Part shown: piece after piece, positions 1 through 64,000 of the stretch
Numbering within the stretch: the stretch's first letter is position 1
Layout of the letters: each line of letters starts with the position of its first letter
From: Aminiphilus circumscriptus DSM 16581
GTDB lineage: Bacteria > Synergistota > Synergistia > Synergistales > Aminiphilaceae
DNA: 64,000 bases
Direction of reading: 5' to 3'
NCBI RefSeq assembly: GCF_000526375.1
Contig: NZ_JAFY01000007.1
Coordinates: 62,001-126,000 of the forward strand
Translations under genes and position numbers: made by a program
Notes under the pieces: generated by a model
What the model was told of the DNA's origin: nothing
The model's input: the letters and a program-made list of their open reading frames with translations, nothing else
Database searches by the model: none

Positions 1-744
1 CCGCTCCCCTTCGACGACCTCTTTCGCACCGCTTTCGATTGGGGGAAATCCATCGCCCCCTACGTGGGCGATGCCTCCAGGGTCGTCAACGAGGCGTTGG
101 ACGCGGGAAAGGGTGTGCTCTTCGAGGGAGCCCAGGGAACCCTCCTCGACATGGACCACGGGACCTATCCCTATGTGACCGCCTCCACCCCCGTATCCGC
201 CGGTGCCTGCACGGGAAGCGGCGTCAGCCCCACCCGGATCGACAGGGTTCTCGGCGTCGTCAAGGCCTACTGTACACGCGTTGGCGAGGGACCTTTTCCC
301 ACGGAGAACAAGGGAGAGATCGGAGAACGCCTCCGGGAAAAGGGGAGCGAGTACGGTGCCACCACGGGACGTCCGCGCCGTTGCGGATGGCTCGATCTCG
401 TGGCCCTGCGCTATGCGGCCCGCGTGAACGGTCTCACGGGCATGGCGCTCACCAAACTCGACGTTCTCACCGGGCTCGATGAAATCCAGGTTGCCGTCGG
501 ATATGAGCTGGACGGCGAGGTCACGGAACACTTCCCCGGGGGCGGTCATCGCCTCGACAGGGTTGTTCCCGTCTACCGTTCCCTGCCGGGATGGAAAGAG
601 GAGATCGGCGGATGCCGGAAGGTGGAGGACCTTCCCGAGAACGCCAGGAACTATGTGCGCTTCCTGGAGGACTTTTCCGGCGTGAAGGCGCTGCTCATCG
701 GTGTCGGACCCGCCCGGGAGGAGACCATCCTCCAGGGACTTTAG
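1..744 (+). CDS. purA: Adenylosuccinate synthetase, C-terminal part (5' end outside window)
   Basis: PurA joins IMP and aspartate using GTP, the first dedicated step of AMP synthesis in the cytoplasm. The window opens inside the gene: the frame is open from base 1 to the TAG at 742-744, giving the last 247 residues of a protein normally about 430 long. Diagnostic blocks are GAQGTLLDMDHGTYPY (about visible residue 43), the switch-like GATTGRPRRCGWLD loop (about 119) and TKLDVLTGLDEI (about 151), which in the family contacts the guanine base. The tail GVGPAREETI is also typical. Family assignment is secure; only the N-terminal P-loop half is missing because of the window edge. Confidence 0.97.
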   Translation, partial: PLPFDDLFRTAFDWGKSIAPYVGDASRVVNEALDAGKGVLFEGAQGTLLDMDHGTYPYVTASTPVSAGACTGSGVSPTRIDRVLGVVKAYCTRVGEGPFPTENKGEIGERLREKGSEYGATTGRPRRCGWLDLVALRYAARVNGLTGMALTKLDVLTGLDEIQVAVGYELDGEVTEHFPGGGHRLDRVVPVYRSLPGWKEEIGGCRKVEDLPENARNYVRFLEDFSGVKALLIGVGPAREETILQGL

Positions 745-823
745 CCCAGGAAAGGACAATGGCCGCGCACGCCCTTCCGAGCGGCCCGAAGGGGATCGCG
801 GACGGTGCGGTGGAGAGGCTCCC

Positions 824-1336
824 ATGTATCTGGGGAACGTGACATTTCTCGGAGAGAAAGACATCGAGGCCATCGTGAGAGTGGAGACGGCATGTTTTCC
901 CTCTCCGTGGCCTCGTTCCATTTTCGTCATGGATCTGGGAAACTCTCCCTCGCGCCGCCTCCTCGGAGAACCCAAGGGGGCGGTCTATGTGGGCGTCTTC
1001 TCTCGGGAGACGCTGTGGGGGTACGGTGCCTGCCGTTGGGAAAAACAGGTTCTCTCCGTCATGCGCCTCGCCGTTCTGCCCGAAGCAAGGCGCTGCGGTT
1101 TCGCCTCGCAGCTTCTCCTCGCCATGTGCGTTCTCGGAGAGGAAGCGAAGTGTCGGAGAGTCCGCCTGGAGGTCCGGGAGTCGAACGACGGCGCCCGCGC
1201 CTTCTACCGACTCTGGGGGTTTTTCGCCACGGATCGGCAGAAAGGGTATTACGCCGAATCCGGCGAGGATGCCCTCGTTCTCGAAGCGGCCCTTCCCCTC
1301 GTGTTCTCGGACGAGGAAGATGCTTCTCTTCCGTGA
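824..1336 (+). CDS. rimI: GNAT N-acetyltransferase, RimI-like
   Basis: Predicted acetyl-CoA-dependent N-alpha-acetyltransferase of 170 residues, the size of RimI, which acetylates the N-terminal alanine of ribosomal protein S18. Seen in the sequence: RVETACFPSPW near residue 19, the RimI-type entry motif; a pyrophosphate-binding loop in LAVLPEARRCGFASQLL (a degenerate R-x-x-G-x-A); and NDGARAFYRLWGF near residue 120, matching the N-x-x-A-x-x-x-Y-x-x-x-GF signature. The ATG at 824 was chosen because GGAGAGG lies just upstream (812-818), although the frame is open further back. The gene follows purA after 79 bases on the same strand. A related acetyltransferase with another substrate cannot be excluded. 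Confidence 0.85.
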   Translation: MYLGNVTFLGEKDIEAIVRVETACFPSPWPRSIFVMDLGNSPSRRLLGEPKGAVYVGVFSRETLWGYGACRWEKQVLSVMRLAVLPEARRCGFASQLLLAMCVLGEEAKCRRVRLEVRESNDGARAFYRLWGFFATDRQKGYYAESGEDALVLEAALPLVFSDEEDASLP

Positions 1337-1545
1337 GCACAAGGCGGTCGTGACTTCCTTGCGGTCCGCGTTTCCCCCGCCTCTTCGCGCGGCGGCTGCC
1401 CGGACAGCTGCAGGAACCCGGAAGAAGCAGCAGTTCATGCTCGCCGGGCGAAGGAGCAAACGGGCGCGGTCCTCTTTCTGTTGAAAAAACGAAGCGGAGA
1501 GACGAAATTTCGTTTCGATATCCAGTGAGGAAAGGAGGTGAACCG

Positions 1546-1977
1546 GTGGGCGAAGGGACTGTCCTCGTTCCCCTGCGGTCCGAAACGTACCGCTTCGGCG
1601 AGGGAGAGCGTGAGCCGTTCCGGACGGAATCACGACGCGACCGGGGAGAGCGCGGTCGGCCGTTTCTGGTCCGGAGACATCCTCTCCCGCCGGAAACGGC
1701 GACATACGAGTTTTCTTGCGTCGGAGCCGGCAACGTTTTCGTAGGCGGGAACGGGCAAGGAACCCCCGGGAATGGAGTTCTCCCGGGAGGGACACGCCTT
1801 TGTCCATCGCGTTCCGTGCGAAAAAAATATCTCTTGTTGGGCGTGGGGTTTTTGGGGTGCGCCGTCGTACTGACATCCCTGGAATGGGAGCCCGAGACGA
1901 TTCTGCACCTTGCGACAGGATTTGTTCTGGGACTGCTGGTCTGGGGTGTTGCGTCGCTTGCGGCGAAGGACAAGTAG
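1546..1977 (+). CDS. Hypothetical small membrane protein with Arg-rich N-terminus
   Basis: Not recognised. The GTG at 1546 sits 5 bases after the perfect ribosome binding site AAAGGAGGTG (1531-1540), which is the main reason to call the gene. The first 90 residues are rich in Arg, Gly and Glu and show no fold that I can name. Residues about 91-143 hold two hydrophobic stretches, KYLLLGVGFLGCAVVL and ILHLATGFVLGLLVWGV, consistent with a two-helix membrane hairpin ending in KDK. An internal GTG at 1816 would give only the membrane part (53 residues) but has no good ribosome site. A perfect 12-bp palindrome, ACGAAATTTCGT (1502-1513), lies upstream and could be an operator. The 1337-1545 interval otherwise shows nothing clear. 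Confidence 0.5.
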   Translation: MGEGTVLVPLRSETYRFGEGEREPFRTESRRDRGERGRPFLVRRHPLPPETATYEFSCVGAGNVFVGGNGQGTPGNGVLPGGTRLCPSRSVRKKYLLLGVGFLGCAVVLTSLEWEPETILHLATGFVLGLLVWGVASLAAKDK

Positions 1978-2178
1978 AACTTCCGGATTCTGGAGCGAAC
2001 TTCTCCGCTACGCCTGCGGCCCCCTGGCGCGGCGTCTCGCCCTCTTGGATCGTGGATGCTGAACGGTCTCGGCTCCCTGCGGGTGCGGGTGAGCGCGGAG
2101 GATCTGGCCGGTGTCTGGTCCGAGGGTGAGGCCCTCTCCAAGAAGTTGTGTGCGTCAAGTTGTGCAAAAGGGTTTTCA

Positions 2179-2387
2179 TGGTGTTTGGCGGCCGTCTGCG
2201 GGGATTCGCCTGTGGGATCTATCCGTTTTCCGGGCCGGAAATTCTCAGAGATATCATCGACAGCATGCAAAGTGCGTCGGGACTCAGGGATTCCTTCGAG
2301 GCCGTCGGGCAATATCTGCAACAATGCCGTCGGCTTGATGGATGCGAAGGTCGGACGTTAGGTGCCCTCCAGCAAGAAGCCTTCTGA
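2179..2387 (+). CDS. Hypothetical small protein (weak call)
   Basis: An open frame of 69 codons starts at ATG 2179 after AAAGGG and ends just before a terminator hairpin. The predicted product, with a segment GPEILRDIIDSMQSA and four cysteines, has the look of a real protein fragment but matches nothing that I recognise. A competing frame (2056-2361) overlaps it, and the 1978-2180 stretch could be read as the decayed upstream part of a longer gene. Treat it as uncertain. Confidence 0.3.
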
Positions 2388-2408
2388 ACCGGTGAAATAA
2401 CAAGTGCA

Positions 2409-2430
2409 AAAGGCCCCGCAAGGGGCCTTT
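2409..2430 (+). terminator. Hairpin terminator
   Basis: A perfect 9-bp stem (2409-2417 with 2422-2430, AAAGGCCCC against GGGGCCTTT) closes on a stable GCAA tetraloop. It ends the purA-side gene group just before the prophage remains begin. The U-rich part is the stem's own TTT. Confidence 0.7.
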
Positions 2431-2461
2431 CGCGTGTCCTTCGGGGTGGGCGGCCGTACGA

Positions 2462-2815
2462 TCAACGGTCCTGAATTCCCAACGAGGACTTCAGTCCCGC
2501 CTGAAGGATCTGCGAGAAGTTCAGTCCCGCTTTTTCGGCGAGGACGTTCAGCCACAGCGGCACCGTGACGTTTTTTTCACCGAGCCGGCGCGCCGCTCCT
2601 CGCGGAAGATCGGGAGCCAGGCGTCCACCAGGCAAACCGCTTCGTTCGGGTTGGGTCGAAGATCGAAAATCCTGGACGGTGGCGGTACCGGCTCGCCGAG
2701 GTCCTCGGTGGCCACGATCCACGCTCCGAGGGCGTCCCGCGCCATATGCAGCTGAGAGGAAACGTATCGCGCCGCACAGAGAGCACTGGCTCGGGGAGAG
2801 GAAAAAGGCATGGCA
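2462..2815 (-). pseudogene. HicB-type antitoxin relic, frameshifted
   Basis: HicB antitoxins neutralise the HicA mRNA-cutting toxin and bind DNA through a C-terminal ribbon-helix-helix. The C-terminal piece reads NVTVPLWLNVLAEKAGLNFS followed by QILQAGLKSSLGI, a clear HicB RHH domain. In the next frame lies the end of the RNase H-like N-domain, with ARDALGAWIVATEDLGE and PPPSRIF. The two pieces meet at a run of seven T (plus strand, about 2571-2577), the likely site of one frameshift. A second frame change is suggested near 2745-2755, where the expected GDTF-x-SA-x-x-MARDALG is scattered over three frames. The true N-terminus is gone and no hicA lies beside it. The gene is dead unless the frame breaks are sequencing errors. 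Confidence 0.75.
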
Positions 2816-2927
2816 CGGGAGAGCGCGCTTTAGGTGTTCGGGTACGAGGGGGAAGAGGTCCGAACGGTTCTGCGGAACGGGGATCCGTGATTTGTGGCGG
2901 CGGATGTGTGCGTGGTGTTGGAGATCA
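2800..2927. repeat. 128-bp direct repeat, left copy
   Basis: Bases 2800-2927 are identical to 5078-5205 by direct reading. Both contain the 5' part of the same Bro-N antirepressor gene, including its ATG and the same two nonsense codons. The copies flank the segment that carries the insertion sequence. Confidence 0.95.
2810..2927 (+). pseudogene. Bro-N antirepressor 5' fragment, left copy
   Basis: The first 39 codons of a phage antirepressor gene. The frame runs from ATG 2810 through a TAG (2831-2833), VFGYEGEEVRTVLRNGDP, a TGA (2888-2890) and then FVAADVCVVLEI. In Bro-N proteins the second position is normally tryptophan (DPWFVAADV), so TGA probably replaced TGG. The first stop probably replaced a CAG. 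Homology stops at 2927, where unrelated sequence begins. It cannot make a protein as read; see the right copy at 5088 for the continuation. Confidence 0.85.
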
Positions 2928-2940
2928 CCCGACTTCGCCG
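2928..2940. repeat. 13-bp inverted repeat, left arm
   Basis: CCCGACTTCGCCG starts exactly where the left 128-bp repeat ends. Its reverse complement lies at 5066-5078, ending where the right 128-bp repeat begins (sharing one G). The pair therefore brackets the whole inserted segment including the IS. Confidence 0.85.
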
Positions 2941-2997
2941 GGTTTGAAACGGGAAGCCTTGCAAACACCGGAAAGTGCATCTTGGGTGGGCACTACA

Positions 2998-3033
2998 CAG
3001 CCCCTCTTTTCAATTCTGTGAAAAGAGGGGCTG
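2998..3033. terminator. 14-bp perfect hairpin at IS edge
   Basis: Bases 2998-3011 pair perfectly with 3020-3033 around an 8-base loop. The stem is CAGCCCCTCTTTTC and its complement. It lies about 90 bases downstream of the transposase stop and at the proposed IS end, so it can stop transcription leaving or entering the element. Confidence 0.6.
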
Positions 3034-3122
3034 TCGTTTGAGGCGGATTTTTCGGTCTCACCGTGTCTCGGGGCTCCGAAAGGTATTTCGAAAGGGAAAC
3101 AGGAGATCTGCTCCCGGCTCGT

Positions 3123-4922
3123 TCAGTTCCTGCCCGTCCCTTCCCCCGCTGTTCCGTCTCCGTCCGTCCCGGCGCTCCGGATCCCTTTCCGGTTCCTGTA
3201 TTTCCTCACCGACAGGATCTCCGTGTTCCCCAGTCCCCGGACGAGGCCCAGGGAACGGTAGATCTTCCGGGCGCTCTCGCTCATGGCCTTCGGGAACCGG
3301 TAGAGTTTCCCCGTCTCTTCGTCCTTCATGAGGGTGGACTGGACATCCAGCAGGGCGGTCCGGATGGCCCGGGCGCTCATCACCGCGTTCTGCCGGACCG
3401 CCACTCGGTGCTGGAGATGCCGGAGGAGGGCGAAGGCGAGGTAGGTGAGGGCTATGTGGGCCTCGATCCTGCGGGGTACCCAGTGATAGACAGGGCGGAT
3501 GGAGAGGTCGTGCTTGTTCACCCGGAAGGATTCTTCGATGCGCCACAGGCTCCCGTAATGGGCGAGGATGTCCTGCGCTTCCGCGGCACTTTCCGCGGGC
3601 AGGTTGGTGATGACTCCGTGAAGGCCGTCCCACCGGCTGTCCCGGAGGATCTTCTCTTCGTCCAGGATGTAGCGGTCCTGTCCGTTTGAATTTTCAAGGG
3701 AGAGGTATTTGTTCGTTCCCCGGTTGGTGACAAGGCTTTTTCCCGGAAGAGTCTTCTTCCCCTGCAGTTTTTTCCGCAGTCGGGCCAGAAGCCGTTCCCG
3801 GTCGGAGGCGTCCTTCCGGGCTCGCCGTTCACTCCAGGTGACGAGCAAATTTCTCCCGTTTCCGAGGGGGACGGAGTACCAACGGGAAGGGCTGCACGTT
3901 TCTCTCTCACCCTCCGGGAAGACAGGCGAACCTCCGGGCAGGGGGGAGTAGTTCCCGGCGTCCAGGATTTTCTCCCTCATGGTCCGGCTGAGACCCCGGA
4001 GTTTCGCTCCCACGACGAAGGAGCATCCCGCCTTCTCCACTTCGTGCAGGTTCTCTTCCGTGAACATGGCCCGGTCCGCCACCACCACCGCCTGCCGGGG
4101 GGAGAAGGTCTCCATGCATCTCCTGAGCACAGGCACAAGAGTATGCCCTTCAAAGGTGTTTCCCGGGAAAAGGTCGTACCAGAGGGGAAATCCTTCCGGC
4201 GTCACCGCCAGGGCGAGCACCACCTGGGTCTCCTGTATCCTGTTGTCCTTGCTGTACCCCGACACCCTCAGGGCATCCGCCTCAAAGCTTTCGAAATAGA
4301 GGGTGGTCACATCGAAGAGCAGCAGCGACGCCTTCGTCTCGAAGAGGGACGCGGTCTCCCGCGCCACGATCTCCCTCACCCGGTCCGTCTTCTTCGCCAG
4401 GGCGTCCATCATTCGGTAGATCCTGTTCAGCGACATGTCCGTCCCGCCCTCGTCCTCCAGCCAACGGGACATCCCCCGCTTGCTCGAAGGATTGGCGAGG
4501 GCGCAGGCGAGGCATTTCTTCAGGACTTCCGTGTTCCCCTTCCCACGGCTGGATACCCCGAAGATCGCCTCGAAGCCCAGGGAGGAGAACAGGCTCTCCA
4601 CGACTTCCCCCGGCCCTTCCGTCACCTGTTCCAGGTTCTTCATCCCCCGGAGGCTGACCCGCTCCCCGTCCCCGACCGGCCGCTCCCACGCCTCTTCGTT
4701 CTCGAGGAGGGAGAACCCCGGAAGAGAGGGCTGCTCTCTCTCCTCCATCTCCAGAATGAGCTTCCGCCCCAGTTCCCGGAGCTCGGAGAGCTGCTTCTCG
4801 TCGTGGGCTATTCCCACGTGCTGGAGAATGACCTGGGAGACCCGTTTCCCGGTGCGGACGGATTTGACGATCTGGACTGATTTTCGCGGACTGAGCTTTG
4901 AGGATTTCACCCGGATATACAT
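3123..4922 (-). CDS. IS4/IS1634-type DDE transposase
   Basis: A cut-and-paste DDE transposase of 599 residues when started at ATG 4922 (an in-frame TTG at 4949 would add nine). The catalytic core is visible in order: LLLFDVTTLYFES (first Asp), VVVADRAMFTEENL (second Asp) and YGSLWRIEESFRVNK, which carries the Y-(2)-R-(3)-E-(6)-K signature of the IS4 superfamily, with E as the third acid. The N-terminal 150 residues, with LQHVGIAHDE, are as in IS1634-type enzymes. The frame has no break and the length is full. The start codon lies in the loop of a perfect hairpin (4911-4939), which may hold translation down. Confidence 0.93.
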   Translation of the reverse strand: MYIRVKSSKLSPRKSVQIVKSVRTGKRVSQVILQHVGIAHDEKQLSELRELGRKLILEMEEREQPSLPGFSLLENEEAWERPVGDGERVSLRGMKNLEQVTEGPGEVVESLFSSLGFEAIFGVSSRGKGNTEVLKKCLACALANPSSKRGMSRWLEDEGGTDMSLNRIYRMMDALAKKTDRVREIVARETASLFETKASLLLFDVTTLYFESFEADALRVSGYSKDNRIQETQVVLALAVTPEGFPLWYDLFPGNTFEGHTLVPVLRRCMETFSPRQAVVVADRAMFTEENLHEVEKAGCSFVVGAKLRGLSRTMREKILDAGNYSPLPGGSPVFPEGERETCSPSRWYSVPLGNGRNLLVTWSERRARKDASDRERLLARLRKKLQGKKTLPGKSLVTNRGTNKYLSLENSNGQDRYILDEEKILRDSRWDGLHGVITNLPAESAAEAQDILAHYGSLWRIEESFRVNKHDLSIRPVYHWVPRRIEAHIALTYLAFALLRHLQHRVAVRQNAVMSARAIRTALLDVQSTLMKDEETGKLYRFPKAMSESARKIYRSLGLVRGLGNTEILSVRKYRNRKGIRSAGTDGDGTAGEGTGRN

Positions 4923-4939
4923 AAAGGAAGTATATCCGG
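4911..4939 (-). promoter_or_regulatory. Inverted repeat enclosing transposase start codon
   Basis: CCGGATATAC (4911-4920) and GTATATCCGG (4930-4939) are perfect 10-bp complements with a 9-base spacer. On the mRNA of the minus strand the ATG spans the loop and stem, so folding would hide it. This resembles the start-site sequestration used by several insertion sequences to limit expression from outside promoters; that role is inference. Confidence 0.55.
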
Positions 4940-5065
4940 AGAAAGACAATATGCCAATAGGGCAAATATGCTAGGCACTACATTTTGATTTCCGGCTTCC
5001 CGATCTTCTGAACCCCCATGAACACTGCATCCCTTTTTTCAAAATCCTTGTTTTCTCGGGAAAAA

Positions 5066-5078
5066 CGGCGAAGTCGGG
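5066..5078. repeat. 13-bp inverted repeat, right arm
   Basis: CGGCGAAGTCGGG, the exact reverse complement of 2928-2940. It immediately precedes the right antirepressor copy. Confidence 0.85.
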
Positions 5079-5205
5079 GAAAAAGGCATGGCACGGGAGA
5101 GCGCGCTTTAGGTGTTCGGGTACGAGGGGGAAGAGGTCCGAACGGTTCTGCGGAACGGGGATCCGTGATTTGTGGCGGCGGATGTGTGCGTGGTGTTGGA
5201 GATCA
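5078..5205. repeat. 128-bp direct repeat, right copy
   Basis: Identical to 2800-2927. This copy is joined to the rest of the antirepressor gene, so it is the original position and the left copy is the duplicate. Confidence 0.95.
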
Positions 5206-5616
5206 GTAACAATCGGGATGCCATGGGAACGCTCGACGACGATGAAAAGGGCGTCGCCATTACCGACATCCTTGGAGGAATGGAGCCTCTGAATAAGGCC
5301 GCGTCAGCCCCGAAAGTGCCTCGCAGAGCTTGATGCGACCCGAGTCAAGGGAAAGCGAAAGACCTTTATTCAGAGCTTCCGAATGACTATCATCAACGAA
5401 TCTGGCCTCTACTCCCTGGTTCTCCGCTCGCGCATGCAGGGGCTCTCGAAAACGATAAAGGGGCTCGTTGGGGTTGCGGCGAGCGTACAAGCGATTCGTG
5501 CCCTGGGTACTTCCTTCATCAACGCTGCCACTCAAATGGAAGGATACCAGACCAAACTTCGCGCCGTCATCAAGGACTCCTCGGCCGCGGATAAAACCTC
5601 CGTTTTGGTTGGATAG
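5088..5616 (+). pseudogene. Phage Bro-N antirepressor joined to tape-measure fragment, multiply disrupted
   Basis: Antirepressors of this type lift prophage repression. From ATG 5088 the frame meets TAG (5109) and TGA (5166), then reads FVAADVCVVLEISNNRDAMG and DDDEKGVAITDILGG, a textbook Bro-N domain. At 5282 a 99-bp element interrupts it. Removing the element and one GAAT copy restores the frame exactly into MTIINESGLYSLVLRSR, the Bro-N hallmark. After about 5430 the sequence changes to LSKTIKGLVGVAASVQAIRA and INAATQMEGYQTKLRAVIKD, typical of the N-terminus of tail tape-measure proteins, ending at TAG 5614-5616. So a deletion fused two distant phage genes. This marks a decayed prophage. 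Confidence 0.85.
5282..5380. mobile_element. 99-bp MITE-like element in antirepressor gene
   Basis: The ends GGAGCCTCTGAATAA (5282-5296) and TTATTCAGAGCTTCC (5366-5380) are near-perfect 15-bp terminal inverted repeats. GAAT occurs directly on both sides (5278-5281 and 5381-5384), a 4-bp target duplication. Removing the element plus one GAAT rejoins GGA GGA ATG ACT in the antirepressor reading frame, direct proof of insertion. It encodes nothing and would need a transposase supplied elsewhere. The terminal sequence resembles that of some IS5-group elements (from memory, not searched). Confidence 0.85.
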
Positions 5617-5645
5617 TAACTTTGGTGTCCGATATTTTCAACGTA

Positions 5646-5732
5646 CCTCATGGCGCACATGGCTTCAAGCGATGAAACGGCGTTTCGGTACGGGGTATTC
5701 AGTGTGGCGACTGTTGCGGACAGAAATATCAA
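5646..5732 (-). pseudogene. Integrase 5' fragment of older element
   Basis: The first 29 codons read ATVATLNTPYRNAVSSLEAMCAMR, aligning with AAIATLNTPYRDAHAALDALCSIR of the intact integrase at 13533-14456. Homology also extends upstream through the leader hairpin and terminator to the tRNA-Val. Beyond 5646 the gene is deleted and replaced by unrelated sequence. Placement relative to the tRNA is identical to the intact copy, so this is the integrase end of an earlier element inserted in the same tRNA. Confidence 0.88.
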
Positions 5733-5767
5733 TCTCCTTTCTTTTCGCGGGTGCGAACGGGAGATTG
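5730..5767 (-). promoter_or_regulatory. Integrase leader hairpin (decayed copy)
   Basis: CAATCTCC (5730-5737) can pair with GGAGATTG (5760-5767). In the minus-strand RNA this covers the AAAGGAG ribosome site of the integrase fragment. The inner TTCG/CGAA pairs are also kept. The same arms occur in the intact copy at 14463-14500, while the loop bases differ. Confidence 0.6.
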
Positions 5768-5807
5768 TGAGGATGAAGAGTGGCGTTTCTGAACCGCTTC
5801 CCTATGC

Positions 5808-5840
5808 AAAAAAACGGCTCCGACGAAAACGCCGAAGCCG
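5808..5840 (-). terminator. Terminator after left tRNA-Val
   Basis: On the minus strand a GC-rich stem (5815-5825 with 5830-5840, AAAA loop on the plus strand) is followed by seven T. It would end transcripts reading out of the tRNA before the integrase fragment. Confidence 0.7.
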
Positions 5841-5848
5841 GTAAAAAT

Positions 5849-5927
5849 CACATGGTGGGCGACACAGGGCTCGAACCTGTGACCTCTTCCGTGTGAAGGA
5901 AGCGCTCTTCCGCTGAGCTAGTCGCCC
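5849..5927. repeat. 79-bp direct repeat, left attachment site (tRNA-Val copy)
   Basis: Identical to 14582-14660 and made of the whole tRNA-Val plus four bases past its CCA. The two copies are the ends of the integrated element between them. Confidence 0.9.
5853..5927 (-). tRNA. tRNA-Val (anticodon CAC), attachment-site copy
   Basis: Read on the minus strand this is a complete cloverleaf with a 7-bp acceptor GGGCGAC, loop TTCACAC (anticodon CAC), T-loop TTCGAGC and encoded CCA. The sequence equals the copy at 14586-14660. No -10/-35 pair like that of the right copy lies upstream of it (5928-5975), so it may depend on read-through or be silent. It was created as the duplicate end of the integrated element. 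Confidence 0.93.
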
Positions 5928-5937
5928 GTGACGGAAC

Positions 5938-5975
5938 CAGTATCCATCAGTATCCGAAGTAGTGGAGGGTTCCAC
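5938..5975. promoter_or_regulatory. Tandem CAGTATCC boxes next to attachment site (possible integrase arm sites)
   Basis: CAGTATCC occurs at 5938-5945 and 5948-5955, a 10-bp period, directly inside the element from the left attachment repeat. A small inverted repeat, GTGGA...TCCAC (5962-5975), follows. Short tandem boxes at this place are typical of integrase arm-binding sites, but no binding evidence exists. Confidence 0.35.
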
Positions 5976-6070
5976 AATCTCCCGCTGTAGCTCTTCCCTA
6001 TCGGAAAAAACCTAGCGCGTGATTTTCAAGGTTCGTGCGGAAATGTCAACCATGTAGCCTAACTTTTAAC

Positions 6071-6101
6071 GACGCCTGACCTATCAGGGGCGTCTTTTTT
6101 T
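6071..6101 (+). terminator. Hairpin terminator inside left end of satellite
   Basis: GACGCC and GGCGTC, with inner CCTGA/TCAGG pairs, fold around CCTA and are followed by seven T on the plus strand. It lies just past the stop of the minus-strand cargo gene. It can also fold in that direction, where the tract after the stem is less U-rich. Confidence 0.65.
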
Positions 6102-6105
6102 GTGG

Positions 6106-7104
6106 TCAGAATTCGTCCACGAGAAATTCAGTCTTTCCCTTTCGACCGGGTTTTATCTCCCGTCCCCTAGCTTCCGCTTTTTTCTGAGCATTTTTCTGCT
6201 GATAAAACCGATGTTTCATTCCGGGATGATAAAGCCTTCCTTTATGAGGACCAGCCTCCCGAACAGCAAGGTCCTCTTCCTTGAAATAGAATCCCGATAC
6301 GAAACACCTGCGTGGTTGGGTCTTGGAAGGTCCGTCATGAAAAAAAGCCTGACTTGCCTGGAGCCAAACAGCGGCTAAAAGGTTTTCAGGCACAAAGACA
6401 GATCGGGCGGAATCGCCATAGAGTATCCGTTGTGGAGTAGAGGGGTATCGCTTGGTCATCCGATTGAAAAAAACCACAAGCCCCCGATATACCGTCCTTT
6501 TAAGGGTCTCTCCAACAACTATTGGGATTTTGATGTTTTCCCCCTTTGATTCGGCGTGGATTTTTAGGATAACACTATCCTTGAAACGCGAGATATAACC
6601 GGAGAGGTCTTTGCTGTCGTCGTGGTCTCCGATTAATCGGAGAGCTGCGCGCACAAAAGAAGCCTCTAGTTTCCATTCGGAGACCGATTCAAGCCGCGCC
6701 GCTTCGATCTGTCCATTTTTCCCGAAGTCAAGTGGAATCCCTGGACGCAGCGGACCAAACTCCGAAGCGAATGTCAAAATTTCCTCGTCGCTCTCAAGTT
6801 CAGCGAACCTCTGGAAAAAGGCTTTCGGAAAATCCTTTTTTCTCCCTCTCCCCTTACCCTTTTCTTCCTCCTCAACAAAATAAGCATTTCGAGCTGTAAT
6901 CCGTCGCCCTATTGGAAGGAGGAGCAGACCGGGCGCTTCTCCTTCACGAGGAAGGACCTTCGTATTTGGAACCCCCTTTACAGGAAGAAAATCCCCGTCA
7001 ACGACTTCGCCGCTCTCGACCAGCCGGTATCCCCTCTCGGGCTTGGCATTGAAAAAAACTCCCTCTGTCGGTGGGTCAAGATATTCGGTGGACAGTTCTT
7101 CCAC
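6106..7104 (-). CDS. Hypothetical satellite cargo protein with C-terminal zinc-finger-like region
   Basis: Function not recognised; 332 residues. The GTG at 7104 is preferred because GGGAGG lies 7 bases upstream (a TTG at 7119 opens the frame). A middle block contains EILTFASEFGPLRPG and WKLEASFVRAALRLIGD. The C-terminus has RRCFVSGFYF...RLYHPGMKHRFYQQKN, laid out like the C-x-x-C...Y-C-x-x-x-C-R finger of a family of mobile-element proteins, but with most cysteines replaced. The tail is strongly basic. The gene stands alone beside the left attachment site and is transcribed away from the Xre regulator, the usual place for satellite cargo such as anti-phage functions. That role is a guess from position. 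Confidence 0.6.
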   Translation of the reverse strand: MEELSTEYLDPPTEGVFFNAKPERGYRLVESGEVVDGDFLPVKGVPNTKVLPREGEAPGLLLLPIGRRITARNAYFVEEEEKGKGRGRKKDFPKAFFQRFAELESDEEILTFASEFGPLRPGIPLDFGKNGQIEAARLESVSEWKLEASFVRAALRLIGDHDDSKDLSGYISRFKDSVILKIHAESKGENIKIPIVVGETLKRTVYRGLVVFFNRMTKRYPSTPQRILYGDSARSVFVPENLLAAVWLQASQAFFHDGPSKTQPRRCFVSGFYFKEEDLAVREAGPHKGRLYHPGMKHRFYQQKNAQKKAEARGREIKPGRKGKTEFLVDEF

Positions 7105-7145
7105 CCTATTCCCTCCCAAAAAAGATGACCATGTTTCCTACTCGA

Positions 7146-7174
7146 ATTATATATATACGTCTGTAGAATTGCAA
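7146..7174 (-). promoter_or_regulatory. Promoter of cargo gene in divergent regulatory region
   Basis: On the minus strand TTGCAA (7169-7174), a 17-bp spacer and TATAAT (7146-7151) form a near-perfect sigma-70-type promoter driving the 6106-7104 gene. The 7105-7303 interval is AT-rich and separates it from the Xre gene, so it is the probable switch region. TTGCAA is self-complementary, so it could also serve as a -35 toward the Xre gene, but no good plus-strand -10 follows. Confidence 0.7.
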
Positions 7175-7303
7175 GTGGGAAATAACAGAATACGTGCCGA
7201 AGCCGTACCGGACGCAAGAGCGGCAAGCCGGGAACCAGACAAGAGCGGAAAACCGCCTTCGTGTGACAACCGGGGGACTAGAAAGCATGAAGGATGTGAG
7301 GAC

Positions 7304-7510
7304 ATGGAGACGAAGATTAAAGCCGTTCTCAGGGAAAAAAGGATGACGGTTCATCAGATGCACAGGGAAGTCGGCGGGAATAGGGCTTATTGCTACCAGG
7401 TGGTTTCTGGCTTTTGCCGGGCAACGCAGCCAATGCGCGAGCGGATAGCTTTAGTCTTCGGGCTGCCGGTAGACGAACTTTTCGACGAGAACGGCATGGC
7501 GAGAAAGTAA
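7304..7510 (+). CDS. Small Xre/Cro-type helix-turn-helix regulator
   Basis: A 68-residue DNA-binding protein. The helix-turn-helix spans about residues 11-45: AVLREKRMTVHQMHREVGGN then YCYQVVSGFCRATQPMRERI, followed by LALVFGLPVDELFDEN-like Xre ending (here VFGLPVDELFDEN). Such small Cro-like proteins set the state of phage and satellite switches. It is the first gene of the plus-strand operon and faces the divergent cargo gene across about 200 bases. ATG 7304 follows a GAGG box. Confidence 0.8.
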   Translation: METKIKAVLREKRMTVHQMHREVGGNRAYCYQVVSGFCRATQPMRERIALVFGLPVDELFDENGMARK

Positions 7511-7581
7511 TGCCGCCTTCCGGCTGCAACCGGGAGACGGCGTTTTCTGCCCCGTTGGACGGGGAGAAAGGAAGAATTGAC

Positions 7582-7677
7582 ATGAAGATTATATCACGCT
7601 CTGAAGTCTTGATGAACAGCCTGTTCGTGATCATCGCCGTAGTTGTGGGGGTTGTGCTTGATGCGCTGCTTTTATAA
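7582..7677 (+). CDS. 31-residue single-span membrane peptide
   Basis: A very short gene supported by a strong ribosome site (AGAAAGGAAG, 8 bases before ATG 7582). The peptide is a charged head, KIISRSE, then one hydrophobic span, SLFVIIAVVVGVVLDALLL. The last 17 bases overlap the start of the next gene, suggesting coupled translation. Such peptides can be toxins, holin-like or regulators; nothing here decides which. Confidence 0.5.
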   Translation: MKIISRSEVLMNSLFVIIAVVVGVVLDALLL

Positions 7678-8128
7678 CGCAAAGGGTATCGTCTTCGCTC
7701 GCCTGGACGATGACGGCGTTCTCCGCAAAAGCGAGCGGCAACGGGACAGGTTGAGGGTCACCGGCGGACGAAGCCACGCCATTGACGAGAGTCTGTTGGA
7801 TGAAGTCCTCCGGTCAGGAGGGAGGCTCCTCGAAATCACAGAGAAGGGAATCTCCGGCGAGACGCGGATATTCAGAATCCCGCTCGAAGATGTCCGACGC
7901 TACGGAAAGCGGCTGACGCTCGCCGGGATATCCCGTTGGACTGTTCCGCTCCCATGCTGCGAACTGGTCAGAGGACCGGAAGAGGAGTGGCGGCTGACCG
8001 CCCGCAATGAGATGTTACAGGCGGAGACCCGCCGGGATGAGGTGCAGGAAATCCGCGCCGTCCAGGGGATGCTTTTTTCCGATGAGGAAAAGTCGTACTG
8101 GCGGACCAGGATGGTGCATGAGTCATGA
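7661..8128 (+). CDS. Hypothetical satellite protein
   Basis: A 155-residue soluble protein not recognised by family. The ATG at 7661 is inside the end of the preceding membrane peptide and the stop overlaps the primase ATG by 4 bases, so it belongs to the replication operon. It contains a strand-rich N-half (IVFARLDDDGVLR) and a charged helical C-half (ARNEMLQAETRRDEVQEIRA). Position suggests a role near replication control, but that is inference. Confidence 0.6.
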   Translation: MRCFYNAKGIVFARLDDDGVLRKSERQRDRLRVTGGRSHAIDESLLDEVLRSGGRLLEITEKGISGETRIFRIPLEDVRRYGKRLTLAGISRWTVPLPCCELVRGPEEEWRLTARNEMLQAETRRDEVQEIRAVQGMLFSDEEKSYWRTRMVHES

Positions 8129-8967
8129 GGGCAATACAAAACATCGCCCCCCATGATCTTGTGGATCGGATCAGGTCAAACGTCCCGGAGGAATTGCAGG
8201 ACCGGCGGCAATGGTGCCTGTGGAAGATTGGCGGAGACAGGAAGATTCCTTTGTCACCCTGGGGCGGATATGCGAGCTGCACAGACCCCAAAACTTGGGG
8301 AACCTTCGACCAGGCGGAGGAGGTGTTCCTCAAAAACGCCAATGTCTGCCGGGGCTTCAATCTGGCAATGGGCGACGGTCTCGCCGGCATGGATCTTGAC
8401 GACGTAGTTACAGGCGGGACCGTCTCGCCGCTGATGACGCTGTTTTTGAACCACCTGGGTAGCTACACCGAATTCTCACCAAGCGGGACGGGACTGCATA
8501 GTTTTTTCCTGTGTGACCGGGAGCATGAGAATAGAAAAACCCATGCCGTCGAACTCTATTTTCAGGCGCACTTCCTGAGTGTCACAGGTGATGTCTTCGA
8601 GGGACGGGACCGGCTGCGGACGGCTGACGTTGGAGCGGAACGAATCCTGACGGCACTCCGACCACGGAAGCCCTTATTGCCCCGCGTCCCTCTGAAGGAG
8701 ATCCCGGAGAGCGATTCCGAACTTCTGGAAAAGATGTTTGCCTCCAGGGTGGGCGGGAAGATCCGCCGCCTGTGGGACGGGGAATGCTGCCACAAGACGC
8801 CATCGGAGAGCGACATGGCTTTAATGGGGTACCTGGCGTATTGGTGCGGCGGGAACACGGACCGGATGATTTCCCTTTTCCTGACCTCGGCTCGGGCTGA
8901 GAGAGCGAAGGGACAGAGGGCAGACTACTTGCAGCGGATGGCGGGAAAGGCGGCGCGGAACCCATGA
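8125..8967 (+). CDS. PrimPol-type primase-polymerase with helix-bundle domain
   Basis: Predicted replication initiator, 280 residues. The N-terminal part carries the archaeo-eukaryotic primase pattern, with LAMGDGLAGMDLDDVV (catalytic D-x-D) and YTEFSPSGTGLHSFF (the S-x-x-G-x-H motif). From about residue 225 DMALMGYLAYWCGGNTDRMI and a following basic helix match the NrS-1 polymerase-like helix-bundle domain found in many phage primases. It overlaps both neighbours by 4 bases (ATGA), so it is tightly coupled to the helicase gene. Together they can replicate the excised element. Confidence 0.85.
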   Translation: MRAIQNIAPHDLVDRIRSNVPEELQDRRQWCLWKIGGDRKIPLSPWGGYASCTDPKTWGTFDQAEEVFLKNANVCRGFNLAMGDGLAGMDLDDVVTGGTVSPLMTLFLNHLGSYTEFSPSGTGLHSFFLCDREHENRKTHAVELYFQAHFLSVTGDVFEGRDRLRTADVGAERILTALRPRKPLLPRVPLKEIPESDSELLEKMFASRVGGKIRRLWDGECCHKTPSESDMALMGYLAYWCGGNTDRMISLFLTSARAERAKGQRADYLQRMAGKAARNP

Positions 8968-10361
8968 CGGAAGCACTACTCGAAGAAGAAATCATCCGTG
9001 AACCCACCATTGCAGACCTGCTCGGCGACGTCCACAGAACCGACGTGGGGAACGCCTCCAGGCTCGCCTTCCTTCACGGAGACAAGCTGCGATGGAGTCC
9101 ATCCCTGGGATGGTTGCGCTATAACGGCAAATATTGGGAGACCTCGGATGACGTGATGGTAGCGGGATACGCTCGCGACGTGCCGCGTCAGATTCTCGAA
9201 CAGGCTGCGGAATCCGACGAGCCGGGGCTCCGGTCCCTTTTGTGTGAATGGGCGATTGAATCAGAGAAGAATTCTTCCATTCGGGCAATGGTGAACCTGC
9301 TGAAATCTGAACCGGGCATCAGGGTTGAAGCCGACGCCCTGGACAGGAACCCATGGCTGTTGAACGTTAGGAACGGAACCCTGGACCTGAAGACCGGAAA
9401 GCTGCTCTCCCATAACCCCGGTGATCTGATAACAAAAATGGCGGGGGCATCCTTCGATCCCGACGCGCAATGCCCCCGGTGGGAGCGGTTCATCCTGGAG
9501 GTGATGGACGGGGACGAAGACCTCGCCGGGTATCTTCGGCGGTTCTCCGGGTACACATTGACCGCTTCGACGAAGGAACAGGCATTCCTTTTCTTCAGCG
9601 GCATCGGCGCGAACGGGAAAGGGCGTTTCGTTGAAACACTCGCCCATATCCTGGGCGACTACTCCGCGCCTCTCTCACCTGCGGCGCTCACCGTGAAATA
9701 CGGAGACTCAACCACCAATGAATGGGCGGGGCTGCGGGGAATCCGGTATGCCTACTGCGGAGAAATCGAGCCCGGAAAGGTCCTGGACTCGGCATTAATC
9801 AAAACACTTACGGGAGAGGATACGCTGAGAGTGAGGCATCTTTACAGGGAATATTTCTCCCTGAAGCCCACCTTCAAATTAACCTACTCGGCAAACGGGC
9901 AACCGAAGGTACGGGATACAAGCTATGGCTTTTGGCGGCGCTGCAAACACGTCCCTTTCAACGTCTCGTTCTCCGGTGAAAAGCGAGATCCCCACCTACA
10001 GGAAAAACTCAACGCCGAAGCGAGCGGAATACTGAACTGGTGTCTGTCTGGACTGAGTGAATGGCTTTCCGGCGGTCTGAAGGAGCCCGGCATCGTCTCA
10101 CAAGCAACAAAGGAATACAGGGACGATCAATCGGTGATCCGGGCTTTTCTCGACGACATGACCACAAAGATTCCCGGTCATTGTGTCCCGCTCCAAAAGC
10201 TGCACGAAACCTTTCTGGAATGGGCGAAAAGGAACGGGGAGCGGAACCTGTCGAACAGGGCTCTAAAGAAGGAACTGGAGCAAAACGGCGTTACCACGAA
10301 GAGAGGGGTAATCGGCGTCCTGGCTGAAAATATCGGGATTCTGAACACGGAAGAGGAATAG
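8964..10361 (+). CDS. D5/P4-family replicative helicase (SF3)
   Basis: A 465-residue superfamily 3 helicase of the phage/plasmid P4-D5 group. Walker A is FFSGIGANGKGRFVETL (about residue 208), with Gly after the invariant Lys in place of Ser/Thr, a variant known in this group. Walker B is AYCGEIEPGK (about 263). The SF3 motif C region is TYSANGQPKVRD (about 309). The D5_N domain precedes it (GWLRYNGKYWE, NVRNGTLDLKTGKL), and a winged-helix-like C-terminus follows. It acts as a ring helicase at the element's origin, with the primase encoded just upstream. Confidence 0.92.
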   Translation: MTEALLEEEIIREPTIADLLGDVHRTDVGNASRLAFLHGDKLRWSPSLGWLRYNGKYWETSDDVMVAGYARDVPRQILEQAAESDEPGLRSLLCEWAIESEKNSSIRAMVNLLKSEPGIRVEADALDRNPWLLNVRNGTLDLKTGKLLSHNPGDLITKMAGASFDPDAQCPRWERFILEVMDGDEDLAGYLRRFSGYTLTASTKEQAFLFFSGIGANGKGRFVETLAHILGDYSAPLSPAALTVKYGDSTTNEWAGLRGIRYAYCGEIEPGKVLDSALIKTLTGEDTLRVRHLYREYFSLKPTFKLTYSANGQPKVRDTSYGFWRRCKHVPFNVSFSGEKRDPHLQEKLNAEASGILNWCLSGLSEWLSGGLKEPGIVSQATKEYRDDQSVIRAFLDDMTTKIPGHCVPLQKLHETFLEWAKRNGERNLSNRALKKELEQNGVTTKRGVIGVLAENIGILNTEEE

Positions 10362-10365
10362 GGGC

Positions 10366-10466
10366 ATATGACGGAATGACGGAAATCTTCAATTTTAGTA
10401 AAACGGAAAAAAACGCACGTAAGGAGCACTTTCCTAAAAATGAAGAAAATCGTCATTCCGTCATAT
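10366..10466. repeat. Inverted repeat with TGACGGAA units, candidate satellite origin
   Basis: ATATGACGGAATGACG (10366-10381) and its exact reverse complement (10451-10466) face each other across 69 AT-rich bases. Weaker pairing continues inward (TCTTCA/TGAAGA). The left arm holds two direct TGACGGAA units and the right arm inverted copies, like iterons. It lies right after the helicase gene in the 10362-10546 gap. An origin or a regulatory hairpin both fit. Confidence 0.55.
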
Positions 10467-10546
10467 TAAATCTTTTTTAACTGGAGGGCTTGGAAGATGG
10501 GAAGGACAAAAACATCCCCTGTGTCCACAGCAGGGGGAGGAAAGTG

Positions 10547-10702
10547 ATGCGCTACCTTCAGATAGAGGAAAGGCTAGCTGACGGATATATCTGTCCCTGG
10601 AGGAATTCGGAGTGCCTGGGGATGAACTGCATGTGTTGGTATCCAAGCGAGGACCTGGACGGTTTCGGAAGATGCGGGCTTGTGCCCGGCGAGGAGGATT
10701 GA
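10547..10702 (+). CDS. Small Cys-rich protein
   Basis: A 51-residue product not recognised. ATG 10547 follows GGGGGAGGAAAG, a strong ribosome site. Cysteines occur in a C-x6-C-x4-C-x-C...C pattern (YICPWRNSECLGMNCMCWY, then RCGLVPG), which suggests a bound metal. It stands between the candidate origin and the terminase gene. Confidence 0.55.
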   Translation: MRYLQIEERLADGYICPWRNSECLGMNCMCWYPSEDLDGFGRCGLVPGEED

Positions 10703-10848
10703 CAAAGAGCCGGGCGCGTCCCTTCCCTTCCTCGGGGGAGGGTGGTAGGGGGGGGCGGTTCAATCCCTGGAGAGCGTGTCCGACGTCCACGCGGCGGGGA
10801 GACGGGCGGAATTTTTTGATTGGATTATTAAGGGGGGTTTAGTCCTTT

Positions 10849-11322
10849 ATGGCGCGATTGAAAAAGAATGCAGCATTGCGAATACTCGAAGGAGTGCCGG
10901 GACAAAGCCGGGTTGCTCCTGTGGTCGAAAAAGGAGAGGTCCCGGAGTGCCCGGAATGGTTAACCGGTATTGCCCGGGAAGAATGGAACCGGGTTGCCCC
11001 TGCGCTTCATGCGGCGGGATTGCTGACCGGGTTGGACGTATCCGCGCTTGAAGGGTATTGTGCTTGTTATGGGAAATGGCGGGAAGCTGAGCAACGGCTT
11101 GCCGATGAGGGGCTGACGATACTCACTCCGAACGGCTGCGTACAGGCGCATCCATGCCAAAGCATCTCGAACCAGGCACAAAAATTGTTGCTCGCCTGGA
11201 CAAAAAACTTCGGGTTGTCTCCCGACAGTCGGGGAAGGATGGAACTGCCGCCTGCGCCGCCGGCAATGGATGAGGATTCCCTTTTCCTAAAAAAACTCAT
11301 GGACCATACGCCGGGGAGGTAA
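10849..11322 (+). CDS. Phage terminase small subunit, P27 family
   Basis: The small terminase selects the DNA to be packaged. This 157-residue protein has the P27/Terminase_4 layout: an N-terminal basic part, the PECPEWLTGIAREEWNRVAP segment (about residues 33-52), LDVSALEGYCACYGKWREAE, and the closing GLSPDSRGRMELP. In full phages a large ATPase subunit follows at once; none is present here. A lone small terminase is the device by which many satellites redirect a helper phage's packaging motor, which is the likely use here. AAGGGGGG lies 12 bases before the ATG. Confidence 0.88.
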   Translation: MARLKKNAALRILEGVPGQSRVAPVVEKGEVPECPEWLTGIAREEWNRVAPALHAAGLLTGLDVSALEGYCACYGKWREAEQRLADEGLTILTPNGCVQAHPCQSISNQAQKLLLAWTKNFGLSPDSRGRMELPPAPPAMDEDSLFLKKLMDHTPGR

Positions 11323-11429
11323 ACTTACCCCCTTACCCAAAAGGCGCGGAGACGCGTTCCTGATTCCAGGGCGGCGGTTTATGAAATGGAGGTCCTGGAG
11401 ATATGACCTCCCCCCCTGGGGTATAATCA

Positions 11430-11897
11430 ATGCAACTCTGTTGCACGGAGGTGGCGCTCATAAGGAATCCCTTCTTGGCTTGTGCGGAGCGCAGCCTCCG
11501 ACTGTATCCGACATGGAACAAGATAAAGTCGGAGGTGGAGCGGGAACTCCGGCGGGCTTCCCTTCCCGGGGGTTTCTCCTCCGGGACGAAGGTCCAGGGA
11601 GGGGAGCACGCGCCGCAGCAGGAGCGCTATCTCGAACGCCTTGACAGTAATTCCCTGTTGTACCGGCTGAACAGGAATTGTGAGCTGGTGGAGAGAGCGC
11701 TCCGGGAGTTGACGGACGAAGAGCGGGAGTTTGTTGACCTGTTCTGGTGGCGTGACCTCACCTGTGATTACGGCTCTCATGAACAGATCGTTGGTAGGGA
11801 ACTCGGGATTGCTGATCGGTCGGTCTGGCGGTGGCGCCGGCGTATCCTGGAGAAGATAGAGCCGTCCCTCCGTGGGATCGATCCTGGGGTAAGGTGA
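11430..11897 (+). CDS. RinA/ArpU-like late transcription regulator
   Basis: The C-terminal half reads CELVERALRELTDEEREFVD followed by RELGIADRSVWRWRRRILEK, the sigma-4-like helix-turn-helix layout of RinA/ArpU phage late-gene activators. The N-terminus is uncertain: ATG 11430 has no ribosome site and lies just after TATAAT (11422-11427), which would start RNA inside the frame. A GTG at 11451 follows a GGAGGT box too closely. In phages this family turns on packaging genes; in a satellite it might respond to, or act on, a helper. Residue count is 155 from the first ATG. Confidence 0.65.
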   Translation: MQLCCTEVALIRNPFLACAERSLRLYPTWNKIKSEVERELRRASLPGGFSSGTKVQGGEHAPQQERYLERLDSNSLLYRLNRNCELVERALRELTDEEREFVDLFWWRDLTCDYGSHEQIVGRELGIADRSVWRWRRRILEKIEPSLRGIDPGVR

Positions 11898-11902
11898 GGA
11901 TA

Positions 11903-12253
11903 ATGTCTCCTTCAGGCATTGAATTCCTTGAGCATTGCCGGGCAGTCTACCAGGGCAAAATAGACCGGTTCCTGTGTCCCGAATTCGAGAAGGCTTTCCG
12001 TGAATATGCTGAATCCATAACCGCCCCGCAGTTTGGGGAAAGGGTGCAGCGGTCCAGGACCTCGGAACACGCGGAACGGTTCACAGACATGCTGCTCGAA
12101 TTCCATGGAGAGCGGGACCGGCGGGTGGAGGAATACCAACGGCTCATTGACCGGATAGATGACGTCCTCGAAGGGCGGGCAGGGGAATTCCTGACGGGAT
12201 CGGCGGCGCTGAAGTGGGTACGGGGTGAGGACGAAAAAAGCCCCTCGGGATGA
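11903..12253 (+). CDS. Hypothetical satellite protein ending in its own terminator
   Basis: A 116-residue mostly helical, charged protein (SEHAERFTDMLLEFHGERDR, then QRLIDRIDDVLEGRAGEF) not recognised. ATG 11903 follows GGTGAGGA. Its TGA stop (12251-12253) lies at the loop edge of the terminator hairpin, so the last codons double as the stem. It is the final gene of the plus-strand operon. Confidence 0.6.
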   Translation: MSPSGIEFLEHCRAVYQGKIDRFLCPEFEKAFREYAESITAPQFGERVQRSRTSEHAERFTDMLLEFHGERDRRVEEYQRLIDRIDDVLEGRAGEFLTGSAALKWVRGEDEKSPSG

Positions 12254-12261
12254 GGGGCTTT
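12237..12261 (+). terminator. Terminator of satellite plus-strand operon
   Basis: AAAGCCCCTC (12237-12246) pairs perfectly with GAGGGGCTTT (12252-12261) around a 5-base loop that contains the start of the stop codon of the gene above. Together with 12433-12455 it separates two convergent operons. Confidence 0.8.
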
Positions 12262-12332
12262 CTCCCGTGTTGGTCGCACCGACGAACACGTAGCCGTCAA
12301 AGAGAGAGACAGCCGCGCTCCCCAAGGAAAAT

Positions 12333-12360
12333 CGGGTTTGTCAATAAATGACAAAACCCG
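12333..12360. repeat. Hairpin between convergent operons
   Basis: CGGGTTTGTCA (12333-12343) pairs with TGACAAAACCCG (12349-12360), with one bulged A and a 5-base ATAAA loop. No clear U-tract on either side; possibly a second, weaker stop signal. The 12262-12526 interval has no gene. Confidence 0.5.
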
Positions 12361-12432
12361 AAAAGCGCCGCCGAAGAGATAGCCGCCCCTCAGTTTGAAC
12401 CTTAGCAAACCTTAATAACTCCCCAAGGAAAA

Positions 12433-12455
12433 GAGCCTCCCGGCGCAGGAGGCTC
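12433..12455 (-). terminator. Terminator of minus-strand small-gene operon
   Basis: GAGCCTCC and GGAGGCTC form a perfect 8-bp stem with a 7-base loop, followed on the minus strand by TTTT. It lies downstream of the gene at 12527-12751. Confidence 0.7.
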
Positions 12456-12526
12456 CTTCACCTTGCGGCGAAAAATAACGGTTCGTTACTTTTGCTCCTT
12501 CCCCTTGTGGGACAGTATCACCGCCG

Positions 12527-12751
12527 TCAGTCCAACGGATAGACCGCCTCCATTCCATGAGCCTTTCTGTAGACGTTCTGCCCTCGGCAGACAATGGGCG
12601 TTATCCAATGTTCCGGGTGGCGCCGCGCCACGGCTCCAAGGATATGTTCAATCTCAATAAGCCGCCTGGTGTTCCCTGCTGCCTTGCACCGTTCATATTC
12701 CCGACCCAAGCGGACCAGAAACACTTGCACCATCATAGGCAACGGCTCCAT
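12527..12751 (-). CDS. Hypothetical satellite protein
   Basis: A 74-residue basic helical protein (FLVRLGREYERCKAAGNTRR) not recognised. ATG 12751 follows AAGGAGGATC, an excellent ribosome site. Last gene of a three-gene minus-strand operon that ends at the 12433-12455 hairpin. Confidence 0.6.
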   Translation of the reverse strand: MEPLPMMVQVFLVRLGREYERCKAAGNTRRLIEIEHILGAVARRHPEHWITPIVCRGQNVYRKAHGMEAVYPLD

Positions 12752-12773
12752 GGTGATCCTCCTTCCTTGGGCG

Positions 12774-13055
12774 TCATTCCAGCCTCGGCGGGACGTTCAT
12801 TCCATGGATATACTGGTAATCGTCGCCGTCCTCAGTCTCGAACCACTGCCGGTAAAAATCGGTGTAGGCGTGCGGTTCCCCGTCGTTTGTGGCGCTTCCC
12901 GGTAGAGTGAATTCCCCGGACGGGGCTTCATCCTCGAACATCGCGAGCATGGCGCGTTTATCGGCGGCGCTGCCGACGCAATATTTCCAGTGCTGTTCCA
13001 TCCAATTGAAAAAATGATCCGCGTTGACGTTGTGATCCGTAATGGTCTGGATCAT
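12774..13055 (-). CDS. Hypothetical satellite protein
   Basis: A 93-residue acidic protein not recognised, with aromatic-rich ends (HFFNWMEQHWKYCVG, and AYTDFYRQWFETEDGDDYQY). Acidic small proteins in phage elements are sometimes DNA mimics or antitoxins, but nothing here shows that. The start lies one base after the stop of the upstream gene, and AGAGG precedes it. Confidence 0.55.
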   Translation of the reverse strand: MIQTITDHNVNADHFFNWMEQHWKYCVGSAADKRAMLAMFEDEAPSGEFTLPGSATNDGEPHAYTDFYRQWFETEDGDDYQYIHGMNVPPRLE

Positions 13056-13056
13056 C

Positions 13057-13368
13057 TCAGGCGTCCTCTATCAGGTCCGAAAAGTACTCCGCATAATCCT
13101 CCGGTTCAAGGTGTTCCTGTGCCCACTGAAAAGCCTCTTCCCTCGAAAGGGGAGTGATAGCCTCGCCACCGGCGGTGGCGTTGCCGTGGCTTTGGGCGTA
13201 GTGCGATTTCGCGCCGCCACTACCCGCAAGGAAGAAATTTCCCTTCGAGGTGAGGTACAGCTTTTCCTCGCAGTACTCGAAGTCGGACGTCGAATAGCCG
13301 TTCCACCATGTGCCAATTTCCTGCGATGTTTCAGTGCGATACAGTTTTCCTCCGATGATTCTTTTCAT
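13057..13368 (-). CDS. Conserved mobile-element small protein (function unknown)
   Basis: A 103-residue protein of a type I recognise from Firmicutes-like mobile elements. It begins with MKRIIGGKLYRTETSQEIG, continues with WNGYSTSDFEYCEEKLYLT and FFLAGSGGAKSHYAQ, and has a C-terminal acidic EEAFQWAQEHLEPEDYAEYF. No biochemical role is known to me. ATG 13368 follows AAAAGGAGG. It heads the small minus-strand operon; 13369-13532 is non-coding. Confidence 0.6.
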   Translation of the reverse strand: MKRIIGGKLYRTETSQEIGTWWNGYSTSDFEYCEEKLYLTSKGNFFLAGSGGAKSHYAQSHGNATAGGEAITPLSREEAFQWAQEHLEPEDYAEYFSDLIEDA

Positions 13369-13532
13369 ACTGTGATTCCTCCTTTTATGTGATGTCCCTC
13401 TCGTGGGACTTGAACCCGATATACCCTCCAGGACACGCCAGAACGCCCCCAGAAGCCTTCCCTCTCTTTGAGGGGTATGATTCATCCTCTTAGGGTAAAA
13501 TAAACGCTCCTGAGGCGTTCTGCGGGGTCATT

Positions 13533-14456
13533 TTACGCCTTCCTCCTCCGCCGGTTCTCCAGAACACCGGAGACGACCGCCGCTTTCCCATGGGCAGCCT
13601 GGAGATCATGCACGTCGAGATGTTCGTAAAATTTCGCAGTCGTTGAAATCGAGGCATGACCAAGTAGGGCAGCGGTCAGGGCAATATTCCCTGTGTTCCT
13701 GAGGAATTCCGTTGCGCACAAATGACGAAGACCGTGAATCTTCATCCGCTCGCCTATGCGGTCAGATACCCTGCGGATCTGATATCCGAAGACGGACGGG
13801 TTTAGCTGCCCTCCGGTCTCGGTTGGAAACATCCAGGAAGATCGCCACTCCGGCAGCCTGAGACCGATAAACCGCTTAACCTCCCTTCCCACCTGTGGCG
13901 ACACAGGGACAGTTCTTCCTGTGCGCGTCTTGCTTGTCTCCGGTCGAACGGTGAGGAGGAGAGCATGGTCGTCGAAGTCTTCCACCTTGAGACCGCACAA
14001 CTCGCCTCGACGAAGACCCGTATCGAGGGCAAGGAGGAACATGGCGTACAGGCGACGCTCCCCATACCTGGAGAGATCTAGGGCATCGAGGAAGGCTTTC
14101 ACGTCCTCCAGGGCGGGAATATCTTTCCGCTTGCCCGGCACAGTACACTTGATGTTTTTCATGGGCGTATCCTCGAAGATTCCCTCTTCCACGAGAAACC
14201 GACAGAAGACCTTCAGAACCTTTATCCTGGTAAACCGGGACCACTCCTTTTCCGGTTCGGAGATGAACGGCAGTATTGCCGCTCTCGGGTTCTGGAGAAA
14301 TTCGGGATATTCTCTGAGGAACGGCTGAAGGATATTTCGATACAGGGCAATGGTGTTCGGTGATAATCCTTCGGCTTTCCTGATGGAGCAGAGAGCATCG
14401 AGGGCGGCATGGGCGTCACGGTACGGGGTGTTTAGCGTGGCAATGGCTGCGGGCAT
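13533..14456 (-). CDS. int: Tyrosine site-specific integrase of the satellite
   Basis: Catalyses integration and excision at tRNA-Val. The 307-residue protein has an N-terminal SAM-like core-binding domain (GLSPNTIALYRNILQPFLRE, residues about 30-50). The catalytic domain shows Arg in DTGLRRGELCGLK, Lys in SKTRTGRTVPV, H-x-x-R in MKIHGLRHLCATEF, His in ALLGHASISTTAK and nucleophile Tyr in FYEHLD. ATG 14456 is taken as the start. TTG 14465 is possible, but AAAGGAGA would then abut it. The gene reads away from the right attachment site, and its ribosome site is covered by a conserved hairpin. Confidence 0.95.
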   Translation of the reverse strand: MPAAIATLNTPYRDAHAALDALCSIRKAEGLSPNTIALYRNILQPFLREYPEFLQNPRAAILPFISEPEKEWSRFTRIKVLKVFCRFLVEEGIFEDTPMKNIKCTVPGKRKDIPALEDVKAFLDALDLSRYGERRLYAMFLLALDTGLRRGELCGLKVEDFDDHALLLTVRPETSKTRTGRTVPVSPQVGREVKRFIGLRLPEWRSSWMFPTETGGQLNPSVFGYQIRRVSDRIGERMKIHGLRHLCATEFLRNTGNIALTAALLGHASISTTAKFYEHLDVHDLQAAHGKAAVVSGVLENRRRRKA

Positions 14457-14462
14457 GATTAT

Positions 14463-14500
14463 CAATCTCCTTTCTTTTCGAGGGTACGAACAGGAGATTG
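14463..14500 (-). promoter_or_regulatory. Leader hairpin hiding integrase ribosome site
   Basis: CAATCTCC (14463-14470, which is GGAGATTG on the RNA) pairs with GGAGATTG (14493-14500). The RNA stem therefore contains the integrase Shine-Dalgarno bases. An inner TTCG/CGAA helix extends it. Both helices are kept in the older copy at 5730-5767 although neighbouring bases differ, which supports a selected structure. Confidence 0.65.
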
Positions 14501-14540
14501 TCAGGTTTGGGAATGTTGTTTCTGTAGCGCTTCCCTATAC

Positions 14541-14573
14541 AAAAAAAGGGCTTCTGCACATTTGCAGAAACCC
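14541..14573 (-). terminator. Terminator after right tRNA-Val
   Basis: GGG-TTCTGCA arms (14548-14558 with 14563-14573) fold around CATT and are followed on the minus strand by seven T (14541-14547). It stops tRNA transcripts before the integrase. Confidence 0.8.
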
Positions 14574-14581
14574 TGTCATTG

Positions 14582-14660
14582 CACATGGTGGGCGACACAG
14601 GGCTCGAACCTGTGACCTCTTCCGTGTGAAGGAAGCGCTCTTCCGCTGAGCTAGTCGCCC
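14582..14660. repeat. 79-bp direct repeat, right attachment site (tRNA-Val)
   Basis: Identical to 5849-5927. This copy has the tRNA promoter upstream, so it is the original target gene. Confidence 0.9.
14586..14660 (-). tRNA. tRNA-Val (anticodon CAC)
   Basis: Complete cloverleaf on the minus strand: acceptor GGGCGAC paired with GTCGCCC, anticodon stem CTTCC/GGAAG with loop TTCACAC (anticodon CAC), T-stem ACAGG/CCTGT, discriminator A and encoded CCA. A consensus promoter lies 14 bases upstream and a terminator downstream, so this is the working copy. It is the integration target of two successive elements. Confidence 0.95.
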
Positions 14661-15026
14661 TCGAACGACGGTCATTATAGCGGGCTTTTTTCTTCTTTGC
14701 AAGCGCCAGTCGTCTTCGTGCATGTTCGAACGGCGGAGGCCGTCGTGTGTGAAAAAACCGACGGCGGGGGAGATGTGGGGAGAGCGTCTTCGGCGATGTT
14801 CGCGCCGAGGCTTGCAGTACCTTGTGCGACGACGGTGGAAACGCGGGGGTAACGTGCAATATCTTTCGCAAAATTTGAGAGGAGTAGATCTTTCCAAAAC
14901 AAGACGAAGGCGGGAGCTTTTTCGCGGGAAGAGGTAGCTGCGTCCTAGTCGAAAAGGATTGAAAAGAGTAGAATGTTCGCGGGTTCGTTTTTGATTCGCA
15001 AAACGGTTTGACGGAGGAGGAACGGC
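14661..15026. other. Intergenic region with tRNA promoter
   Basis: Apart from the tRNA-Val promoter at 14674-14702, this 366-base stretch shows no convincing gene on either strand. The downstream plus-strand gene starts at 15027 after GGAGGAGG, and its promoter was not identified. Confidence 0.5.
14674..14702 (-). promoter_or_regulatory. tRNA-Val promoter
   Basis: TTGCAA (14697-14702), exactly 17 bases, then TATAAT (14674-14679) on the minus strand. The predicted start is close to the tRNA 5' end at 14660. Confidence 0.85.
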
Positions 15027-15452
15027 GTGTCCTATTCCATGCTGGAAGAGATTTCGGAATTTTGGAGCGGATTCGGGTTCGAGCCTTGGCAGTGGAACGG
15101 AATGAAGGGGGTGGCCCGATCGATGACATTCCGAAAGGGATCGTTCATCGGAGAAGTGGCTTCCTACGAGGCGCGCGACCGTATCGTCTGGCAGCATACG
15201 GGAGAAGCGCACGTCGAGATGCTGCTTCGCGACACGGAACCCGTTCGGAATGTGATGACCCAGCGCTTTCTCCTCATCGGCGAAGAAGAGGACGTGAAAC
15301 CGCGTCTTCGTGCGTTCCGTTGGGGATTTTGCGGTTTCGTGGAGGTGTTCCGGTACCGTTTCGGCGGCCGGGGACATAAGAAGTTCAAGGATCTGGTGGC
15401 ACTTTCCGAGGCGGCTCTCGCCTATGCCCGGAAAAAGCCGTTTTCCGCCTGA
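15027..15452 (+). CDS. Hypothetical protein
   Basis: A 141-residue soluble protein that I do not recognise. GTG 15027 follows GGAGGAGGAAC. Sequence features are an aromatic N-terminus (EFWSGFGFEPWQWNGM), several Arg/Phe-rich strands (RAFRWGFCGFVEVFRYRFGG) and a basic tail. It stands alone between tRNA-Val and cstA, just outside the satellite, and may be part of the original chromosome. Confidence 0.55.
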   Translation: MSYSMLEEISEFWSGFGFEPWQWNGMKGVARSMTFRKGSFIGEVASYEARDRIVWQHTGEAHVEMLLRDTEPVRNVMTQRFLLIGEEEDVKPRLRAFRWGFCGFVEVFRYRFGGRGHKKFKDLVALSEAALAYARKKPFSA

Positions 15453-15620
15453 GGAGAAAGAGAGACGGACGCGAAAGCGGTGTGCGTGCGGATGTGATCG
15501 TCTGGAGGTGATGCGTGCGCAGAGGTTGAAGTGGAACTGATTCAAAGAGGCAGGATTGGGGAAAACGCAGTGTGTACTGTACATTGGATTCGTTTTCATA
15601 GTTTTAGGGGGTGAAAGATC

Positions 15621-17255
15621 TTGCTGTCCATGATGTTCATCGGTGCTACGGTATTTTTCATCATCGCCTATGTGGTGTACGGCAAATTTCTGACCAACGT
15701 CTTCAATTTGAACGACGACAACAAAACGCCCGCAGAGGTCTATTTCGACGGTGTGGACTACGTTCCCGCCCATCCGGCGGTTCTTCTGGGACACCACTTC
15801 GCATCCATCGCCGGAGCGGGGCCCATCGTTGGTCCCATCACGGCGGCGGCCATGTTCGGATGGCTCCCCGCCTACATCTGGTGCCTCGTCGGTTCCGCCT
15901 TCATCGGCGGTGTGCATGACATGGGAGCCCTCGTCGCCTCCATCCGGCACAAGGGACTCTCCGTGGGCGAAGTGGTGGAACGGTGGATCGGTCACAGAGG
16001 AAAGAAGCTCTTCCTCACCTTCACGTGGCTGGCCCTCGTCCTCGTTGTGGCGGTCTTCATGGAACTTGCTGCCCAGACTTTCGCCGCGGATCCCGCCGTG
16101 GCCTTTTCCGGAACGCTCTACATCTTCATGGCCCTCATTTTCGGCGTACTCATCTACCGAATGGGGCTCTCCCTCTTCATCAGCACCCTCGTCATGGTCC
16201 CCATCGTCATCGGGGCTGTCTTCTACGCGGACAGCGTCGAATGGGTGCCCCAGTTCTTCGCCTTCGGCAGGGATCTCTCCACGCCCGAGGGCAAGGCATC
16301 CCTAGTCAACCTGTGGCGGGTGGTCCTTACTGTGTACATCTTCGCCGCCTCGGTCCTGCCGGTGTGGCTCCTGCTCCAGCCCCGGGACTACCTGGCGTCC
16401 TACCTGCTCTACTTCTCCGTCGCCATCGGCGCCATCGGCATGATCTTCGGGAAGCAGTTCGACGTCTCCTCCTTCCCGGCGTTCACGGGGTTCACCTCGG
16501 CCAAGGGGGACTTCCTCTGGCCCATTCTCTTCATCACTGTGGCCTGCGGCGCCATCTCGGGATTCCATTCCCTTGTGGGCAGCGGTACCACGGCGAAGCA
16601 GATCCGGCGTGAGAAGGACGCGGTGCTCGTGGGATACGGCGCCATGCTCATCGAGGGCATCGTGGCGGTCATCGCTATCGGCACGGTCATGATGGCGGGC
16701 AAGATCCTCGAAGGCGGCCCCAACATGACCTACGGGAAGGGGCTCGGCCAGTTCGCCTCCCTTGTGGGGATCGATCCCAGGATCGGTGCCTCCCTGGGGC
16801 TTCTGGCTCTGAACTCCTTCATCCTCACCTCGCTTGACACGGCGACGCGTCTTGCCCGGTACCAGTTGCAGGAGTTCACGGACATGAAGCTCGACAGGTA
16901 CACCGCCACCGCCATCGGTGTCGGTGCGGCGCTTTTCCTCGTGTTCTACAAGACCGGGGGCAAGGCGGCGTGGCAGCTCATCTGGCCCGTCTTCGGCGCG
17001 TCCAACCAGCTCGTGGCGGCCCTCGCCCTGCTCGCCATCGGCGTGTGGCTGAAGCGGGGACTGAAGAAGCCCAACGGATTCGTCATGGTGCCCATGCTCT
17101 TCATGTTCGTCACCACCATGGCGGCGCTGGTGCTCCTCATCAAGGCGAACCTGGCGAACCATCTGCTGGCGGGCATTTCGGTCCTGCTGGTCATTCTCGC
17201 GCTCCTGATGGCGAGGGAGGGGTTCGGCGCCCTGCAGAAGGGGCCCGAAAAGTAG
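15621..17255 (+). CDS. cstA: CstA-family transporter
   Basis: CstA proteins are inner-membrane importers of pyruvate or peptides induced by carbon shortage. The 544 residues (or 540 from ATG 15633) form about 15 membrane spans. Family blocks are YVPAHPAVLLGHHFASIAGA and GPIVGPITAAAMFGWLPAY near the N-terminus, VHDMGALVASIRHKGLSVGE, and later ACGAISGFHSLVGSGTTAKQ and FGASNQLVAALALLAIGVWL. It is shorter than E. coli CstA (about 700), like many anaerobe versions. TTG 15621 follows GGGGGTGAAAG. In an amino-acid fermenter, peptide or pyruvate uptake would feed the oxidoreductases encoded nearby. Confidence 0.93.
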   Translation: MLSMMFIGATVFFIIAYVVYGKFLTNVFNLNDDNKTPAEVYFDGVDYVPAHPAVLLGHHFASIAGAGPIVGPITAAAMFGWLPAYIWCLVGSAFIGGVHDMGALVASIRHKGLSVGEVVERWIGHRGKKLFLTFTWLALVLVVAVFMELAAQTFAADPAVAFSGTLYIFMALIFGVLIYRMGLSLFISTLVMVPIVIGAVFYADSVEWVPQFFAFGRDLSTPEGKASLVNLWRVVLTVYIFAASVLPVWLLLQPRDYLASYLLYFSVAIGAIGMIFGKQFDVSSFPAFTGFTSAKGDFLWPILFITVACGAISGFHSLVGSGTTAKQIRREKDAVLVGYGAMLIEGIVAVIAIGTVMMAGKILEGGPNMTYGKGLGQFASLVGIDPRIGASLGLLALNSFILTSLDTATRLARYQLQEFTDMKLDRYTATAIGVGAALFLVFYKTGGKAAWQLIWPVFGASNQLVAALALLAIGVWLKRGLKKPNGFVMVPMLFMFVTTMAALVLLIKANLANHLLAGISVLLVILALLMAREGFGALQKGPEK

Positions 17256-17566
17256 CGGTTTTTCCGAAGAGAACATGTTCCGGAGCGGAGGGCGAGGGGC
17301 TGTGATCCTCGTCCCCCGCTCCGGGGATGCGCCCGGAAGCACTCTGGCGGAGAGACGGGATTGTACGGGGTGTAACGGCGGAACTCCGTCGGGAGCCCGG
17401 CGTTTTGCGTCGGAGGAAAGACAGTGGCCGAAGGAGCATGAAGCAGGGGAGCCTCAAGGCTCCCCTGCTTCATGCTCCTTCGGCCACTGTGTCTTCGATG
17501 TGTTGCTCTTCGTGTCGCTCTTTTCGCGCTGCCGTTCGGATTCGGCGGTATGTGGAGGAAGACTTC
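17256..17566. other. Convergent intergenic region with giant palindrome
   Basis: The gap between cstA (plus) and the zinc-ribbon gene (minus) holds the 34-bp inverted repeat at 17421-17490 and otherwise no supported feature. Short frames that run through it are products of the palindrome. Confidence 0.5.
17421..17490. repeat. Perfect 34-bp inverted repeat (70-base hairpin)
   Basis: 17421-17454 and 17457-17490 are exact reverse complements with only CA between them. The arm starts ACAGTGGCCGAAGGAGCATG. No U-tract follows on either strand. It is far longer than a normal terminator stem in this genome. Confidence 0.95.
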
Positions 17567-17731
17567 CTATTTGACACTGTAGGATTTGCTTCCCCACTGC
17601 TTTCCCTTGAGAGGCGTTCCCGACACGAGTTCCACAAAACGGCTCAGGCATTTGGGACATTTGAGTCCCGTCGGCTTTTTGTCCTCCACGTCGAACTGGT
17701 GGCCGCAGGAAATACACCGGAACGTCCGCAT
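17567..17731 (-). CDS. Small zinc-ribbon protein
   Basis: A 54-residue protein with two knuckles: FRCISCGHQFDV near the N-terminus and LKCPKCLSRFVEL about 20 residues later. The C-x2-C...C-x2-C set can hold one zinc, as in FmdB-like regulatory proteins. ATG 17731 follows GGGAGGTGA. A TATAAT box (17777-17782, minus strand) lies upstream without a clear -35. It is the last gene before the giant palindrome. Function unknown. Confidence 0.7.
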   Translation of the reverse strand: MRTFRCISCGHQFDVEDKKPTGLKCPKCLSRFVELVSGTPLKGKQWGSKSYSVK

Positions 17732-17841
17732 ACCGCACGTCACCTCCCCGCATCACAGAATCATCTTTCCGCGAAAATTATAGCTTTCCCGGGAGGCAAA
17801 GAAAAGCCCCCGTTTCTCGATGCGCTGCGAAGCGCCTGCGA

Positions 17842-18546
17842 TCAGAGAAAAAGCAGGCCGAGAAGCAGGGCGAGGAGAAGCGAGGGGAGCATGTTTACCA
17901 CCCGGATCGCCTTGATCTCCAGAATGGAGATGCCGAGTCCGAGCAACAGCAGGCCTCCCACGGCGCTCACCTCGTTGATGAGGGGTTCCGAGAGGGTTGA
18001 CTGGAGTGCGCCTGCGAAGAGCGTGAGCGCTCCCTGATAGAGGAAGAGGGGCACGCTCGCCAGGAGGACGCCCGCTCCGAGAGAGGCGGCGAGGGCGATG
18101 GAGGCGATGCCGTCCAGCAGGGATTTGGCCATGAGGAGGTTCGGAAATCCGCCGAGCCCTTCTTCGATGGCGCCGAGAATCGCCATGGAGCCCGTGCAGA
18201 AGAGGAGCGACGTGGTGACGAATCCCTCGACGAACTTGTCGTCTTTGGAGCCGATGCGGCGCTTCACTTTCTCGGCGAGACGGCGGAGCGCTCCGTCCAG
18301 GTCACAGAGTTCGCCCACAAGGGAGCCGCCCACGATGCTGAAGATGAGAATGAGGAAGTTCTGTGTTTTGGTGGCCATGTGGATGCCGAGAAAGAGCGTG
18401 AAGAGCCCGATGGCCTGAAAAGTGATGGTGCTGAAGCGTTCGGGAAGTTTTGAATGGGCCGAAAGGCCGAGAATCCCGCCGAGAAGGACGGCGATGGCGT
18501 TCGTGAAGCTTCCCAAGGCGGGAATGTGTTCCAGAAATGCGGTCAT
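17842..18546 (-). CDS. DUF554 family membrane protein
   Basis: A 234-residue integral membrane protein of the DUF554/YdfK family, role unknown. Family signs are GSFTNAIAVLLGGILGL at the N-terminus, VGGSLVGELCDLDGALRRL (about 84-103) and FVEGFVTTSLLFCTGSMAIL (about 120-140), the usual FVTATLLFCVGAMAI-type block. About six spans follow. ATG 18546 follows GGGGAGGA. It is on the same strand as the zinc-ribbon gene, 110 bases upstream of it. Confidence 0.88.
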   Translation of the reverse strand: MTAFLEHIPALGSFTNAIAVLLGGILGLSAHSKLPERFSTITFQAIGLFTLFLGIHMATKTQNFLILIFSIVGGSLVGELCDLDGALRRLAEKVKRRIGSKDDKFVEGFVTTSLLFCTGSMAILGAIEEGLGGFPNLLMAKSLLDGIASIALAASLGAGVLLASVPLFLYQGALTLFAGALQSTLSEPLINEVSAVGGLLLLGLGISILEIKAIRVVNMLPSLLLALLLGLLFL

Positions 18547-18759
18547 GAAGAAATCCTCCCCGGAGTGAATGGATGGCGCGCCCTCGTCTCTTGCCCTGGA
18601 GAGTGCCTCGTGGAGGGTTTTCCTCTGGCTGGGAAGCACGTGGAAGCGCTGCGAACGAGACCTGGCGACGCCGACAAGTATAGCCCGGAATATCCCTTTT
18701 GGAGAAGAGCTGAAGATCCCGGAAGGAAAAAATCTCCCTCCGCTTTGTCGGAGAAAGAA

Positions 18760-19452
18760 TCAGAGAAGGAGGAAGACGTGGCGGAAGATGAGATAGGTGC
18801 CGAGGAGGAGGAAAATGCCTCCTGTGACGAGCCTGGAGAGTTTTTCCACCGAGGAAAAGGTGAGGAGAAGTGTTGCGGCGGAGTGCATACCCTTGCCGAG
18901 CAAGGCTGCTGCGGCGATGACGGGAAGCCCCGTGCCGACGCCGTAGAAGAGAGGCAGGAGAAACGGTGAGGAATGTTCCACCGCCAGAGGGACGAGGGTT
19001 CCGAAAAAAAGCGCCGCTGCCACGGGGCAGAGGGCCAGGCCAAAGAGAACTCCCAGCAGAAAGGCGCCTCCCGCGTTTCTGGAAAAACGGAGGGATTCTG
19101 TTTTGCCGGACCAGGGAAACGAAAGCGGGACGAGGTCGAGAAGAAACACACCGACGATGAGCAGGAGCGGTCCCGCGAGTTTGTTCATGGAGCGCTGGAG
19201 CAGCGCGGAAAGGCCTGGCAAGGACAGAATACCCGTGACGACCACAACGCCGAGAAGAATCGTTACGAGAGTTCTTCCCGCCACGTAGGCCGCGCCGGAG
19301 ATGAACATGTCCCGTCTCGTGCGCCCCATGTCCCCTTGTACGAGATAGGCCACGGCGGCCACGTTCGTCGCCAGCGGGCAGGGGCTGATCGAGGTGAGAA
19401 TGCCCAACCACAGAGCGCCTCCCAGGGCGAGAAGAAAGGACGTCGATGTCAT
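18760..19452 (-). CDS. ArsG/CcdA-like membrane protein
   Basis: A 230-residue protein with six predicted spans belonging to the CcdA/DsbD superfamily, closest in layout to the ArsG permease-like branch. GILTSISPCPLATNVAAVAY (residues about 17-36) has the SPCP motif typical of that branch. A second Pro/Cys-bearing half, GVLFGLALCPVAAALFFGTL, lies at about 130. CcdA-type proteins move electrons across the membrane to thioredoxin-like partners. The overlapping upstream gene encodes just such a partner, so a redox pair is more likely than a true arsenical pump. It overlaps that gene by 4 bases (ATGA). Confidence 0.78.
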   Translation of the reverse strand: MTSTSFLLALGGALWLGILTSISPCPLATNVAAVAYLVQGDMGRTRRDMFISGAAYVAGRTLVTILLGVVVVTGILSLPGLSALLQRSMNKLAGPLLLIVGVFLLDLVPLSFPWSGKTESLRFSRNAGGAFLLGVLFGLALCPVAAALFFGTLVPLAVEHSSPFLLPLFYGVGTGLPVIAAAALLGKGMHSAATLLLTFSSVEKLSRLVTGGIFLLLGTYLIFRHVFLLL

Positions 19453-19964
19453 GAACCGTTCCCCCGTCGGAGCATGGTGTCGAGTTCGTCCTGCAGATAG
19501 GTCCGGAATGCGGCGGGGTTGGAGGCCAGTTCCCACACATCGGAGAGATTCTTCCACTCCGTGAGGGCTCCCGAGGCGTCGTACCGGGCGAGCACGAGGG
19601 AGGTGGTGAAGATCTGGAACGTCTCGATGAAGCAGCCGTTTTCCCGCTCCTCCACGTTGACGTCCCGGAAGAGCAGTTCTCCCTTTCCGAGGCGGGAGGC
19701 GTAGTCGCTGGTCACGACCTCGAGAGCGAGACGCTTGATTTCCTCGCAGGTGGGGCAGTGAGCGTTGCCGTGCAGCACGTAGACGAAGAGACGGTTGCCG
19801 CGCTCGGGAGAGGCTGCGCAGGGAGTCGCTTCAATGGGAACGACGTCGTTCATTGCCCGGATATCCCGTGCCACATCCATCCCTGCGGCGAGCAGACTGA
19901 TTATTCCGAAGAGAAGCAGGCCTGCGCCGAGAGTGGTTTTGAGCCGAAAGCGCCACAAGCGCAT
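19449..19964 (-). CDS. ArsF-like thioredoxin-fold protein, membrane anchored
   Basis: A 171-residue protein with one N-terminal span (GAGLLLFGIISLLAAGM) that would place the rest outside the membrane. The redox motif CPTC sits in VLHGNAHCPTCEEIKRLALE at about residue 70. ENGCFIETFQIFTTSLVLAR at about 109 contains the cis-Pro-type region seen in ArsF-family 'nitrophenyl nitroreductase subunit' proteins. It is the first gene of a two-gene operon with the ArsG/CcdA-like protein. No arsenic regulator or reductase is nearby, so the ars names describe family only. Confidence 0.75.
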   Translation of the reverse strand: MRLWRFRLKTTLGAGLLLFGIISLLAAGMDVARDIRAMNDVVPIEATPCAASPERGNRLFVYVLHGNAHCPTCEEIKRLALEVVTSDYASRLGKGELLFRDVNVEERENGCFIETFQIFTTSLVLARYDASGALTEWKNLSDVWELASNPAAFRTYLQDELDTMLRRGNGS

Positions 19965-20003
19965 TTGAATACCCCCTAAAGGTACATCGATTTTTGTGTC
20001 TCA

Positions 20004-20032
20004 AGTATAGTCGAGAAGAGCTTTCTTTGCAA
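20004..20032 (-). promoter_or_regulatory. Promoter of ArsF/ArsG-like operon
   Basis: On the minus strand TTGCAA (20027-20032), 17 bases and TATACT (20004-20009), ending about 40 bases before the ATG at 19964, which is preceded by AGGGGG. Confidence 0.75.
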
Positions 20033-20185
20033 TGGAAGAGAGAAAAATCCGCCGGAAGGCGGAGAGCGGAAGAACGGTCACGCTAGGCTCGCACTTCGCC
20101 ATGTGCTACACTGAAACCAATGAAATCGTGGGCTTCGGAGGGCTGTCGTACAGCGATTCCGAAGGACTTTGGGAAACGAGGAGGG

Positions 20186-21934
20186 ATGAGGCTCGTGGAC
20201 GTTCCTCGAAGGGGTACCGGCGACATTTCCCTTGTTCTCTGCGGCGCCGCGGGACAGGGTGTGCAGACGGTGGAACATCTTATGGTGCGGCTCGCCAAGG
20301 CAGCGGGATATCACGTCTTCGCGAGCAGCGAGTACATGTCCCGTGTGAGGGGCGGAAGCAATTCCACGGAAATCCGTCTCGGAAGCGTTCCCGTGCGCGG
20401 CCTCGTGGACCGCATCGACGTTCTCGTCGCTCTGAACGGCGGCATCCGTCCAAACGTCCGGAACCGCATCGACGAAGAAACCCTCGTTCTCGGGGATCCC
20501 GAGGAGCTGGGCGACGAGTTTGCCTCTCTCGGCGAGCGTTTTGTCCCCGTTCCGTTTCTTCGGGCGGCCCGGGAGGGCGGAAACAGGGTCTACGCCAACG
20601 TGGCCGCCGCGGCGTGTCTTGCCGCGATCTTCGGGATGCCCTTCGCCGCTCTGGAGACCTATTTCGCGGAGCGCTTCGGTGCGAAGAGCCCCGATGTGGT
20701 GCAGGGAAACCTCGCCGTGGCGGAGAAGGGATTCGCCCTGGGGGAGGAACTCCTCCGCAAGGGTGTGCTCCGCATCTCCCTCGCGCATGCGTCGTCCCAG
20801 GGGGAGCGGATCGTCCTCGACGGGTCCGAGGCGGTTGCTCTGGGAGCGCTTGCAGGGGGCTGCGATTTCTGTACGGGCTATCCCATGTCCCCCGCCACGG
20901 GAGTGCTCACGTTCCTGGTGAAGAACGCGGATCGGTTCGGCGTGGCGGTGGAACAGGTAGAGGACGAGATCGCCGCCATGAACATGGCGGTGGGTGCGTC
21001 CTACATGGGTGCTCTTCCTCTCTGCACGACCTCGGGAGGCGGGTTTGCCCTCATGTCCGAGGGATTGAGCCTGGCGGGGATCATGGAGACCCCCGTGGTG
21101 GTCCACCTGGCGCAGCGCCCCGGCCCCGCCACGGGAATGGCCACCCGGACGGAGCAGGCCGACCTCGAGCTGGCCCTTTATTCCGGGCACGGGGAGTTCC
21201 CGCGGATCCTCTTCGCTCCGGGGACCCTCGAAGAGGCCTTCTTCGTCACCCGGAGGGCCTTCGAACTCGCCGCCCGCTACCAGACGCCCGCCATCGTGCT
21301 CACCGACCAGTATTTCACCAACACATCCTACGACATTCCCCTGCCGGACCTTCCTGACGCCGCTCCCGACCGGTGTCTCGTCGAAGCGGGGCCGGAGTAC
21401 CGCCGCTACGAAGAATCTCCCGACGGCGTGTCGCCCCGGAGTGTTCCCGGCTTCGGAACGGGGCTGGTCGGTGCGGACAGCCACGAGCATGACGAAGAGG
21501 CCCACGTGTATGAGGACTTCGACCTCCGTACCCGCATGAACGCCCGCCGACTCCGAAAGTTCGAGGGACTCCGCCGCGAGGCTCTGCCTCCGACGCGCAT
21601 CGGCCCGGAGGATGCGGACATCCTCGTGATCTGCTGGGGCTCCACCCGCCCCATCGTGGAGGAGGCTGTGGCATCCCTGGGGAGGGCGGACACGGCGGTG
21701 CTCCATTTCGCCCAGGTGTGGCCCGTCGCGCCCGAGACGGAAGCACTGCTCGCCCGGGCGAAGTACGTTTTCGTCGTGGAGGGAAACGCCACGGGACAGC
21801 TCGCCACGCTTCTGCGGTGCGAGACGGGGCGTCGTGCGGACGCGTCGGTGCGGACGTGGAAGGGGCTGCAGTTCTCCGTGGAGGAGGTCCGCCGCGGCCT
21901 CGCGGACGTGCTCGACAAGACGGTGGGGAGGTGA
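20186..21934 (+). CDS. korA: 2-oxoacid:ferredoxin oxidoreductase, fused gamma-alpha subunit
   Basis: Oxidises 2-oxoacids (such as those from amino-acid transamination) to acyl-CoA while reducing ferredoxin, in the cytoplasm. The 582-residue protein starts with the gamma domain (LCGAAGQGVQTVEHLMVRLA and SSEYMSRVRGGSNSTEIRLG, residues about 18-75). The alpha domain follows (GGCDFCTGYPMSPATGVLTF, then EQVEDEIAAMNMAVGASYMG), ending with domain II (LVICWGSTRPIVEEAV). ATG 20186 directly follows AGGAGGG; GTG 20195 would give better spacing. It lies 5 bases before korB. The substrate cannot be read from sequence; 2-oxoglutarate and branched-chain oxoacids are the usual ones. Confidence 0.92.
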   Translation: MRLVDVPRRGTGDISLVLCGAAGQGVQTVEHLMVRLAKAAGYHVFASSEYMSRVRGGSNSTEIRLGSVPVRGLVDRIDVLVALNGGIRPNVRNRIDEETLVLGDPEELGDEFASLGERFVPVPFLRAAREGGNRVYANVAAAACLAAIFGMPFAALETYFAERFGAKSPDVVQGNLAVAEKGFALGEELLRKGVLRISLAHASSQGERIVLDGSEAVALGALAGGCDFCTGYPMSPATGVLTFLVKNADRFGVAVEQVEDEIAAMNMAVGASYMGALPLCTTSGGGFALMSEGLSLAGIMETPVVVHLAQRPGPATGMATRTEQADLELALYSGHGEFPRILFAPGTLEEAFFVTRRAFELAARYQTPAIVLTDQYFTNTSYDIPLPDLPDAAPDRCLVEAGPEYRRYEESPDGVSPRSVPGFGTGLVGADSHEHDEEAHVYEDFDLRTRMNARRLRKFEGLRREALPPTRIGPEDADILVICWGSTRPIVEEAVASLGRADTAVLHFAQVWPVAPETEALLARAKYVFVVEGNATGQLATLLRCETGRRADASVRTWKGLQFSVEEVRRGLADVLDKTVGR

Positions 21935-21939
21935 CCTCC

Positions 21940-22803
21940 GTGCAAGACCCTCGGATCTTCGACATGGACCACGCGGATCTCTCCTGGTGTCCCGGATGCG
22001 GCGATTTCCAGATTCTGGAGGCGCTTAAAAAGGCTCTGGCGGAACTGGACATCGCCCCCAACCAGGTGGTCGTCGCCTCGGGCATCGGCCAGGCGGCGAA
22101 GCTGCCGCACTACATGAAGTGCCACTGCTTCAACGGTCTTCACGGGCGGGCTCTTTCCTGCGCCACCGCCATGAAGATGGCGAACCCGGACATGCTGGTT
22201 CTCGCCGTGGGCGGCGACGGCGACATGTACGGCGAGGGGGGGAATCATTTCCTCCACACCGTCCGCCGCAATCCGAACGTCAAGAACTTCGTCCACAACA
22301 ACGGCGTCTACGGACTGACCAAGGGACAGGCGTCCCCCACGAGCTTCGTGGGCATGAAAACACCCACCTCGCCGGAGGGAGTCTTCAGCGAACCCATCAA
22401 TCCCGTGGCGCTCGCGATCTGCCTCGGTGCCTCCTTCGTGGCGAGGGCCTTCTCCGGCGACGTGGAACAGACGAAGGAGATCATGAAGCAAGCCATTCTC
22501 CACAAGGGATATGCCCTGGTGGACATTTTTCAGCCCTGCGTCTCCTTCAACAAAATCAATACGTTCAAGTGGTACAAGGAGCATACCTATTATCTCGACG
22601 GATCCCACGATCCCGAGGACCGGGAGGCGGCACTGCGAAAGGCCTTCGAGGCGGAAAAGATGCCTCTCGGCCTTCTCTATCGGCGAGAACGCCCCGTCTT
22701 CGAGGAGCATCTGGCTCCCTACAAGGAGCAGCGTCTTCCTCTGTATCGGCGCCGCCGGGACATGAGGGATCTGGAAGCCTTCATCCGGCAACAGTACGCC
22801 TGA
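21940..22803 (+). CDS. korB: 2-oxoacid:ferredoxin oxidoreductase, beta subunit
   Basis: The thiamine-diphosphate subunit of the KorAB enzyme, 287 residues. LSWCPGCGDFQILEALKKAL near the N-terminus provides two of the Fe-S ligands. The TPP/Mg loop is GGDGDMYGEGGNHFLHTVRR followed by NNGVYGLTKGQASPTS. The fourth-cysteine region is IFQPCVSFNKINT. GTG 21940 lies 6 bases after GGGAGGTG, itself within the end of korA. The fused KorA plus this subunit are enough for a working enzyme, as in other anaerobes. Confidence 0.95.
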   Translation: MQDPRIFDMDHADLSWCPGCGDFQILEALKKALAELDIAPNQVVVASGIGQAAKLPHYMKCHCFNGLHGRALSCATAMKMANPDMLVLAVGGDGDMYGEGGNHFLHTVRRNPNVKNFVHNNGVYGLTKGQASPTSFVGMKTPTSPEGVFSEPINPVALAICLGASFVARAFSGDVEQTKEIMKQAILHKGYALVDIFQPCVSFNKINTFKWYKEHTYYLDGSHDPEDREAALRKAFEAEKMPLGLLYRRERPVFEEHLAPYKEQRLPLYRRRRDMRDLEAFIRQQYA

Positions 22804-22840
22804 GCCGGAAGGTGCCGGACGACGGAAGGAGGTGGGGATT

Positions 22841-23323
22841 GTGATCGAGGTGGGAATGCAGGCCCCGGAGTTTGCCCTCGAAGAGGCGCCGGGAAAGATC
22901 GTGACCCTCGGCTCCCTTGCCGGTTCCTGGGTGGTGCTCTATTGCTATCCCAAGGATGACACCAAGGGATGCACCCTGGAGGCGCTGGAATTTTCCGCCC
23001 TCGAAGAGGAGTTTGCCCGGAGGAATGCGGTGGTGCTGGGAATCAGCCCCGATTCCTGCGCCAGCCACGAGGCCTTTCGCGGCAAGCATGCCCTCCGGGT
23101 CCGTCTGCTCAGCGATCCCGGCCGGACCATGCTCGAAACCTATGGTGTATGGCGGGAAAAGGTTCTTTATGGAAAGCGTTCCCTCGGCGTCGTGCGAACC
23201 ACCTTTTTGCTGGATCCCGAGGGGAAGGTCGTGCGCGTCTGGAACAACGTGAAAGCCCTCGGGCATGCCGAAAAGGTCCTCGCCGCCCTTGATGGAGCGC
23301 AGGGTTCGGGGGCTGACGTGTGA
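22841..23323 (+). CDS. Peroxiredoxin, Bcp/PrxQ type
   Basis: Thiol peroxidase reducing H2O2 and organic peroxides. The 160 residues hold VLYCYPKDDTKGCTLEALEF with the peroxidatic Cys. The resolving Cys that PrxQ proteins often carry five residues later (CxxxxC) is Leu here, so this one works as a 1-Cys type or resolves with another partner. Further motifs are LGISPDSCASHEAFRGKHAL and GVVRTTFLLDPEGKVVRVW. GTG 22841 follows GGAAGGAGG by 7 bases. It comes directly after the oxygen-sensitive KorAB, a sensible place for oxidant defence in an anaerobe. Confidence 0.9.
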   Translation: MIEVGMQAPEFALEEAPGKIVTLGSLAGSWVVLYCYPKDDTKGCTLEALEFSALEEEFARRNAVVLGISPDSCASHEAFRGKHALRVRLLSDPGRTMLETYGVWREKVLYGKRSLGVVRTTFLLDPEGKVVRVWNNVKALGHAEKVLAALDGAQGSGADV

Positions 23324-23514
23324 ATCCCTTCGCCTGGATCGTGCCTCTCGGCATTGCCGCCTACGTGCTGCTCGCGCTGACGGTGGCGACGGGCCTTCTG
23401 CAGCGCCGGGTGCGAAGGTGGAAGCTCTTTCCGCTGCACAGGGCACTCGGCGTCAGCGCCCTTGTGGTGGCGACGATGCACGCATTTCTGGTTCTCTGGG
23501 GATATCTGCTTTGA
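23320..23514 (+). CDS. Small two-span membrane protein with histidines
   Basis: A 64-residue protein whose GTG overlaps the end of the peroxiredoxin gene by 4 bases. Two spans are seen, WIVPLGIAAYVLLALTVATG and ALGVSALVVATMHAFLVLWG. The second is preceded and followed by histidines (PLHRALG and TMHAF), spaced as in heme-binding b-type membrane proteins. That ligand role is inference. Not recognised as a named family. Confidence 0.6.
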   Translation: MNPFAWIVPLGIAAYVLLALTVATGLLQRRVRRWKLFPLHRALGVSALVVATMHAFLVLWGYLL

Positions 23515-23579
23515 GGGTCGGCCCGCTTGCGGAGTTTTCAGGCGGAGCACAGGCTCTATCCGGAAAGGAGGCGGAATTC

Positions 23580-23954
23580 ATGCGACAGGAGGAACGGAAA
23601 CGGTACGTCGTTTCTCTCTTCTCGGGAGTGCTCCTCGCGGCGCTCTTTTTGTGGGGGGCGGTCGCGCAGGCCCATCCTCCCAAGAACATCACCGTTGCCT
23701 ATGATGCCGGAACAGCCACACTTATCGTGACCATCGAGCACAGCGTCAAGGACGTGGAAAAACACTACATCGACGAGATTCGAATTCTCAAGGGTGGTGC
23801 GGAACTGGCCCAGGGGAAACCGAGCAGGCAGACGGACACAGAACAGGAGATCTTCACGGTGAACCTACCGGGGCTGAAATCCGGCGATATCCTCACGGTG
23901 GATGCCAAGTGCAACATCTTCGGCACGCTTCGCAAGGACGTTCCCATTCCCTGA
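23580..23954 (+). CDS. Secreted protein, desulfoferrodoxin-like fold (tentative)
   Basis: A 124-residue protein with a clear signal peptide (SLFSGVLLAALFLWGAVAQA then HPP). The mature part is strand-rich: NITVAYDAGTATLIVTIEHS, HYIDEIRILKGGAELAQGK and GDILTVDAKCNIFGTLRKDV. The single Cys and the His-rich start recall superoxide-reductase-like (SORL) proteins, but the full iron-ligand set is not evident. ATG 23580 follows AAAGGAGGCG. Adjacency to a peroxiredoxin hints at oxidant handling in the periplasm. Confidence 0.6.
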   Translation: MRQEERKRYVVSLFSGVLLAALFLWGAVAQAHPPKNITVAYDAGTATLIVTIEHSVKDVEKHYIDEIRILKGGAELAQGKPSRQTDTEQEIFTVNLPGLKSGDILTVDAKCNIFGTLRKDVPIP

Positions 23955-24117
23955 CGGAACGGGAAACGGAAGGCCGGTGGAATTTCCGCGTCGCGCAGGG
24001 CAGCACCGCTCCGGAACGGTTTTCCTCCGTTCTTCCGGGGCGGTTCTTTTCGGGGTCGGGAGACGGTTCGGCCCGAAGCGACAGGAATGTGGGAGTGCAG
24101 GAAAGGATGGTGCGGCA

Positions 24118-24759
24118 ATGCTTCTGGCGCAGGAACGGGCCGCCGTGGTCCGTTACGGAAGGAAGCTCGTCGCCGCGGGGCTTACCGCGGGAACCGGAGG
24201 GAATTTGAGTTGCCGCTCTCCGGAGACGGGTATGGTGGCCATTTCGCCCAGCGGCATGGACTACGGGGAGATCGCGGAAGAGGATGTGGCGGTGCTCTCG
24301 CCTTCCGGCGAGGTGGTGGAGGGGAGGCGGAAACCTTCCTCCGAATGGGCCATGCATCTCGAGGCCTATCGGGTCCGGTCCGACGCGGGCGGAGTGGTCC
24401 ACACCCATTCTCCCTTCGCCACGGTGCTCGCCTGCCTCGGCTGGGAGATCCCCCCAGTGCACTATCTGGTGGGGTTCGCCGGCAAGCGCGTGCCCTGTAT
24501 CCCCTACGTGCTCTTTGGTACGGACGAACTGGCCCGGAGTGCCGCATCGGCCCTTGGAGAGGGGAACGCGGTGCTCCTGGGAAACCACGGCCTTCTCGCC
24601 GTCGGTCCCACGTTGTCCAGAGCCTTCGCCACCGCGGAGGAGATCGAGTTCGTCGCCCAGGTGTACTACCGGACGCGCTGTGTCGGCGAACCCAAGGTCC
24701 TCTCCGACGGGGAGATGGAGCCGGTCCTCGCCAAGTTCGCCGCCTACGGGCAGCAGTAG
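24118..24759 (+). CDS. Class II aldolase, L-fuculose-phosphate aldolase type
   Basis: Zinc-dependent aldolase of the AraD/FucA family, 213 residues. Features in order: GLTAGTGGNLSCRSPETGMV (phosphate-binding SGGN-type loop), ISPSGMDYGEI, PSSEWAMHLEAYR with the catalytic Glu, VVHTHSPFATVLA with two zinc-binding His, and LLGNHGLLAVG with the third. ATG 24118 has only a distant GGAAAGG, so the start is fair rather than sure. Possible substrates are sugar phosphates such as fuculose-1-P or a 5-deoxy sugar from salvage; context does not decide. Confidence 0.85.
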   Translation: MLLAQERAAVVRYGRKLVAAGLTAGTGGNLSCRSPETGMVAISPSGMDYGEIAEEDVAVLSPSGEVVEGRRKPSSEWAMHLEAYRVRSDAGGVVHTHSPFATVLACLGWEIPPVHYLVGFAGKRVPCIPYVLFGTDELARSAASALGEGNAVLLGNHGLLAVGPTLSRAFATAEEIEFVAQVYYRTRCVGEPKVLSDGEMEPVLAKFAAYGQQ

Positions 24760-24770
24760 GAGGGAAAACC

Positions 24771-25286
24771 GTGCATTTCCTCACGTTCCTTCTTACCCTC
24801 GGCCTCGCGGCGGTGGCTTTTCCGGTGCTCTATCTCAGAGGCGTCGTCTCTCTCGTGGAGCGCTGCCAGGCTTTTCTCGCCCCCGAGGCGTCCACGCAGC
24901 CGCGGAAGCCCCTTGCCGAGGGCGTGAGCGTGGCGGCGGGAAAGAGCGGTTTTTCGGTGGAACGCCTGCCTCTGCTTCTCGGAAGCGGATTGCTCCTGGT
25001 TCTGGAGATCTACATCCAGAGCGCCTGGTCCGCCTTCTCGGTCCTCAAGGTCTTGGAGTATGCACAGCAGCCCGGCGCGACGCGCTGGGTCTACTACGCC
25101 TCGGGGTTCCTCCTCTGCGAGGGGGCGCTGGGCGTCATCGCCAGAAAGGATCCGGGACTCAGCATTTTCCGCGTCCTTCGCTCGGTGATCCCCATGGGTT
25201 CCTTCGCGGTCTTCGCTCTCGTTCCGTCGCGGATCGACATCTTCTACGGATGGCTCCGGGCGCTCGCTTCCTTCCGGCTTTGGTGA
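24771..25286 (+). CDS. Hypothetical membrane protein
   Basis: A 171-residue protein with four to five spans (FLTFLLTLGLAAVAFPVLYL, LLLGSGLLLVLEIYIQSAW, WVYYASGFLLCEGALGVIA, IPMGSFAVFALVPS). Not recognised. GTG 24771 follows GGAGGG and is 11 bases after the aldolase stop, so both are probably co-transcribed. Confidence 0.6.
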   Translation: MHFLTFLLTLGLAAVAFPVLYLRGVVSLVERCQAFLAPEASTQPRKPLAEGVSVAAGKSGFSVERLPLLLGSGLLLVLEIYIQSAWSAFSVLKVLEYAQQPGATRWVYYASGFLLCEGALGVIARKDPGLSIFRVLRSVIPMGSFAVFALVPSRIDIFYGWLRALASFRLW

Positions 25287-25375
25287 GTGTCGTTCTTTTT
25301 TAGGGCCGACCGAGGGGCGACACCCCTCCGTTTGGTTGGCGGGGCGGCATTTCAGCATATGGAGGGGCGTGCTTC

Positions 25376-26503
25376 TCAGGAAGGAGTGCCGGCCCGGGGG
25401 CGTCGCCGCTTCAGCGGCAGCACCACCGTGACCGTGGTTCCCTCGTCGGGTGCACTCTCCACGCTGAAGGTGCCTCGGTGCAGCTCCGCAAGGCGCTTGG
25501 CGAGGACCAGCCCCAGTCCGGTCCCCTGCTGTTCCAGAAACTGTCGGTTGAATTGCACGTAGGCGCCGATGCGCTCTACCTGGGAGGATGTCATGCCGCT
25601 TCCCTCATCGTGGACGGAGAGGCGGAACACCCCTTCCCCGACGGTTGCCCTGACGGTCACCGCCGTTCCCGGAGAAGAGAATTTGAAGGCGTTGGAGAGG
25701 AGTTCCTCCGCGATTTTGCGAAAATGCTCGTCCACGATGGGAAGCGTTGCGTCCGCGTCGATCCGGAGGGACAGGTCGGAGGTACGCTCGTGTTCTGCGG
25801 CGGTACGGTCCGCCACGCCGGAAAGACTCTGCCGGAAGGAGAGCGTCTCTCCCTGAAGGAATCGACGGCGGTACGTCGCGTCCTTGTGGGCGATCTCCAG
25901 TCTCGCGTAGAGAAGGTTGTTCTTCGTGATCCGGCAGAGGCGGTCCGAAGCGCGCAGGATAGCGTCCAGATGTTCGTTTCTCTGCCCTTGGTCCATGCGT
26001 TCCCACTCGTTCCGGAGGTGCTCCGCGTTGGCGCGCAGGATGGTAAGGGGCGTGAAGAGTTCGTGGGGAAGCGCCATGGAGAGATTGCCCCGCAGTTCCT
26101 CATATCGGGCTGCCGTGGCGCTTTCCTGGAGTGCCTGTCGTGCGAGCCGCGCCGAAACGGCCCGGAGAAGGGTCTCCCCCGAAAAGGGTTTTGTGACGTA
26201 GTCGTCGGCTCCTCGTTCCATACCGTTGCGGACATCCGCCGCCCTTGTCCTTGCGGTGAGGAAGATGAAAGGAATGTCCGCCGTGGCGGGGCTGTTCCGA
26301 AGGGTCTTCAGGACACCGTATCCGTCCACGCCGGGCATGAGAATGTCGCAGACGATCAGGTCGGGAAGAGTCGCCTCGGCGAGCTGAATGCCTTCTTCCC
26401 CGGAGGCGGCCTTGAGGACCGTGTATCCCTCGAGTTCCAGCAGATCCCCCACGTTCGCGAGCAACTCACCTTCGTCCTCGATGAGAAGAATCCTGTTTTT
26501 CAT
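25376..26503 (-). CDS. Response regulator receiver-histidine kinase hybrid
   Basis: A 375-residue signalling protein with a receiver domain first (LLIEDEGELL, phosphoacceptor Asp in DLIVCDILMPGVDGYG near residue 53, Lys in DDYVTKPFSGE near 104). Then comes a DHp helix with LSMALPHELFTPLTILRANA (His in the H-box) and a HATPase domain with EELLSNAFKFSS (N-box) and GTGLGLVLAKRL (G-box). There is no membrane span. It overlaps the upstream PAS kinase by 4 bases, so the kinase is the probable phosphate donor. Such receiver-kinase proteins relay signals rather than bind DNA; no output DNA-binding domain is present. Confidence 0.9.
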   Translation of the reverse strand: MKNRILLIEDEGELLANVGDLLELEGYTVLKAASGEEGIQLAEATLPDLIVCDILMPGVDGYGVLKTLRNSPATADIPFIFLTARTRAADVRNGMERGADDYVTKPFSGETLLRAVSARLARQALQESATAARYEELRGNLSMALPHELFTPLTILRANAEHLRNEWERMDQGQRNEHLDAILRASDRLCRITKNNLLYARLEIAHKDATYRRRFLQGETLSFRQSLSGVADRTAAEHERTSDLSLRIDADATLPIVDEHFRKIAEELLSNAFKFSSPGTAVTVRATVGEGVFRLSVHDEGSGMTSSQVERIGAYVQFNRQFLEQQGTGLGLVLAKRLAELHRGTFSVESAPDEGTTVTVVLPLKRRRPRAGTPS

Positions 26504-28905
26504 GGCGTTCCCTCTCCCCCCTTTGTGGAGGAGCCGCCAGCGGGCAGAAGCACGGTCACGACGGTCCCTTCGTTCACGACGCTGTCGATGGAAATGGTTC
26601 CTCCGTGGGCGCTGACGCAGCGTTTCACGATGGCCAGTCCGAGCCCCGTGCCGCGGACGGTTCCTACATTGCGTCCCCGGTTGAAGACATGAAAGAGCCT
26701 TCCGAGGTCCTCCTGCGGAATGCCGATGCCCGAATCCCTGACGTCCAGGCGAAGCGCCTCTCCTTGCCTGCGGATCCCGCAGAAGACCTTCGTCGTCTCG
26801 GGGGAATATTTGACGGCGTTGGAGAGCAGGTTCGTCAGAATGGGGCGAAGAAGGTCCACATCGACGATGAAGGAGTGCTCCGGATCTTCTTCGCAGGTCG
26901 TCTCGATGCGCCCTTTCTGTTTGAGCACGGCCTCCACGTCGGCGACGACGGTGGCGAGGAGCGGCCGCAGCTCCACAGACCTGGGCAGACAGGTGAGATT
27001 CGTCGATTCGACCCGTCCCGCCTCGATAATGTTTCCCAGAAGATGTTCCATCTGGAAGATTCCCTGATGAATGCTCTCTACGTAGCGTTCGATCTGTGGT
27101 TTCTTCAGCGATTCGCCGTGACGGTCGAGGATCGTCGCGGCGGAGAGAATCGTACTCATGGGCGTGCGGAATTCGTGGGAGACCATGGAGATGAAGGTGT
27201 TTTTGAGTTCGTTCAGCTCTTTCTCCCGTTGCAGCGCCTTTTCCAGCTCCTCGGCGAAACGTTGTCGTTCCGTGATGTCCGAGACGATGATGACGAAGGA
27301 GCCGTTTTCCAGCGAGCGGGATCTCCGGAATTCGGCTATTTTCCACTCGCCGCTCTTGCAGAGGATGGGAGCGATGACGCTCTCGGGTTCGGCGTTTGTG
27401 ACCTCCCAATAGTCATAGTCGGCGGAGGGAACCTCCTCTTCTTCCGTGACGGGGTGCAGTGCGGCGAACCAGGCGTTTCTATTGGGCAGGTCCTGCCTCG
27501 TGTAGCCTGTCATGAGAGTGAACTCTGGGTTCACCAGGATGATCTCCCTGCCGTCGGTGACGACGATACCGTAGGGGGCATTCTCCAGGACGGAGGTGAG
27601 GGTGTCCGTGAGTTCCTGCTGGTATTTCAGCGCTTTTGCGATATGACGTTCGTTGCGCTTGCGCTCCGTCACGTCCTCGAGCATGATCACACGGAGCGCG
27701 TCCGCCGAAGAAAGCGATGCCCGGAATTCGATGTCCCGTATTTCCCCATTTCGGCAGCGTATGGAGAGGACCACCGGATAGGGTGCCGGGTCGCTGAGGT
27801 ATCCCTCCCAGAATTGTTCGCACAGGGAGTTCTCTTCATCCGCGGGGCGGAAACAGCGGCACCACTCCCGAACGGAGCCTAAGTGCTGCAGCGAATATCC
27901 CGTGAGGGCCGTGAATTCCCTGTTCACGTAGGAGATGATTCTGCCGTCGAAGAACGCCACGCCGTTGGGCGTGTTGTCGAGAATGAAGGCAAGTGTATGC
28001 TGTTCGCGCTCGAGGCGCTGCTGGATCTCCTCGCGTTCGCCGATTTCGGCGAGAAGCGCCCGGTTGAGATTCGCGAGTTCCACCGTGCGCTCGGTGATCT
28101 TTTCCTCCAGGTCTCGGGAGAGCTGTTCGAGTTCGTGCTTGGCGCGAACCCTGTCCGTGATGTCCAGGCCGATCTCCTGGATTTCCATGCAGTGTCCGGA
28201 GGCATTGAAAATCCCCTTCTGCGTCCACTCCTGCCAGCGCTTTTTCCCCTGGTGGTACGCCCAGATCTCCCTGGTGAAGGTCGGGCGCTCCGGAGAGAGA
28301 CTCGTGGTGATCCACCGAAGGTTCTCTCGTTCGTGGGGCGGGACGAACTCGAAGACGGACTGCCCCACGATGTCCTTGGGAGACAGTCCTCGATACGCAC
28401 AGTAGGAAGCGTTGGCGAAGAGGATGGTTCCATCCGCCAGCCAGCGAAGGATGAATGTGTCCGCCTCGTCGACGATGGACCGGAAGAGTGTTGCCATGGA
28501 CGGGTCCGAGAAGGACGCCCTTCCGGAGCACGCCGTGTTGTTGCGGAGGAGGAGAAGCGTCGTCCCCGCTCCGTCGGAGTGACGGGGCGGAAGCGCGGTC
28601 ACGGAAAAACTCACTGCCAGGCGTTCTCCACCCTGTCGATGCAAATAGCCTGGGAAAAAGAGCGTGTCGAAATCGATGTTTTGCCCCTTTTTTTCTGTTG
28701 CTTTGGGCGTGAGGAAAGGCGTGATTTGGGGCAGGAGCAACGGAGCGGACTCGCCCGAGCACTGTTCGTGCCTGGAATAACCTGCGAGGGATGCGAACGC
28801 GCTGTTCGCGGAAAAAATTCGGTCCCCCCGGAGAATCGCCATGGCCAGGGGGTTTTCGAAAAAAGCGAGAGAAAAAAGGGATTTCTCCCGAGACAGGTCG
28901 GACAT
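26500..28905 (-). CDS. Multi-PAS sensor histidine kinase
   Basis: An 801-residue cytoplasmic sensor with no membrane span. PAS-like domains occur at about 10-75 (NPLAMAILRGDRIFSANSAF), 140-260 (RWLADGTILFANASYCAYRG, closing GLDITDRVRAKHE), 310-430 (NTPNGVAFFDGRIISYVNRE) and 440-560 (NAPYGIVVTDGREIILVNPE). A coiled segment lies between the second and third. HisKA follows (FISMVSHEFRTPMSTILSAA), then HATPase (LTNLLSNAVKYSPE, DSGIGIPQEDLGRLF, GTGLGLAIVKRC). ATG 28905 follows GGAGGTG. It is first in a two-gene operon with the receiver-kinase hybrid. The PAS ligand is unknown. Confidence 0.93.
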   Translation of the reverse strand: MSDLSREKSLFSLAFFENPLAMAILRGDRIFSANSAFASLAGYSRHEQCSGESAPLLLPQITPFLTPKATEKKGQNIDFDTLFFPGYLHRQGGERLAVSFSVTALPPRHSDGAGTTLLLLRNNTACSGRASFSDPSMATLFRSIVDEADTFILRWLADGTILFANASYCAYRGLSPKDIVGQSVFEFVPPHERENLRWITTSLSPERPTFTREIWAYHQGKKRWQEWTQKGIFNASGHCMEIQEIGLDITDRVRAKHELEQLSRDLEEKITERTVELANLNRALLAEIGEREEIQQRLEREQHTLAFILDNTPNGVAFFDGRIISYVNREFTALTGYSLQHLGSVREWCRCFRPADEENSLCEQFWEGYLSDPAPYPVVLSIRCRNGEIRDIEFRASLSSADALRVIMLEDVTERKRNERHIAKALKYQQELTDTLTSVLENAPYGIVVTDGREIILVNPEFTLMTGYTRQDLPNRNAWFAALHPVTEEEEVPSADYDYWEVTNAEPESVIAPILCKSGEWKIAEFRRSRSLENGSFVIIVSDITERQRFAEELEKALQREKELNELKNTFISMVSHEFRTPMSTILSAATILDRHGESLKKPQIERYVESIHQGIFQMEHLLGNIIEAGRVESTNLTCLPRSVELRPLLATVVADVEAVLKQKGRIETTCEEDPEHSFIVDVDLLRPILTNLLSNAVKYSPETTKVFCGIRRQGEALRLDVRDSGIGIPQEDLGRLFHVFNRGRNVGTVRGTGLGLAIVKRCVSAHGGTISIDSVVNEGTVVTVLLPAGGSSTKGGEGTP

Positions 28906-29042
28906 GAGACACCTCCAAACCGTGGAAAGGATGGCGAACTCTTGATATTCCGTTTTCATTGTAACCTATACCGTCCTCTGAAAGCGCACATGCGGAGACG
29001 TCCCGGTCTTTTTTGGGAATGCCGCTGCAAGGAGGGGAGCGG

Positions 29043-29195
29043 ATGAAAATGACACGGACGGCTCGTGCAAGCACGCCCTCGACGCGAAGTGTGCCGCATT
29101 CCGCCCGTGCGAAGAGGTGTCCGCGTTGCGCTGCGGAAAAACACCGTATGAAGCAGGCACGAGGATGTGGCGCACAGGAGGACAAGTTTGTTTGA
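29043..29195 (+). CDS. Small basic Cys-containing protein
   Basis: A 50-residue product with ARAKRCPRCAAEKHRMKQARG, one C-x2-C pair and a third Cys. A good AAGGAGGGGAG box precedes ATG 29043, the reason for the call. The gene runs divergent from the sensor kinase. Not recognised; it could be a spurious frame. Confidence 0.4.
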   Translation: MKMTRTARASTPSTRSVPHSARAKRCPRCAAEKHRMKQARGCGAQEDKFV

Positions 29196-29626
29196 CGAAG
29201 GACGTGGACGTCTCGTCCGGTTCATGTTCGTTTGCGGCTGGAGTGGGCCGTTTCTTCATGTCGTTGACGGGTCGATTTCTGATGCCGTTTGACAGTTTGT
29301 TCTGAAAATCCCTTTTTGTGACCGATTGACAGGATCATGCCGGGGTGACGGCTCATTTCCGGGCGACGGGAGAGATTTCTCCAGAGCGTCAGAAGAGCGT
29401 TGTGCGGAAACAAAGGTTTCGTGTCGGAGGGACCGGCGACATGGACACACATTCCTGGCATGTTCCGGCTGGAAAGAGCGTTTCATCAGTCTCGGAGCGT
29501 CGGAAGGGCAGGAAATTTCGAAGAAAGAATTCTTCAGACAGTTCCAACGAGACTGCCCTTGCAAAGAGGGATTCGCAATGCCTATAATCGGAAACGCAGA
29601 ACAGTCCCGAAAGGAGGTTCTCAAAG
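29196..29626. other. Intergenic region before rubrerythrin-like gene
   Basis: These 431 bases show no supported gene. They end with the promoter at 29559-29588 and the AAAGGAGG ribosome site of the next gene. Confidence 0.5.
29559..29588 (+). promoter_or_regulatory. Promoter of rubrerythrin-like gene
   Basis: TTGCAA (29559-29564), 18 bases, TATAAT (29583-29588), about 38 bases before ATG 29627. Confidence 0.75.
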
Positions 29627-30100
29627 ATGGGTCAGAAAGTGTTCGACATGAAAGGTGCACTTCGATATGCCATTCACGCGGAAATTCAGGCGAGCGAGTT
29701 CTACGGAAAATGGGCGGAAAACACTAAGGCCGGTCATTTGCGGAGCGAGCTGGAGGAACTCACGGAGTGGGAAGACGAGCACCGGAAGTCGCTGACGGCC
29801 TATTATCTCCGCCTCTTCGGCGAAGAACCTTCCATCGACCCATCCCTCGCGGTGGACCCCGCTCTTCGGGTGCAGGCGGACGAATTCAAGGATTTCTACT
29901 CCCTGTTGCGCATCGCCTCCACGGCGTATCTCTCGGAGATGCGGGCCGCGGAGCTGTACGAGGAAATGGAGCGCCACGCCGAAGGCGAGGCGAAAAAGCT
30001 CTTCACGGATCTGGCGGCCATGGAGCGGAGCCACATGGACAAGGCTCTCGTGAGGTACAATGCTCTCCGGGGAGAGATTGAAGGACCGCTGATGTTCTAG
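29627..30100 (+). CDS. Rubrerythrin-like ferritin-family protein
   Basis: A 157-residue four-helix di-iron protein predicted to protect against peroxide. The ligands are arranged as in rubrerythrins: AIHAEIQASEFYGKWAEN (Glu), EWEDEHRKSL (E-x-x-H), YLSEMRAAELYEEMERHA and DLAAMERSHMDKAL (second E-x-x-H). The C-terminal rubredoxin zinc/iron domain of classical rubrerythrin is absent, so electrons must come from a separate partner. ATG 29627 is 6-7 bases after AAAGGAGG. Single-gene unit with its own promoter and terminator. Confidence 0.88.
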   Translation: MGQKVFDMKGALRYAIHAEIQASEFYGKWAENTKAGHLRSELEELTEWEDEHRKSLTAYYLRLFGEEPSIDPSLAVDPALRVQADEFKDFYSLLRIASTAYLSEMRAAELYEEMERHAEGEAKKLFTDLAAMERSHMDKALVRYNALRGEIEGPLMF

Positions 30101-30121
30101 CTGGCGGAAAATGTTCGGGAC

Positions 30122-30159
30122 AAGGGTGCCGCGGTGCCGCACGCCGCGACACCCTTTTT
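30122..30159 (+). terminator. Terminator after rubrerythrin-like gene
   Basis: AAGGGTG...CACCCTT, with inner CCGCGG/CCGCG pairing and one mismatch, is followed by TTTTT. Confidence 0.75.
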
Positions 30160-30288
30160 CCGCGTATGGTGTTGCGATGCCTCTCGCGGAAAATCGGGTG
30201 TACGATGACGTGCGAGTGCGGCGAAGATTCCTGAGGAGGTGACGCACGTGGCGTTTCGGCGAGGCCGCGGAATCCGAAAAGAGGTCCC

Positions 30289-31482
30289 GTGGTGAACCGG
30301 TTCGGCGATTATGTGCTGCTCCCTCCTTTTGTTTCCTTTCCGCTGCTCTTGTTTCTCGGCGTGCTCCGAAACGCCGAGGCGAAGGTGTCTCTTCCCGCTC
30401 CGCTGTGGGGACTCTTTCTCCTCGCGTATCTCATCGGGAGTATCGCTTACGGATGTCTGCGCCTCGGCGGAAGGCGAACGCGCCTCCAGGAGCTTCAACT
30501 CTTTTGCCAGGGGCTTCTCGTGGCGTTTCTCTCCCTGGCCTGGGGTGTTCCGGCCCTTGTGACATGGGCGGGTGTCGCGTCAGTTCTCGTCGCACTTCTC
30601 CTTTCCCTGTACGATGTGGTGTCTCGACCCGAAGGGATCGGAGAGGTTTCTTCCGCAACCGGCGGGAGTGGATGGCATGCCCGATCCTCCCCGGGGATGA
30701 CCTGGCAAACCCTTGTCGAACGCACGCCTCTTCCCGTCCTGGCGACGGATAAAAGCGGTGCTGTCCAGAGTGTCTCGCCCGCCTTCGCGGAACTTTTCCC
30801 CTCCTTGGGTGAGCAGGACCTGCTTTCCCAGAGAGTAGAGCGGCTTCTTCCGCTGGATAAAGCGGAGGTCACCCTGAATGACCTTCCCTGGGAGATCGAG
30901 CAGGTCTTTTTCCCTGAAGAGGAGGTGCTCCTCTTTTTCCTCGTGCCGCCTCGAACAGCTCCGGAACCGGCTCCCGTCGAGGATCGACGCCGACGTCCCC
31001 TCCGCGACGAGCGAACCGGTCTCTACAACGAGGCATACCTCGCCATCCGGGGCATGGAAGAACTCTCCCGGGATGCACGCTACAAGCGGTGGCTCTCGGC
31101 GGTGCTGTTCAAGGTGAACTGTGCCCCCGGCGTGAGCGAGATGGAGGAAAAACTCGTGATGGAGGAGTTTGCGAAAAATGTGCGGGAAAACGTGCGCGGG
31201 TGCGACATCGGCTTTTTTCTGGACGACCGGTCCATTCTTCTCATGCTTCCCGAGACGCCCTTGGGAGGTGCGCAGATTCTCGCGGTGAGGCTGGGCGAAC
31301 TTTTTCAGAATGTCCTTGCCGCGCAGTCGAGGATGGGTAAGACCATTGCCTGCGAGCTGCTCGTCGGGCTTTACTTCTACCGGGGCGCGGAGCCGCTGCA
31401 GACGCACAGCCTGGTGGGCATGTTGCAGCAGTCGCTCTGCCCCTTTCAAGAGTTGAAAAAACGCACCCAGGGAACGTCCTGA
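30289..31482 (+). CDS. Membrane protein with PAS-like and degenerate GGDEF domain
   Basis: A 397-residue protein. The N-terminus has about four spans up to residue 110. A PAS-like part follows (RTPLPVLATDKSGAVQSVSP, about 145), then a diguanylate-cyclase-shaped domain opening with DERTGLYNEAYLAIRG (about 240). Where active enzymes have GGDEF this one has FFLDDRSILLMLPETPLGG, so the catalytic signature is lost and cyclase activity is unlikely. It may sense c-di-GMP or act as a scaffold. GTG 30289 (or 30292) follows AAAAGAGG. Confidence 0.7.
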   Translation: MVNRFGDYVLLPPFVSFPLLLFLGVLRNAEAKVSLPAPLWGLFLLAYLIGSIAYGCLRLGGRRTRLQELQLFCQGLLVAFLSLAWGVPALVTWAGVASVLVALLLSLYDVVSRPEGIGEVSSATGGSGWHARSSPGMTWQTLVERTPLPVLATDKSGAVQSVSPAFAELFPSLGEQDLLSQRVERLLPLDKAEVTLNDLPWEIEQVFFPEEEVLLFFLVPPRTAPEPAPVEDRRRRPLRDERTGLYNEAYLAIRGMEELSRDARYKRWLSAVLFKVNCAPGVSEMEEKLVMEEFAKNVRENVRGCDIGFFLDDRSILLMLPETPLGGAQILAVRLGELFQNVLAAQSRMGKTIACELLVGLYFYRGAEPLQTHSLVGMLQQSLCPFQELKKRTQGTS

Positions 31483-31534
31483 GAAGGGGGCGAAACGGCG
31501 TTTTGTCCCCGGGCGGTTTCATGGAGGAAGGGGC

Positions 31535-32770
31535 GTGTCCGGTCGGGAAATCCGGATCGCTATCTCGAAAACAGATGGAGGAACGTTCGTGAGCGTGTTC
31601 GAGTCGAATCAGCTCCTTGCCTACGTACGAGTGGATGAGCATCTGGCCCTGAGCCTGAGCATCGGTTCCAGGGGGCCTCATTTGATGATCGAAAACCTCG
31701 ATACGGGAAAGAAAAAAGCCACGAGGCTCTCGTGGATGGAGAGCGCCAAGGAGTTGCGGATCAAGATCGCCAAGGGCAAGACGCAGACCTACCCCCCCGA
31801 TGTGCTTCGCGGCGCCGTGCATGCGCTCATGGAGCAGGTCCTGGAACAGGGGCAGATTCGTTCGCAGCTCTGGAAGCTGTTCCGTTTTTTTTTGTCGCTC
31901 GTGCACGAGCCGAAAAACGTGATGCGGGAATCGGAACTCCGTGTCCTTTCGGAGGAAAAACGCAGGGCTCTCTGGCTGGCCTGCTTCGCCTCCGGAGATG
32001 CACCGGGTGTCCTACGCCCCTGTTTCGCCCAGAGGGAGAGTGAGTTGGCCGCACTCGGCCGTTTCTTCAAGGACCACGGAGAACCCTGGGGGATCGGAAT
32101 TCCTCTGGAACCGGGCGAACGGGGAGTTCTCTCCCTGAGGAAACGGGGCATCGCTCCCACGCTCATGACGGTCCACGGGGACCGATGGTACCGTCCGATC
32201 ATGCTCGCCTCGGCGGGAACGCTCATGGGCATGAGCGACTGGTCCGGTGACGACGAGGGAACACTCGGCTATTCCATTTGGCGCCCTTTGCTCTCGGATG
32301 CTGCGGAGGATCTCTCCGACAAAAAGAAAGAGGCGGCGCAGGGCCTCGTGCAGCGCCTGCGGGTGTTCATCAAACATTTTCACAGAATACAGCGTCTGTC
32401 CGAGTCGTTCGTGCTCGACAGCCACGACGTGCTCAAGGCGGAAGGGTACGGCAGAAGAGAGCGCTTCGACGAAAACACGGGAGCCTTGGGAAACGTGGTC
32501 TTCGACGTCACCCGGTACGCCCGGAATGACGGACAGGGAGCGTTGACCTGCCGGGTCAAGGGGCCGACCTTCCCCCCCAAGGAGGACCTGGTGTTGCGTT
32601 TTGGACCGGAGGAGTTCGAAGAGGCGCTTCGTGAAGATGCCTGCGGCAGTATGGAGGACAGTCGATTCACCATGGTGAATCTGATCCAGGCGAAACAGAT
32701 GCAGAGGTGGATCGACATGGCGGAGTCGTTGGTAGGTATCCTGATTCCTCCTCTTGAAGGGAGTGCCTGA
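31535..32770 (+). CDS. Hypothetical protein, possibly lineage-specific
   Basis: A 411-residue soluble protein not recognised. The start shows a strand-rich module (FVSVFESNQLLAYVRVDEHL, then ALSLSIGSRGPHLMIENLD). A middle helical region follows and later DRWYRPIMLASAGTLMGMSD. The GTG at 31535 follows GGAAGGGG. It lies 52 bases downstream of the GGDEF-like gene on the same strand and may share its transcript. The next 250 bases (32771-33020) hold no supported feature. Confidence 0.6.
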   Translation: MSGREIRIAISKTDGGTFVSVFESNQLLAYVRVDEHLALSLSIGSRGPHLMIENLDTGKKKATRLSWMESAKELRIKIAKGKTQTYPPDVLRGAVHALMEQVLEQGQIRSQLWKLFRFFLSLVHEPKNVMRESELRVLSEEKRRALWLACFASGDAPGVLRPCFAQRESELAALGRFFKDHGEPWGIGIPLEPGERGVLSLRKRGIAPTLMTVHGDRWYRPIMLASAGTLMGMSDWSGDDEGTLGYSIWRPLLSDAAEDLSDKKKEAAQGLVQRLRVFIKHFHRIQRLSESFVLDSHDVLKAEGYGRRERFDENTGALGNVVFDVTRYARNDGQGALTCRVKGPTFPPKEDLVLRFGPEEFEEALREDACGSMEDSRFTMVNLIQAKQMQRWIDMAESLVGILIPPLEGSA

Positions 32771-33020
32771 GGTTCTCACACGGCGGGCGGTGTGGAAAAC
32801 GGTACGAGCGCGTGCGGTTCAGAGGTGCGACGGGGCTTGTGCCAATGGTTTTCCCTCCCCTGGGGTCTATACGGTCTCCGGAATCGGTATGCACGGTTTT
32901 ATATACGATTTCGGCGCGGGTTGGAGTGAGTTGATAGGGGTTTCACGGGAATTATTTTCTTGGAGCTTTCAGAAATTGTAAGCGATTTGGGATTGCCTGA
33001 AACCTAGTGGGATTGTTTTC

Positions 33021-33106
33021 TGGCGGAGGACGAGGGATTCGAACCCCCGGAGCTTGCGCTCAACTGATTTCAAGTCAGCCGCCTTCGACCGCTCGGCCAG
33101 TCCTCC
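33021..33106 (-). tRNA. tRNA-Ser (anticodon UGA)
   Basis: Minus-strand class II tRNA: acceptor GGAGGAC with GTCCTCC, anticodon loop containing TGA between GCTGACT- and AATCAGT-like arms, a long variable arm (TTGAGCGCAAGCTC region), T-loop TTCGAAT and encoded CCA. TAGAAT (33120-33125, minus strand) sits at a suitable -10 distance upstream. Confidence 0.95.
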
Positions 33107-33349
33107 GCGCACGGTCCACATTCTAGACCAAAGTACGTCTTTTCGCCACTGTGTTTCGGGAGCTCCTGCAAGGACATTCCTTGCGGTTCCGCTCCGCCGG
33201 AGTCCGCGTTGTTCTTTACGGAAAGGGCGGGTGTGTCCCGTCGTTCCGACGAGGCGATAGAGTACCGTTCCCGGCGAAAAAGTCCCCAGCGTTTGCTGCA
33301 CGGTGTTCCGGCACTGTTCGTTTCGAAAAAGCCCTTGAGGAGGTGCGAC

Positions 33350-33766
33350 ATGACCAGAGAGGAAATCATTCGGCGTTTCGTCTGTGCTCCCTCGCGGGTC
33401 GCCGTGGTCGGTGCGTCGCCGAAGCCCGAACGCCCCGTGAACGGTGTCATGGAATACCTGAAGGGAAAAGGCTTTTCCCTCTTTCCCGTGAATCCCGCCT
33501 ACGCAGGACGCGACATCCATGGTGTGCCCTGTGTGGGCTCTCTGGAGGATGTCCCTCGACCCGTGGACGTGGTGGCTCTCTTCGTCTCGGCGGAGCAGCA
33601 GGAGGATGTCCTCGCCGCGCTCGTCCGCCTTCCTTTCAAGCCCGTGGTATGGATGCAGCCCGGCGCGGAAAACGCCGAGGCGGAGCGGAATCTCCGCGCC
33701 CAAGACTACGACGTGGTGAGTGGGGAATGCCTCATGGCTGTCTCCAAGGCACGTTGCATGTCCTAG
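33350..33766 (+). CDS. CoA-binding domain protein
   Basis: A 138-residue single-domain Rossmann protein of the CoA_binding_2 (COG1832) family. Motifs are SRVAVVGASPKPERPVNGVM (nucleotide loop), PVNPAYAGRDIHGVPCVGSL, PVDVVALFVSAEQQ, PVVWMQPGAENAEAE and the closing VVSGECLMAVSKARCMS. CoA or a CoA thioester is thought to bind; the cellular role is unknown. ATG 33350 follows GAGGAGGTG. Confidence 0.88.
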   Translation: MTREEIIRRFVCAPSRVAVVGASPKPERPVNGVMEYLKGKGFSLFPVNPAYAGRDIHGVPCVGSLEDVPRPVDVVALFVSAEQQEDVLAALVRLPFKPVVWMQPGAENAEAERNLRAQDYDVVSGECLMAVSKARCMS

Positions 33767-33915
33767 GAGCGTTTTCCCAGGAAAGCCGGTCTTTTGTCCG
33801 CGGCGTTTCCTCCGGGACATTCCCGAAAGGATCCTTTTTCGCCGTCCTTCCGCTCGGGCGAAGCTCTCGTCATGTGTGCAGATGTTTCAGCGAAAGGAAA
33901 CGTCTCTCTTTCCCG

Positions 33916-33968
33916 TTGACGACAGAGCGGAAAAGAGGTAGGATACTTCTTGAATTAGGATCTCCTAA
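33916..33968 (+). promoter_or_regulatory. nifS-nifU promoter with overlapping palindrome
   Basis: TTGACG (33916-33921), 17 bases and TAGGAT (33939-33944) form a good promoter. TTAGGA-TC-TCCTAA (33955-33968) lies just after the expected start, where a bound repressor would block transcription. The regulator is not identified. Confidence 0.65.
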
Positions 33969-33995
33969 CTTTCTTGTGGAATTGGGGGGAGCGGA

Positions 33996-35165
33996 ATGGA
34001 GCAGCGCAGGGTGTATCTGGATCATTCGGCCACGACCCCCGTGGATGATCGGGTTCTGGAGGCCATGATGCCCTTTTTCAAGGTGGACTTCGGCAATCCT
34101 AACAGCATCCACGCCTGGGGGAGGCGTGTTCGGGAACATGTGAACGGGGCGAGGGAACGTGTCGCCTCTCTTCTCGGTGCCGAGCCGAGGGAAATCATCT
34201 TTACCGGCGGCGGCAGCGAGGCGGACAACCTGGCCATCAAGGGTGCGGCTTTTGCGCTCAAGGCAAGGGGAAAACATGTGATCACCTCCGCCATCGAGCA
34301 CCATGCCGTGCTCGATACGGTCAAATGGCTCGGGGAAAATGGTTTCGACGTGACGATTCTCCCCGTGGATGCCCAGGGAATGGTCTCTCCCGAGACCTTC
34401 AGGAATAGCCTCCGGGAGGACACGATTTTTGCCACCGTCATGTACGCGAACAACGAGGTGGGGACAGTGCAACCCATCGCGGAACTGGGTGCGATCTGTC
34501 GGGAGCGGGGAATTCTCTTTCATACCGACGCGGTGCAGGCGGCGGGGCATGTCCCCATAGATGTGCGTACCCTTCCGGTGGACATGCTCACCCTTTCGGC
34601 GCACAAAATGTACGGCCCCAAGGGCGTCGGGGCGCTGTACGTGCGCAGGGGAGTGCGGATTCCGCCTCTTGTGCACGGAGGAGGTCAGGAGTTCGGCCTT
34701 CGTTCCGGAACGGAAAACACCGCGGGAATCGTCGGTTTCGGAGAGGCGGCGCTGCTCGCCCTCGACCGTTTCGAGAACGGTGACGACGAGAAGGAGCGGT
34801 TTCTCCGGGACAAACTCATCGACGGAATTCAGGCGAGGATAGACGCAGTGTTGCTCACGGGGCACCGGACGAAGCGCTTGCCCTTTCACGCCAGCGTCTG
34901 CATCGAGCATATCGAAGGAGAGGCCATGCTTCTCCGGCTCGACGCCGTGGGAATCGGGGCCAGCAGCGGTTCTGCCTGTACGTCGGGCAGTCTCGATCCG
35001 AGCCATGTGCTGCTCGCCATGGGGCTCTCCCACGTGACCGCCCACGGATCGCTCCGCCTCTCCCTGGGCAAGGACACCACCGAGGCCGACATCGACTATG
35101 TTCTGGATGCGCTGCCTCCCGTCGTGGAGACCTTGCGCGCCATGTCTCCCTTCGGCAGGAAATAA
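33996..35165 (+). CDS. nifS: Cysteine desulfurase, NifS/IscS type
   Basis: PLP enzyme that takes sulfur from cysteine for Fe-S cluster assembly. The 389 residues show the N-terminal VYLDHSATTPVDDRVLEAM, the PLP His in SAIEHHAVLDT, the Schiff-base Lys in LSAHKMYGPKGVGALYV (about residue 203), GGGQEFGLRSGTENTAGIV and the sulfur-accepting Cys in SSGSACTSGSLDPSHVL (about 328). ATG 33996 follows GGGGGGAG. It is 24 bases upstream of the scaffold gene, and the pair would supply clusters to the ferredoxin-linked oxidoreductases found in this window. Confidence 0.96.
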   Translation: MEQRRVYLDHSATTPVDDRVLEAMMPFFKVDFGNPNSIHAWGRRVREHVNGARERVASLLGAEPREIIFTGGGSEADNLAIKGAAFALKARGKHVITSAIEHHAVLDTVKWLGENGFDVTILPVDAQGMVSPETFRNSLREDTIFATVMYANNEVGTVQPIAELGAICRERGILFHTDAVQAAGHVPIDVRTLPVDMLTLSAHKMYGPKGVGALYVRRGVRIPPLVHGGGQEFGLRSGTENTAGIVGFGEAALLALDRFENGDDEKERFLRDKLIDGIQARIDAVLLTGHRTKRLPFHASVCIEHIEGEAMLLRLDAVGIGASSGSACTSGSLDPSHVLLAMGLSHVTAHGSLRLSLGKDTTEADIDYVLDALPPVVETLRAMSPFGRK

Positions 35166-35189
35166 CCGGAAGGGCAAGGAGGAATTTTC

Positions 35190-35567
35190 ATGTACACGGA
35201 AACGGTACGCGACTACTTTTTGAATCCCCGCAACGTGGGGAGTCTCGACCATGCCGACGGGATCGGCGAGGTGGGGAACGCCAAGTGCGGCGATGTGATG
35301 AAGATTTCTATCAAGGTCGAGGATGACCGCATCGCGGACGTGCGCTTCGAGACCTTCGGATGTGCCGCTGCCATCGCCAGCAGCTCCATCGCCACGGAGA
35401 TGATCAAGGGGAAGACCCTCGACGAGGCGCTCAAAGTGACGAACAAAGATGTGCTCGATGCCCTCGGAGGGCTTCCGGCGGAGAAGATCCACTGCTCCCT
35501 CCTCGCTGAGGAGGGGATCCGGGCCGCCGTGGAGGATTACCGGTCTCGCATGGCGGAGCGCGCCTGA
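35190..35567 (+). CDS. nifU: Fe-S scaffold protein, IscU/NifU N-domain type
   Basis: A 125-residue scaffold on which clusters are built. Its three cysteines are in GNAKCGDVMKISIKV, FETFGCAAAIASSSIATEM and EKIHCSLLAEEGIRAAV, in the usual places, with Asp two after the first Cys. The C-terminal Nfu domain of long NifU proteins is absent. ATG 35190 follows AAGGAGG. Its last base overlaps the ATG of the MOSC gene. Confidence 0.95.
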   Translation: MYTETVRDYFLNPRNVGSLDHADGIGEVGNAKCGDVMKISIKVEDDRIADVRFETFGCAAAIASSSIATEMIKGKTLDEALKVTNKDVLDALGGLPAEKIHCSLLAEEGIRAAVEDYRSRMAERA

Positions 35568-36025
35568 TGTCCGGGCGGGTCGTCGCCGTCTGCATCGCCG
35601 CGTCGAAGGGCGTTCCCAAGGAAGACGTCGGGGTTGGTCTTCTCGTTCCCGAAATCGGCATCGAAGGGGACGCCCACGCGGGCTTCGCTCATCGTCAGGT
35701 GAGCCTTCTGAACATGGAGGACATCCGGGAAATGCAGGCGAAACTTCCGGAACTCCATCCCGGAAGTTTCGCCGAGAACCTCACCGTCGAGGGATTCGAC
35801 CTCGGGCTCCTCGAGATCGGTCATCGTTTTCGCGTGGGAGAGGCCCTGCTCGAAGTGACGCAGATCGGCAAGGAATGTCATACCCGTTGTGCGATCTACC
35901 ACACCACGGGGGATTGCATTATGCCCAGGAAGGGCATTTTCTGTCGAGTGCTCAAGGGAGGAACGGTGCGGCGCGGTGACGAGGTCGCTTTCGAGGCCGC
36001 GGAAGTGGCGTCGCCGAAAACGTAA
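35567..36025 (+). CDS. MOSC domain protein
   Basis: A 152-residue stand-alone MOSC domain (molybdenum cofactor sulfurase C-terminal type). Features: IGIEGDAHAGFAHRQVSLLN, PGSFAENLTVEGFDL, and the Cys-rich IGKECHTRCAIYHTTGDCIM near the C-terminus, which carries the conserved Cys for sulfur transfer. The gene starts on the last base of nifU, so it is the third gene of an Fe-S/sulfur-transfer operon and could receive sulfur from NifS. Substrate unknown. Confidence 0.9.
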   Translation: MSGRVVAVCIAASKGVPKEDVGVGLLVPEIGIEGDAHAGFAHRQVSLLNMEDIREMQAKLPELHPGSFAENLTVEGFDLGLLEIGHRFRVGEALLEVTQIGKECHTRCAIYHTTGDCIMPRKGIFCRVLKGGTVRRGDEVAFEAAEVASPKT

Positions 36026-36717
36026 GGTTGCCCCATGGGCGCGGTTGCTCTCTTGCCTGTCCTTGGAACAAGGAGCCGCACCCTGTACTGCGATATCTGC
36101 GTCAGCCCTGTTTCTCCGTTTCTCTCCTGTCTGGAACAAGAAGCCGCATTGCGATGGCATGTCCCTTGCATCCAGATTTTTTGTCCGTCTGAAACAGGAG
36201 CCATGAGCGTTTAGCTGTAGGTAAGGTGGCCTTTCTCCTGGCTTCTTCGTCCGCCGGAAACCCGAAAGAAGGGGATGCGGCCGAGGCGAGGCTCGGATAT
36301 TTTGCCCGTCCGGGGCGGACTGTTTCGGGGGAAATCCCTCTTTTTCCACGGCAGGAACGCTTTTCTTCCACGGAAGAGTGACCGTTGGAAGAGTGACCGT
36401 TCCCAGGCGAACTTTCCGTGGCAGTTCCGTTGCATGAGATGGGACAGAGGTGCGACGGGAAAGATTGTTTCACACCCCACCGGACCAGCCGGATTCTTCC
36501 GGAGGGTCCGGTGGGGTTTTTCGCGCCTCTCTGTTCCGTTTCCGCTGTTTTCAGGTGAAGGAAAACAGCAGGATCCTTCGCAAGGTGTATGATTAATGAA
36601 CAGCGAGGTCAAGGTAGGGGAACCGTAGAGGGCTCTTTTCCGTACGTTCCGTTTCGGGCCTTTTTGCGACTTTTTCCCGGCGTGGTCTGCGGATTTCCTG
36701 CGGAGGTGGTTGGGGTC
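36026..36717. other. Long intergenic region with spaced degenerate repeats
   Basis: No convincing gene. From 36059 a motif like GTC(C)TTGGAACAAGGAGCC recurs at about 36059-36080, 36129-36148 and 36187-36203, with a weaker form near 36249, spaced roughly 58-70 bases. The region also has two GTGACCGTT...AGAGTGACCGTT tandem copies near 36377-36402. A strong terminator ends it at 36475-36521. Confidence 0.45.
36475..36521 (+). terminator. Strong hairpin terminator
   Basis: CCCCACCGGACC (36475-36486) pairs perfectly with GGTCCGGTGGGG (36505-36516). A second small stem lies inside the loop (CCGGA/TCCGG), and TTTTT follows. Confidence 0.85.
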
Positions 36718-37143
36718 ATGCGTGTCGAGGGAACGACCTCTCTTCGGGTTCGTTACGCCGAAACGGACGCCATGGGCGTCGTCTATTACGGCAACTATTT
36801 CACCTGGTTCGAGGTGGGGCGCTCCGCCTTCTGTCGGGACCAGGGGTCGCCCTATCCCGAGTGGGAGGCCCGCGGGGTGTTTCTTCCCTGCGTGGAATCC
36901 CACTGCCGGTACAAGCAGTCCGCGCGCTACGACGAAGAGGTGCTTCTCCGCACATGGATCGAGGATGTGCGAGATCACAGCGTTACCTTTGCGTATCGGG
37001 TGGAGCGCGCCGAAGACGGGCGCCTCCTCGCCGAAGGGTGGACGAAGCATGCCTTTTGCGACAGACAGGGAAAGCTCCTCCGGCGCCCTCAGCCGTTTTC
37101 CGAATGGCTGGAGAGCGTGTCGGATTCCAAATCCAATGGATGA
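36718..37143 (+). CDS. Acyl-CoA thioesterase, YbgC/4HBT family
   Basis: Hot-dog-fold thioesterase of 141 residues. The active-site block is LRVRYAETDAMGVVYYGNYF (Asp in the ETD position), followed by WFEVGRSAFCRDQGSPYPEW and VESHCRYKQSARYDEEVLL. It hydrolyses a short acyl-CoA or 4-hydroxybenzoyl-CoA-like thioester. ATG 36718 follows CGGAGGTGG. It lies 12 bases upstream of iorA and could act on the aryl-acetyl-CoA that IorAB makes; that link is inference. Confidence 0.88.
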   Translation: MRVEGTTSLRVRYAETDAMGVVYYGNYFTWFEVGRSAFCRDQGSPYPEWEARGVFLPCVESHCRYKQSARYDEEVLLRTWIEDVRDHSVTFAYRVERAEDGRLLAEGWTKHAFCDRQGKLLRRPQPFSEWLESVSDSKSNG

Positions 37144-37155
37144 GGGGTGGTAGGG

Positions 37156-39009
37156 GTGCGCAAACGGGAGATCTTGTTGGGGAACGAGGCCATCGCCAGG
37201 GGGGTCGTCGAGGCAGGGTGCGAGGTGGCCTCGGCCTATCCGGGAACGCCTTCGTCGGAGATTCTTCCGGCCATTGCCCGGTTTGCCGACGAACTCGGAA
37301 CGAAGACAGCCGTGGAGTGGGCGGTTAACGAGAAGGTCGCTTTCGAGGTGGCTGCTGCGGCGGCCTTTGCGGGAAAGAGAAGCTGTGCCGTCATGAAACA
37401 GGTGGGGCTCAACGTGGCGGCGGATGCGCTGATGAGCGTGGCCTATTTCGAGCTGGCCGGCGGCTTTCTGGTGGTCGTCGCGGACGATCCCGGCCCTCAC
37501 AGTTCCCAGACCGAACAGGACAGCCGGGCCTTCGCCCATTTCGCCAAGATTCCCTGCTTCGATCCCGCCACGGCGGAGGAGGCCCGGGACATGGTGGCCG
37601 TTGCCTATGACCTCTCCGAGAAGTATCACATGCCGGTCATGCTCCGTCCCACGGGGCGGGTGGACCACGCGAGGCAGGATGTGGAACTTCGGGAGATCGC
37701 CGCACCGGAGCGCCCCGCCAAATTCACGAAGGACATCCGCCGGTGGGTCTGTCTTCCCGCCCACGTCCGCCTGAACCATCCCCAGCTCAATGCCAAGAAC
37801 GACGCGATCCGGGAGGAATTCGAGATGTCCTTCGATGCCTTCACCTACGAGGTCCCGACGAAGGAGAAGGCGAAGCTGGGCATCGTCGCCTCGGGAGTGA
37901 GCTTCGCCATCGTCTCGGACCTCCTCGCCGCCTGGGGAAGGACGGATGTGGCGCTTCTCAAGATCGGCACGCCCGTGCCGCTCCCGGTGCGCCGGGTGGA
38001 GAGTTTTCTGGCCCGCCACGAGAAGGTGCTGCTTCTTGAGGAGACCTATCCTGTCATCGAGGAACAGCTCCGGGACCGGACGAAAGTGCTCGGGCGCTGG
38101 AACGGAGCGGTTCCGCGGGAGGGTGAGCTGCTTCCCGAGGTGATCGCCGGAATCGTGGCGAGGGCGCTGGGGGAGCCGCTTCCGGAAGAGACGGATCCTT
38201 CGCTGAAGGCGGCGCTGGAGGAACTGCAGGTGAAACCCCGTCCGCCCATGCTTTGCCCCGGCTGCCCTCATCGGGCGAGCTTTTTCGCCATCCGGAAGGC
38301 CGTTCCGAACGGAATCTATCCCTCGGACATCGGCTGTTACACCCTTGGGGTGAACCAGAAAACGGTGGATTCGGCGATCTGCATGGGCGCGTCGGTGACG
38401 CAGCCTTCGGGATTCCACCTGGCCTACCGGGTGGACGGCAAGGAGCAGCCCATCGTGGCCACCATCGGCGATTCTACCTTCTTCCACATGGGTATCCCTG
38501 GTCTGGTGAACGCCGTCTACAACCGCCACGCCTTCGTGCTGGCCATTCTGGACAACAGCATCACCGCCATGACGGGTGGGCAACCCAACCCGGCGGTGGG
38601 CGAGAAGCTCCGCAAGGGAGATTCCGGGCGAGCCGTGGATATCGTCGGCGTGGTGCGCGGCTGCGGCGTCTCCTTTGTGCGCACCGTCGAGGCCTACGAC
38701 ATTCCGGCGGGAATCGACGTGGTGAAGGAGGCCTGGGAGCACGCCCGACGGGAGAAAGAACCCGCGGTGGTGCTCTTCCGGCACCCCTGCATGCTCCTTC
38801 GGTGCGAACAGGCGAGGATTCCCGTCCGCGTCGATCAGGAGAAGTGCGTGGGCTGCCGTTTCTGCATCAACTTCTTCAACTGCCCCGCCCTGCGCTTCGA
38901 CGAGGAGAAAAAGAAGGCCTTCGTGGACGACCGCTTCTGCGTCGCCTGCGGTGTCTGCCGTGAGGTCTGCCCTCACGGGGCCATCGTTCCGATTCGGGAG
39001 GAGGAGTAG
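37156..39009 (+). CDS. iorA: Indolepyruvate ferredoxin oxidoreductase, alpha subunit
   Basis: Oxidises aryl-pyruvates from aromatic amino acids to aryl-acetyl-CoA. The 617-residue protein begins with EILLGNEAIARGVVEAGCEV and SAYPGTPSSEILP. The C-terminal half has MLCPGCPHRASFFAIRKAV, the TPP loop TIGDSTFFHMGIPGLVNAVY with DNSITAMTGGQPNP, and finally two ferredoxin-like cluster motifs, CVGCRFCINFFNCPAL and CVACGVCREVCPHGAI. The first of these is altered (C-x2-C-x2-x..-C). GTG 37156 follows GAGGGG by 8 bases; an in-frame GTG at 37147 is possible. Followed after 2 bases by iorB. Confidence 0.95.
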   Translation: MRKREILLGNEAIARGVVEAGCEVASAYPGTPSSEILPAIARFADELGTKTAVEWAVNEKVAFEVAAAAAFAGKRSCAVMKQVGLNVAADALMSVAYFELAGGFLVVVADDPGPHSSQTEQDSRAFAHFAKIPCFDPATAEEARDMVAVAYDLSEKYHMPVMLRPTGRVDHARQDVELREIAAPERPAKFTKDIRRWVCLPAHVRLNHPQLNAKNDAIREEFEMSFDAFTYEVPTKEKAKLGIVASGVSFAIVSDLLAAWGRTDVALLKIGTPVPLPVRRVESFLARHEKVLLLEETYPVIEEQLRDRTKVLGRWNGAVPREGELLPEVIAGIVARALGEPLPEETDPSLKAALEELQVKPRPPMLCPGCPHRASFFAIRKAVPNGIYPSDIGCYTLGVNQKTVDSAICMGASVTQPSGFHLAYRVDGKEQPIVATIGDSTFFHMGIPGLVNAVYNRHAFVLAILDNSITAMTGGQPNPAVGEKLRKGDSGRAVDIVGVVRGCGVSFVRTVEAYDIPAGIDVVKEAWEHARREKEPAVVLFRHPCMLLRCEQARIPVRVDQEKCVGCRFCINFFNCPALRFDEEKKKAFVDDRFCVACGVCREVCPHGAIVPIREEE

Positions 39010-39011
39010 CC

Positions 39012-39569
39012 ATGCAGTATGTCGTAGTGGGACTCGGCGGCCAGGGAATTCTCTTCAGCAGCAAAGTCCTCGGGCATATCGCCCTAGGCCGGGGCATGCA
39101 CGTGCTCGGCAGCGAGGTGCACGGCATGGCTCAGCGCGGCGGTTCCGTGGTGAGTCACTTCAAGGTGGGGAACTACCTGAGTCCTCTCGTGCGCAGCGGC
39201 GATGCGGACATCCTTCTCGCCTTCGACCAGAACGAGGGATTTCGCAATCTGCAGTTCCTGAAAAAGGGCGGACAGGCCGTCCTGAACGTACATGCCCCGG
39301 AGGCACTGGACAACGCGCATCTCCGGAGGTTCTGCGATGCCAGGAATCTGCGTCTCTGCGCCATTCCCGGCTACGACATTCTCCGGGAGCACATGGGAGG
39401 ACGCTTTCTTTTCCTGAACGTGCTCATTCTCGGCGCCATGTGCGGCGCCGGCATCTCGGACATTCCGATGGAGCAGATGCGACAGGCCGTTGCGGAGCTG
39501 TCGCCGGAAAAGTTCCGGGAGGCGAACTGCAAGGTGCTCGAACTCGGATACAGGCACTTTACGGCATAA
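39012..39569 (+). CDS. iorB: Indolepyruvate ferredoxin oxidoreductase, beta subunit
   Basis: The small (gamma-type) subunit, 185 residues, partner of IorA. Hallmarks: VVGLGGQGILFSSKVLGHIA, LGSEVHGMAQRGGSVVSHFK and ILLAFDQNEGFRNLQFLKKG. It starts 2 bases after the iorA stop, so translation is coupled. A good terminator follows at 39655. Confidence 0.95.
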   Translation: MQYVVVGLGGQGILFSSKVLGHIALGRGMHVLGSEVHGMAQRGGSVVSHFKVGNYLSPLVRSGDADILLAFDQNEGFRNLQFLKKGGQAVLNVHAPEALDNAHLRRFCDARNLRLCAIPGYDILREHMGGRFLFLNVLILGAMCGAGISDIPMEQMRQAVAELSPEKFREANCKVLELGYRHFTA

Positions 39570-39654
39570 CGTGCCTCCTCCAGGGCGAATGAACGCTCTC
39601 CGCCGCCGTGCTGCCGCGCGGGAAGAAACGCACGACGAGCGGAAAAAAGGCAGA

Positions 39655-39684
39655 AGTGCGCCGCCGAACCTGCGGCGCACTTTT
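39655..39684 (+). terminator. Terminator of thioesterase-iorAB operon
   Basis: AGTGCGCCGC (39655-39664) pairs with GCGGCGCACT (39672-39681) around 7 bases, followed by TTTT. Confidence 0.85.
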
Positions 39685-39695
39685 CACACGCCGAC

Positions 39696-40268
39696 ATGAC
39701 GGCATCCTTTTTCGCCTCGTTCTCTTCCGGCCGTCGCGACGGGCATGACGAGGAGGGCTTTTCCCGGTCCTCCGAAGTTTCTCTTGTCGCCTCCTCGCGG
39801 CGATCCTTCGGATTCAGCCTCGTGGAACTCCTCTTCGTGCTCGGCATGATGACGATCCTTGGCGGGGGCCTGACCCTGACTCTCGCACACCGGCTTCTCG
39901 GGAACGAGTCACCGGAGACGGTCCGGGAGGATGGCCGGAAATTCGCTGTGTGGCTGCAGGGCCGGATGACCGAGGCGAATCGCAGAAGAGAGGGGTTCCA
40001 GCTTTTTTTCCCCGCGGGCCTGACCGAGAGCGTTCTTCTCTCCTGGAATGTCACGGGATCGACGGAACGTTTCACTGCGGGAGGGGGAACGTGGTTTTCC
40101 GTCCAGGGAGCGCTCACCACCCGCTCGACCTTCACGCCCATGCAATTCACCTTTTCTCCCGCTTTCACCCTGGAATTGCGTTCCGAGAAGCGCCCGCGTG
40201 CGGTGCCGGTGTGCTATTTCGTGGCCTCCCTCTACGGCAGGACCGACCTTCGGGACACGCCTCCCTGA
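39696..40268 (+). CDS. Type IV pilin-like / type II secretion pseudopilin
   Basis: A 190-residue protein whose N-terminal part ends in RRSFGFSLVELLFVLGMMTI, the G-F-S-L-V-E prepilin cleavage and methylation site followed by the hydrophobic helix. The leader before the Gly is unusually long (about 38 residues). The C-terminal domain is strand-rich (GSTERFTAGGGTWFSVQGAL) as in minor pseudopilins. It stands alone, with no other pilus gene in view, and may work with a machine encoded elsewhere. The start could also be internal. Confidence 0.75.
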   Translation: MTASFFASFSSGRRDGHDEEGFSRSSEVSLVASSRRSFGFSLVELLFVLGMMTILGGGLTLTLAHRLLGNESPETVREDGRKFAVWLQGRMTEANRRREGFQLFFPAGLTESVLLSWNVTGSTERFTAGGGTWFSVQGALTTRSTFTPMQFTFSPAFTLELRSEKRPRAVPVCYFVASLYGRTDLRDTPP

Positions 40269-40402
40269 AAACATGCTTGAAACGGAAAGAGGGAAAGGGT
40301 ATTCTGAATACCCGGAAACGCTTTGACCGGGGAACCGAAGAAAGACGACGAGGCAACGGCAGTGCGCGTTACGGCGCGACATTCGAAACGGGAGGAATTG
40401 CT

Positions 40403-40927
40403 TTGGCAGCGAAACCGTGGTGGCGGGAAACGATCGAGACGATTCTTTGGGCACTTGCGCTCGCCCTGATTCTGCGTACCTTCGTGGTGCAGGCCTTCTG
40501 GATTCCCAGCGGTTCCATGATTCCGACCCTCGAAATCGGTGATCGAGTCCTGGTGGCAAAGTTTTGGTACACCTTCTCCGAGCCGAAGCGCGGGCAGATC
40601 GTGGTGTTCAAGTACCCCGTGGATCCCCAGCGGGATTTCGTGAAGCGCATCGTCGGGCTTCCCGGCGAGACCGTCTCCATGAAGGACGGCGTTGTCTACA
40701 TCGACGGAAATCCCATTGACGACAGCTATGTGCGGAATCACGACTACTACGACATGGAACCCGTGAAGGTTCCCGAGGGGCAGTATTTCGTCCTCGGTGA
40801 CAACCGCCCCAACTCCCAGGACGCCCGGTTCTGGCCGGACGTACACAAGTTCGTCCCCCGGAGCTATCTCAAGGGGCCGGCGTTCGTCCGCTACTGGCCC
40901 ATCGCTCGCATAGGCCTTCTCGAATAG
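40403..40927 (+). CDS. lepB: Signal peptidase I
   Basis: Membrane serine protease that removes signal peptides. The 174 residues open with one span (ILWALALALILRTFVVQAFW) directly followed by the catalytic Ser in WIPSGSMIPTLEIGD. The Lys general base is in DFVKRIVGLPGETVSM, and the C-terminal box is YFVLGDNRPNSQDARFW. TTG 40403 is used, supported by GGGAGGAATTG; no ATG fits. It heads the long block that runs to the flagellar genes, with rbgA starting 2 bases after its stop. Confidence 0.95.
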   Translation: MAAKPWWRETIETILWALALALILRTFVVQAFWIPSGSMIPTLEIGDRVLVAKFWYTFSEPKRGQIVVFKYPVDPQRDFVKRIVGLPGETVSMKDGVVYIDGNPIDDSYVRNHDYYDMEPVKVPEGQYFVLGDNRPNSQDARFWPDVHKFVPRSYLKGPAFVRYWPIARIGLLE

Positions 40928-40929
40928 CC

Positions 40930-41817
40930 ATGGCGGGACGCACGGTCTGGTTTCCCGGCCACATGGCCAAGGGACGCCGGGAACTCGAGGGACTTGCGGA
41001 AAAACTGGACCTGTTCGTGGAGGTACGGGACGCGCGGGCGCCGCGGGCGACGGCGTCTCCCGGAGGTGTAGAGCTGGCGGCGCTGCGCCCCGTCTGGGTC
41101 GTCCTCGCCAAACGCGATCTTGCGGACGGCGCCGGAACGGAGCGGTGGATGACCGCCTTGCGGGCCCAGGGGAGACGCGCCTGGGCTTTCGATCTCCTCC
41201 GGGACGGTGTTGACGACCTTCGGTCCGCCCTGATCGCGGCGTCACCGCGTCACCGGGAAGTTCGTCTCGCCGTGGTGGGCATTCCGAACGTCGGCAAATC
41301 GCAGTTGTTGAACCTGCTCATTGGCAAACACAGCGCCGCCGTGGGAGGTATCCCCGGCGTGACCCGGGGTGTCTCCTGGTATCGGAGCCGGGAGGGGCTT
41401 CTCGTGGTGGACTCCCCGGGCATCCTCGATCCCCACGGAGGCGCCCAGGTGCATCGCATGCTCGCCTGGCTCGGGTGCAGCAAGGGGGATGTGACGGGCG
41501 GGTATGAACTGCTCGGAACGGAACTGTTGCGTTATCTCCGGGAGCAGGGGCTCTGGGGTCTCGTCGAGAGGACCTGGGGGATTCCTGAAAGCGCGCCTGA
41601 AGAACGCGCCTCTTCGGACGAGGAAGATTCCGGGGACGTGGGCACGCCCGAAGAAACGGACCCTCGGGATGATCTCCACCGTGTGGGACGCCGGCTGGGA
41701 TGCCTGGTCCAGGGTGGGCGCGTGAACCGGGAGGCGGCGGGGAAAAAGCTCTGCGAAGCCTTCGCTACGGGAAAACTTGGCCGGGTCACTCTGGAGCGCG
41801 CTCCGGAGGTCCGCTGA
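40930..41817 (+). CDS. rbgA: Ribosome biogenesis GTPase RbgA
   Basis: Circularly permuted GTPase needed for late 50S assembly, 295 residues. The motif order is permuted as expected: G4-like VVLAKRDLAD (about 57), then G1 VGIPNVGKSQLLN (about 117), G2 region GIPGVTRG and G3 VVDSPGIL. The N-terminal WFPGHMAKGRREL is the YlqF/RbgA signature. An acidic insertion (ERASSDEEDSGDVGTPEETD) near 225 is unusual. The last base of the stop codon is shared with the rnhB start. Confidence 0.95.
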   Translation: MAGRTVWFPGHMAKGRRELEGLAEKLDLFVEVRDARAPRATASPGGVELAALRPVWVVLAKRDLADGAGTERWMTALRAQGRRAWAFDLLRDGVDDLRSALIAASPRHREVRLAVVGIPNVGKSQLLNLLIGKHSAAVGGIPGVTRGVSWYRSREGLLVVDSPGILDPHGGAQVHRMLAWLGCSKGDVTGGYELLGTELLRYLREQGLWGLVERTWGIPESAPEERASSDEEDSGDVGTPEETDPRDDLHRVGRRLGCLVQGGRVNREAAGKKLCEAFATGKLGRVTLERAPEVR

Positions 41818-42386
41818 TGCTCGTCGCCGGAGTGGACGAAGCAGGCCGGGGGCCCCTCGCCGGTCCGGTCGTCGCAGCGGCGGCAATTCTCCTGCCCTCT
41901 CAGATTCGAGTTCTTCATGCGTTCGGACTTACGGATTCCAAGAAACTCTCCCCGCGCAAGCGGGAGCGGCTCTTCGCCCTTCTTCGTGACCTGGGCGTGC
42001 TCTGGAAGGCCCAGGCGGCGAGCCCCGAGCGGATCGACGACATGAATATCCTCCAGGCATCCCTCTGGTGTATGGAACGGAGCGTGCGGGCACTCCCCGT
42101 TCCTCCTGATCTCGTGGTTGTGGACGGCACTGTGCGGATTCCCGGGCTCGGCCTCCCGCAGCGGACGCTTCCGAAGGCGGACGAGCGGGTTCTCGCCGTC
42201 GCGGCGGCGTCGGTGGTGGCCAAGGTTTTGCGGGACCGCGTGCTGACCGTGCTGGACAAGGTGTATCCGGGCTGGGGGTTTGCCAGGCACAAGGGATATC
42301 CCACGGCGGAACATCGCCGGATTCTGGAGGAAAAGGGACTCTCCCCGGCGCACCGACGAAGTTTTTCCTGGAGAGTGCTGCCATGA
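41817..42386 (+). CDS. rnhB: Ribonuclease HII
   Basis: Cuts RNA in RNA-DNA hybrids. The 189 residues contain the acidic pair in VAGVDEAGRGPLAGPVVAAA, LTDSKKLSPRKRERL, VVVDGTVRIPG with a third acid, ADERVLAVAAASVVAKVLRD and the closing GWGFARHKGYPTAEHR. Overlaps rbgA by one base and the next gene by 4. Confidence 0.96.
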   Translation: MLVAGVDEAGRGPLAGPVVAAAAILLPSQIRVLHAFGLTDSKKLSPRKRERLFALLRDLGVLWKAQAASPERIDDMNILQASLWCMERSVRALPVPPDLVVVDGTVRIPGLGLPQRTLPKADERVLAVAAASVVAKVLRDRVLTVLDKVYPGWGFARHKGYPTAEHRRILEEKGLSPAHRRSFSWRVLP

Positions 42387-43432
42387 CGGGTGTGAGCGGG
42401 CTTCCCGGGGGCGGAATCGACCCGCGTTCTCAGGGGCTGGAGCGACTTCCGACGGAGCAGACCCCCGTTTCCCGGGGGGAGCAGCGTCCCATTCCGCATG
42501 GTTCGGTTGTGGAGGGAATCGTGCTTCGGGCGGATGAGAACGGAGAATATCTCGTTTCCGTGGCGGGGCGCCAGATGCGGGCGCTGTCGAATCTTCCCCT
42601 GTTGGTGGGGCAGCGCTTTCGGGCGCTTTGGGACGCGAGCGGCGATGTTCCTCTCCTGCGCCTCTCAGAGAAGGACTCGGCTCTGCTCGCCCGCGTTCCC
42701 TTCCAGGACAGGGAACTGGCGGCGGCCCTTCTTTCCCGCGGGCTTCCGGCCTCGCAGGATGTGCTTCAGGGACTGCGGGCGGTCTGGCTCCGTCTCGGTG
42801 GTGGCGCGGACATGCTCGGGTCCCTGGTGGAACTCTGGGCGAGAGATCTGCCCCTGACCTTCGCAAACGTCCAACTCGTCGCGTGGTATGCCGCACTCCA
42901 GGAGAAACAGCTTGCCAGTCTGTGGAAGCGTCTCAGGGAGAATCTGCGAAGCGGCGAGCGGCTTTCCTCCCGAGAGGGGGAGCCTCCCGGCGCGGCGGCC
43001 CTGGCGGGGGACGACGAGGAACTCTCCCGGTTTCTCCGCGCCCATGGTTTTCTGTCCAAGTCGGCCCGGCAGGGGATCGACCCGGCGCTTTTGACTCCGG
43101 CACGTTGGCCTCTGGACGAGGATGTCTCCGCCTTCGCCGAGGTGGCGGCCCATCTGGAGGAACGAGAAGGACGGAAAATCTGGCGCGTTGCTTTCGAAGT
43201 AGAAGGAGTTGTTCTCGGGCTGGTGGGCGGTGAGGTGACCACCGATGGAAACGCTCTGGCCGTGGGATTGGGGACTTCCGACGAAGAGACCGCTGCGTTG
43301 TTTCGCGAGCGTCTGCCTGAATTGATGGGAGAATTGGCGACATTGCCTCTTCGGGTGGCTCGCGTGGGGGTGTTTCCCCGGAAAGACGGGGTGGACCCCA
43401 TGGCCTACCGGGGCGTGGACGTACAGGCCTGA
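42383..43432 (+). CDS. FliK-C-like hypothetical protein (position of Bacillus ylqG)
   Basis: A 349-residue protein in the slot occupied in Bacillus by ylqG. The C-terminal part (WRVAFEVEGVVLGLVGGEVT, then RERLPELMGELATLPLRVAR) has the strand-helix pattern of a flagellar hook-length-control C-domain. The N-terminal 80 residues form a small beta module (VEGIVLRADENGEYLVSVAG). The middle is helical and variable. As no fliK lies before flgE in this window, this gene is a candidate for that role or a relative of it; that is inference. Starts by 4-base overlap. Confidence 0.6.
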   Translation: MTGVSGLPGGGIDPRSQGLERLPTEQTPVSRGEQRPIPHGSVVEGIVLRADENGEYLVSVAGRQMRALSNLPLLVGQRFRALWDASGDVPLLRLSEKDSALLARVPFQDRELAAALLSRGLPASQDVLQGLRAVWLRLGGGADMLGSLVELWARDLPLTFANVQLVAWYAALQEKQLASLWKRLRENLRSGERLSSREGEPPGAAALAGDDEELSRFLRAHGFLSKSARQGIDPALLTPARWPLDEDVSAFAEVAAHLEEREGRKIWRVAFEVEGVVLGLVGGEVTTDGNALAVGLGTSDEETAALFRERLPELMGELATLPLRVARVGVFPRKDGVDPMAYRGVDVQA

Positions 43433-43441
43433 GGTGCCGGC

Positions 43442-43714
43442 ATGGACGGAAAGAAGCGCTCCAAGGCGGCAGCACTCACGTATGACCGGAAGCAGGACGG
43501 GGCGCCTCGGGTCGTCGCCTCCGGAAAGGGGTTCGTGGCGGACCGCATCGTGGAGATCGCCCGGGAAGCCAAGATCCCTATCGTGGAGGATGCTGCGCTG
43601 GTGAGCGCCCTTCTCGTCCTGGAGCTGGGGGAGGAGGTTCCCGTGGAATTGTACGAGGCTGTTGCGAAAATTCTCTCCTTCGTGTATAGGCTCGACAAGG
43701 AGCGGCGCCCATGA
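43442..43714 (+). CDS. FlhB cytoplasmic-domain-like protein (YlqH type)
   Basis: A 90-residue stand-alone version of the C-terminal domain of FlhB, the substrate-specificity switch of flagellar export. It begins with KAAALTYDRKQDGAPRVVAS and continues with GKGFVADRIVEIAREAKIPI and VEVPVELYEAVAKILSFVY-like helices. It lacks membrane spans and the NPTH self-cleavage site, as in Bacillus YlqH. Overlaps yraN by 4 bases. Confidence 0.88.
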   Translation: MDGKKRSKAAALTYDRKQDGAPRVVASGKGFVADRIVEIAREAKIPIVEDAALVSALLVLELGEEVPVELYEAVAKILSFVYRLDKERRP

Positions 43715-44085
43715 GCGCTTCCAGGGCGCTTTTGGGTGCCGAGGGCGAGGAGGAGGCCCGCCGCCGTCTTGAGGCCCGGGGATACCGCGTGCTGGAGCGC
43801 AACGTGCGGATCGGAGGAGCCGAACTGGATCTCGTGTGTCGCCACGGAGACGAAGTGGTGGTGGTGGAGGTCCGCACCCGAAGTGTGGGTGTCCTCCAGC
43901 CTCCGGAGGAGACCGTCGGTCCCGTCAAGCTCCGCCGTCTCGTTCGGGCGGGGAGGAGCTGGGTTGTGTCGAGAGGATGGAAGGGCCCCTGGCGGATCGA
44001 TCTCGTGGGATTCACGGTGGATCGGAACGGTGAGTGGCACGAGAGCCATCTCCGGGACATCACCGCGGGGATGGTCTGCGAATGA
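43711..44085 (+). CDS. yraN: YraN family nuclease-like protein (UPF0102)
   Basis: A 124-residue member of the UPF0102 family with an endonuclease-like fold. Seen: LGAEGEEEARRRLEARGYRV, NVRIGGAELDLVCRHGDEVV with the acidic pair, and VVVEVRTRS with E-x-K-like E-V-R. It usually sits beside rnhB, dprA or comM, as here. Role in DNA processing is suspected, not known. Overlaps comM by 4 bases. Confidence 0.92.
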   Translation: MSASRALLGAEGEEEARRRLEARGYRVLERNVRIGGAELDLVCRHGDEVVVVEVRTRSVGVLQPPEETVGPVKLRRLVRAGRSWVVSRGWKGPWRIDLVGFTVDRNGEWHESHLRDITAGMVCE

Positions 44086-45611
44086 GCACGGTTCTCGGCT
44101 TGACCCTTCGCGGAACGAGGGCGCTCTGCGTCGAGGTGGAGGCGGAGGTCACGGGAGGGCTTTTCGCCATCGCCATCGTGGGACTGCCCGATGCCTCCGT
44201 CCGGGAGGCCCGGGAGAGAGTTCGGGCGGCGCTGCGCACCGTGGACATTCCTCTCCGCGGGCGTGTCACCGTCAATCTCGCTCCCGCGGACATTCCCAAG
44301 GAGGGGGCGTTGCTCGATCTTGCTCTCGCCGTGGCCCTCGCCTGTCGCACGGGAGCCATAGACGAGGTTCCTCCGGCGCTCTTCATGGGTGAACTTGCAC
44401 TCGACGGGCGGCTCCGCCGCGTCCGCGGCGCGGTTCCCGCGGCGCTGCTTGCCCGGACCATGGGCCTTCCTCTCTTCGTTCCTCTGGAGAACGTCCCCGA
44501 AGTGGCTCTCGTGGAGGGGATCATCGCCTACGGTGTTCCCGACCTGCCCGCACTCTTCGCCCATCTCCGGGGTGAGGCGGAACTCTCCCCGGTCGTCTCC
44601 TGCGAGATTCCCGAGCACGAAGCGGAGCCCGATCCCGACATGGCGGACGTGAAGGGACAGTTTCAGGCCAAGCGGGGGCTGGAGATCGCCGCGGCGGGGC
44701 ATCACAACATCTTTCTCGTGGGCTCTCCCGGCTCCGGAAAGACCATGCTCGCCCGGGCGCTTCGGGGAATTCTGCCGCCGCTCTCCAAGGAGGACTTCAT
44801 GGAGGTGCTCCTCGTCCGGAGCACCCTGGGTGTGGCCGTGGAGGACGGGCGCCGTCCACCCTACCGGGCGGTTCACCACACGGCGACTCTCCCCGCCATC
44901 TGTGGCGGCGGGTCTGGTCTGCGCCCCGGCGAGATCAGCCGTGCCCATCGGGGGGTGCTCTTTCTCGACGAGTTCCCGGAGTTTCCTCGGGATCTCGTGG
45001 AGGCGCTGCGCCAACCCCTGGAGGATGGCGAGATCGTGGTGAGTCGTGCCTCGGGGAGCGTCACCTATCCGTCCCGGGTCCTTCTCGTCGCGGCGGCCAA
45101 TCCCTGTCCCTGCGGCAACGACGGCGATCCTTCGGAGCCGTGCCGCTGTTCCGCCTCCGAGAGAGAGCGCTACGCGAGGCGTCTCTCCGGTCCAATTCTC
45201 GACAGGATCGATCTCTACGTCAGTGTTCCCAGGCTCACGCCGGAGGAGCTGGTTGCCGTGGAGGGACACGGCGCCGAGTCCAGCGCGGACATCCGGCGGC
45301 GCGTCACCGCCGCCCGGGAACGGCAGCGCGAACGCTGGACTCCGTTCGGCTTCGGGTGCAACGCCGAAGTTCCGGAGAAACTGCTGCGGAAGGAGCTGCG
45401 GCTCGGAGGAGCGGAGCGGCGTTTTCTCGAGGACGCGGCCCGGCGATGTCGGCTTTCCGGACGGGGGCTCTCCCGCATTCTGCGGGTGGCGCGCACCGTG
45501 GCGGATCTGGAGGGAGCGGATGCAGTGGGGACCGCCCATCTGGCGGAGGCGCTGGCCTACAGACAGGGAGGAAACGCATGGACGACAGGATCAAGGCGCT
45601 TCTCCTCCTGA
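44082..45611 (+). CDS. comM: ComM/YifB-type AAA+ ATPase (Mg chelatase-like)
   Basis: A 509-residue ATPase related to ComM, a branch-migration helicase of natural transformation. It has the N-terminal ChlI/Lon-like domain (FAIAIVGLPDASVREARERV, NLAPADIPKEGALLDLALAV), Walker A in LVGSPGSGKTMLARALRG, Walker B in GVLFLDEFPEFPRDLVEALR, NPCPCGNDGDPSEPCRCSA with the conserved Cys set, sensor 1/2 and a C-terminal helical part. ATG 44082 overlaps yraN. The adjoining dprA supports a role in DNA uptake or recombination. Overlaps dprA by 34 bases. Confidence 0.93.
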   Translation: MSTVLGLTLRGTRALCVEVEAEVTGGLFAIAIVGLPDASVREARERVRAALRTVDIPLRGRVTVNLAPADIPKEGALLDLALAVALACRTGAIDEVPPALFMGELALDGRLRRVRGAVPAALLARTMGLPLFVPLENVPEVALVEGIIAYGVPDLPALFAHLRGEAELSPVVSCEIPEHEAEPDPDMADVKGQFQAKRGLEIAAAGHHNIFLVGSPGSGKTMLARALRGILPPLSKEDFMEVLLVRSTLGVAVEDGRRPPYRAVHHTATLPAICGGGSGLRPGEISRAHRGVLFLDEFPEFPRDLVEALRQPLEDGEIVVSRASGSVTYPSRVLLVAAANPCPCGNDGDPSEPCRCSASERERYARRLSGPILDRIDLYVSVPRLTPEELVAVEGHGAESSADIRRRVTAARERQRERWTPFGFGCNAEVPEKLLRKELRLGGAERRFLEDAARRCRLSGRGLSRILRVARTVADLEGADAVGTAHLAEALAYRQGGNAWTTGSRRFSS

Positions 45612-46714
45612 ACGCGGTGTTTGCGCCCTCGCGCGTCTGGGACCTTCTCCGCGATCGTGGACTTCCTCCGGAAGCGCTTTGGGAGCGGGGATGCGACGCA
45701 CTCCATCGGGAGGTCGGCATCTCGGAAAAAGCCTCCGAGGCGCTGAAAAAGCTCTTTCGGCGAGGGTGGGCGGAGAAGGAGAAATCTCGATGTGACGACG
45801 AGGGGCTTCGCCTCGTGTTGTGTGGCGACCCGGACTACCCGAAGGGGCTTGAGGATCTGGAGGAGCGTCCTCTTCTTCTCTACGTGCGGGGACGTTTTCC
45901 CCTCCCGGGGTCTTTCGTGGCCGTGGTGGGCACACGCCGGTGCACTTCCTACGGAAGGGCCGTGGCGTTTGCTCTGGGAAGCGAGTTGGCTCGCAGGGGA
46001 TGTGTCGTCGTGAGCGGCGGTGCTCTCGGTATCGACGGCGCCGCCCACGGGGGCGCCCTGGATGGCGGGGGCAGCACCGTGGCAGTCTTTGGAACCGGAG
46101 TGGACCGGATCTTTCCGAGTGAGCACGAGGACCTCTTCCGAAACATGGTCGCAAAAGACGGTGCCCTGGTGAGTGAATATCCCCTGGGAACGCCGGGACG
46201 GGGATGGCTTTTTCCACGGCGGAATCGAATCATCGCCGCCCTGTCGTCTCACCTGGTCGTCGTCGAGGCTCCCGAGCGGAGCGGAGCAATCATCACCGCC
46301 CGGCTCGCCGGGGAAATGGGGCGCGAACTCTGGGTCGTACCGGGGCGCATCGACGAGAAGGTGTGCCGGGGTTCCAACGCCCTCCTCGCCGACGGGGCCT
46401 TCCCGCTCGTTCAGGTGGAGCAATTCGTCGATCTGCTTTGCCCGAGACCCTCTTTTTCGGAGGATGGGCAACTCTCTCTCTTCGGAGCCGGAGACGGAAT
46501 GCCCGAGGAGGAGGATGGCGTTTTTTCCACTCTCTCCGCCGATGAAACACGCCTGCTCCGCCTTCTTCGGGAGCGGGGGGACCGAACGATTGACAACATG
46601 GCTGCAGAGGGTACAATGAGCCCCGCTCGGATTTCCGCCGCCCTGGCCGTCCTTTGCGCCCGCGGACTCGTCTACGAGTCCGGGCCGGGACGGTGGCGTG
46701 CGGGTCCCCGGTGA
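45578..46714 (+). CDS. dprA: DNA processing protein DprA
   Basis: Loads RecA on incoming single-stranded DNA. The 378 residues hold a helical N-terminus, the Rossmann-like core with VAVVGTRRCTSYGRAVAFAL, VVVSGGALGIDGAAHGGAL, AVFGTGVDRIFPSEH, SEYPLGTPGRGWLFPRRNRI and ERSGAIITARLAGEMGRELW, and a C-terminal winged-helix (DETRLLRLLRERGDRTIDNM). ATG 45578 follows GGGAGG inside the comM end. Confidence 0.95.
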   Translation: MDDRIKALLLLNAVFAPSRVWDLLRDRGLPPEALWERGCDALHREVGISEKASEALKKLFRRGWAEKEKSRCDDEGLRLVLCGDPDYPKGLEDLEERPLLLYVRGRFPLPGSFVAVVGTRRCTSYGRAVAFALGSELARRGCVVVSGGALGIDGAAHGGALDGGGSTVAVFGTGVDRIFPSEHEDLFRNMVAKDGALVSEYPLGTPGRGWLFPRRNRIIAALSSHLVVVEAPERSGAIITARLAGEMGRELWVVPGRIDEKVCRGSNALLADGAFPLVQVEQFVDLLCPRPSFSEDGQLSLFGAGDGMPEEEDGVFSTLSADETRLLRLLRERGDRTIDNMAAEGTMSPARISAALAVLCARGLVYESGPGRWRAGPR

Positions 46715-46741
46715 GATCTTCCATTGGAGGTGCTGCACCAG

Positions 46742-47020
46742 ATGGCATGCAGAGTCTTTCATCCCCAGGAGCGACGATATCTGACGCAGGAGGCGCTCGG
46801 CGCCGTTGTGGACTACCTTTCACTGCAGCGGGAATCGGATCCGGTCCTCGAGGAAGCGTTGACGTCCGCGGTTCTCCTGGGAAGCTCCCGGAACAGACCC
46901 GTCGACGAGGAGGATTTCCGGATGCTCTTCGATCTCGCCGCGGCGGCTCCTGAGAAAATCGACTACCGCGATGCCGTCGCCGCAGTACGACACGTTCCCT
47001 ACACCCCTTGGCTCGTGTGA
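46742..47020 (+). CDS. Smg/DUF494-like protein (tentative)
   Basis: A 92-residue protein between dprA and topA. The segment ERRYLTQEALGAVVDYLSLQ followed by VLEEALTSAVLLGSS and VDEEDFRMLFDLA resembles the C-terminal half of Smg (DUF494), which sits beside dprA in proteobacteria. ATG 46742 lies 10 bases after GGAGGTG; a TTG at 46724 opens the frame. Function unknown. Confidence 0.6.
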   Translation: MACRVFHPQERRYLTQEALGAVVDYLSLQRESDPVLEEALTSAVLLGSSRNRPVDEEDFRMLFDLAAAAPEKIDYRDAVAAVRHVPYTPWLV

Positions 47021-47037
47021 CGGGACGGAACGTTCTC

Positions 47038-49218
47038 ATGGCGAAAAAAACACTGGTCATTGTTGAATCCCCCGCAAAAGCAAAAACACTTCAGAAAATT
47101 CTCGGAAAAGGATACGAAATCCAGGCGAGCATGGGGCACATTCGGGATCTTCCGAAGAGCAAGCTCGGTGTCGATCTGGAGAACGGCTTTACTCCCGAAT
47201 ACATTCTCGTCCGCGGCAAGGGCGAATTGATCAAGAAACTAAAGAATGCCGCAAAAGGGAGCGACGCGATCCTCCTTGCCTCCGACCCCGACCGCGAAGG
47301 TGAGGCTATCGCCTGGCACCTGGCTCATGTGCTGGAGGTCGATCCCGCCACGCCGTGCAGGATCCGCATGTACGAGATTACGGCCCGTGGGGTGAGCGAA
47401 GCGGTCAAAACTCCTTCGCCCATCGACATGAACAAGGTGGAGGCGCAGCAGGCGCGGCGCATTCTGGACCGCGTCATGGGTTATACCCTGAGTCCTCTGC
47501 TCTGGAAAAAAGTGCAGCCCCGCCTTTCCGCGGGGCGCGTGCAGTCCGTGGCACTCCGTCTCATCGCGGACCGGGAGCGGGAGATCCGGAACTTCACGGA
47601 ACAGGAGTATTGGCTTGTGGATGTGGAGGCCTCCTCCGAGGACGGCCGCGCCTACCGGCTGAGAGTGGAACGACGGAACAAGAAGACGGTCACCATCGCC
47701 GATGCTGCCGAAGCGGAGGCTGTGGAGGCCGTTCTTCGGAAAAATCCTCTCATCGTGACATCCTTTCGCGTCAAGGAGACCAAGCGGCCTCCTCTTCCTC
47801 CGTTCAAGACGAGCACGCTCCAGCAGGAGGCGGCGCGTCGCCTCGGGTTTTCTCCGCGAAAGACCATGCGGATCGCCCAGACCCTCTACGAGGGTGTGGA
47901 ACTTCCGGGGAAAGGCCCCGTGGGGCTCATCACCTACATGCGCACCGACAGCCTCCGTCTCAGCCCCGACGCCGTCGCCCGGGCGCGCGAGGTCATCGGG
48001 AAGGAGTGGGGGGCCGAGTACGTTCCCGAAAAACCCAATATCTTTGCCGCGAAAGGGCGGACCCAGGACGCGCATGAAGCCATTCGTCCCACTGATCCGG
48101 AACTCCTTCCGGGACGCCTGAAGGGGGAACTCTCGGGGGATGAATTCAAACTCTACAACATGATCTGGCAGCGGTTCACCGCATCGCAGATGTCTGCTGC
48201 GGTGGTGGCCCGGAGCACGCTCGAGGCCGAGTGTGGCGTCTATGGCCTCGCCCAGGCCGGAGCGGTCCTTTGTTTCGAAGGATGGGGCAAGGTCTGGCCC
48301 CTGGACCTGAAGGAGGGGCTCATCGCTCCCGCCGTGGAGGGAGAGACGCTCTTTGTGGACGATGTCCTCCGGGAGCAGCGTTTCACCAAACCTCCCGCAC
48401 GGTACGCGGAATCCGGGCTCGTGAAGGCTCTCGAAGAGAAGGGCATCGGTCGTCCCTCCACCTACGCCACCATCATCCAGACGCTCTACGACCGGGGCTA
48501 TGTGGAGCGCAACGACGAGCGGCGCCTGGAGCCAACGGACCTGGGGCTTGTGGTGAACGACTTTCTCGTCGCTCACTTCCCGGGCATCGTGGACGTCGGT
48601 TTTACCGCGGGCATGGAGAGCGAACTCGACGAAGTCGAGCAGGGGGACCGCCCCTGGGTGGACGTGGTGGACGATTTCTGGCGCCCTTTCTCCGAGACGC
48701 TTGCCTCGGCGGAGAAAAACGCGGAACGTGTCCGCGTTCCCGTGAAGGAGATCGGTGAAGCCTGCCCCGAGTGCGGCGCACCCCTCGTGATCAAGCGGGG
48801 ACGCTTCGGTGAGTTCATCGCCTGTTCGGGGTATCCGAACTGTTCCTACACCCGTCCCATCCTGAAGACCCTCGGTATCCCCTGTCCCACCTGCGGCAAG
48901 GGAGAGGTGGTGCGACGACGTACGAAGAAGGGGCGTTTCTTCTACGGCTGTTCCCTCTATCCTGCCTGCGACTTCGTCTCCTGGAACCAGCCAAGCGGAG
49001 AAAAATGTCCCGAATGCGGCGCTCCTCTGATGGTACGGGGAAAGAACAAGCCGTCCTTCTGTCCTGCCTGTTCCGGCCAGAGCGAGTCCACGGAACCCGT
49101 ACCGAAGAAAAAGGCCGGGCGCCCGAAAAAAAAGCCGAACGCCGCCAAGTCGCGAGCCTCCCGGAAGGGAACGGCTCCGTCGCCCAACTCTTCGAAGGAA
49201 ACCACCTCGGATGTGTAG
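47038..49218 (+). CDS. topA: DNA topoisomerase I
   Basis: Type IA topoisomerase relaxing negative supercoils, 726 residues. Toprim: LVIVESPAKAKTLQKILGKG and ASDPDREGEAIAWHLAHVL. Active-site Tyr in GPVGLITYMRTDSLRLS (about residue 300). AHEAIRPTDPELLPG and LVKALEEKGIGRPSTYATII follow. The tail carries three zinc ribbons, CPECGAPLVIKRGRFGEF, CPTCGKGEVVRRRTKKGRF and CPECGAPLMVRGKNKPSFC, and ends in a Lys/Ser-rich extension. ATG 47038 has a weak ribosome site. It overlaps trmFO by 8 bases. Confidence 0.97.
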   Translation: MAKKTLVIVESPAKAKTLQKILGKGYEIQASMGHIRDLPKSKLGVDLENGFTPEYILVRGKGELIKKLKNAAKGSDAILLASDPDREGEAIAWHLAHVLEVDPATPCRIRMYEITARGVSEAVKTPSPIDMNKVEAQQARRILDRVMGYTLSPLLWKKVQPRLSAGRVQSVALRLIADREREIRNFTEQEYWLVDVEASSEDGRAYRLRVERRNKKTVTIADAAEAEAVEAVLRKNPLIVTSFRVKETKRPPLPPFKTSTLQQEAARRLGFSPRKTMRIAQTLYEGVELPGKGPVGLITYMRTDSLRLSPDAVARAREVIGKEWGAEYVPEKPNIFAAKGRTQDAHEAIRPTDPELLPGRLKGELSGDEFKLYNMIWQRFTASQMSAAVVARSTLEAECGVYGLAQAGAVLCFEGWGKVWPLDLKEGLIAPAVEGETLFVDDVLREQRFTKPPARYAESGLVKALEEKGIGRPSTYATIIQTLYDRGYVERNDERRLEPTDLGLVVNDFLVAHFPGIVDVGFTAGMESELDEVEQGDRPWVDVVDDFWRPFSETLASAEKNAERVRVPVKEIGEACPECGAPLVIKRGRFGEFIACSGYPNCSYTRPILKTLGIPCPTCGKGEVVRRRTKKGRFFYGCSLYPACDFVSWNQPSGEKCPECGAPLMVRGKNKPSFCPACSGQSESTEPVPKKKAGRPKKKPNAAKSRASRKGTAPSPNSSKETTSDV

Positions 49219-50545
49219 CGCCTCGGTTCCGCCCCAATCCGTCACCGTCATCGGAGGTGGCCTCGCGGGGAGCGAGGCGGCGTGGCAGTTGGCCCGCCGG
49301 GGGCATACGGTCCGTCTCCACGAAATGCGCCCCGTAAACAGCACTCCCGCCCACAGAACGGCGTGGCTGGCGGAGCTGGTCTGCAGCAATTCCCTCGGAT
49401 CGGACGTGCCGGAAAGCCCGGGAGGACTTCTCAAGGAAGAACTCCGGCGCATGAAGAGCCTCGTCATGGAAGCCGCCGAAGAGAGCGCCGTTCCTGCGGG
49501 GCGGGCTCTGGCGGTGGATCGGGAACTCTTCGCCCGTTTCGTGTCGGAGCGTCTCGCCGCACATCCCCTGGTGACGATCCTCCGGGAGGAGGTTGCCACG
49601 TTGCCCGAAGAACCCGCGGTGATCGCCACGGGACCTCTCACGAGTCCGGCGTTTGCGGCGTGTCTCAGGGAATCCGCGGGAGGTTTTCTCGCCTTCTACG
49701 ACGCGGTCGCTCCCGTGGTGACCGCGGAGAGTGTGGATGCGGACACGGTCTACCGGGCCAGCCGATGGGGGCAGGGGGAGGATTATCTGAACTGTCCCCT
49801 CGATCGAGAGGCCTACGAGCGTTTTCTTTCCGCCCTGCTGGCGGCGGAACGGGCGCCTCGCAAGGACTTCGAACAGGATCCGCGCTATTTCGAGGGATGT
49901 CTTCCCGTGGAGGTCCTCGCGGAGCGAGGGCCGGACACCCTCCGCTACGGTCCCATGCGTCCTGTGGGGCTTCCCGATCCGAGAACGGGAAGAGAACCCT
50001 ACGCGGTGGTGCAGCTTCGCCAGGACAACCGGGAAGGCACACTCTACAATCTCGTGGGCTTTCAGACCAATCTGCGCTGGGGGGAGCAGGAGCGCGTCTT
50101 CCGGCTCATTCCGGGACTGGAGAAGGCGGAGTTTGTCCGCCTCGGCGTCATGCACCGGAACATCTACGTCAACGCTCCTCTGGCGTTGGATTCCTCCCTC
50201 CGGCTTCGTGGACGGGAGGCACTGTTTCTGGCGGGGCAGCTCGTCGGCGTGGAAGGCTATGTGGAGAGCACCGCCATGGGGCTTGTCGCGGCGGTGAATT
50301 GTGCGGCCTTCCTCGCAGGTTCGCCCTTTCCGCACTGGCCCGAGGAGACCGCCATCGGAGCCCTGCTGCATTATCTTGGCAGTGCCCTTCCCGGAAACTT
50401 TCAACCCATGAACTGCAATCTCGGCATTTTCCCTCCTCTTCCGAAGCGGATCCGGGGGCGGACCGAGCGGTGCGGAGCGGTAGCCACCAGGGCACGGGAA
50501 GCCATCGCACTCTTTCTTGAGAAGCAGGGCGCGCTTTTTCCGTAG
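49211..50545 (+). CDS. trmFO: Folate-dependent tRNA U54 methyltransferase TrmFO
   Basis: Flavoenzyme that makes m5U54 in the tRNA T-loop using methylene-tetrahydrofolate. The 444 residues show the FAD loop VTVIGGGLAGSEAAWQLARR, the family Cys in LAELVCSNSLGSD, CLPVEVLAERGPDTLRYGPM, DNREGTLYNLVGFQTNLRWG, VGVEGYVESTAMGLVAA and FQPMNCNLGIFPPLP. Such enzymes sit next to topA in many lineages. Confidence 0.96.
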   Translation: MCSASVPPQSVTVIGGGLAGSEAAWQLARRGHTVRLHEMRPVNSTPAHRTAWLAELVCSNSLGSDVPESPGGLLKEELRRMKSLVMEAAEESAVPAGRALAVDRELFARFVSERLAAHPLVTILREEVATLPEEPAVIATGPLTSPAFAACLRESAGGFLAFYDAVAPVVTAESVDADTVYRASRWGQGEDYLNCPLDREAYERFLSALLAAERAPRKDFEQDPRYFEGCLPVEVLAERGPDTLRYGPMRPVGLPDPRTGREPYAVVQLRQDNREGTLYNLVGFQTNLRWGEQERVFRLIPGLEKAEFVRLGVMHRNIYVNAPLALDSSLRLRGREALFLAGQLVGVEGYVESTAMGLVAAVNCAAFLAGSPFPHWPEETAIGALLHYLGSALPGNFQPMNCNLGIFPPLPKRIRGRTERCGAVATRAREAIALFLEKQGALFP

Positions 50546-50595
50546 TACTTATGACCCCTTTCTCCAGAAATTTCCCAATTTCAAGGGAAAAGTGC

Positions 50596-50601
50596 TACAA
50601 T
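50596..50601 (+). promoter_or_regulatory. -10 box close to xerC start (possible leaderless mRNA)
   Basis: TACAAT lies 7 bases before the ATG at 50609; TTCCCA 18 bases further upstream (50572-50577) could be the -35. No ribosome site precedes the ATG, so RNA started here would be leaderless. Confidence 0.4.
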
Positions 50602-50608
50602 ACGCGCC

Positions 50609-51508
50609 ATGAGTGAAAATCTCTCCGTCGAAATGGACCGCTATCTGGAGCACCTGCGCTTCTCTCTGGGACGTTCGGATCATACCGTGACCAACTACGC
50701 GGTCGATCTCGCCCAGTTCTGCGAGTTTCTTCTCCAGCAGGGGCTTGAAGACGTGGAGGAGATCACGTCCTCCCATGTCCGTGCTTTTCTTCGGGACATC
50801 ATGGGATTCGGATACGCGAAGACCAGCGCGGCGAGGAAACTCTCCGCCGTGCGGAGCTGGTTCGCCTTTCTCCAACGGAACGGAAGAGTGGCTTCCAACG
50901 CGGCGGCATCCGTGCGGAGTCCCAAGCTGCCTCAGCGTCTTCCCCGGGCGCTCTCCCGGGAAGACGCGGCGCGTCTCGTCGAAGAGGGGCCGCGCGGGGA
51001 GGAGTTTCATCGCGACCGGGCGGTGTTGGAACTGTTGTACGGTTGTGGCCTGCGCGTGGCCGAACTCGCCGCGCTCGAGTGGGAGGACGTGCAGCTTGAG
51101 GAGCGGTGGATTCGCGTGCGCGGCAAGGGGGACAAGGAGCGCATGGTTCCCATGGGGCGCATTGCTCGGGATGCCCTTCTGGAATTGCCCCTCCCGCCTT
51201 CGGGGGAGCGGTGTGGGCCGCTCTTTCCGGGTGAGGAGGGTGGAAAACTTTCAGTGCGCACCGTGCACCGCATCGTCACCCGAGCCGCCCGGATCGTCGG
51301 GCTCGCGGGTGTGACACCCCACGTGCTGCGCCATTCCTTTGCGACGCACATGCTTGAGGGGGGTGCGTCGCTTCGGGTGCTTCAGGAACTCTTGGGCCAC
51401 GAAAGCCTCGTGACGACCCAGAAATATCTCAGGATCACCGCGGAGCAGATGCGCCGGAGCTACAGCGCGGCCCATCCCCGCGGGGGAGGAGCGGACGAAC
51501 ATGTTTGA
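50609..51508 (+). CDS. xerC: Tyrosine recombinase XerC
   Basis: Chromosome-dimer resolvase of 299 residues. N-domain: [20 protein letters not shown]. Catalytic residues: Arg in [19 protein letters not shown], Lys in [14 protein letters not shown], His-x-x-Arg in [20 protein letters not shown], His in [17 protein letters not shown], and Tyr in the same segment. Distinct from the satellite integrase at 13533. It overlaps hslV by 8 bases. In Bacillus the same place holds codV/xerC. Confidence 0.94.
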
Positions 51509-52034
51509 GGGGACGACGATTCTCTGCGTGCGGATCCGGAACCGCGTCGCCATGGTGGGAGACGGACAGGTCACGTTGGGAAACCAGGTTGTCAAGGCGG
51601 GGGCGCGAAAGGTACGGCGTCTCTACCGCGGCACGGTGCTCGCGGGATTCGCCGGAAGCACCGCCGATGCCATGACGCTGCTGGAGCGCTTTGAAAAGTT
51701 TCTGGAGGAGCATTCGGGAAATCTCATGCGGGCCGCCGTGACCATGGTTCGGGAATGGCGTACCGACCGGGCTCTTCGCAGGCTAGAGGCGATGATGCTC
51801 GTGGCGGACCGGGAGCAGACGCTTCTGCTCTCCGGCGCGGGGGATGTCCTGGAACCTGAAGGATACGCCGCGTCCATCGGTTCCGGCTCCGGCTTCGCCC
51901 TTGCTGCGGCGAGGGCGCTCTGCGAAGCCGCGGAATGGCCCGCGGAGGAGATAGCCCGCCGCTCTCTGGAGATCGCGGGGGATCTGTGCATCTACACCAA
52001 CAAGAACATCACCGTGGAGGTGATCGACGCGTGA
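51501..52034 (+). CDS. hslV: ATP-dependent protease subunit HslV
   Basis: Proteasome-like peptidase of 177 residues. The N-terminal nucleophile Thr should be the first T in [15 protein letters not shown], so three or four residues must be removed, unlike the usual M-T-T start. Typical blocks: [60 protein letters not shown] and [17 protein letters not shown]. It pairs with HslU, whose start overlaps its stop. Confidence 0.94.
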
Positions 52035-53458
52035 TACGACAGGAAGGACGGGACTTCTCCCCCCGGGAGATCGTCGCCTATCTCGATAGATACGTCATCG
52101 GCCAGGAAAAGGCCAAACGCGCCGTGGCGATCGCCTTGAGGAACCGCCTGCGCAGGCGGCGTCTTCCCGAGGAGGCGGCCAGGGAGATCGCTCCCAGGAA
52201 CATCCTCATGGTCGGTCCCACGGGGGTGGGTAAGACGGAGATCGCCCGCCGCCTCTCGCACCTGGTGAACGCCCCGTTCGTCAAGGTGGAGGCCACCAAG
52301 TACACCGAAGTGGGCTATGTGGGGCGCGATGTGGAATCCATGATCCGCGATCTCGTGGAGACGGCGGTGCAGATGGTGAAGGAGCGGAAGGTCGAAGAGG
52401 TCCGTGAGGTCGCGAAGGTGCGCGCCGAGGACCGACTGCTTGATGCTCTTCTTCCCCGGCCTCGTTCCGCGGTCTCCCGTGTTCCCGAGTTCTTTCGTCT
52501 CTTCGGCGGTCAGCAGGAAGAGGCCGCCCAGGCGAGTACACCTTCCCCCCAGACGCCGGAGGAGGAACAGCGCTTCGCCGCGACCCGGGAACGACTTCGG
52601 GAGATGCTGCGCAACGGCAGGCTCGAGGACCGGGAGGTGGAAATCGAGGTGACGGAGGTGCCCAAGCTCGGCATGCCCCTGTTGGGGGGTGCCGGCATGG
52701 AGGAGATGGGCATGAACCTCAACGAGATGCTCGGCGGCTTGCTGCCCAAGAAATCCCGACGGCGCCGCGTCAGCGTCGCCGAGGCGCGGCGCATTCTCGA
52801 GGCGGAAGAGGCGGAAAAGCTCGTGGACATGGAGGCCGTTACCAGGGAAGCCCTCGAAAAGGCACAGGAGGAAGGCATCGTCTTTCTCGACGAACTGGAT
52901 AAGGTTGCGGCTGGAGAGGGCCGTGGGGCCGGACCGGACGTGAGCCGCGAGGGCGTTCAGCGGGATCTCCTGCCCATCGTGGAGGGATGTACGGTGCAGA
53001 CCAAGTACGGCCCGGTCACGACGGATCACATCCTGTTCATCGCCGCCGGGGCCTTCCACAAGGTCAAACCGTCGGATCTCGTTCCGGAGCTGCAGGGAAG
53101 ACTTCCCATAAGGGTTGAGCTCGATTCTCTCGGCGAGGAGGAGCTGTTCCGCATTCTTCGGGAGCCCGAACACAGCCTTGTACGCCAGTATCAGGCCCTG
53201 CTCGGCACGGAGGGGGTGGAACTTCTCTTCGAAGAAGGAGCGCTGCGCGCCATCGCCAAGTTTGCCACGGCGGCGAACCGCGACATGGAGAACATCGGTG
53301 CCCGGCGGCTCGCCACCATTATGGAACTTCTTCTGGAGGAAATCAGTTTCGATGCGCAGGAGTTGGCCGGCAGCACGGTCCGCGTGGATGTCCCTTTTGT
53401 GGAGGAGCGCCTGCGGGATGTGGCGGCGGACAAGGACATGCGGAACTACCTTCTCTAG
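52031..53458 (+). CDS. hslU: ATP-dependent protease ATPase subunit HslU
   Basis: AAA+ unfoldase feeding HslV, 475 residues. Motifs: [20 protein letters not shown], Walker A in [20 protein letters not shown], the GYVGRD pore loop in [17 protein letters not shown], an I-domain (about 110-245), Walker B in [14 protein letters not shown], and IENIGARRL-like sensor 2 (here [19 protein letters not shown]). The C-terminus MRNYLL replaces the common -F/YIL tail that docks into HslV. GTG 52031 overlaps the hslV stop by 4 bases. Confidence 0.95.
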
Positions 53459-53589
53459 AAAAGGGAATAACGAGGCATTCGAGAATCGCGGGAAGGGCAC
53501 GCACGACGAGGAAAATCATGCCGGAAGTCCCGAGTGGGGCCGTTGTGAACGACACGTTTACGAGAAGAAGAAATTAGGAGGGACATGCC

Positions 53590-54432
53590 GTGACGATGAA
53601 CACTCCAAAGGAACTCATTGAGTCGAGAGCGAAGATCCTGAATCCTTCGGCCATGCAGGATCTGCTCGAGAAGACCCGTCTCGTGAGCCGGGCACTGCAG
53701 AACAGAAGGGACCATCGGGCCTATCCGGATTACCAAAAGCTCTCCAAGCTTCTGTGCGATCTTGCGGCGGCCAACGTGTATCTCATCAGCCGGGAGGGGC
53801 GCATCCTCGGGTATGCCTGGGTGAGTGAGTACGACTGTCCCATTATGGCGAACCTGCTCGAAAAGAACAGCATGCCCGATTCCTATGTGGAGAAACTCAA
53901 CCAGTATCACGAATCGGTGCTCAACCACACGGACCACGGGCTGTGTGCCTATGCGGACCATCCCTGTACCTACTCCAACAAGCACGTGCTCTACGTTCCC
54001 ATCACGGGCGGGGCAGAGCGCCTGGGGACCCTGATTCTTGCGCGGTTCGGCCAGCCCTTTGACACGAGGGATCTCGTCCTCGCAGAATATCTCGCCACCG
54101 TGGTGGGACTGGAGATTCTCCACGAGCGGACTCGTTCCATCGAGGAACGCGCCCGGGAGCGTCTGGTGGTGCAGATGGCCATGCGTGCCCTTTCCTATTC
54201 CGAGGTGGAGTCGGTGCGGCACATCGTGCGGGAGCTCGGGGGCCCCGAAGGAGTTGTTGTGGCGAGCCGCGTGGCGGATCGCGTCGGCGTGACCCGGAGC
54301 GTCATCGTCAATGCCCTGCGCAAGCTGGAGAGCGCCGGAATCATCGAAAGCCGGAGCCTCGGCATGAAGGGAACGTACATCCGCGTTCTGAGCGCGCTTT
54401 TTCTGGAGGAACTGGGCATTTTCGAGGAGTGA
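53590..54432 (+). CDS. codY: Global nutritional regulator CodY
   Basis: GTP- and branched-chain-amino-acid-sensing repressor. The 280 residues (278 from ATG 53596) have the N-terminal GAF-like domain (MQDLLEKTRLVSRALQNRRD, VYLISREGRILGYAW, CTYSNKHVLYVPITGGAERL) and a C-terminal winged helix (ASRVADRVGVTRSVIVNALR then KLESAGIIESRSLGMKGTYI), the most conserved CodY part. It is about 20 residues longer than the Bacillus protein. GTG 53590 follows AGGAGGG by 8 bases. Its presence right before flgB matches Bacillus, where CodY controls motility and amino-acid use. Confidence 0.95.
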   Translation: MTMNTPKELIESRAKILNPSAMQDLLEKTRLVSRALQNRRDHRAYPDYQKLSKLLCDLAAANVYLISREGRILGYAWVSEYDCPIMANLLEKNSMPDSYVEKLNQYHESVLNHTDHGLCAYADHPCTYSNKHVLYVPITGGAERLGTLILARFGQPFDTRDLVLAEYLATVVGLEILHERTRSIEERARERLVVQMAMRALSYSEVESVRHIVRELGGPEGVVVASRVADRVGVTRSVIVNALRKLESAGIIESRSLGMKGTYIRVLSALFLEELGIFEE

Positions 54433-54482
54433 TCCGACAACCCCCGCCACAGAGGTTTTGTGACGTTTTGTCCCAGCTTTTC

Positions 54483-54528
54483 CCCGGTGGGATCTCCGAC
54501 GTTTCGGCAGATCCCACCGGGCGTTTTT
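54483..54528 (+). terminator. Terminator between codY and flagellar operon
   Basis: CCGGTGGGATCT (54484-54495) pairs perfectly with AGATCCCACCGG (54509-54520), followed by GCGTTTTT. It separates the hslVU-codY transcript from the flagellar genes. Confidence 0.9.
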
Positions 54529-54690
54529 CTTCGGGAGAGGACAAGCCTGTTCCCCTTTCTCCGTATCGGGATCCGGCGAAAAGGAAGATCCCGGGAGCGA
54601 TTCGCCTTTCAAGAGAAGCAAAGACGCTGCCGATACACAAAAGGGTTCGATGAGATCCGTTCATCTTTGAATCGTTCGGGAGGGAGTTTC

Positions 54691-55092
54691 ATGCAGAGGG
54701 ACATGACCTGGGATGTCATCGCGAAGGATGTCGAAGGATTGTCTCGCCGGTTCGAGGCGGTCTCCCAGAACATGGCCAACGGCAACACCCCGCGGTATGC
54801 CCGCCGGGAGGTCTCCTTCGAGGACCAGTTGAAAGAACTCATCGACGGTCCCACGAAGCTGCCTCTTGCCGTGACCGACACGAAGCACATTCCGCGGCGT
54901 CCTCTTTCCGTAAACGACGTAGTTCCCGAGGAGTCCCGGATCTACGACGAGTGGTACCGCCTCGACGGAAACAATGTTGATCCCGAGCGGGAGAACGCCC
55001 TTCTCAACCAGACGAGGATGGGATATACCGCCATGAACAGGATGCTCGGGCGAAAGTTCGGTCTGTACAAGGCTGTCATAGGAGGCCGATGA
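54691..55092 (+). CDS. flgB: Flagellar proximal rod protein FlgB
   Basis: A 133-residue rod subunit. The N-terminal heptad region has LSRRFEAVSQNMANGNTPRY with the ANxxTPxY rod signature, then SFEDQLKELIDG. The C-terminus has NNVDPERENALLNQTRMGYT, the NVDxxxE motif. ATG 54691 follows GGGAGG. Its TGA overlaps the flgC ATG. Confidence 0.95.
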   Translation: MQRDMTWDVIAKDVEGLSRRFEAVSQNMANGNTPRYARREVSFEDQLKELIDGPTKLPLAVTDTKHIPRRPLSVNDVVPEESRIYDEWYRLDGNNVDPERENALLNQTRMGYTAMNRMLGRKFGLYKAVIGGR

Positions 55093-55511
55093 TGCGCGTC
55101 TTTCACTCCTTGAACGTGGCGGGAAGCGCTCTTACGGCGCATCGTCTCTGGATGGACACGATTTCGGAAAATCTTGCCAACGTGAATACCACGCGCTCCG
55201 GCGACGGAGGCCCCTATGTGCGGAGAGTTCCTGTTTTTGCGGAACGCCTCGACCGCGAGCTTTCTCCCAATTCCGCGTCGGGTGGAGTGAAGGTGACCGC
55301 CATCGCGCAGGATCCCCTTCCGCCCCGTCTGGTGTACCAGCCGGAACATCCCGACGCGAACGAGGAAGGATATGTGGCCTATCCGAACGTGAACGTGGTG
55401 CGGGAGATGACGGACATGATCGTGGCCAGCAGGGCTTACGAGGCGAGCCTTTCCATCGTGGACACGGGAAAGGCTATGTGGAACAGTGCCTTGGAAGTGC
55501 TCAAAGGATAG
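55089..55511 (+). CDS. flgC: Flagellar proximal rod protein FlgC
   Basis: A 140-residue rod subunit. N-terminal NVAGSALTAHRLWMDTISEN and LANVNTTRS, internal PYVRRVPVFAE, and C-terminal EEGYVAYPNVNVVREMTDMI with the rod-family ending SRAYEASLSIVDTGKAMWNS. ATG 55089 overlaps flgB by 4 bases; ATG 55092 is an alternative. Confidence 0.95.
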   Translation: MMRVFHSLNVAGSALTAHRLWMDTISENLANVNTTRSGDGGPYVRRVPVFAERLDRELSPNSASGGVKVTAIAQDPLPPRLVYQPEHPDANEEGYVAYPNVNVVREMTDMIVASRAYEASLSIVDTGKAMWNSALEVLKG

Positions 55512-55555
55512 ATATTGGGACTTTGGGATCAGTTAAAAATAAGGCTTTCGATTCG

Positions 55556-55588
55556 GGGGGGTGAGGCAGTCCCCCCTGCTTTTTTTTC
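55556..55588 (+). terminator. Hairpin with T-run between flgC and fliE
   Basis: Six G (55556-55561) face six C (55571-55576) over a 9-base loop, followed by TGC and eight T. It may attenuate the flagellar transcript after the rod genes. Confidence 0.6.
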
Positions 55589-55672
55589 GCTTTTTCTGGT
55601 AAATTACCGGAGTATTGCCTTTGGAGAAAGAGCGACAGGGGAGAGTCTTTTGCGGTAAATGTCAGTCTGATG

Positions 55673-55681
55673 TGGTATCAT
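55673..55681 (+). promoter_or_regulatory. Extended -10 promoter before fliE
   Basis: TGGTATCAT gives a TGn-extended -10 about 43 bases before ATG 55725. TTGCGG lies 20 bases further up, a long spacer. With the hairpin at 55556 it suggests a separate start for the fliE group. Confidence 0.4.
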
Positions 55682-55724
55682 AGTGTAAATCTGTACATGC
55701 GTATTTCCGGGAGGAGAGGCGAAC

Positions 55725-56045
55725 ATGAGTGTCGTCACCCTGAATTTGCTTGACAGAACACTTCCCTTCGGGGACGAGGGGAAGGGGGGCGCGGTTCAGA
55801 AGAAGGATGAGGGAGCCAAAAGTGGAACCACCTTCGCCGCAGTCCTCAAGGAGAGTATGGAGAACGTGAACGACCTGCAGCATGTGGCGGACGAGAAGAC
55901 GCGAAAGCTGGCACTGGGCGAAGTGAACGACATTTCCGAGGTGGTTGTCGCCGCGTCCGAGGCGGAGATGTCCCTGCGGTTGTTCATGGAGATCCGGAAC
56001 AAACTGGTGGATGCCTATCAGCAGATCGCCAGAATGCCGGTCTGA
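55725..56045 (+). CDS. fliE: Flagellar hook-basal body protein FliE
   Basis: A 106-residue adapter between the MS ring and rod. The second half, FAAVLKESMENVNDLQHVAD followed by LGEVNDISEVVVAASEAEMS and LRLFMEIRNKLVDAYQQIAR, is the conserved FliE core. ATG 55725 follows GGAGGAGAGG. Confidence 0.95.
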   Translation: MSVVTLNLLDRTLPFGDEGKGGAVQKKDEGAKSGTTFAAVLKESMENVNDLQHVADEKTRKLALGEVNDISEVVVAASEAEMSLRLFMEIRNKLVDAYQQIARMPV

Positions 56046-56054
56046 CGAACGCTC

Positions 56055-57626
56055 ATGGAACGGATCAGGCAGTTCTTCTCCAGGATACGGGTTTTTTGGG
56101 AGTCCCTTGTTCCGTGGCAGCGGTATTCTCTGCTCGGGGCGTCTGTGCTCGTGGTGGCCGCCATCGTCCTCCTCGTGCTTTGGTCGGGAAGGACAGCCTA
56201 CGATCCCCTCTTTTCCGGGCTTGAGGTGGACGACCAGGCCTCTATCGTGGCGATCCTTCGGGAGCAGAAGATTCCTTACCGGCTGGATCCCGTGGCCAAC
56301 GCCATTCTCGTTCCCCGGGACGTGGTCCATGAGGTGCGGCTGAATCTCGCCTCCTCGGGGCTTCCCAAGGGGGGTGTCGTGGGCTTCGAGATCTTCGATC
56401 GGGCCAAGATGGGCATGAGCGATTTTCAGCAGCGCATCACCTACCTCCGGGGACTGGAGGGGGAACTGGCGCGGACGGTCCTGCAGATCGACGCCGTGGA
56501 GTATGCGAAGGTCAACATCGTCATTCCCGAGCAGCGCCTTTTCCTTGAACAACAGCAGCCCTCCACCGCCTCCGTCCTCGTCCGGCTGAAACAGGGGAAA
56601 AAGGTCGGTCCGGAACAGGTGCGTTCCATCGTCCACCTCGTCGCTCACAGCGTCGAGGGTCTTCGTGCCGACGACGTCACCGTGGTGGACACGGCGGGTA
56701 ATGTCCTCTCCGACATGATCGCCGATGAAAATTTCATCTTTGCGGGAAGCGATGGCCTGGGCTCTTCCGTCTCCTCGGTACAGCGAGAGCTCGAGCGGCA
56801 ACAGGAACAGGAATTCGAGCGCAAGCTTCGCGTCATGCTGGAGCGGGTTTTCGGCCCCGGCAAGGCCGTGGTGCGCGTCCGGGTGGAACTTGATTTCGAC
56901 AAGCGGAAAGTTTCCACCAGGGAATTCATCCCCGGTCCTACCGGCAAAGGCGTCGTGCGGAGTCAGCAGGATATGGAAGAAACGTACACGGGGCCAGGCA
57001 GTGTCCCCGGGGCGCCCCCGGGAACGACCACGAATATCCCGGGGTATGCCATCACGGGACAGCAACAGGGAAACAGCGAATACGCCAAGACGGAATCCAC
57101 GAAGAACTACGAGATCACCACCCGGGAAGAAGAGCAGGTGGGGACGCCGGGAACGGTGAAACGGGTCTCCGCCTCGGTTCTCGTGGACGGCACGCTCTCG
57201 GACGAACAGCTGGGTGGACTCAAGGAGGCCGTTGCGGCGGCCATCGGTATCGACGAGGTTCGGGGAGACAAGCTCGTCATCCAGCCCATGCCCTTCTCCA
57301 CCTCTTTTGTGGACAACCTTCTCGCCCAGCTCCAGGAGCAGCGGCGACAGCAGCTCCTCATGGGCATGATCGCGCTCGCGCTCGTGCTTGTGGGGGCGGT
57401 CGGCGTGGCTCTTTGGTGGATGCGCCGCCGCCGGCGGCTCCTCCTCGAACAGGCGGCTGGAGGCGAGGAAGGAAAGGTGCCGAGCCTGAGAGAGCTCATG
57501 GAAAACCCTGATCTGATGGCCGGACAGAGTGAAGTCGTCGTTCTGGAAGAACAGCTTCGCATCTATGCGATGAAGAACCCCGAGGATGTCGCTGCAGTCA
57601 TCAAGAATTGGCTGGCTGAGGAATAG
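56055..57626 (+). CDS. fliF: Flagellar M-ring protein FliF
   Basis: MS-ring subunit of 523 residues with two spans, one near 20-45 (LLGASVLVVAAIVLLVLW) and one near 440 (LLMGMIALALVLVGAVGVAL). Between them lie YDPLFSGLEVDDQASIVAIL, VRLNLASSGLPKGGVVGFEI, the YscJ-like RTVLQIDAVEYAKVNIVIPE and KNYEITTREEEQVGTPGTVK. The C-terminal helix binds FliG. ATG is 9 bases after the fliE stop. Confidence 0.96.
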   Translation: MERIRQFFSRIRVFWESLVPWQRYSLLGASVLVVAAIVLLVLWSGRTAYDPLFSGLEVDDQASIVAILREQKIPYRLDPVANAILVPRDVVHEVRLNLASSGLPKGGVVGFEIFDRAKMGMSDFQQRITYLRGLEGELARTVLQIDAVEYAKVNIVIPEQRLFLEQQQPSTASVLVRLKQGKKVGPEQVRSIVHLVAHSVEGLRADDVTVVDTAGNVLSDMIADENFIFAGSDGLGSSVSSVQRELERQQEQEFERKLRVMLERVFGPGKAVVRVRVELDFDKRKVSTREFIPGPTGKGVVRSQQDMEETYTGPGSVPGAPPGTTTNIPGYAITGQQQGNSEYAKTESTKNYEITTREEEQVGTPGTVKRVSASVLVDGTLSDEQLGGLKEAVAAAIGIDEVRGDKLVIQPMPFSTSFVDNLLAQLQEQRRQQLLMGMIALALVLVGAVGVALWWMRRRRRLLLEQAAGGEEGKVPSLRELMENPDLMAGQSEVVVLEEQLRIYAMKNPEDVAAVIKNWLAEE

Positions 57627-57650
57627 CCGCCTGGGAGAGGAAGGGAATCC

Positions 57651-58658
57651 ATGGCCAAAAAAGAACTGAGGGGGAGAGACAAAGCTGCCATCCTCTTGGT
57701 TTCTCTGGGCCCTGAAGTGGCAGGACTCATCTACAAGCAGCTCGACGAGGGGACCATCGAGTTGCTTACACTCGAAATCGCCAACCTGCGGAAAATCACT
57801 CCGGATGTCAAACTCCAGGTCCTTAAAGAGGCCCAGGAGCTGCTCATGGCCAAGGAATTCCTTTCCCAGGGGGGTGTGGATTACGCACGGTCGCTCCTGG
57901 AGCAGGCCCTCGGATCCGAGCGCGCCCAGGAAATCCTCCGGCGCATCACCGCGAGCCTTCAGGTCCGCCCCTTCGACTTCATGCGCCACACCGACGCGCA
58001 ACAGGTTCTTAGCTTCATCCAGGGAGAGCATCCCCAGACTATCGCCCTCATTCTCTCCTATCTCGTTCCCGAACAAGCTGCGGCGATCATGGGCGGCCTG
58101 CCCGCCAACATTCAGTGGGATGTGACGCGGCGTATCGCCACCATGGACAGGATCACTCCGGAAGTCCTGCGGGAGGTGGAGCGGGTGCTGGAGCGAAAAC
58201 TCAGCAGTGTTCTCGGCCAGGATTTCACCATTGCCGGAGGCATCGAAGCTGTGGTGGACATTATCAACCGTGTGGATCGGGGTACGGAGCGGAACATCAT
58301 GGAAATGCTCGAGGAAAAGGACCCCGACTTGGCGGAGGAAATCAAGCGGCGCCTCTTCGTCTTCGAGGATGTGATCGGACTGGACGACCGCTCGCTTCAG
58401 CGCGTCCTCCGGGAAGTGGACATCAAGGACCTCTCCCTCGCCCTCAAGGGAGCCACGGAGGAGTTGCGGCAGAAGTTCTTCAAGAACATGTCCAAACGAG
58501 CCTCCGAAATGTTGGTGGAGGACATGCAGTTCATGGGTCCCGTTCGCGTCCGGGACGTGGAGGAGGCCCAGCAGAAGATCGTCAACGTCATCCGCGCTCT
58601 CGAAGATGCCGGAGAGATCGTCATCGCCCGAGGTGGAGAGGAAGAGCTGATTGTCTAG
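57651..58658 (+). CDS. fliG: Flagellar motor switch protein FliG
   Basis: Rotor protein of 335 residues that touches the stator. Blocks: GRDKAAILLVSLGPEVAGLI, HPQTIALILSYLVPEQAAAI (middle domain), the EHPQ motif, and a C-domain with KRLFVFEDVIGLDDRSLQRV-like RRLFVFEDVIGLDDRS and MSKRASEMLVEDMQFMGPVR. Charged torque residues of the C-terminal domain are present. ATG 57651 follows GAGAGGAAGGG. Confidence 0.97.
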   Translation: MAKKELRGRDKAAILLVSLGPEVAGLIYKQLDEGTIELLTLEIANLRKITPDVKLQVLKEAQELLMAKEFLSQGGVDYARSLLEQALGSERAQEILRRITASLQVRPFDFMRHTDAQQVLSFIQGEHPQTIALILSYLVPEQAAAIMGGLPANIQWDVTRRIATMDRITPEVLREVERVLERKLSSVLGQDFTIAGGIEAVVDIINRVDRGTERNIMEMLEEKDPDLAEEIKRRLFVFEDVIGLDDRSLQRVLREVDIKDLSLALKGATEELRQKFFKNMSKRASEMLVEDMQFMGPVRVRDVEEAQQKIVNVIRALEDAGEIVIARGGEEELIV

Positions 58659-59586
58659 CGGAACCGGTCGCCAGCGTCTTTTCCGGGCGGTACGCCTTCT
58701 TCCGGAGGCGGTCAAGGTGGGAAGCCCCCTGCCGAAGGGGAAGACGGCGCCGGAGGAGGCGTGTCCCGTCTCCGGAGCCGAGGAGAGGGGAGAGCAGGCG
58801 GCGGCTCTTCGCGCCGAAAAGGAGCGGCTCGGACTTCAGGAGAAGCTTCGCCGGGCGGAAGAAGCCCTGGTGGAGGCGCGCAAACACGCCACGTCCCTGG
58901 AGCAGGAGGTCGTGAAACAGCGCAGGGATGCGGAGGCAAGGCTGGAGAAGCTCAAGGCCGATCTGGAATCCCGGCTCGAGGAACAACGGGAGGATGCGCG
59001 TCGCACGGGGCATGACGAGGGCTATTCCGAAGGGTATGCCCGGGGGCGGAACAAGGCGTTCCAGGAAGTCCGGGAGGAATACGCGGAGCGCTTCGCCTCC
59101 CTGGCGGAACAGATTGACGGTGTCCACGGCGAGCTTCGGCGGAATCTGGAAGAGCTTGCGGAAGCGAACCAGCTCCGGTTGATCCGGCTGTGGAGTGTCG
59201 TGCTCGAACGTTTGCTCCATCGCCAGGTGGAACTCAACGAGGCCACGGTGATGACGCTTCTGCGCCAGGTGCTTCTCCGGGTGAGTGATCGGGAGCGCCT
59301 GGTGGTGTATCTTCACCCCGAGGATGCCGTCTCGGTGCGGGAACGGCGGGACGAGTTCGCCGACATTCTCCGGGGGATCCGCCATATCGAGTTCGTCGGG
59401 GACGAGAACGTGGATCGGGGAAGTTGTCTGGTGGAGACGAATCTCGGCGTGTACGACGCACGGTGGAGGACTCAGCTCGAACAGATTTCCCGGGAGGTTG
59501 ACGGCGTTCTTCTGGAAGGACTTTCCTCCGGAGGCGCGCCCGCTCCTGCGGGACGGGAGGATTCCGCCGAGGACGGCGGGGCGTAG
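58651..59586 (+). CDS. fliH: Flagellar assembly protein FliH
   Basis: A 311-residue regulator of the export ATPase. It has a long coiled coil (about residues 50-135, with EARLEKLKADLESRLEEQRE), GHDEGYSEGYARGRNKAFQE (G-x3-G repeats) and a VATPase-E-like C-domain (VVLERLLHRQVELNEATVMT, RLVVYLHPEDAVSVRE). It starts at TTG 58651, overlapping fliG by 8 bases. No alternative start with a better ribosome site was found. Confidence 0.9.
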   Translation: MSSGTGRQRLFRAVRLLPEAVKVGSPLPKGKTAPEEACPVSGAEERGEQAAALRAEKERLGLQEKLRRAEEALVEARKHATSLEQEVVKQRRDAEARLEKLKADLESRLEEQREDARRTGHDEGYSEGYARGRNKAFQEVREEYAERFASLAEQIDGVHGELRRNLEELAEANQLRLIRLWSVVLERLLHRQVELNEATVMTLLRQVLLRVSDRERLVVYLHPEDAVSVRERRDEFADILRGIRHIEFVGDENVDRGSCLVETNLGVYDARWRTQLEQISREVDGVLLEGLSSGGAPAPAGREDSAEDGGA

Positions 59587-59588
59587 CC

Positions 59589-60923
59589 ATGGGAAAGGAT
59601 CTGTTGGGCGTCCTCGAGGTGCGTTTGGACCGGAGCGACTGGATCCGCGTCAACGGAAGAGTCGTTCAGGTCGTGGGGCTCGTCATCGAGTCTCAGGGGC
59701 CGGATGTGCAGGTGGGGGATCTCTGCGAGATCCGCTTTCGCAGGCGGAACAGCGTGCTCCGTGCGGAAGTGGTGGGTTTTCGGGGCGATCGGGTGTTGCT
59801 CATGCCGCTCGGAGACATTCAGGACATCGGTCCGGGGTGCGATGTGGTGGCCATGGGGCGAAGCCTCGGCGTTCATGTGGGGAGCGGTCTCCTCGGCAGG
59901 GTTTTGGATGGACTGGGGCGTCCCATCGACGAAAAGGGTCCCGTGGCGGTCTCCGGCTTCTACCCCCTTCACGCTGCGCCGCCGCACCCGCTGCGCCGGC
60001 AGCACATTTCGAAACCGCTCTCCGTGGGCGTCAAGGTCATGGATGGTCTGCTGACCCTGGGGCAGGGGCAGCGTGTGGGCATCTTCTCCGGTTCAGGCGT
60101 CGGCAAGAGCACTCTTCTCGGAATGATGGCCCGCAACACCGAGGCGGATGTGAATGTCATCGGCCTTGTGGGAGAACGGGGACGGGAAGTCAAGGAGTTC
60201 CTCGACAACGATTTGGGAGTGGAGGGCCTCAAGCGTTCCGTCGTGGTGGTGGCCACGTCGGACCAACCGCCCCTCGTGCGTCTCAAGGCGGCGCTCACTG
60301 CCACGACGATCGCGGAATACTTCCGCGACCAGGGAGAGAACGTCCTGCTCATGATGGATTCCATCACCCGCGTCGCCATGGCGCAGCGTGATTCGGGACT
60401 GGCCGTGGGAGAGCCTCCCGCCACACGCGGGTACACGCCTTCGGTATTTGCCTTTCTGCCCCGTCTTCTCGAGCGGGCCGGCGCGGGAGAGCGGGGAAGC
60501 ATCACCGCCATCTACTCGGTTCTCGTGGAGGGCGATGACATGAACGAGCCCGTGGCGGACACGGTGCGGGGCATTCTCGACGGACACATCGTTCTCTCCC
60601 GCCAGATCGCCGCGAGAAACCACTACCCTGCGGTGGATGTCCTCCGAAGCATCAGCCGTGTGATGCCCGGCGTGGTTTCGGAGGAGCAAATGGCGGCGGC
60701 CACGACGATACGGGAAGTCCTCTCCGTGTTCGAGGATGCCCAGGATCTGGTCAACATCGGTGCGTACAAGACCGGAAGCAATCCGAAAATAGACTGGGCG
60801 CTGGAATACATCGACCGGGTGCAGGATTTTCTCCGTCAGGGTATTCAGGAGCGGTTCTCCTTCGAGGAGACCGTGCGGACTATGGAATCCCTCGTGCCGA
60901 GCCTCCAGGAGGCGAGGAGATAG
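59589..60923 (+). CDS. fliI: Flagellum-specific ATP synthase FliI
   Basis: Export ATPase of 444 residues, like F1-beta. Walker A: IFSGSGVGKSTLLGMMARN (about residue 160). Also NVIGLVGERGREVKEFLDND, Walker B in ENVLLMMDSITRVAMAQRD, GEPPATRGYTPSVFAFLPRL and IYSVLVEGDDMNEPVADTVR. It follows fliH after 2 bases. Confidence 0.97.
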   Translation: MGKDLLGVLEVRLDRSDWIRVNGRVVQVVGLVIESQGPDVQVGDLCEIRFRRRNSVLRAEVVGFRGDRVLLMPLGDIQDIGPGCDVVAMGRSLGVHVGSGLLGRVLDGLGRPIDEKGPVAVSGFYPLHAAPPHPLRRQHISKPLSVGVKVMDGLLTLGQGQRVGIFSGSGVGKSTLLGMMARNTEADVNVIGLVGERGREVKEFLDNDLGVEGLKRSVVVVATSDQPPLVRLKAALTATTIAEYFRDQGENVLLMMDSITRVAMAQRDSGLAVGEPPATRGYTPSVFAFLPRLLERAGAGERGSITAIYSVLVEGDDMNEPVADTVRGILDGHIVLSRQIAARNHYPAVDVLRSISRVMPGVVSEEQMAAATTIREVLSVFEDAQDLVNIGAYKTGSNPKIDWALEYIDRVQDFLRQGIQERFSFEETVRTMESLVPSLQEARR

Positions 60924-60926
60924 ACT

Positions 60927-61403
60927 ATGATGCAGAAGATCCGGAGATTTCGACGTATCCTTTCGACGAAAATCCAAGAGGAACAGATCGTTCAGGTGGA
61001 ACTTTCCGAGCGGCTCACGGCGGAGCAGAACGTGCTCGCCCAGCTCGACGGATTGAAGCTGGAGCGCCAGCGCGCCCTGGACGAGTTCGTGACCCAGGTC
61101 GGGCGAGTGTTCTCCCCCAGGGATCTCTGGCATCAGCGGCAGCATATCGAGTGCATCGACACGGATATGGAGTGCAAGGAGCGGGAATTGGCCACCCTGC
61201 GCCGTGCCATTGAAGAGACCAAGGTGCGTCTCCTTGAGCGGCACCGCGAGGTGCGCATGCTGGAGAATTACGTGGAAAAGCTCCAGGCCGCGGATACGGC
61301 GGTGCGGCTCTCGACGGCGCAGAACGAGTTGGACGATCTCACCTGCATGCGTTTCAACACCACTCGGGAGGAATTTCCATGCGACCCAGTCTCGCGAACG
61401 TGA
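60927..61403 (+). CDS. fliJ: Flagellar export chaperone FliJ
   Basis: A 158-residue all-helical coiled-coil protein in the FliJ position (after fliI). [40 protein letters not shown] and a second helix with [20 protein letters not shown]. Sequence identity in this family is low, so order and coiled coil carry the call. ATG 60927 follows GAGGAGA. It overlaps the next gene by 25 bases. Confidence 0.85.
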
Positions 61404-62062
61404 ATCGTGTTCTCGCCCGAATCGAGGAAATTCAGAACCGCTTTTCTCCTTCCGGAGGCTCCGACATGCCGCTGGAACGTTTGCGGGAAGGCGTTTCGCC
61501 GGGGAATTTCGAGCGCGCCCTCGAAGAGGCGCGAAAGAAGGAGAAAACCCAGGGGAAGGACAGAAACCGTGCTTTGCAACATGTCCTCGCCTCGGACAGC
61601 CCGGGACTCGCCGACGGTGAAGGAATTTTCGACAGGGACGAGGTGCTTCTCTCGGAGGAAAGACGTGGCGGAGTGACGTGGCAAGCAGCTCTCCCTGCAA
61701 CCGCAGGAGCGTACGGTCTCGATCCGGCCCTTGTCCGGGCGGTGATCCGCATGGAGTCGGGAGGCAATTCGAGGGCGGTCTCGCCCAAGGGGGCTCAGGG
61801 ACTCATGCAGCTCATGCCGGGAACGGCAAAAATGCTGGGAGTCCAAAATGCCTTCGATCCCATTGAAAACATGGATGGAGGCGTCCGCTACCTTGCTTCA
61901 ATGCTGCAGCGATATGACGGTGACATGGAGAAGGCGCTTGCGGCGTACAACGCTGGTCCAGGAAGAGTGGATGCCTGTGGCGGCATTCCGGCCATCCCGG
62001 AGACGCAGCGATACGTCCGGAATGTGCTGGCTCTTTACAGGAAACTGAAGGAGGAGGAATAG
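61379..62062 (+). CDS. Lytic transglycosylase (SLT domain) in flagellar operon
   Basis: A 227-residue peptidoglycan lytic transglycosylase. The SLT domain fills about 100-225: [20 protein letters not shown] with the catalytic Glu, [40 protein letters not shown] and [17 protein letters not shown]. No clear signal peptide is present, so it probably leaves the cell through the flagellar export system to open the wall for the rod. The N-terminal 90 residues ([17 protein letters not shown]) are flagellar-like and could be the export signal. This position is empty in Bacillus. Confidence 0.9.
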
Positions 62063-62066
62063 GTTC

Positions 62067-62762
62067 ATGGCGGATCCGATGCGGGATTCCTCCGAAGAGA
62101 GAATCGACGAACCGAGGCCCTCGCCGAAGGTTCCCAAGAGCGCCGGAGGGAGCTCCAAGGCGAAGAAAAAGTCCCGCGGACGCGGATGTGCCATGTTTCT
62201 TCTGTCACTTCTTCTTCTGGGAGGAACCCTTTCCGGTCTGCATCTGGCCGGTGTGTGGGATGCGCGCACGGTCCTCTATCCGTTGCTTCCCCAGATTCCT
62301 CTGGTCGGAGAACAGCTTTCGGATGCCTTCGGCGTGCCTCCCCGTTATGCCCTCACCGTCGCGGAACGTCGCGCCCTCGAAATCGAGGAGCGGGAGCAGC
62401 TGCTCGCCCTGCGGGAGGCGGAACTCAACGCTCTCCGGACCGCGTCGGAAGCCATCTCCGCGGATCTCCTCGCCAGAGCGGAAGCGCTCGGAAGGCAGGA
62501 GGCGCTTCTGGCGGAACAGTTGGCGCAGCAGCCGACACAGGATGGGCCGGACGCGGAGGAAAAGAACATCGAGGACCTTCTCCGAACCTACCAGGAAATG
62601 TCTCCCCGCAACGCCGCCCAGATCATGCAGGATCTCCGGGAGGATCTGGCGGTGACGCTCCTCTCCCGCATGCCCCAGGATCAGGCGGCGGCAATCCTCG
62701 CCAAGATGGACAGCCCGAAGGCGGCCCGCCTCACGGAGCGGCTGGCGACTCTCAAGCGGTAA
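62067..62762 (+). CDS. MotE/YlxF-like flagellar protein
   Basis: A 231-residue protein with one span (FLLSLLLLGGTLSGLHLAG, about 44-62), a coiled coil (about 95-150) and a C-terminal MgtE-N-like module: MSPRNAAQIMQDLREDLAVT, LLSRMPQDQAAAILAKMDSP. This is the layout of MotE/YlxF, a chaperone for the stator protein MotC in some bacteria, and the position after fliJ is the same as ylxF. ATG 62067 follows AGGAGGAA. Confidence 0.85.
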   Translation: MADPMRDSSEERIDEPRPSPKVPKSAGGSSKAKKKSRGRGCAMFLLSLLLLGGTLSGLHLAGVWDARTVLYPLLPQIPLVGEQLSDAFGVPPRYALTVAERRALEIEEREQLLALREAELNALRTASEAISADLLARAEALGRQEALLAEQLAQQPTQDGPDAEEKNIEDLLRTYQEMSPRNAAQIMQDLREDLAVTLLSRMPQDQAAAILAKMDSPKAARLTERLATLKR

Positions 62763-63235
62763 CCCTGCGGTTTCGAAGCATCCTTGTCTTTATGCCGCGT
62801 GACGTGTTCGACCTGGAAGAACCGGAACCCCGCTTTTGTCGGACAACACCGGAGAGGGTGGATTTTTTTCTTGTGAAAGCGCTTTCCTCCGGGGTGTTTC
62901 CTTTTGTTCCGTCGTCTCGGTTTGGTGCATATTCTGCATATTCAATCAAGTCTGCTCTTCCTCCGGGAGCAGTGTGTTGCTTTCGCCGGCGGGGTGATTT
63001 CGGCCTCGTCGCTTCGATTTTCCCCTTGTCCGGCTCCTCTTCCCTCCTCGCCTCGTTCTTCTGAAGCATTCCATGGGATAAAGTCCCGCTTCGAAATGCC
63101 GATACCAACTACGAGGCATTCGAAGAGTCAGTCCAATGTGTTTGTTCACGCGCAGTGCCTGCCACGGATGGTCGGGCTTTGAAACGGCAAGGGAATGCGG
63201 CTTGACCGACATGACAATCATCTCAGGAGGCCGCC
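62763..63235. other. Gap where fliK and flgD would be expected
   Basis: These 473 bases separate the MotE-like gene from flgE. Frames on both strands exist but lack ribosome sites and recognisable features. In Bacillus fliK and flgD stand here. Nothing convincing is seen except the CAGGAGG site of flgE at the right end. Confidence 0.5.
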
Positions 63236-64000
63236 ATGATACGATCTCTGTGGACAGGCGTGAACGGCGTGGTTGGGCATCAGACCTATCTCGACGTGAT
63301 CGGCAATAACGTGGCCAACGTGAATACCGTTGGTTTTCGCAAATCCTCCCCGGTCTTCTCCGATCTCCTTTCGGACCTGATGCGTGGCGCCACCGGCCCC
63401 CAGGGCAATGTGGGCGGTGTGAGCCCCATGCAGGTCGGCTTGGGGTCTCTCGTTACCGCCATCGATGTGAGCCAGGCTGCCGGAACTCTTTCCCTCACCG
63501 ACAGTCCCACGGATATCGCCATCTCGGGGTCCGGCTTTTTTGTCGTCCAGAATGAACAGGGACAGTTTTACACCAGGGCGGGGAATTTCGTCGCCGATGG
63601 AGAAGGGTATCTCGTGCAGTCCGGGACGGGAAACTACCTGATGGGGACGAGAATCGGCGACGGAAGTGTTCCGGGAACTCCCGGCGGACTTGAACCGGTG
63701 AAAATTCCCGTGCCGTCCGAAACGGGAGATTCGGAGTACACCCTCCCTCCCAAAGCGACGGGGGGCATCCTTTACGCGTGCAATCTCGACGCGGGCATGG
63801 CTCTGGGCGATTCCCACGCCACGGAGACGACTGTCTACGACAATCTCGGCAATGTTCATCAAATCCGGGTGACCTGGTCCAAGGCCACGGAAATCGCTCC
63901 GGACGGGACGGAGACATGGAAACTGAACCGCTGGACCTGGAAGGCGGAACTGCTCGACGAGGATCCTCCTGTCGAGGTGGGGGCTGGCGAGATCGGATTT
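63236..64000 (+). CDS. flgE: Flagellar hook protein FlgE, 5' part (continues past window)
   Basis: The first 255 codons of a hook/distal-rod family protein. MIRSLWTGVNGVVGHQTYLD followed by VIGNNVANVNTVGFRKS is the N-terminal D0 rod signature. TDSPTDIAISGSGFFVVQNE and FYTRAGNFVADGEGYLVQSG are the conserved core, and TETTVYDNLGNVHQIRVTW is found in FlgE D1/D2 rather than FlgG. ATG 63236 follows CAGGAGG. No stop before 64000. Confidence 0.93.
   Translation, partial: MIRSLWTGVNGVVGHQTYLDVIGNNVANVNTVGFRKSSPVFSDLLSDLMRGATGPQGNVGGVSPMQVGLGSLVTAIDVSQAAGTLSLTDSPTDIAISGSGFFVVQNEQGQFYTRAGNFVADGEGYLVQSGTGNYLMGTRIGDGSVPGTPGGLEPVKIPVPSETGDSEYTLPPKATGGILYACNLDAGMALGDSHATETTVYDNLGNVHQIRVTWSKATEIAPDGTETWKLNRWTWKAELLDEDPPVEVGAGEIGF

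Follow-up and report, generated by a model that had tools for sequence, protein, structure and literature searches.

A 127-bp target-site duplication left by an IS1634-family insertion sequence in a decayed prophage antirepressor gene

The locus described here almost certainly results from a single insertion of a 2,151-bp insertion sequence (IS) of the IS1634 family into a prophage antirepressor gene that had been broken beforehand, with the target directly duplicated over 127 bp. Its features are collected in Table 1, with positions counted in the window, by which we mean the whole 64,000-nucleotide stretch of Aminiphilus circumscriptus DNA that was analyzed. The initial annotation had reported a 128-bp duplication, and the repeat is real: positions 2800-2927 and 5078-5205 are 100% identical over 128 nt. 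One G at the edge is common by chance to the IS end, so that the duplication proper is 127 bp. This 127-bp sequence occurs at two places only in the whole 3.2-Mb genome, both at the window locus, and a chance origin of the repeat is out of the question. Nothing that we saw speaks against the IS or its duplication. Elsewhere in the window, at an offset of 8733, there is a further exact duplication of at least 40 bp.

Table 1. Features of the IS1634-family insertion and its target in the window
Feature	Position	Strand	Remarks
Target-site duplication, left copy	2801..2927	.	127 bp, 100% identity to 5079-5205; single copy at the empty site in G001 (C50)
Content of left copy: 5' part of decayed Bro-N antirepressor gene	2801..2927		Severed by the IS
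IS1634-family insertion sequence	2928..5078	-	2,151 bp; six full genome copies, 99-100% over exactly these bounds
Left terminal inverted repeat	2928..2945	+	18 nt, 89% complementary to 5061-5078; CCCGACTTCGCCG is its outer part
Perfect 16-bp hairpin within the IS	2997..3034	-	Downstream of the transposase stop; found as a self-match in every copy
Transposase, DDE type	3123..4949	-	608 aa; NCBIfam NF033559 transpos_IS1634, Pfam DDE_Tnp_1 1.3e-13
Right terminal inverted repeat	5061..5078	-	Ends alike in all six copies
Target-site duplication, right copy	5079..5205	.	Original antirepressor frame carries on with 5206 onward
A-tract (GAAAAA) adjoining the right IS end at the target	5079..5084	+	
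Remnant antirepressor (Bro-N)	5088..5336	+	Two in-frame stops; this second copy has the full 5' part

The bounds of the element follow from its recurrence. A genome search with 2928-5078 returned six full copies at 99-100% identity with the same ends, together with one truncated copy of 208 bp, and the IS is therefore 2,151 bp long from inverted repeat to inverted repeat. The 13-bp inverted repeats, CCCGACTTCGCCG and its complement, had been placed by the initial annotation at the exact inner edges of the two copies, which is where they lie (2928-2940, plus strand; 5066-5078, minus strand) and where the only exact matches in the window are found; they form the outer portion of a terminal inverted repeat that is 18 nt long and imperfect (89%). 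A separate middle of about 160 bp, postulated in the same place, does not exist, as 2928-3122 and 4950-5078 are non-coding parts of the IS that are present in all six full copies. The 13-mer at both edges might still suggest that CCCGACTTCGCCG bounds an independent mobile unit into which the IS inserted, but the element recurs in its full 2,151 bp, with these edges, at five other places (99-100%). The proposed search for segments of about 160 bp bounded by CCCGACTTCGCCG gave none in the genome that lacks the transposase, the only partial copy being the 208-bp truncated IS end. We rejected the small unit, whose probability is close to nil. The truncated end (L007 1501-1708; G000 C5:292353-292560) has an outer flank that starts AAAAAAGAGG, and on its far side stands a 40-bp sequence nearly identical to window 2140-2180. 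The hairpin within the IS may be terminator-like or protective.

Membership in the IS1634 family is supported by the transposase and by the ends of the element. The transposase matches NF033559 at 4.9e-99 with 332.5 bits, well beyond the cut-off of 100, and reaches only 42 bits against an IS4-family model whose cut-off is 115. Both IS ends read CCCGACTT, with C at position 1 and T at positions 7 and 8, and match the published terminal consensus C-----YT (PMC2266710). Residues D220, D299, E479, and K486 (615-aa frame numbering) are invariant in 35 of 35 aligned relatives; at the presumed R position of the YREK motif 34 of the 35 have L, and most family members are without that arginine. The length of 2,151 bp is slightly above the published family range of 1,500-2,000 bp, the relatives considered here having about 1,650-2,120 bp. 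The IS4 family proper belongs to the same superfamily and also has a DDE transposase but differs in its duplications of about 10 bp and its full YREK motif (PMC2266710).

Each of the six full copies sits in its own direct duplication, of 127 bp in the window and of 81, 251, 189, 554, and 263 bp at the other sites, and the duplication adjoins the IS ends exactly at all six. Four of these duplications are free of mismatches; the other two have one and two, respectively. At the copy with the 263-bp duplication, a 401-aa frame terminates 63 bp from the IS and is whole because its end falls within the duplicated stretch. The usual product of the family is an AT-rich duplication of 5-6 bp, whereas the six copies have 81-554 bp; IS1549 and IS1634, the name-givers of the family, are the published exceptions, with variable repeats of 8-514 bp (PMC2266710), so that a long duplication is no bar to membership. 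This long-duplication group is marked by long direct repeats that differ between the copies of an element, which is what we observe, and with the repeats published for IS1634 and IS1549 (PMC2266710) the window element belongs to a known kind. IS1634 itself, from Mycoplasma mycoides subsp. mycoides (Vilei, Nicolet and Frey 1999, J Bacteriol 181:1319, cited in PMC1798306 and PMC2266710), resembles the window IS, as far as it is described there, in family and in its long variable direct repeats on insertion; compared without sequence alignment, it differs in having 1,872 bp and about 60 copies as against 2,151 bp and six full copies in another host. IS1549 of Mycobacterium smegmatis, compared by its description in PMC2266710, likewise has long variable direct repeats, and a mycobacterial relative (Mycobacterium riyadhense, 608 bp) shares the clade of the window IS.

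A relative of the same genus (G001) provides empty sites for two of the copies. At the window site it has a single 127-bp stretch (95.3%) and no IS, with 48 bp of left flank, the 127 bp, and 73 bp of right flank contiguous at 94%. At the site of the 251-bp copy a continuous match of 951 bp at 93% holds one copy of the 251 bp. The comparison with a genome lacking the IS at this site, of the kind that the initial annotation had called for, yields an empty site with one 127-bp copy. Given these single copies, the repeats are target-site duplications; slippage is not their origin, nor did the IS enter a tandem repeat that was already there. The initial annotation had weighed an insertion with a very long target duplication against replication slippage around an inverted repeat and had regarded neither as a standard transposition product. 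The six IS copies and the empty sites uphold the former; slippage is superfluous, since the inverted repeats are the IS termini, and the general verdict does not hold for the IS1634 family, in which long variable repeats are published (PMC2266710) and are displayed by all six copies here. Because such duplications are on record for IS1634 and IS1549, neither slippage nor an assembly artefact is needed to explain the locus. In assembled sequence one might suspect a false repeat or an artefact of assembly, but the six independent lengths at six sites, with the repeats exactly at the IS ends, and the single copies at the two empty sites of the relative leave that view implausible, and we give it hardly any weight.

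The relative also bears on the order of events. The two in-frame stops are identical in both copies of the duplication, as had been noted before, and neither is present at the corresponding positions in G001. The simplest order would thus be that the stops arose first and were then copied by the insertion, in agreement with the earlier proposal that the duplication came after the inactivation or together with it. Between the counterparts of window bases 2752 and 2753, G001 holds about 468 bp (C50:5145-5612), either lost in the window or gained in G001.

What was duplicated is the beginning of a phage antirepressor (Pfam Bro-N, 6e-8; PHROG anti-repressor, 1.5e-17). The same antirepressor holds a further insertion at 5281-5381, a repeat about 95 bp long whose 15-bp ends are inverted (GGAGCCTCTGAATAA / TTATTCAGAGCTTCC), which has at least 44 copies in the genome, some of them in tandem (C1:109405-109694), and is absent from the same site in G001. 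This repeat resembles a MITE or REP-type element, and folded as a single strand it is no more stable than shuffled sequences. The frame at 5383-5616 fuses a Bro-N piece of the antirepressor to a tape-measure-like stretch (weak PHROG matches to both), pointing to a deletion within the decayed prophage. Just past this fused frame is a tRNA-Val (cac) gene (5853-5927, minus strand).

Duplications were also measured at intact relatives from the same order and on plasmids. A scan of the genome collection with the transposase gave one distant relative only, and a DNA search of 100 relatives gave few matches, mostly short or at contig ends. A scoring script set the ends of each duplication. Elements that showed no clear duplication were excluded as rearranged or uncertain at their ends; these were one copy each from Rhodococcus, Alicyclobacillus, Mesorhizobium loti, and Rhodoferax, one G162 copy whose flank is common to another copy, some Acidiphilium copies, Gloeothece, and a Streptococcus phage. 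The cut between long (at least 14 bp) and short (at most 6 bp) was chosen after the lengths were seen. Long duplications were measured in two genomes of the same order, G162 (188, 288, 88, 96, 18, 56, and 35 bp) and G052 (51, 459, and 14 bp), and in Actinomyces (56 bp), Rhodococcus (93, 147, 61, 224, 127, 158, 23, and 27 bp), a plasmid of M. riyadhense (608 bp), Persicobacter (406 and 33 bp), Aliarcobacter (680 bp), and a Corynebacterium composite transposon (513-bp outer duplication). Short duplications of 4-6 bp were measured in Alicyclobacillus, Geobacillus, Sulfitobacter, Cupriavidus, Rhodoferax, Sphingobium, Acidiphilium, Dietzia, Streptomyces, and others, and at eight of the eight Mesorhizobium copies measured on one plasmid. 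The composite is found on a Corynebacterium faecale plasmid (L138/L192, NZ_CP047205.1, ~82,300-87,700), where two IS1634-family copies surround SMR-family transporter genes; given the outer duplication around the 5.35-kb whole, the pair probably moved as a unit.

The two classes separate in the transposase trees, which use annotated coding sequences, include 37 transposases at the largest, and do not have the IS1634 and IS1549 transposases themselves among their rows. In the 31-row tree a single clade (support 98/93) unites the 16 long elements with one short element, that of Microbacterium, both copies of which have 5 bp; the 14 remaining elements are without exception short. The 37-row tree agrees. 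The M. riyadhense and Rhodococcus relatives fall with the window transposase, and the hosts of the long clade span four phyla, namely, the window host's own, Actinomycetota, Bacteroidota, and Campylobacterota. Both classes occur on the M. riyadhense plasmid (608 vs 6 and 6 bp), in G052 (51, 459, and 14 vs 6 bp), and in G162, which likewise has a 6-bp element besides its long ones, so the transposase lineage, not the host, determines the duplication class. ISGka5, an active member of the family, makes a 6 bp duplication (PMC8024623); it and the Geobacillus, Alicyclobacillus, and Mesorhizobium elements share the family model, DDE transposase, and end motif with the window IS but have short, near-fixed duplications (5-6 bp); the three groups measured here lie outside the long clade. 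As far as the literature consulted shows, it is new that, among the 37 transposases surveyed, long duplications (14-680 bp) belong to one transposase clade in four phyla, with 4-6 bp outside it. Since duplications of 4-6 bp are made elsewhere in the family, one could imagine that the IS first gave the usual 5-6 bp and that unequal exchange or slippage enlarged the repeat afterwards. We hold this to be very improbable: the duplication is flush with the IS at either end in all cases, most copies have identical repeats, none of the six copies of this IS has 5-6 bp, and the class tracks the transposase tree.

The 2008 review of the IS4 superfamily reported long duplications without a mechanistic model (PMC2266710), and we did not find a later one in the literature consulted. 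A mechanism that, as a whole, we consider rather probable combines two distant strand transfers, an A-tract anchor, and gap filling. The DDE transposase would attach the element's 3' ends to the target, one on each strand, at phosphates separated by tens to hundreds of bases, with one end often anchored beside an A-tract and the other placed without visible sequence choice. Host strand-displacement synthesis would then copy the intervening DNA, so that the direct repeat would equal the stagger in length. A run of at least five A adjoins one end in 11 of 26 long insertions, where 0.33 is expected from random flank positions. In the copies of this IS, the run is on the transposase-start side in four of six and on the opposite side in one of six, and it is present at the surviving end of the truncated copy. 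The non-A-tract end of long insertions has little sequence preference. The A-tract rule fails in 15 of the 26, including all actinobacterial targets. Further points against this explanation are the absence of helical phasing in the duplication lengths and the 5-bp duplications of Microbacterium within the long clade. Alternatively, each IS end might strike a different sister duplex in the wake of a replication fork, at offset positions. The repeat would then be a by-product of replication and would need no wide stagger within a single duplex; of the two daughters, one would gain the stretch and be seen, and the other would lose it. Such a route would give variable lengths without the melting of hundreds of base pairs at once, and it is in keeping with the lack of helical phasing in the duplication lengths of the 26 insertions (best p about 0.06 at 10.4 bp, uncorrected). 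It predicts, however, that deletion-type insertions are as frequent as duplications, whereas all six copies of this IS and nearly all intact long-clade relatives have duplications, a bias that could be one of survival or detection. We regard the sister-duplex route as unlikely.

Taken together, these data make us inclined to read the long variable duplication as a heritable trait of one old IS1634-family transposase clade, spread over four phyla, in which the second end would be joined loosely, up to about 700 bp from a first end that is often sited at an A-tract. The trait would have been lost in at least one case (Microbacterium). Through the duplication the target gene can escape disruption, and host recombination could remove the insertion. 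The locus itself is ordinary for the IS1634 family. The clade split, the hosts and plasmids with both classes, and the close pair of Actinomyces (long) and Microbacterium (short) elements make the question of mechanism testable with ordinary tools. Where IS annotation is built on repeats of 5-6 bp, long-duplication insertions will be missed or misread, and a long duplication can keep a target gene whole, as with the 401-aa frame at the sibling copy.

Follow-up and report, generated by a model that had tools for sequence, protein, structure and literature searches.

The window analysed here, a stretch of 64,000 nucleotides from Aminiphilus circumscriptus DSM 16581 (genome G000), contains an element of ~8.7 kb, which comprises an integrase, divergent regulators, a primase, a D5/SF3 helicase, a P27 small terminase (TerS) and an ArpU-like regulator, and whose core ORFs are all intact. 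It is bounded by two att repeats of 79 nt (100% identity, spacing 8733 nt), each made up of 4 nt and a whole minus-strand tRNA-Val(CAC). Its G+C content is 49-58%, as against 60-64% outside. The features of the locus, in window positions, are as follows.

5652-5848 (-): scar left by a related, older element (start and end of an integrase; repeat D1), outside the present element
5849-5927 (-): left att repeat, tRNA-Val(CAC) at the u337 end, identical to 14582-14660
6106-7119 (-): u337, family-specific gene in repressor position, in 4/4 elements; promoter-like TTGCAA-17-TATAAT at 7174-7146
7304-7510 (+): small HTH regulator (68 aa), divergent from u337; HTH_35 (E 1e-3) and phrog transcriptional regulator (E 7e-4) matches, both sub-threshold
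7643-8128 (+): o161, accessory protein with C-terminal QxxLF, a motif found in 4/4 elements
8125-8967 (+): primase of NrS-1/AEP type (NrS-1 HBD domain, PF22763; PDB 7rr4/6a9w)
8964-10361 (+): D5/SF3 helicase, replication initiator (D5_N, PF08706, E 3e-32)
10366-10466 (no strand): putative origin of replication with ATGACGG iterons paired in inverted 37-nt arms, the element's best inverted repeat
10547-10702 (+): Cys-rich protein (51 aa) past the origin, without database match
10741-10848 (+): cos-like packaging block, GGTGGTAGGGGGGGG ... ACGGGCGGAATTTTTT ... AAGGGGGG, from comparison with prophages and phage ends
10849-11322 (+): TerS, P27/Terminase_4 (PF05119, E 4e-24; phrog_83, E 8e-37)
11430-11897 (+): ArpU/RinA-like late regulator (phrog_36, E 1.8e-12)
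11903-12253 (+): o116, 87% identity in the related element L036
12527-13485 (-): three small ORFs (12527-12751, 12774-13055 and 13057-13485) without significant family matches, the last with 75% identity in L036
13533-14465 (-): tyrosine integrase (PF00589, E 3e-27)
14547-14574 (-): intrinsic-terminator-like hairpin brought in behind the tRNA, from a sequence scan whose total of such sites was not above shuffles
14582-14660 (-): right att repeat, tRNA-Val(CAC) with the native promoter side; right flank colinear with the congener G017

A preliminary description of this DNA had named the identical tRNA-containing repeats, the integrase near one of them, the primase with a D5 helicase, the lone P27 small terminase and the RinA/ArpU-like regulator, all of which are borne out by the matches above. 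Its Xre switch gene stands in part: an HTH protein divergent from u337 is present, but the matches are weak (E ~1e-3) and leave the Xre identity unsupported. Families of large terminase, head/capsid, tail and lysis proteins have no match in any scanned ORF of the element, as the description had also claimed. No relaxase or conjugation gene is among the element's matches, no xis, Stl or AlpA was recognised, and a scan of the accessory genes for defence systems returned one marginal match and nothing further.

The tRNA promoter (TTGCAA-17-TATAAT, 14702-14674) lies on the side of the right repeat. The tRNA copy at 14586-14660 thus retains its native promoter side, indicating that the element brings its own full tRNA copy. 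Outside the left repeat, the ~200-nt scar shows 75% nucleotide identity to the element's present right end and is absent in G017. It is adjoined by antirepressor and tape-measure debris; phage debris adjoins the tRNA in both G000 and G017, and these fragments therefore predate the element and lie outside it.

The primase matches a solved primase (PDB 7rr4/6a9w) at E 1e-23 to 1e-24, and the best solved relative of the helicase is PDB 7ola (E 2e-24), which we take to be the SaPI5 primase-helicase. SaPI5 PriRep1 has an AEP plus SF3 architecture (PMC10516667), and PICIs carry their origin immediately 3' of rep (PMC6092414). In 4/4 elements of the family described below, the top-scoring inverted repeat starts a few to ~15 nt past the helicase stop, with iterons of ATGACGG-type pairs in three elements and of GTGAAGA type in L038. 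The architecture of this putative origin (10366-10466 in the window element) is thus kept while its sequence changes. The C-terminal motif of o161 (QGMLF, QGVLF, QLGLF and QGVLF in the four elements) resembles a clamp-binding motif and may act as one. A PD-(D/E)XK-like fold for o161 was considered, with weak matches (E >0.01, TM ~0.36) and unconserved catalytic residues, and no such claim is made.

Related elements and empty sites

A helicase search across the phylum, covering 188 Synergistota genomes, revealed three close relatives. L037 is a second element in the same genome, located at tRNA-Val(TAC) between 123-nt repeats 10,074 nt apart; L036 lies in genome G024 at tRNA-SeC with 139-nt repeats, and L038 in genome G043 (Synergistaceae bacterium isolate LM3-B12.1) at tRNA-Thr, with an extra serine recombinase. 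G024 and G043 are two species of another bacterial family than the window host. The core order u337, o161, primase, helicase, integrase is identical in all four elements, and structural genes, whose discovery in a contiguous prophage of relatives the preliminary description had named as evidence against its reading, are found in none of the three, with genes called by a longest-ORF rule and no trained gene finder.

L036 is 92% identical to the window element in the helicase and 90% in the primase, and the replication DNA of the two is 86.5% identical at the nucleotide level over 3 kb, while the host protein adjoining the element has only 67% identity between the two genomes, which argues for lateral transfer. 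The integrases of the same two elements are only 32% identical, indicating that the replication module crossed between bacterial families and that the ends were swapped; with the integrase of L038, at tRNA-Thr, the window integrase has 80% identity. For the genes common to the window and G024 elements dN/dS is 0.13-0.27, and by this sequence measure the core genes are under purifying selection.

The u337 proteins are 23-40% identical between the window element and its three relatives. Among the 188 genomes, u337 is confined to the G000 and G024 elements apart from a weak match in G043, and as far as homology can tell it is exclusive to its own element family and not common to known PICIs. Its fold, modelled with AlphaFold from four sequences (pLDDT 68), has no PDB match. 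Scans of viral contigs (IMG/VR) yielded no relatives of u337 or o161, and an IMG/VR search for closer viral kin of the helicase and TerS gave distant matches at most. Within the genome and viral collections searched, the family is apparently restricted to Synergistota.

The search for empty sites, proposed in the preliminary description, was successful: in the congener G017, both element sites of G000 are unoccupied. At the site of L037 the match is base-perfect, the G017 flanks overlapping by precisely one 123-bp repeat. At the window site, G017 has a single tRNA-Val(CAC), with the right flank at 93% identity and the left flank at 97% from 5651 outward; this empty site differs by the 197 nt of the older scar and is therefore not base-perfect.

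Small terminase, cos-like block and helper phage

The window TerS is 74% identical to that of another island, in genome G025 at tRNA-Pro, which has no TerL beside its TerS and for which no att repeats were found up to the contig end. TerS homologs in HK97-type Synergistota prophages (G061, G009, G006, G107 and G043) have 33-44% identity. In these prophages TerL, portal, protease and capsid genes follow directly after terS, whereas the window element lacks them. An HNH-like gene lies just upstream of terS in several Synergistota prophages, and a G-rich upstream block likewise occurs in several.

This block, ~105 nt upstream of terS in the window element, has the form GGTAGGGGG(G) ... CGC(G/A)AAATT ... 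AGGGGGG. The sequence GGTAGGGGG is present within 160 nt upstream in 5/9 P27 terS genes (shuffles <=1/9, n=2000). The block is also seen beside the record ends of two phages, Geobacillus PK5.1 and Gordonia Bunnybear, whose records begin with terS and close with HNH. A matrix was built from phage sites alone and then scored on the elements against 30 shuffles each. Its best match in the window element is at 10741, barely above shuffles (score 21.7 versus a best shuffle of 21.0); that in the G025 island lies upstream of terS (24.9 versus 22.9) and that in L038 at 11198 (23.1 versus 20.6). In HK97 the TerS binding site is next to an A-tract, 15 bp downstream of the cut (PMC11331095), and GGCGGAATTTTTT of the window block may occupy a comparable place. 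These comparisons point to the block at ~10741-10848 as a putative cos site.

In L036 and L037 the matrix scores are not above shuffles and P27-type terS is absent, indicating that packaging is not conserved across the family. A candidate Nu1-type TerS in L036 (7743-8012, 89 aa) matches only as an HTH start.

Neither an HNH nuclease nor TerL is present in the window element, and a helper would thus have to supply both. The preliminary description had suggested testing a co-resident prophage for a matching terminase, and here the outcome was negative: the host genome has no match to PF03354 (TerL_ATPase), PF03237 (Terminase_6N) or PF05065 (HK97 capsid). The host thus has no resident helper of HK97 type, and the role is expected to fall to a superinfecting phage. 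The best natural candidate for a satellite/helper pair is found in G043, where the cos-like block occurs both in an element and in a P27/TerL prophage.

A probable PICI-like phage satellite and its proposed cycle

We interpret the element as a phage satellite living integrated in tRNA-Val(CAC), with a probability of roughly 0.85. This was the claim of the preliminary description, and it gains support from the empty sites in G017 and from the structure-free relatives. Phages commonly carry helicases and TerS proteins of these families, P27 terS with an ArpU-like gene beside it is reminiscent of phage late regions, and tape-measure and antirepressor debris lies outside the left repeat, all of which would suit a deletion derivative of a siphovirus prophage with its early genes and terS left and its TerL, structural and lysis genes lost. 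However, that debris is shared with G017, which has no element; the genes of the element are intact and under purifying selection, viral-contig scans give no relative of u337 or o161, and the same structure-free core recurs in three relatives at other tRNA genes. As the relatives also lack structural genes, the window element is no lone deletion derivative, and they mostly refute a prophage remnant, which we regard as very unlikely.

Very unlikely, too, is a non-viral integrative element (plasmid-like, or a defence island) that uses another transfer route and has merely kept phage genes. The two of four elements that lack P27 terS and the cos-like block, and the extra serine recombinase of L038, would agree with it, but the matches include no relaxase or conjugation gene and only one marginal defence hit, and TerS and ArpU belong to the packaging and late functions of phages. 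Within the satellite reading itself, the element could be a once-working satellite now stranded by loss of the helper from the lineage, given a genome without HK97-type terminase or capsid and a 200-nt scar as all that is left of an older relative at this site. This sub-case is unlikely in view of the intact core ORFs, identical att repeats and low dN/dS; moreover, SaPIs and PICMIs are inducible by infecting phage (PMC6092414, PMC10803314), and a resident helper is therefore not needed.

Among satellites, PICIs lack structural and lytic genes, carry a primase and initiator followed by the origin, have family-exclusive genes, divergent regulators, and int beside the master repressor in the same direction, occupy att sites never used by prophages, and are induced by a helper phage and packaged in its particles (PMC6092414). 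The window element and its three relatives are free of structural and lytic genes, the primase and initiator are followed by an origin recognised by sequence only, and u337 and o161 are family-exclusive within the scopes searched. The divergent u337/HTH pair is present, but int does not adjoin the repressor: the att site lies between the u337 gene and int, placing int at the far end, unlike in Gram-positive PICIs. The element otherwise resembles Gram-positive PICIs and SaPIs (SaPIbov1 with pac, SaPIbov5 with cos) in its divergent regulators, pri-rep-ori order, terS downstream, site-specific integration and absence of structural or lysis genes, and differs from them in size (8.7 kb versus ~15 kb), in having no Stl homolog and in its new u337 and o161. 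It combines a P27/HK97-type TerS with a cos-like site; in pac SaPIs TerS is accompanied by pac, and SaPIs of the cos type contain cos but retain no more than the 3' part of terS (PMC5052747). A title cited in PMC5052747 reports that a SaPI uses HNH nucleases encoded by phages for cos packaging.

Gram-negative PICIs (EcCICFT073, which is cos-packaged; PMC6092414) and PICMIs are likewise small and site-specific, with integrase, regulator, primase-helicase and origin; the window element differs in lacking AlpA, in having its own TerS, in divergent rather than unidirectional transcription and in its unrelated host phylum. It resembles P4-like satellites in combining a primase-helicase with a tRNA-gene integrase, but its helicase is closest to the 7ola primase-helicase and not to P4 alpha, and psu, delta, sid and epsilon have no PHROG or Pfam match in any scanned ORF. 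Of the earlier label ‘PICI/P4-like’, the first half thus holds: the element is PICI-like in mode, not P4-like. The cfPICI hallmarks (own capsid genes, TerL) are absent from it, in contrast to L089. Because int does not adjoin a repressor in the linear map and homologs of Stl and AlpA are lacking, we class the element not as a PICI but as a PICI-like satellite belonging to a new family.

With its own packaging tag but no virus shell, the element very probably spreads inside particles that it takes over from a helper phage, a prediction sharpened by the cos-like block upstream of terS. In the proposed cycle, a helper phage would relieve the divergent u337/HTH switch at 7120-7304, and the integrase would recombine the two tRNA copies to release a circle, which the primase and SF3 helicase would replicate from the iteron origin (10366-10466) by way of the host replisome; o161 might dock on the beta clamp. 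The element's TerS would bind the cos-like block at ~10741-10848 and, with the TerL and HNH nuclease of the helper, steer concatemers into helper procapsids. Induction, excision, packaging, transfer and helper identity are all presumed in this scheme.

More tentatively, at slightly less than even odds, the family could be a satellite lineage of its own, restricted to Synergistota, that arrived at the PICI lifestyle independently, with a u337-based switch or interference, a clamp-docking o161, its own TerS and cos, borrowed TerL and HNH, and packaging and integration modules swapped freely between members. Well-studied satellites belong to only a few groups (Firmicutes cocci, Enterobacteria, Vibrios, Streptomyces). 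No report of satellites in Synergistota was found in the open-access literature, in agreement with the preliminary description, which had called them hardly described there, and within that literature the family is previously unreported. With its four members, two of them in the same genome, and with transfer across bacterial families, it extends satellites to the Synergistota. A P27 TerS of its own and a cos-like site, carried without HNH and TerL, predict which phages can serve as helpers, and the family provides a test bed for the switching of packaging strategy by satellites.

Surroundings of the tRNA-Val(CAC) site

The satellite of the window is accompanied by the following features:

3123-4949, 608-aa ORF resembling an IS1634/IS4-type transposase, adjoining the tRNA-Val(CAC) site
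5078-5651, gene debris in which a BRO-N antirepressor and a tail tape-measure gene are fused
13396-13425, minus strand, short T-arm-like (tRNA) stretch inside the element

The colinear flank in the congener G017 lacks the 608-aa transposase-like ORF, and contains about 1.6 kb more of the antirepressor/tape-measure debris, including a tail-chaperone-like ORF. The debris is what is left of a siphophage adjoining tRNA-Val. For the T-arm-like stretch, neither ARAGORN nor Rfam made a tRNA call.

Relatives at other tRNA genes

G000:C5:424001-444000, 3664-13882 (locus L037), second member of the satellite family in the genome of the window, at tRNA-Val(TAC)

This element is broken by an IS3-type insertion near 6767-7997, and its empty site is base-perfect in G017. 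Most known tRNA integrations use the tRNA 3' end. In L037 (3686-3808), and in L036 (5400-5538), a relative at tRNA-SeC in another bacterial family, the insertion point is the 5' part of the tRNA. Both elements contain this 5' part and about 70 nt of upstream sequence, and therefore appear to supply their target tRNA with a new promoter.

Packaging genes in other islands

IMGVR_UViG_3300035701_005486 (L089), 9-kb viral contig carrying tRNA-Thr
G025:C37 (L053 8138-12451; L054 1834-6945), further satellite candidate at tRNA-Pro

The viral contig encodes an integrase, an AlpA-like HTH protein, a primase-helicase (35% to the window helicase), a large terminase (TerL) and a capsid protein, and looks like a capsid-forming PICI. 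The G025 island is probably another satellite. Its small terminase (TerS) is 74% identical to that of the window, yet its primase-helicase is of the DnaG/RecA type, which indicates that the packaging gene passes between unrelated islands.
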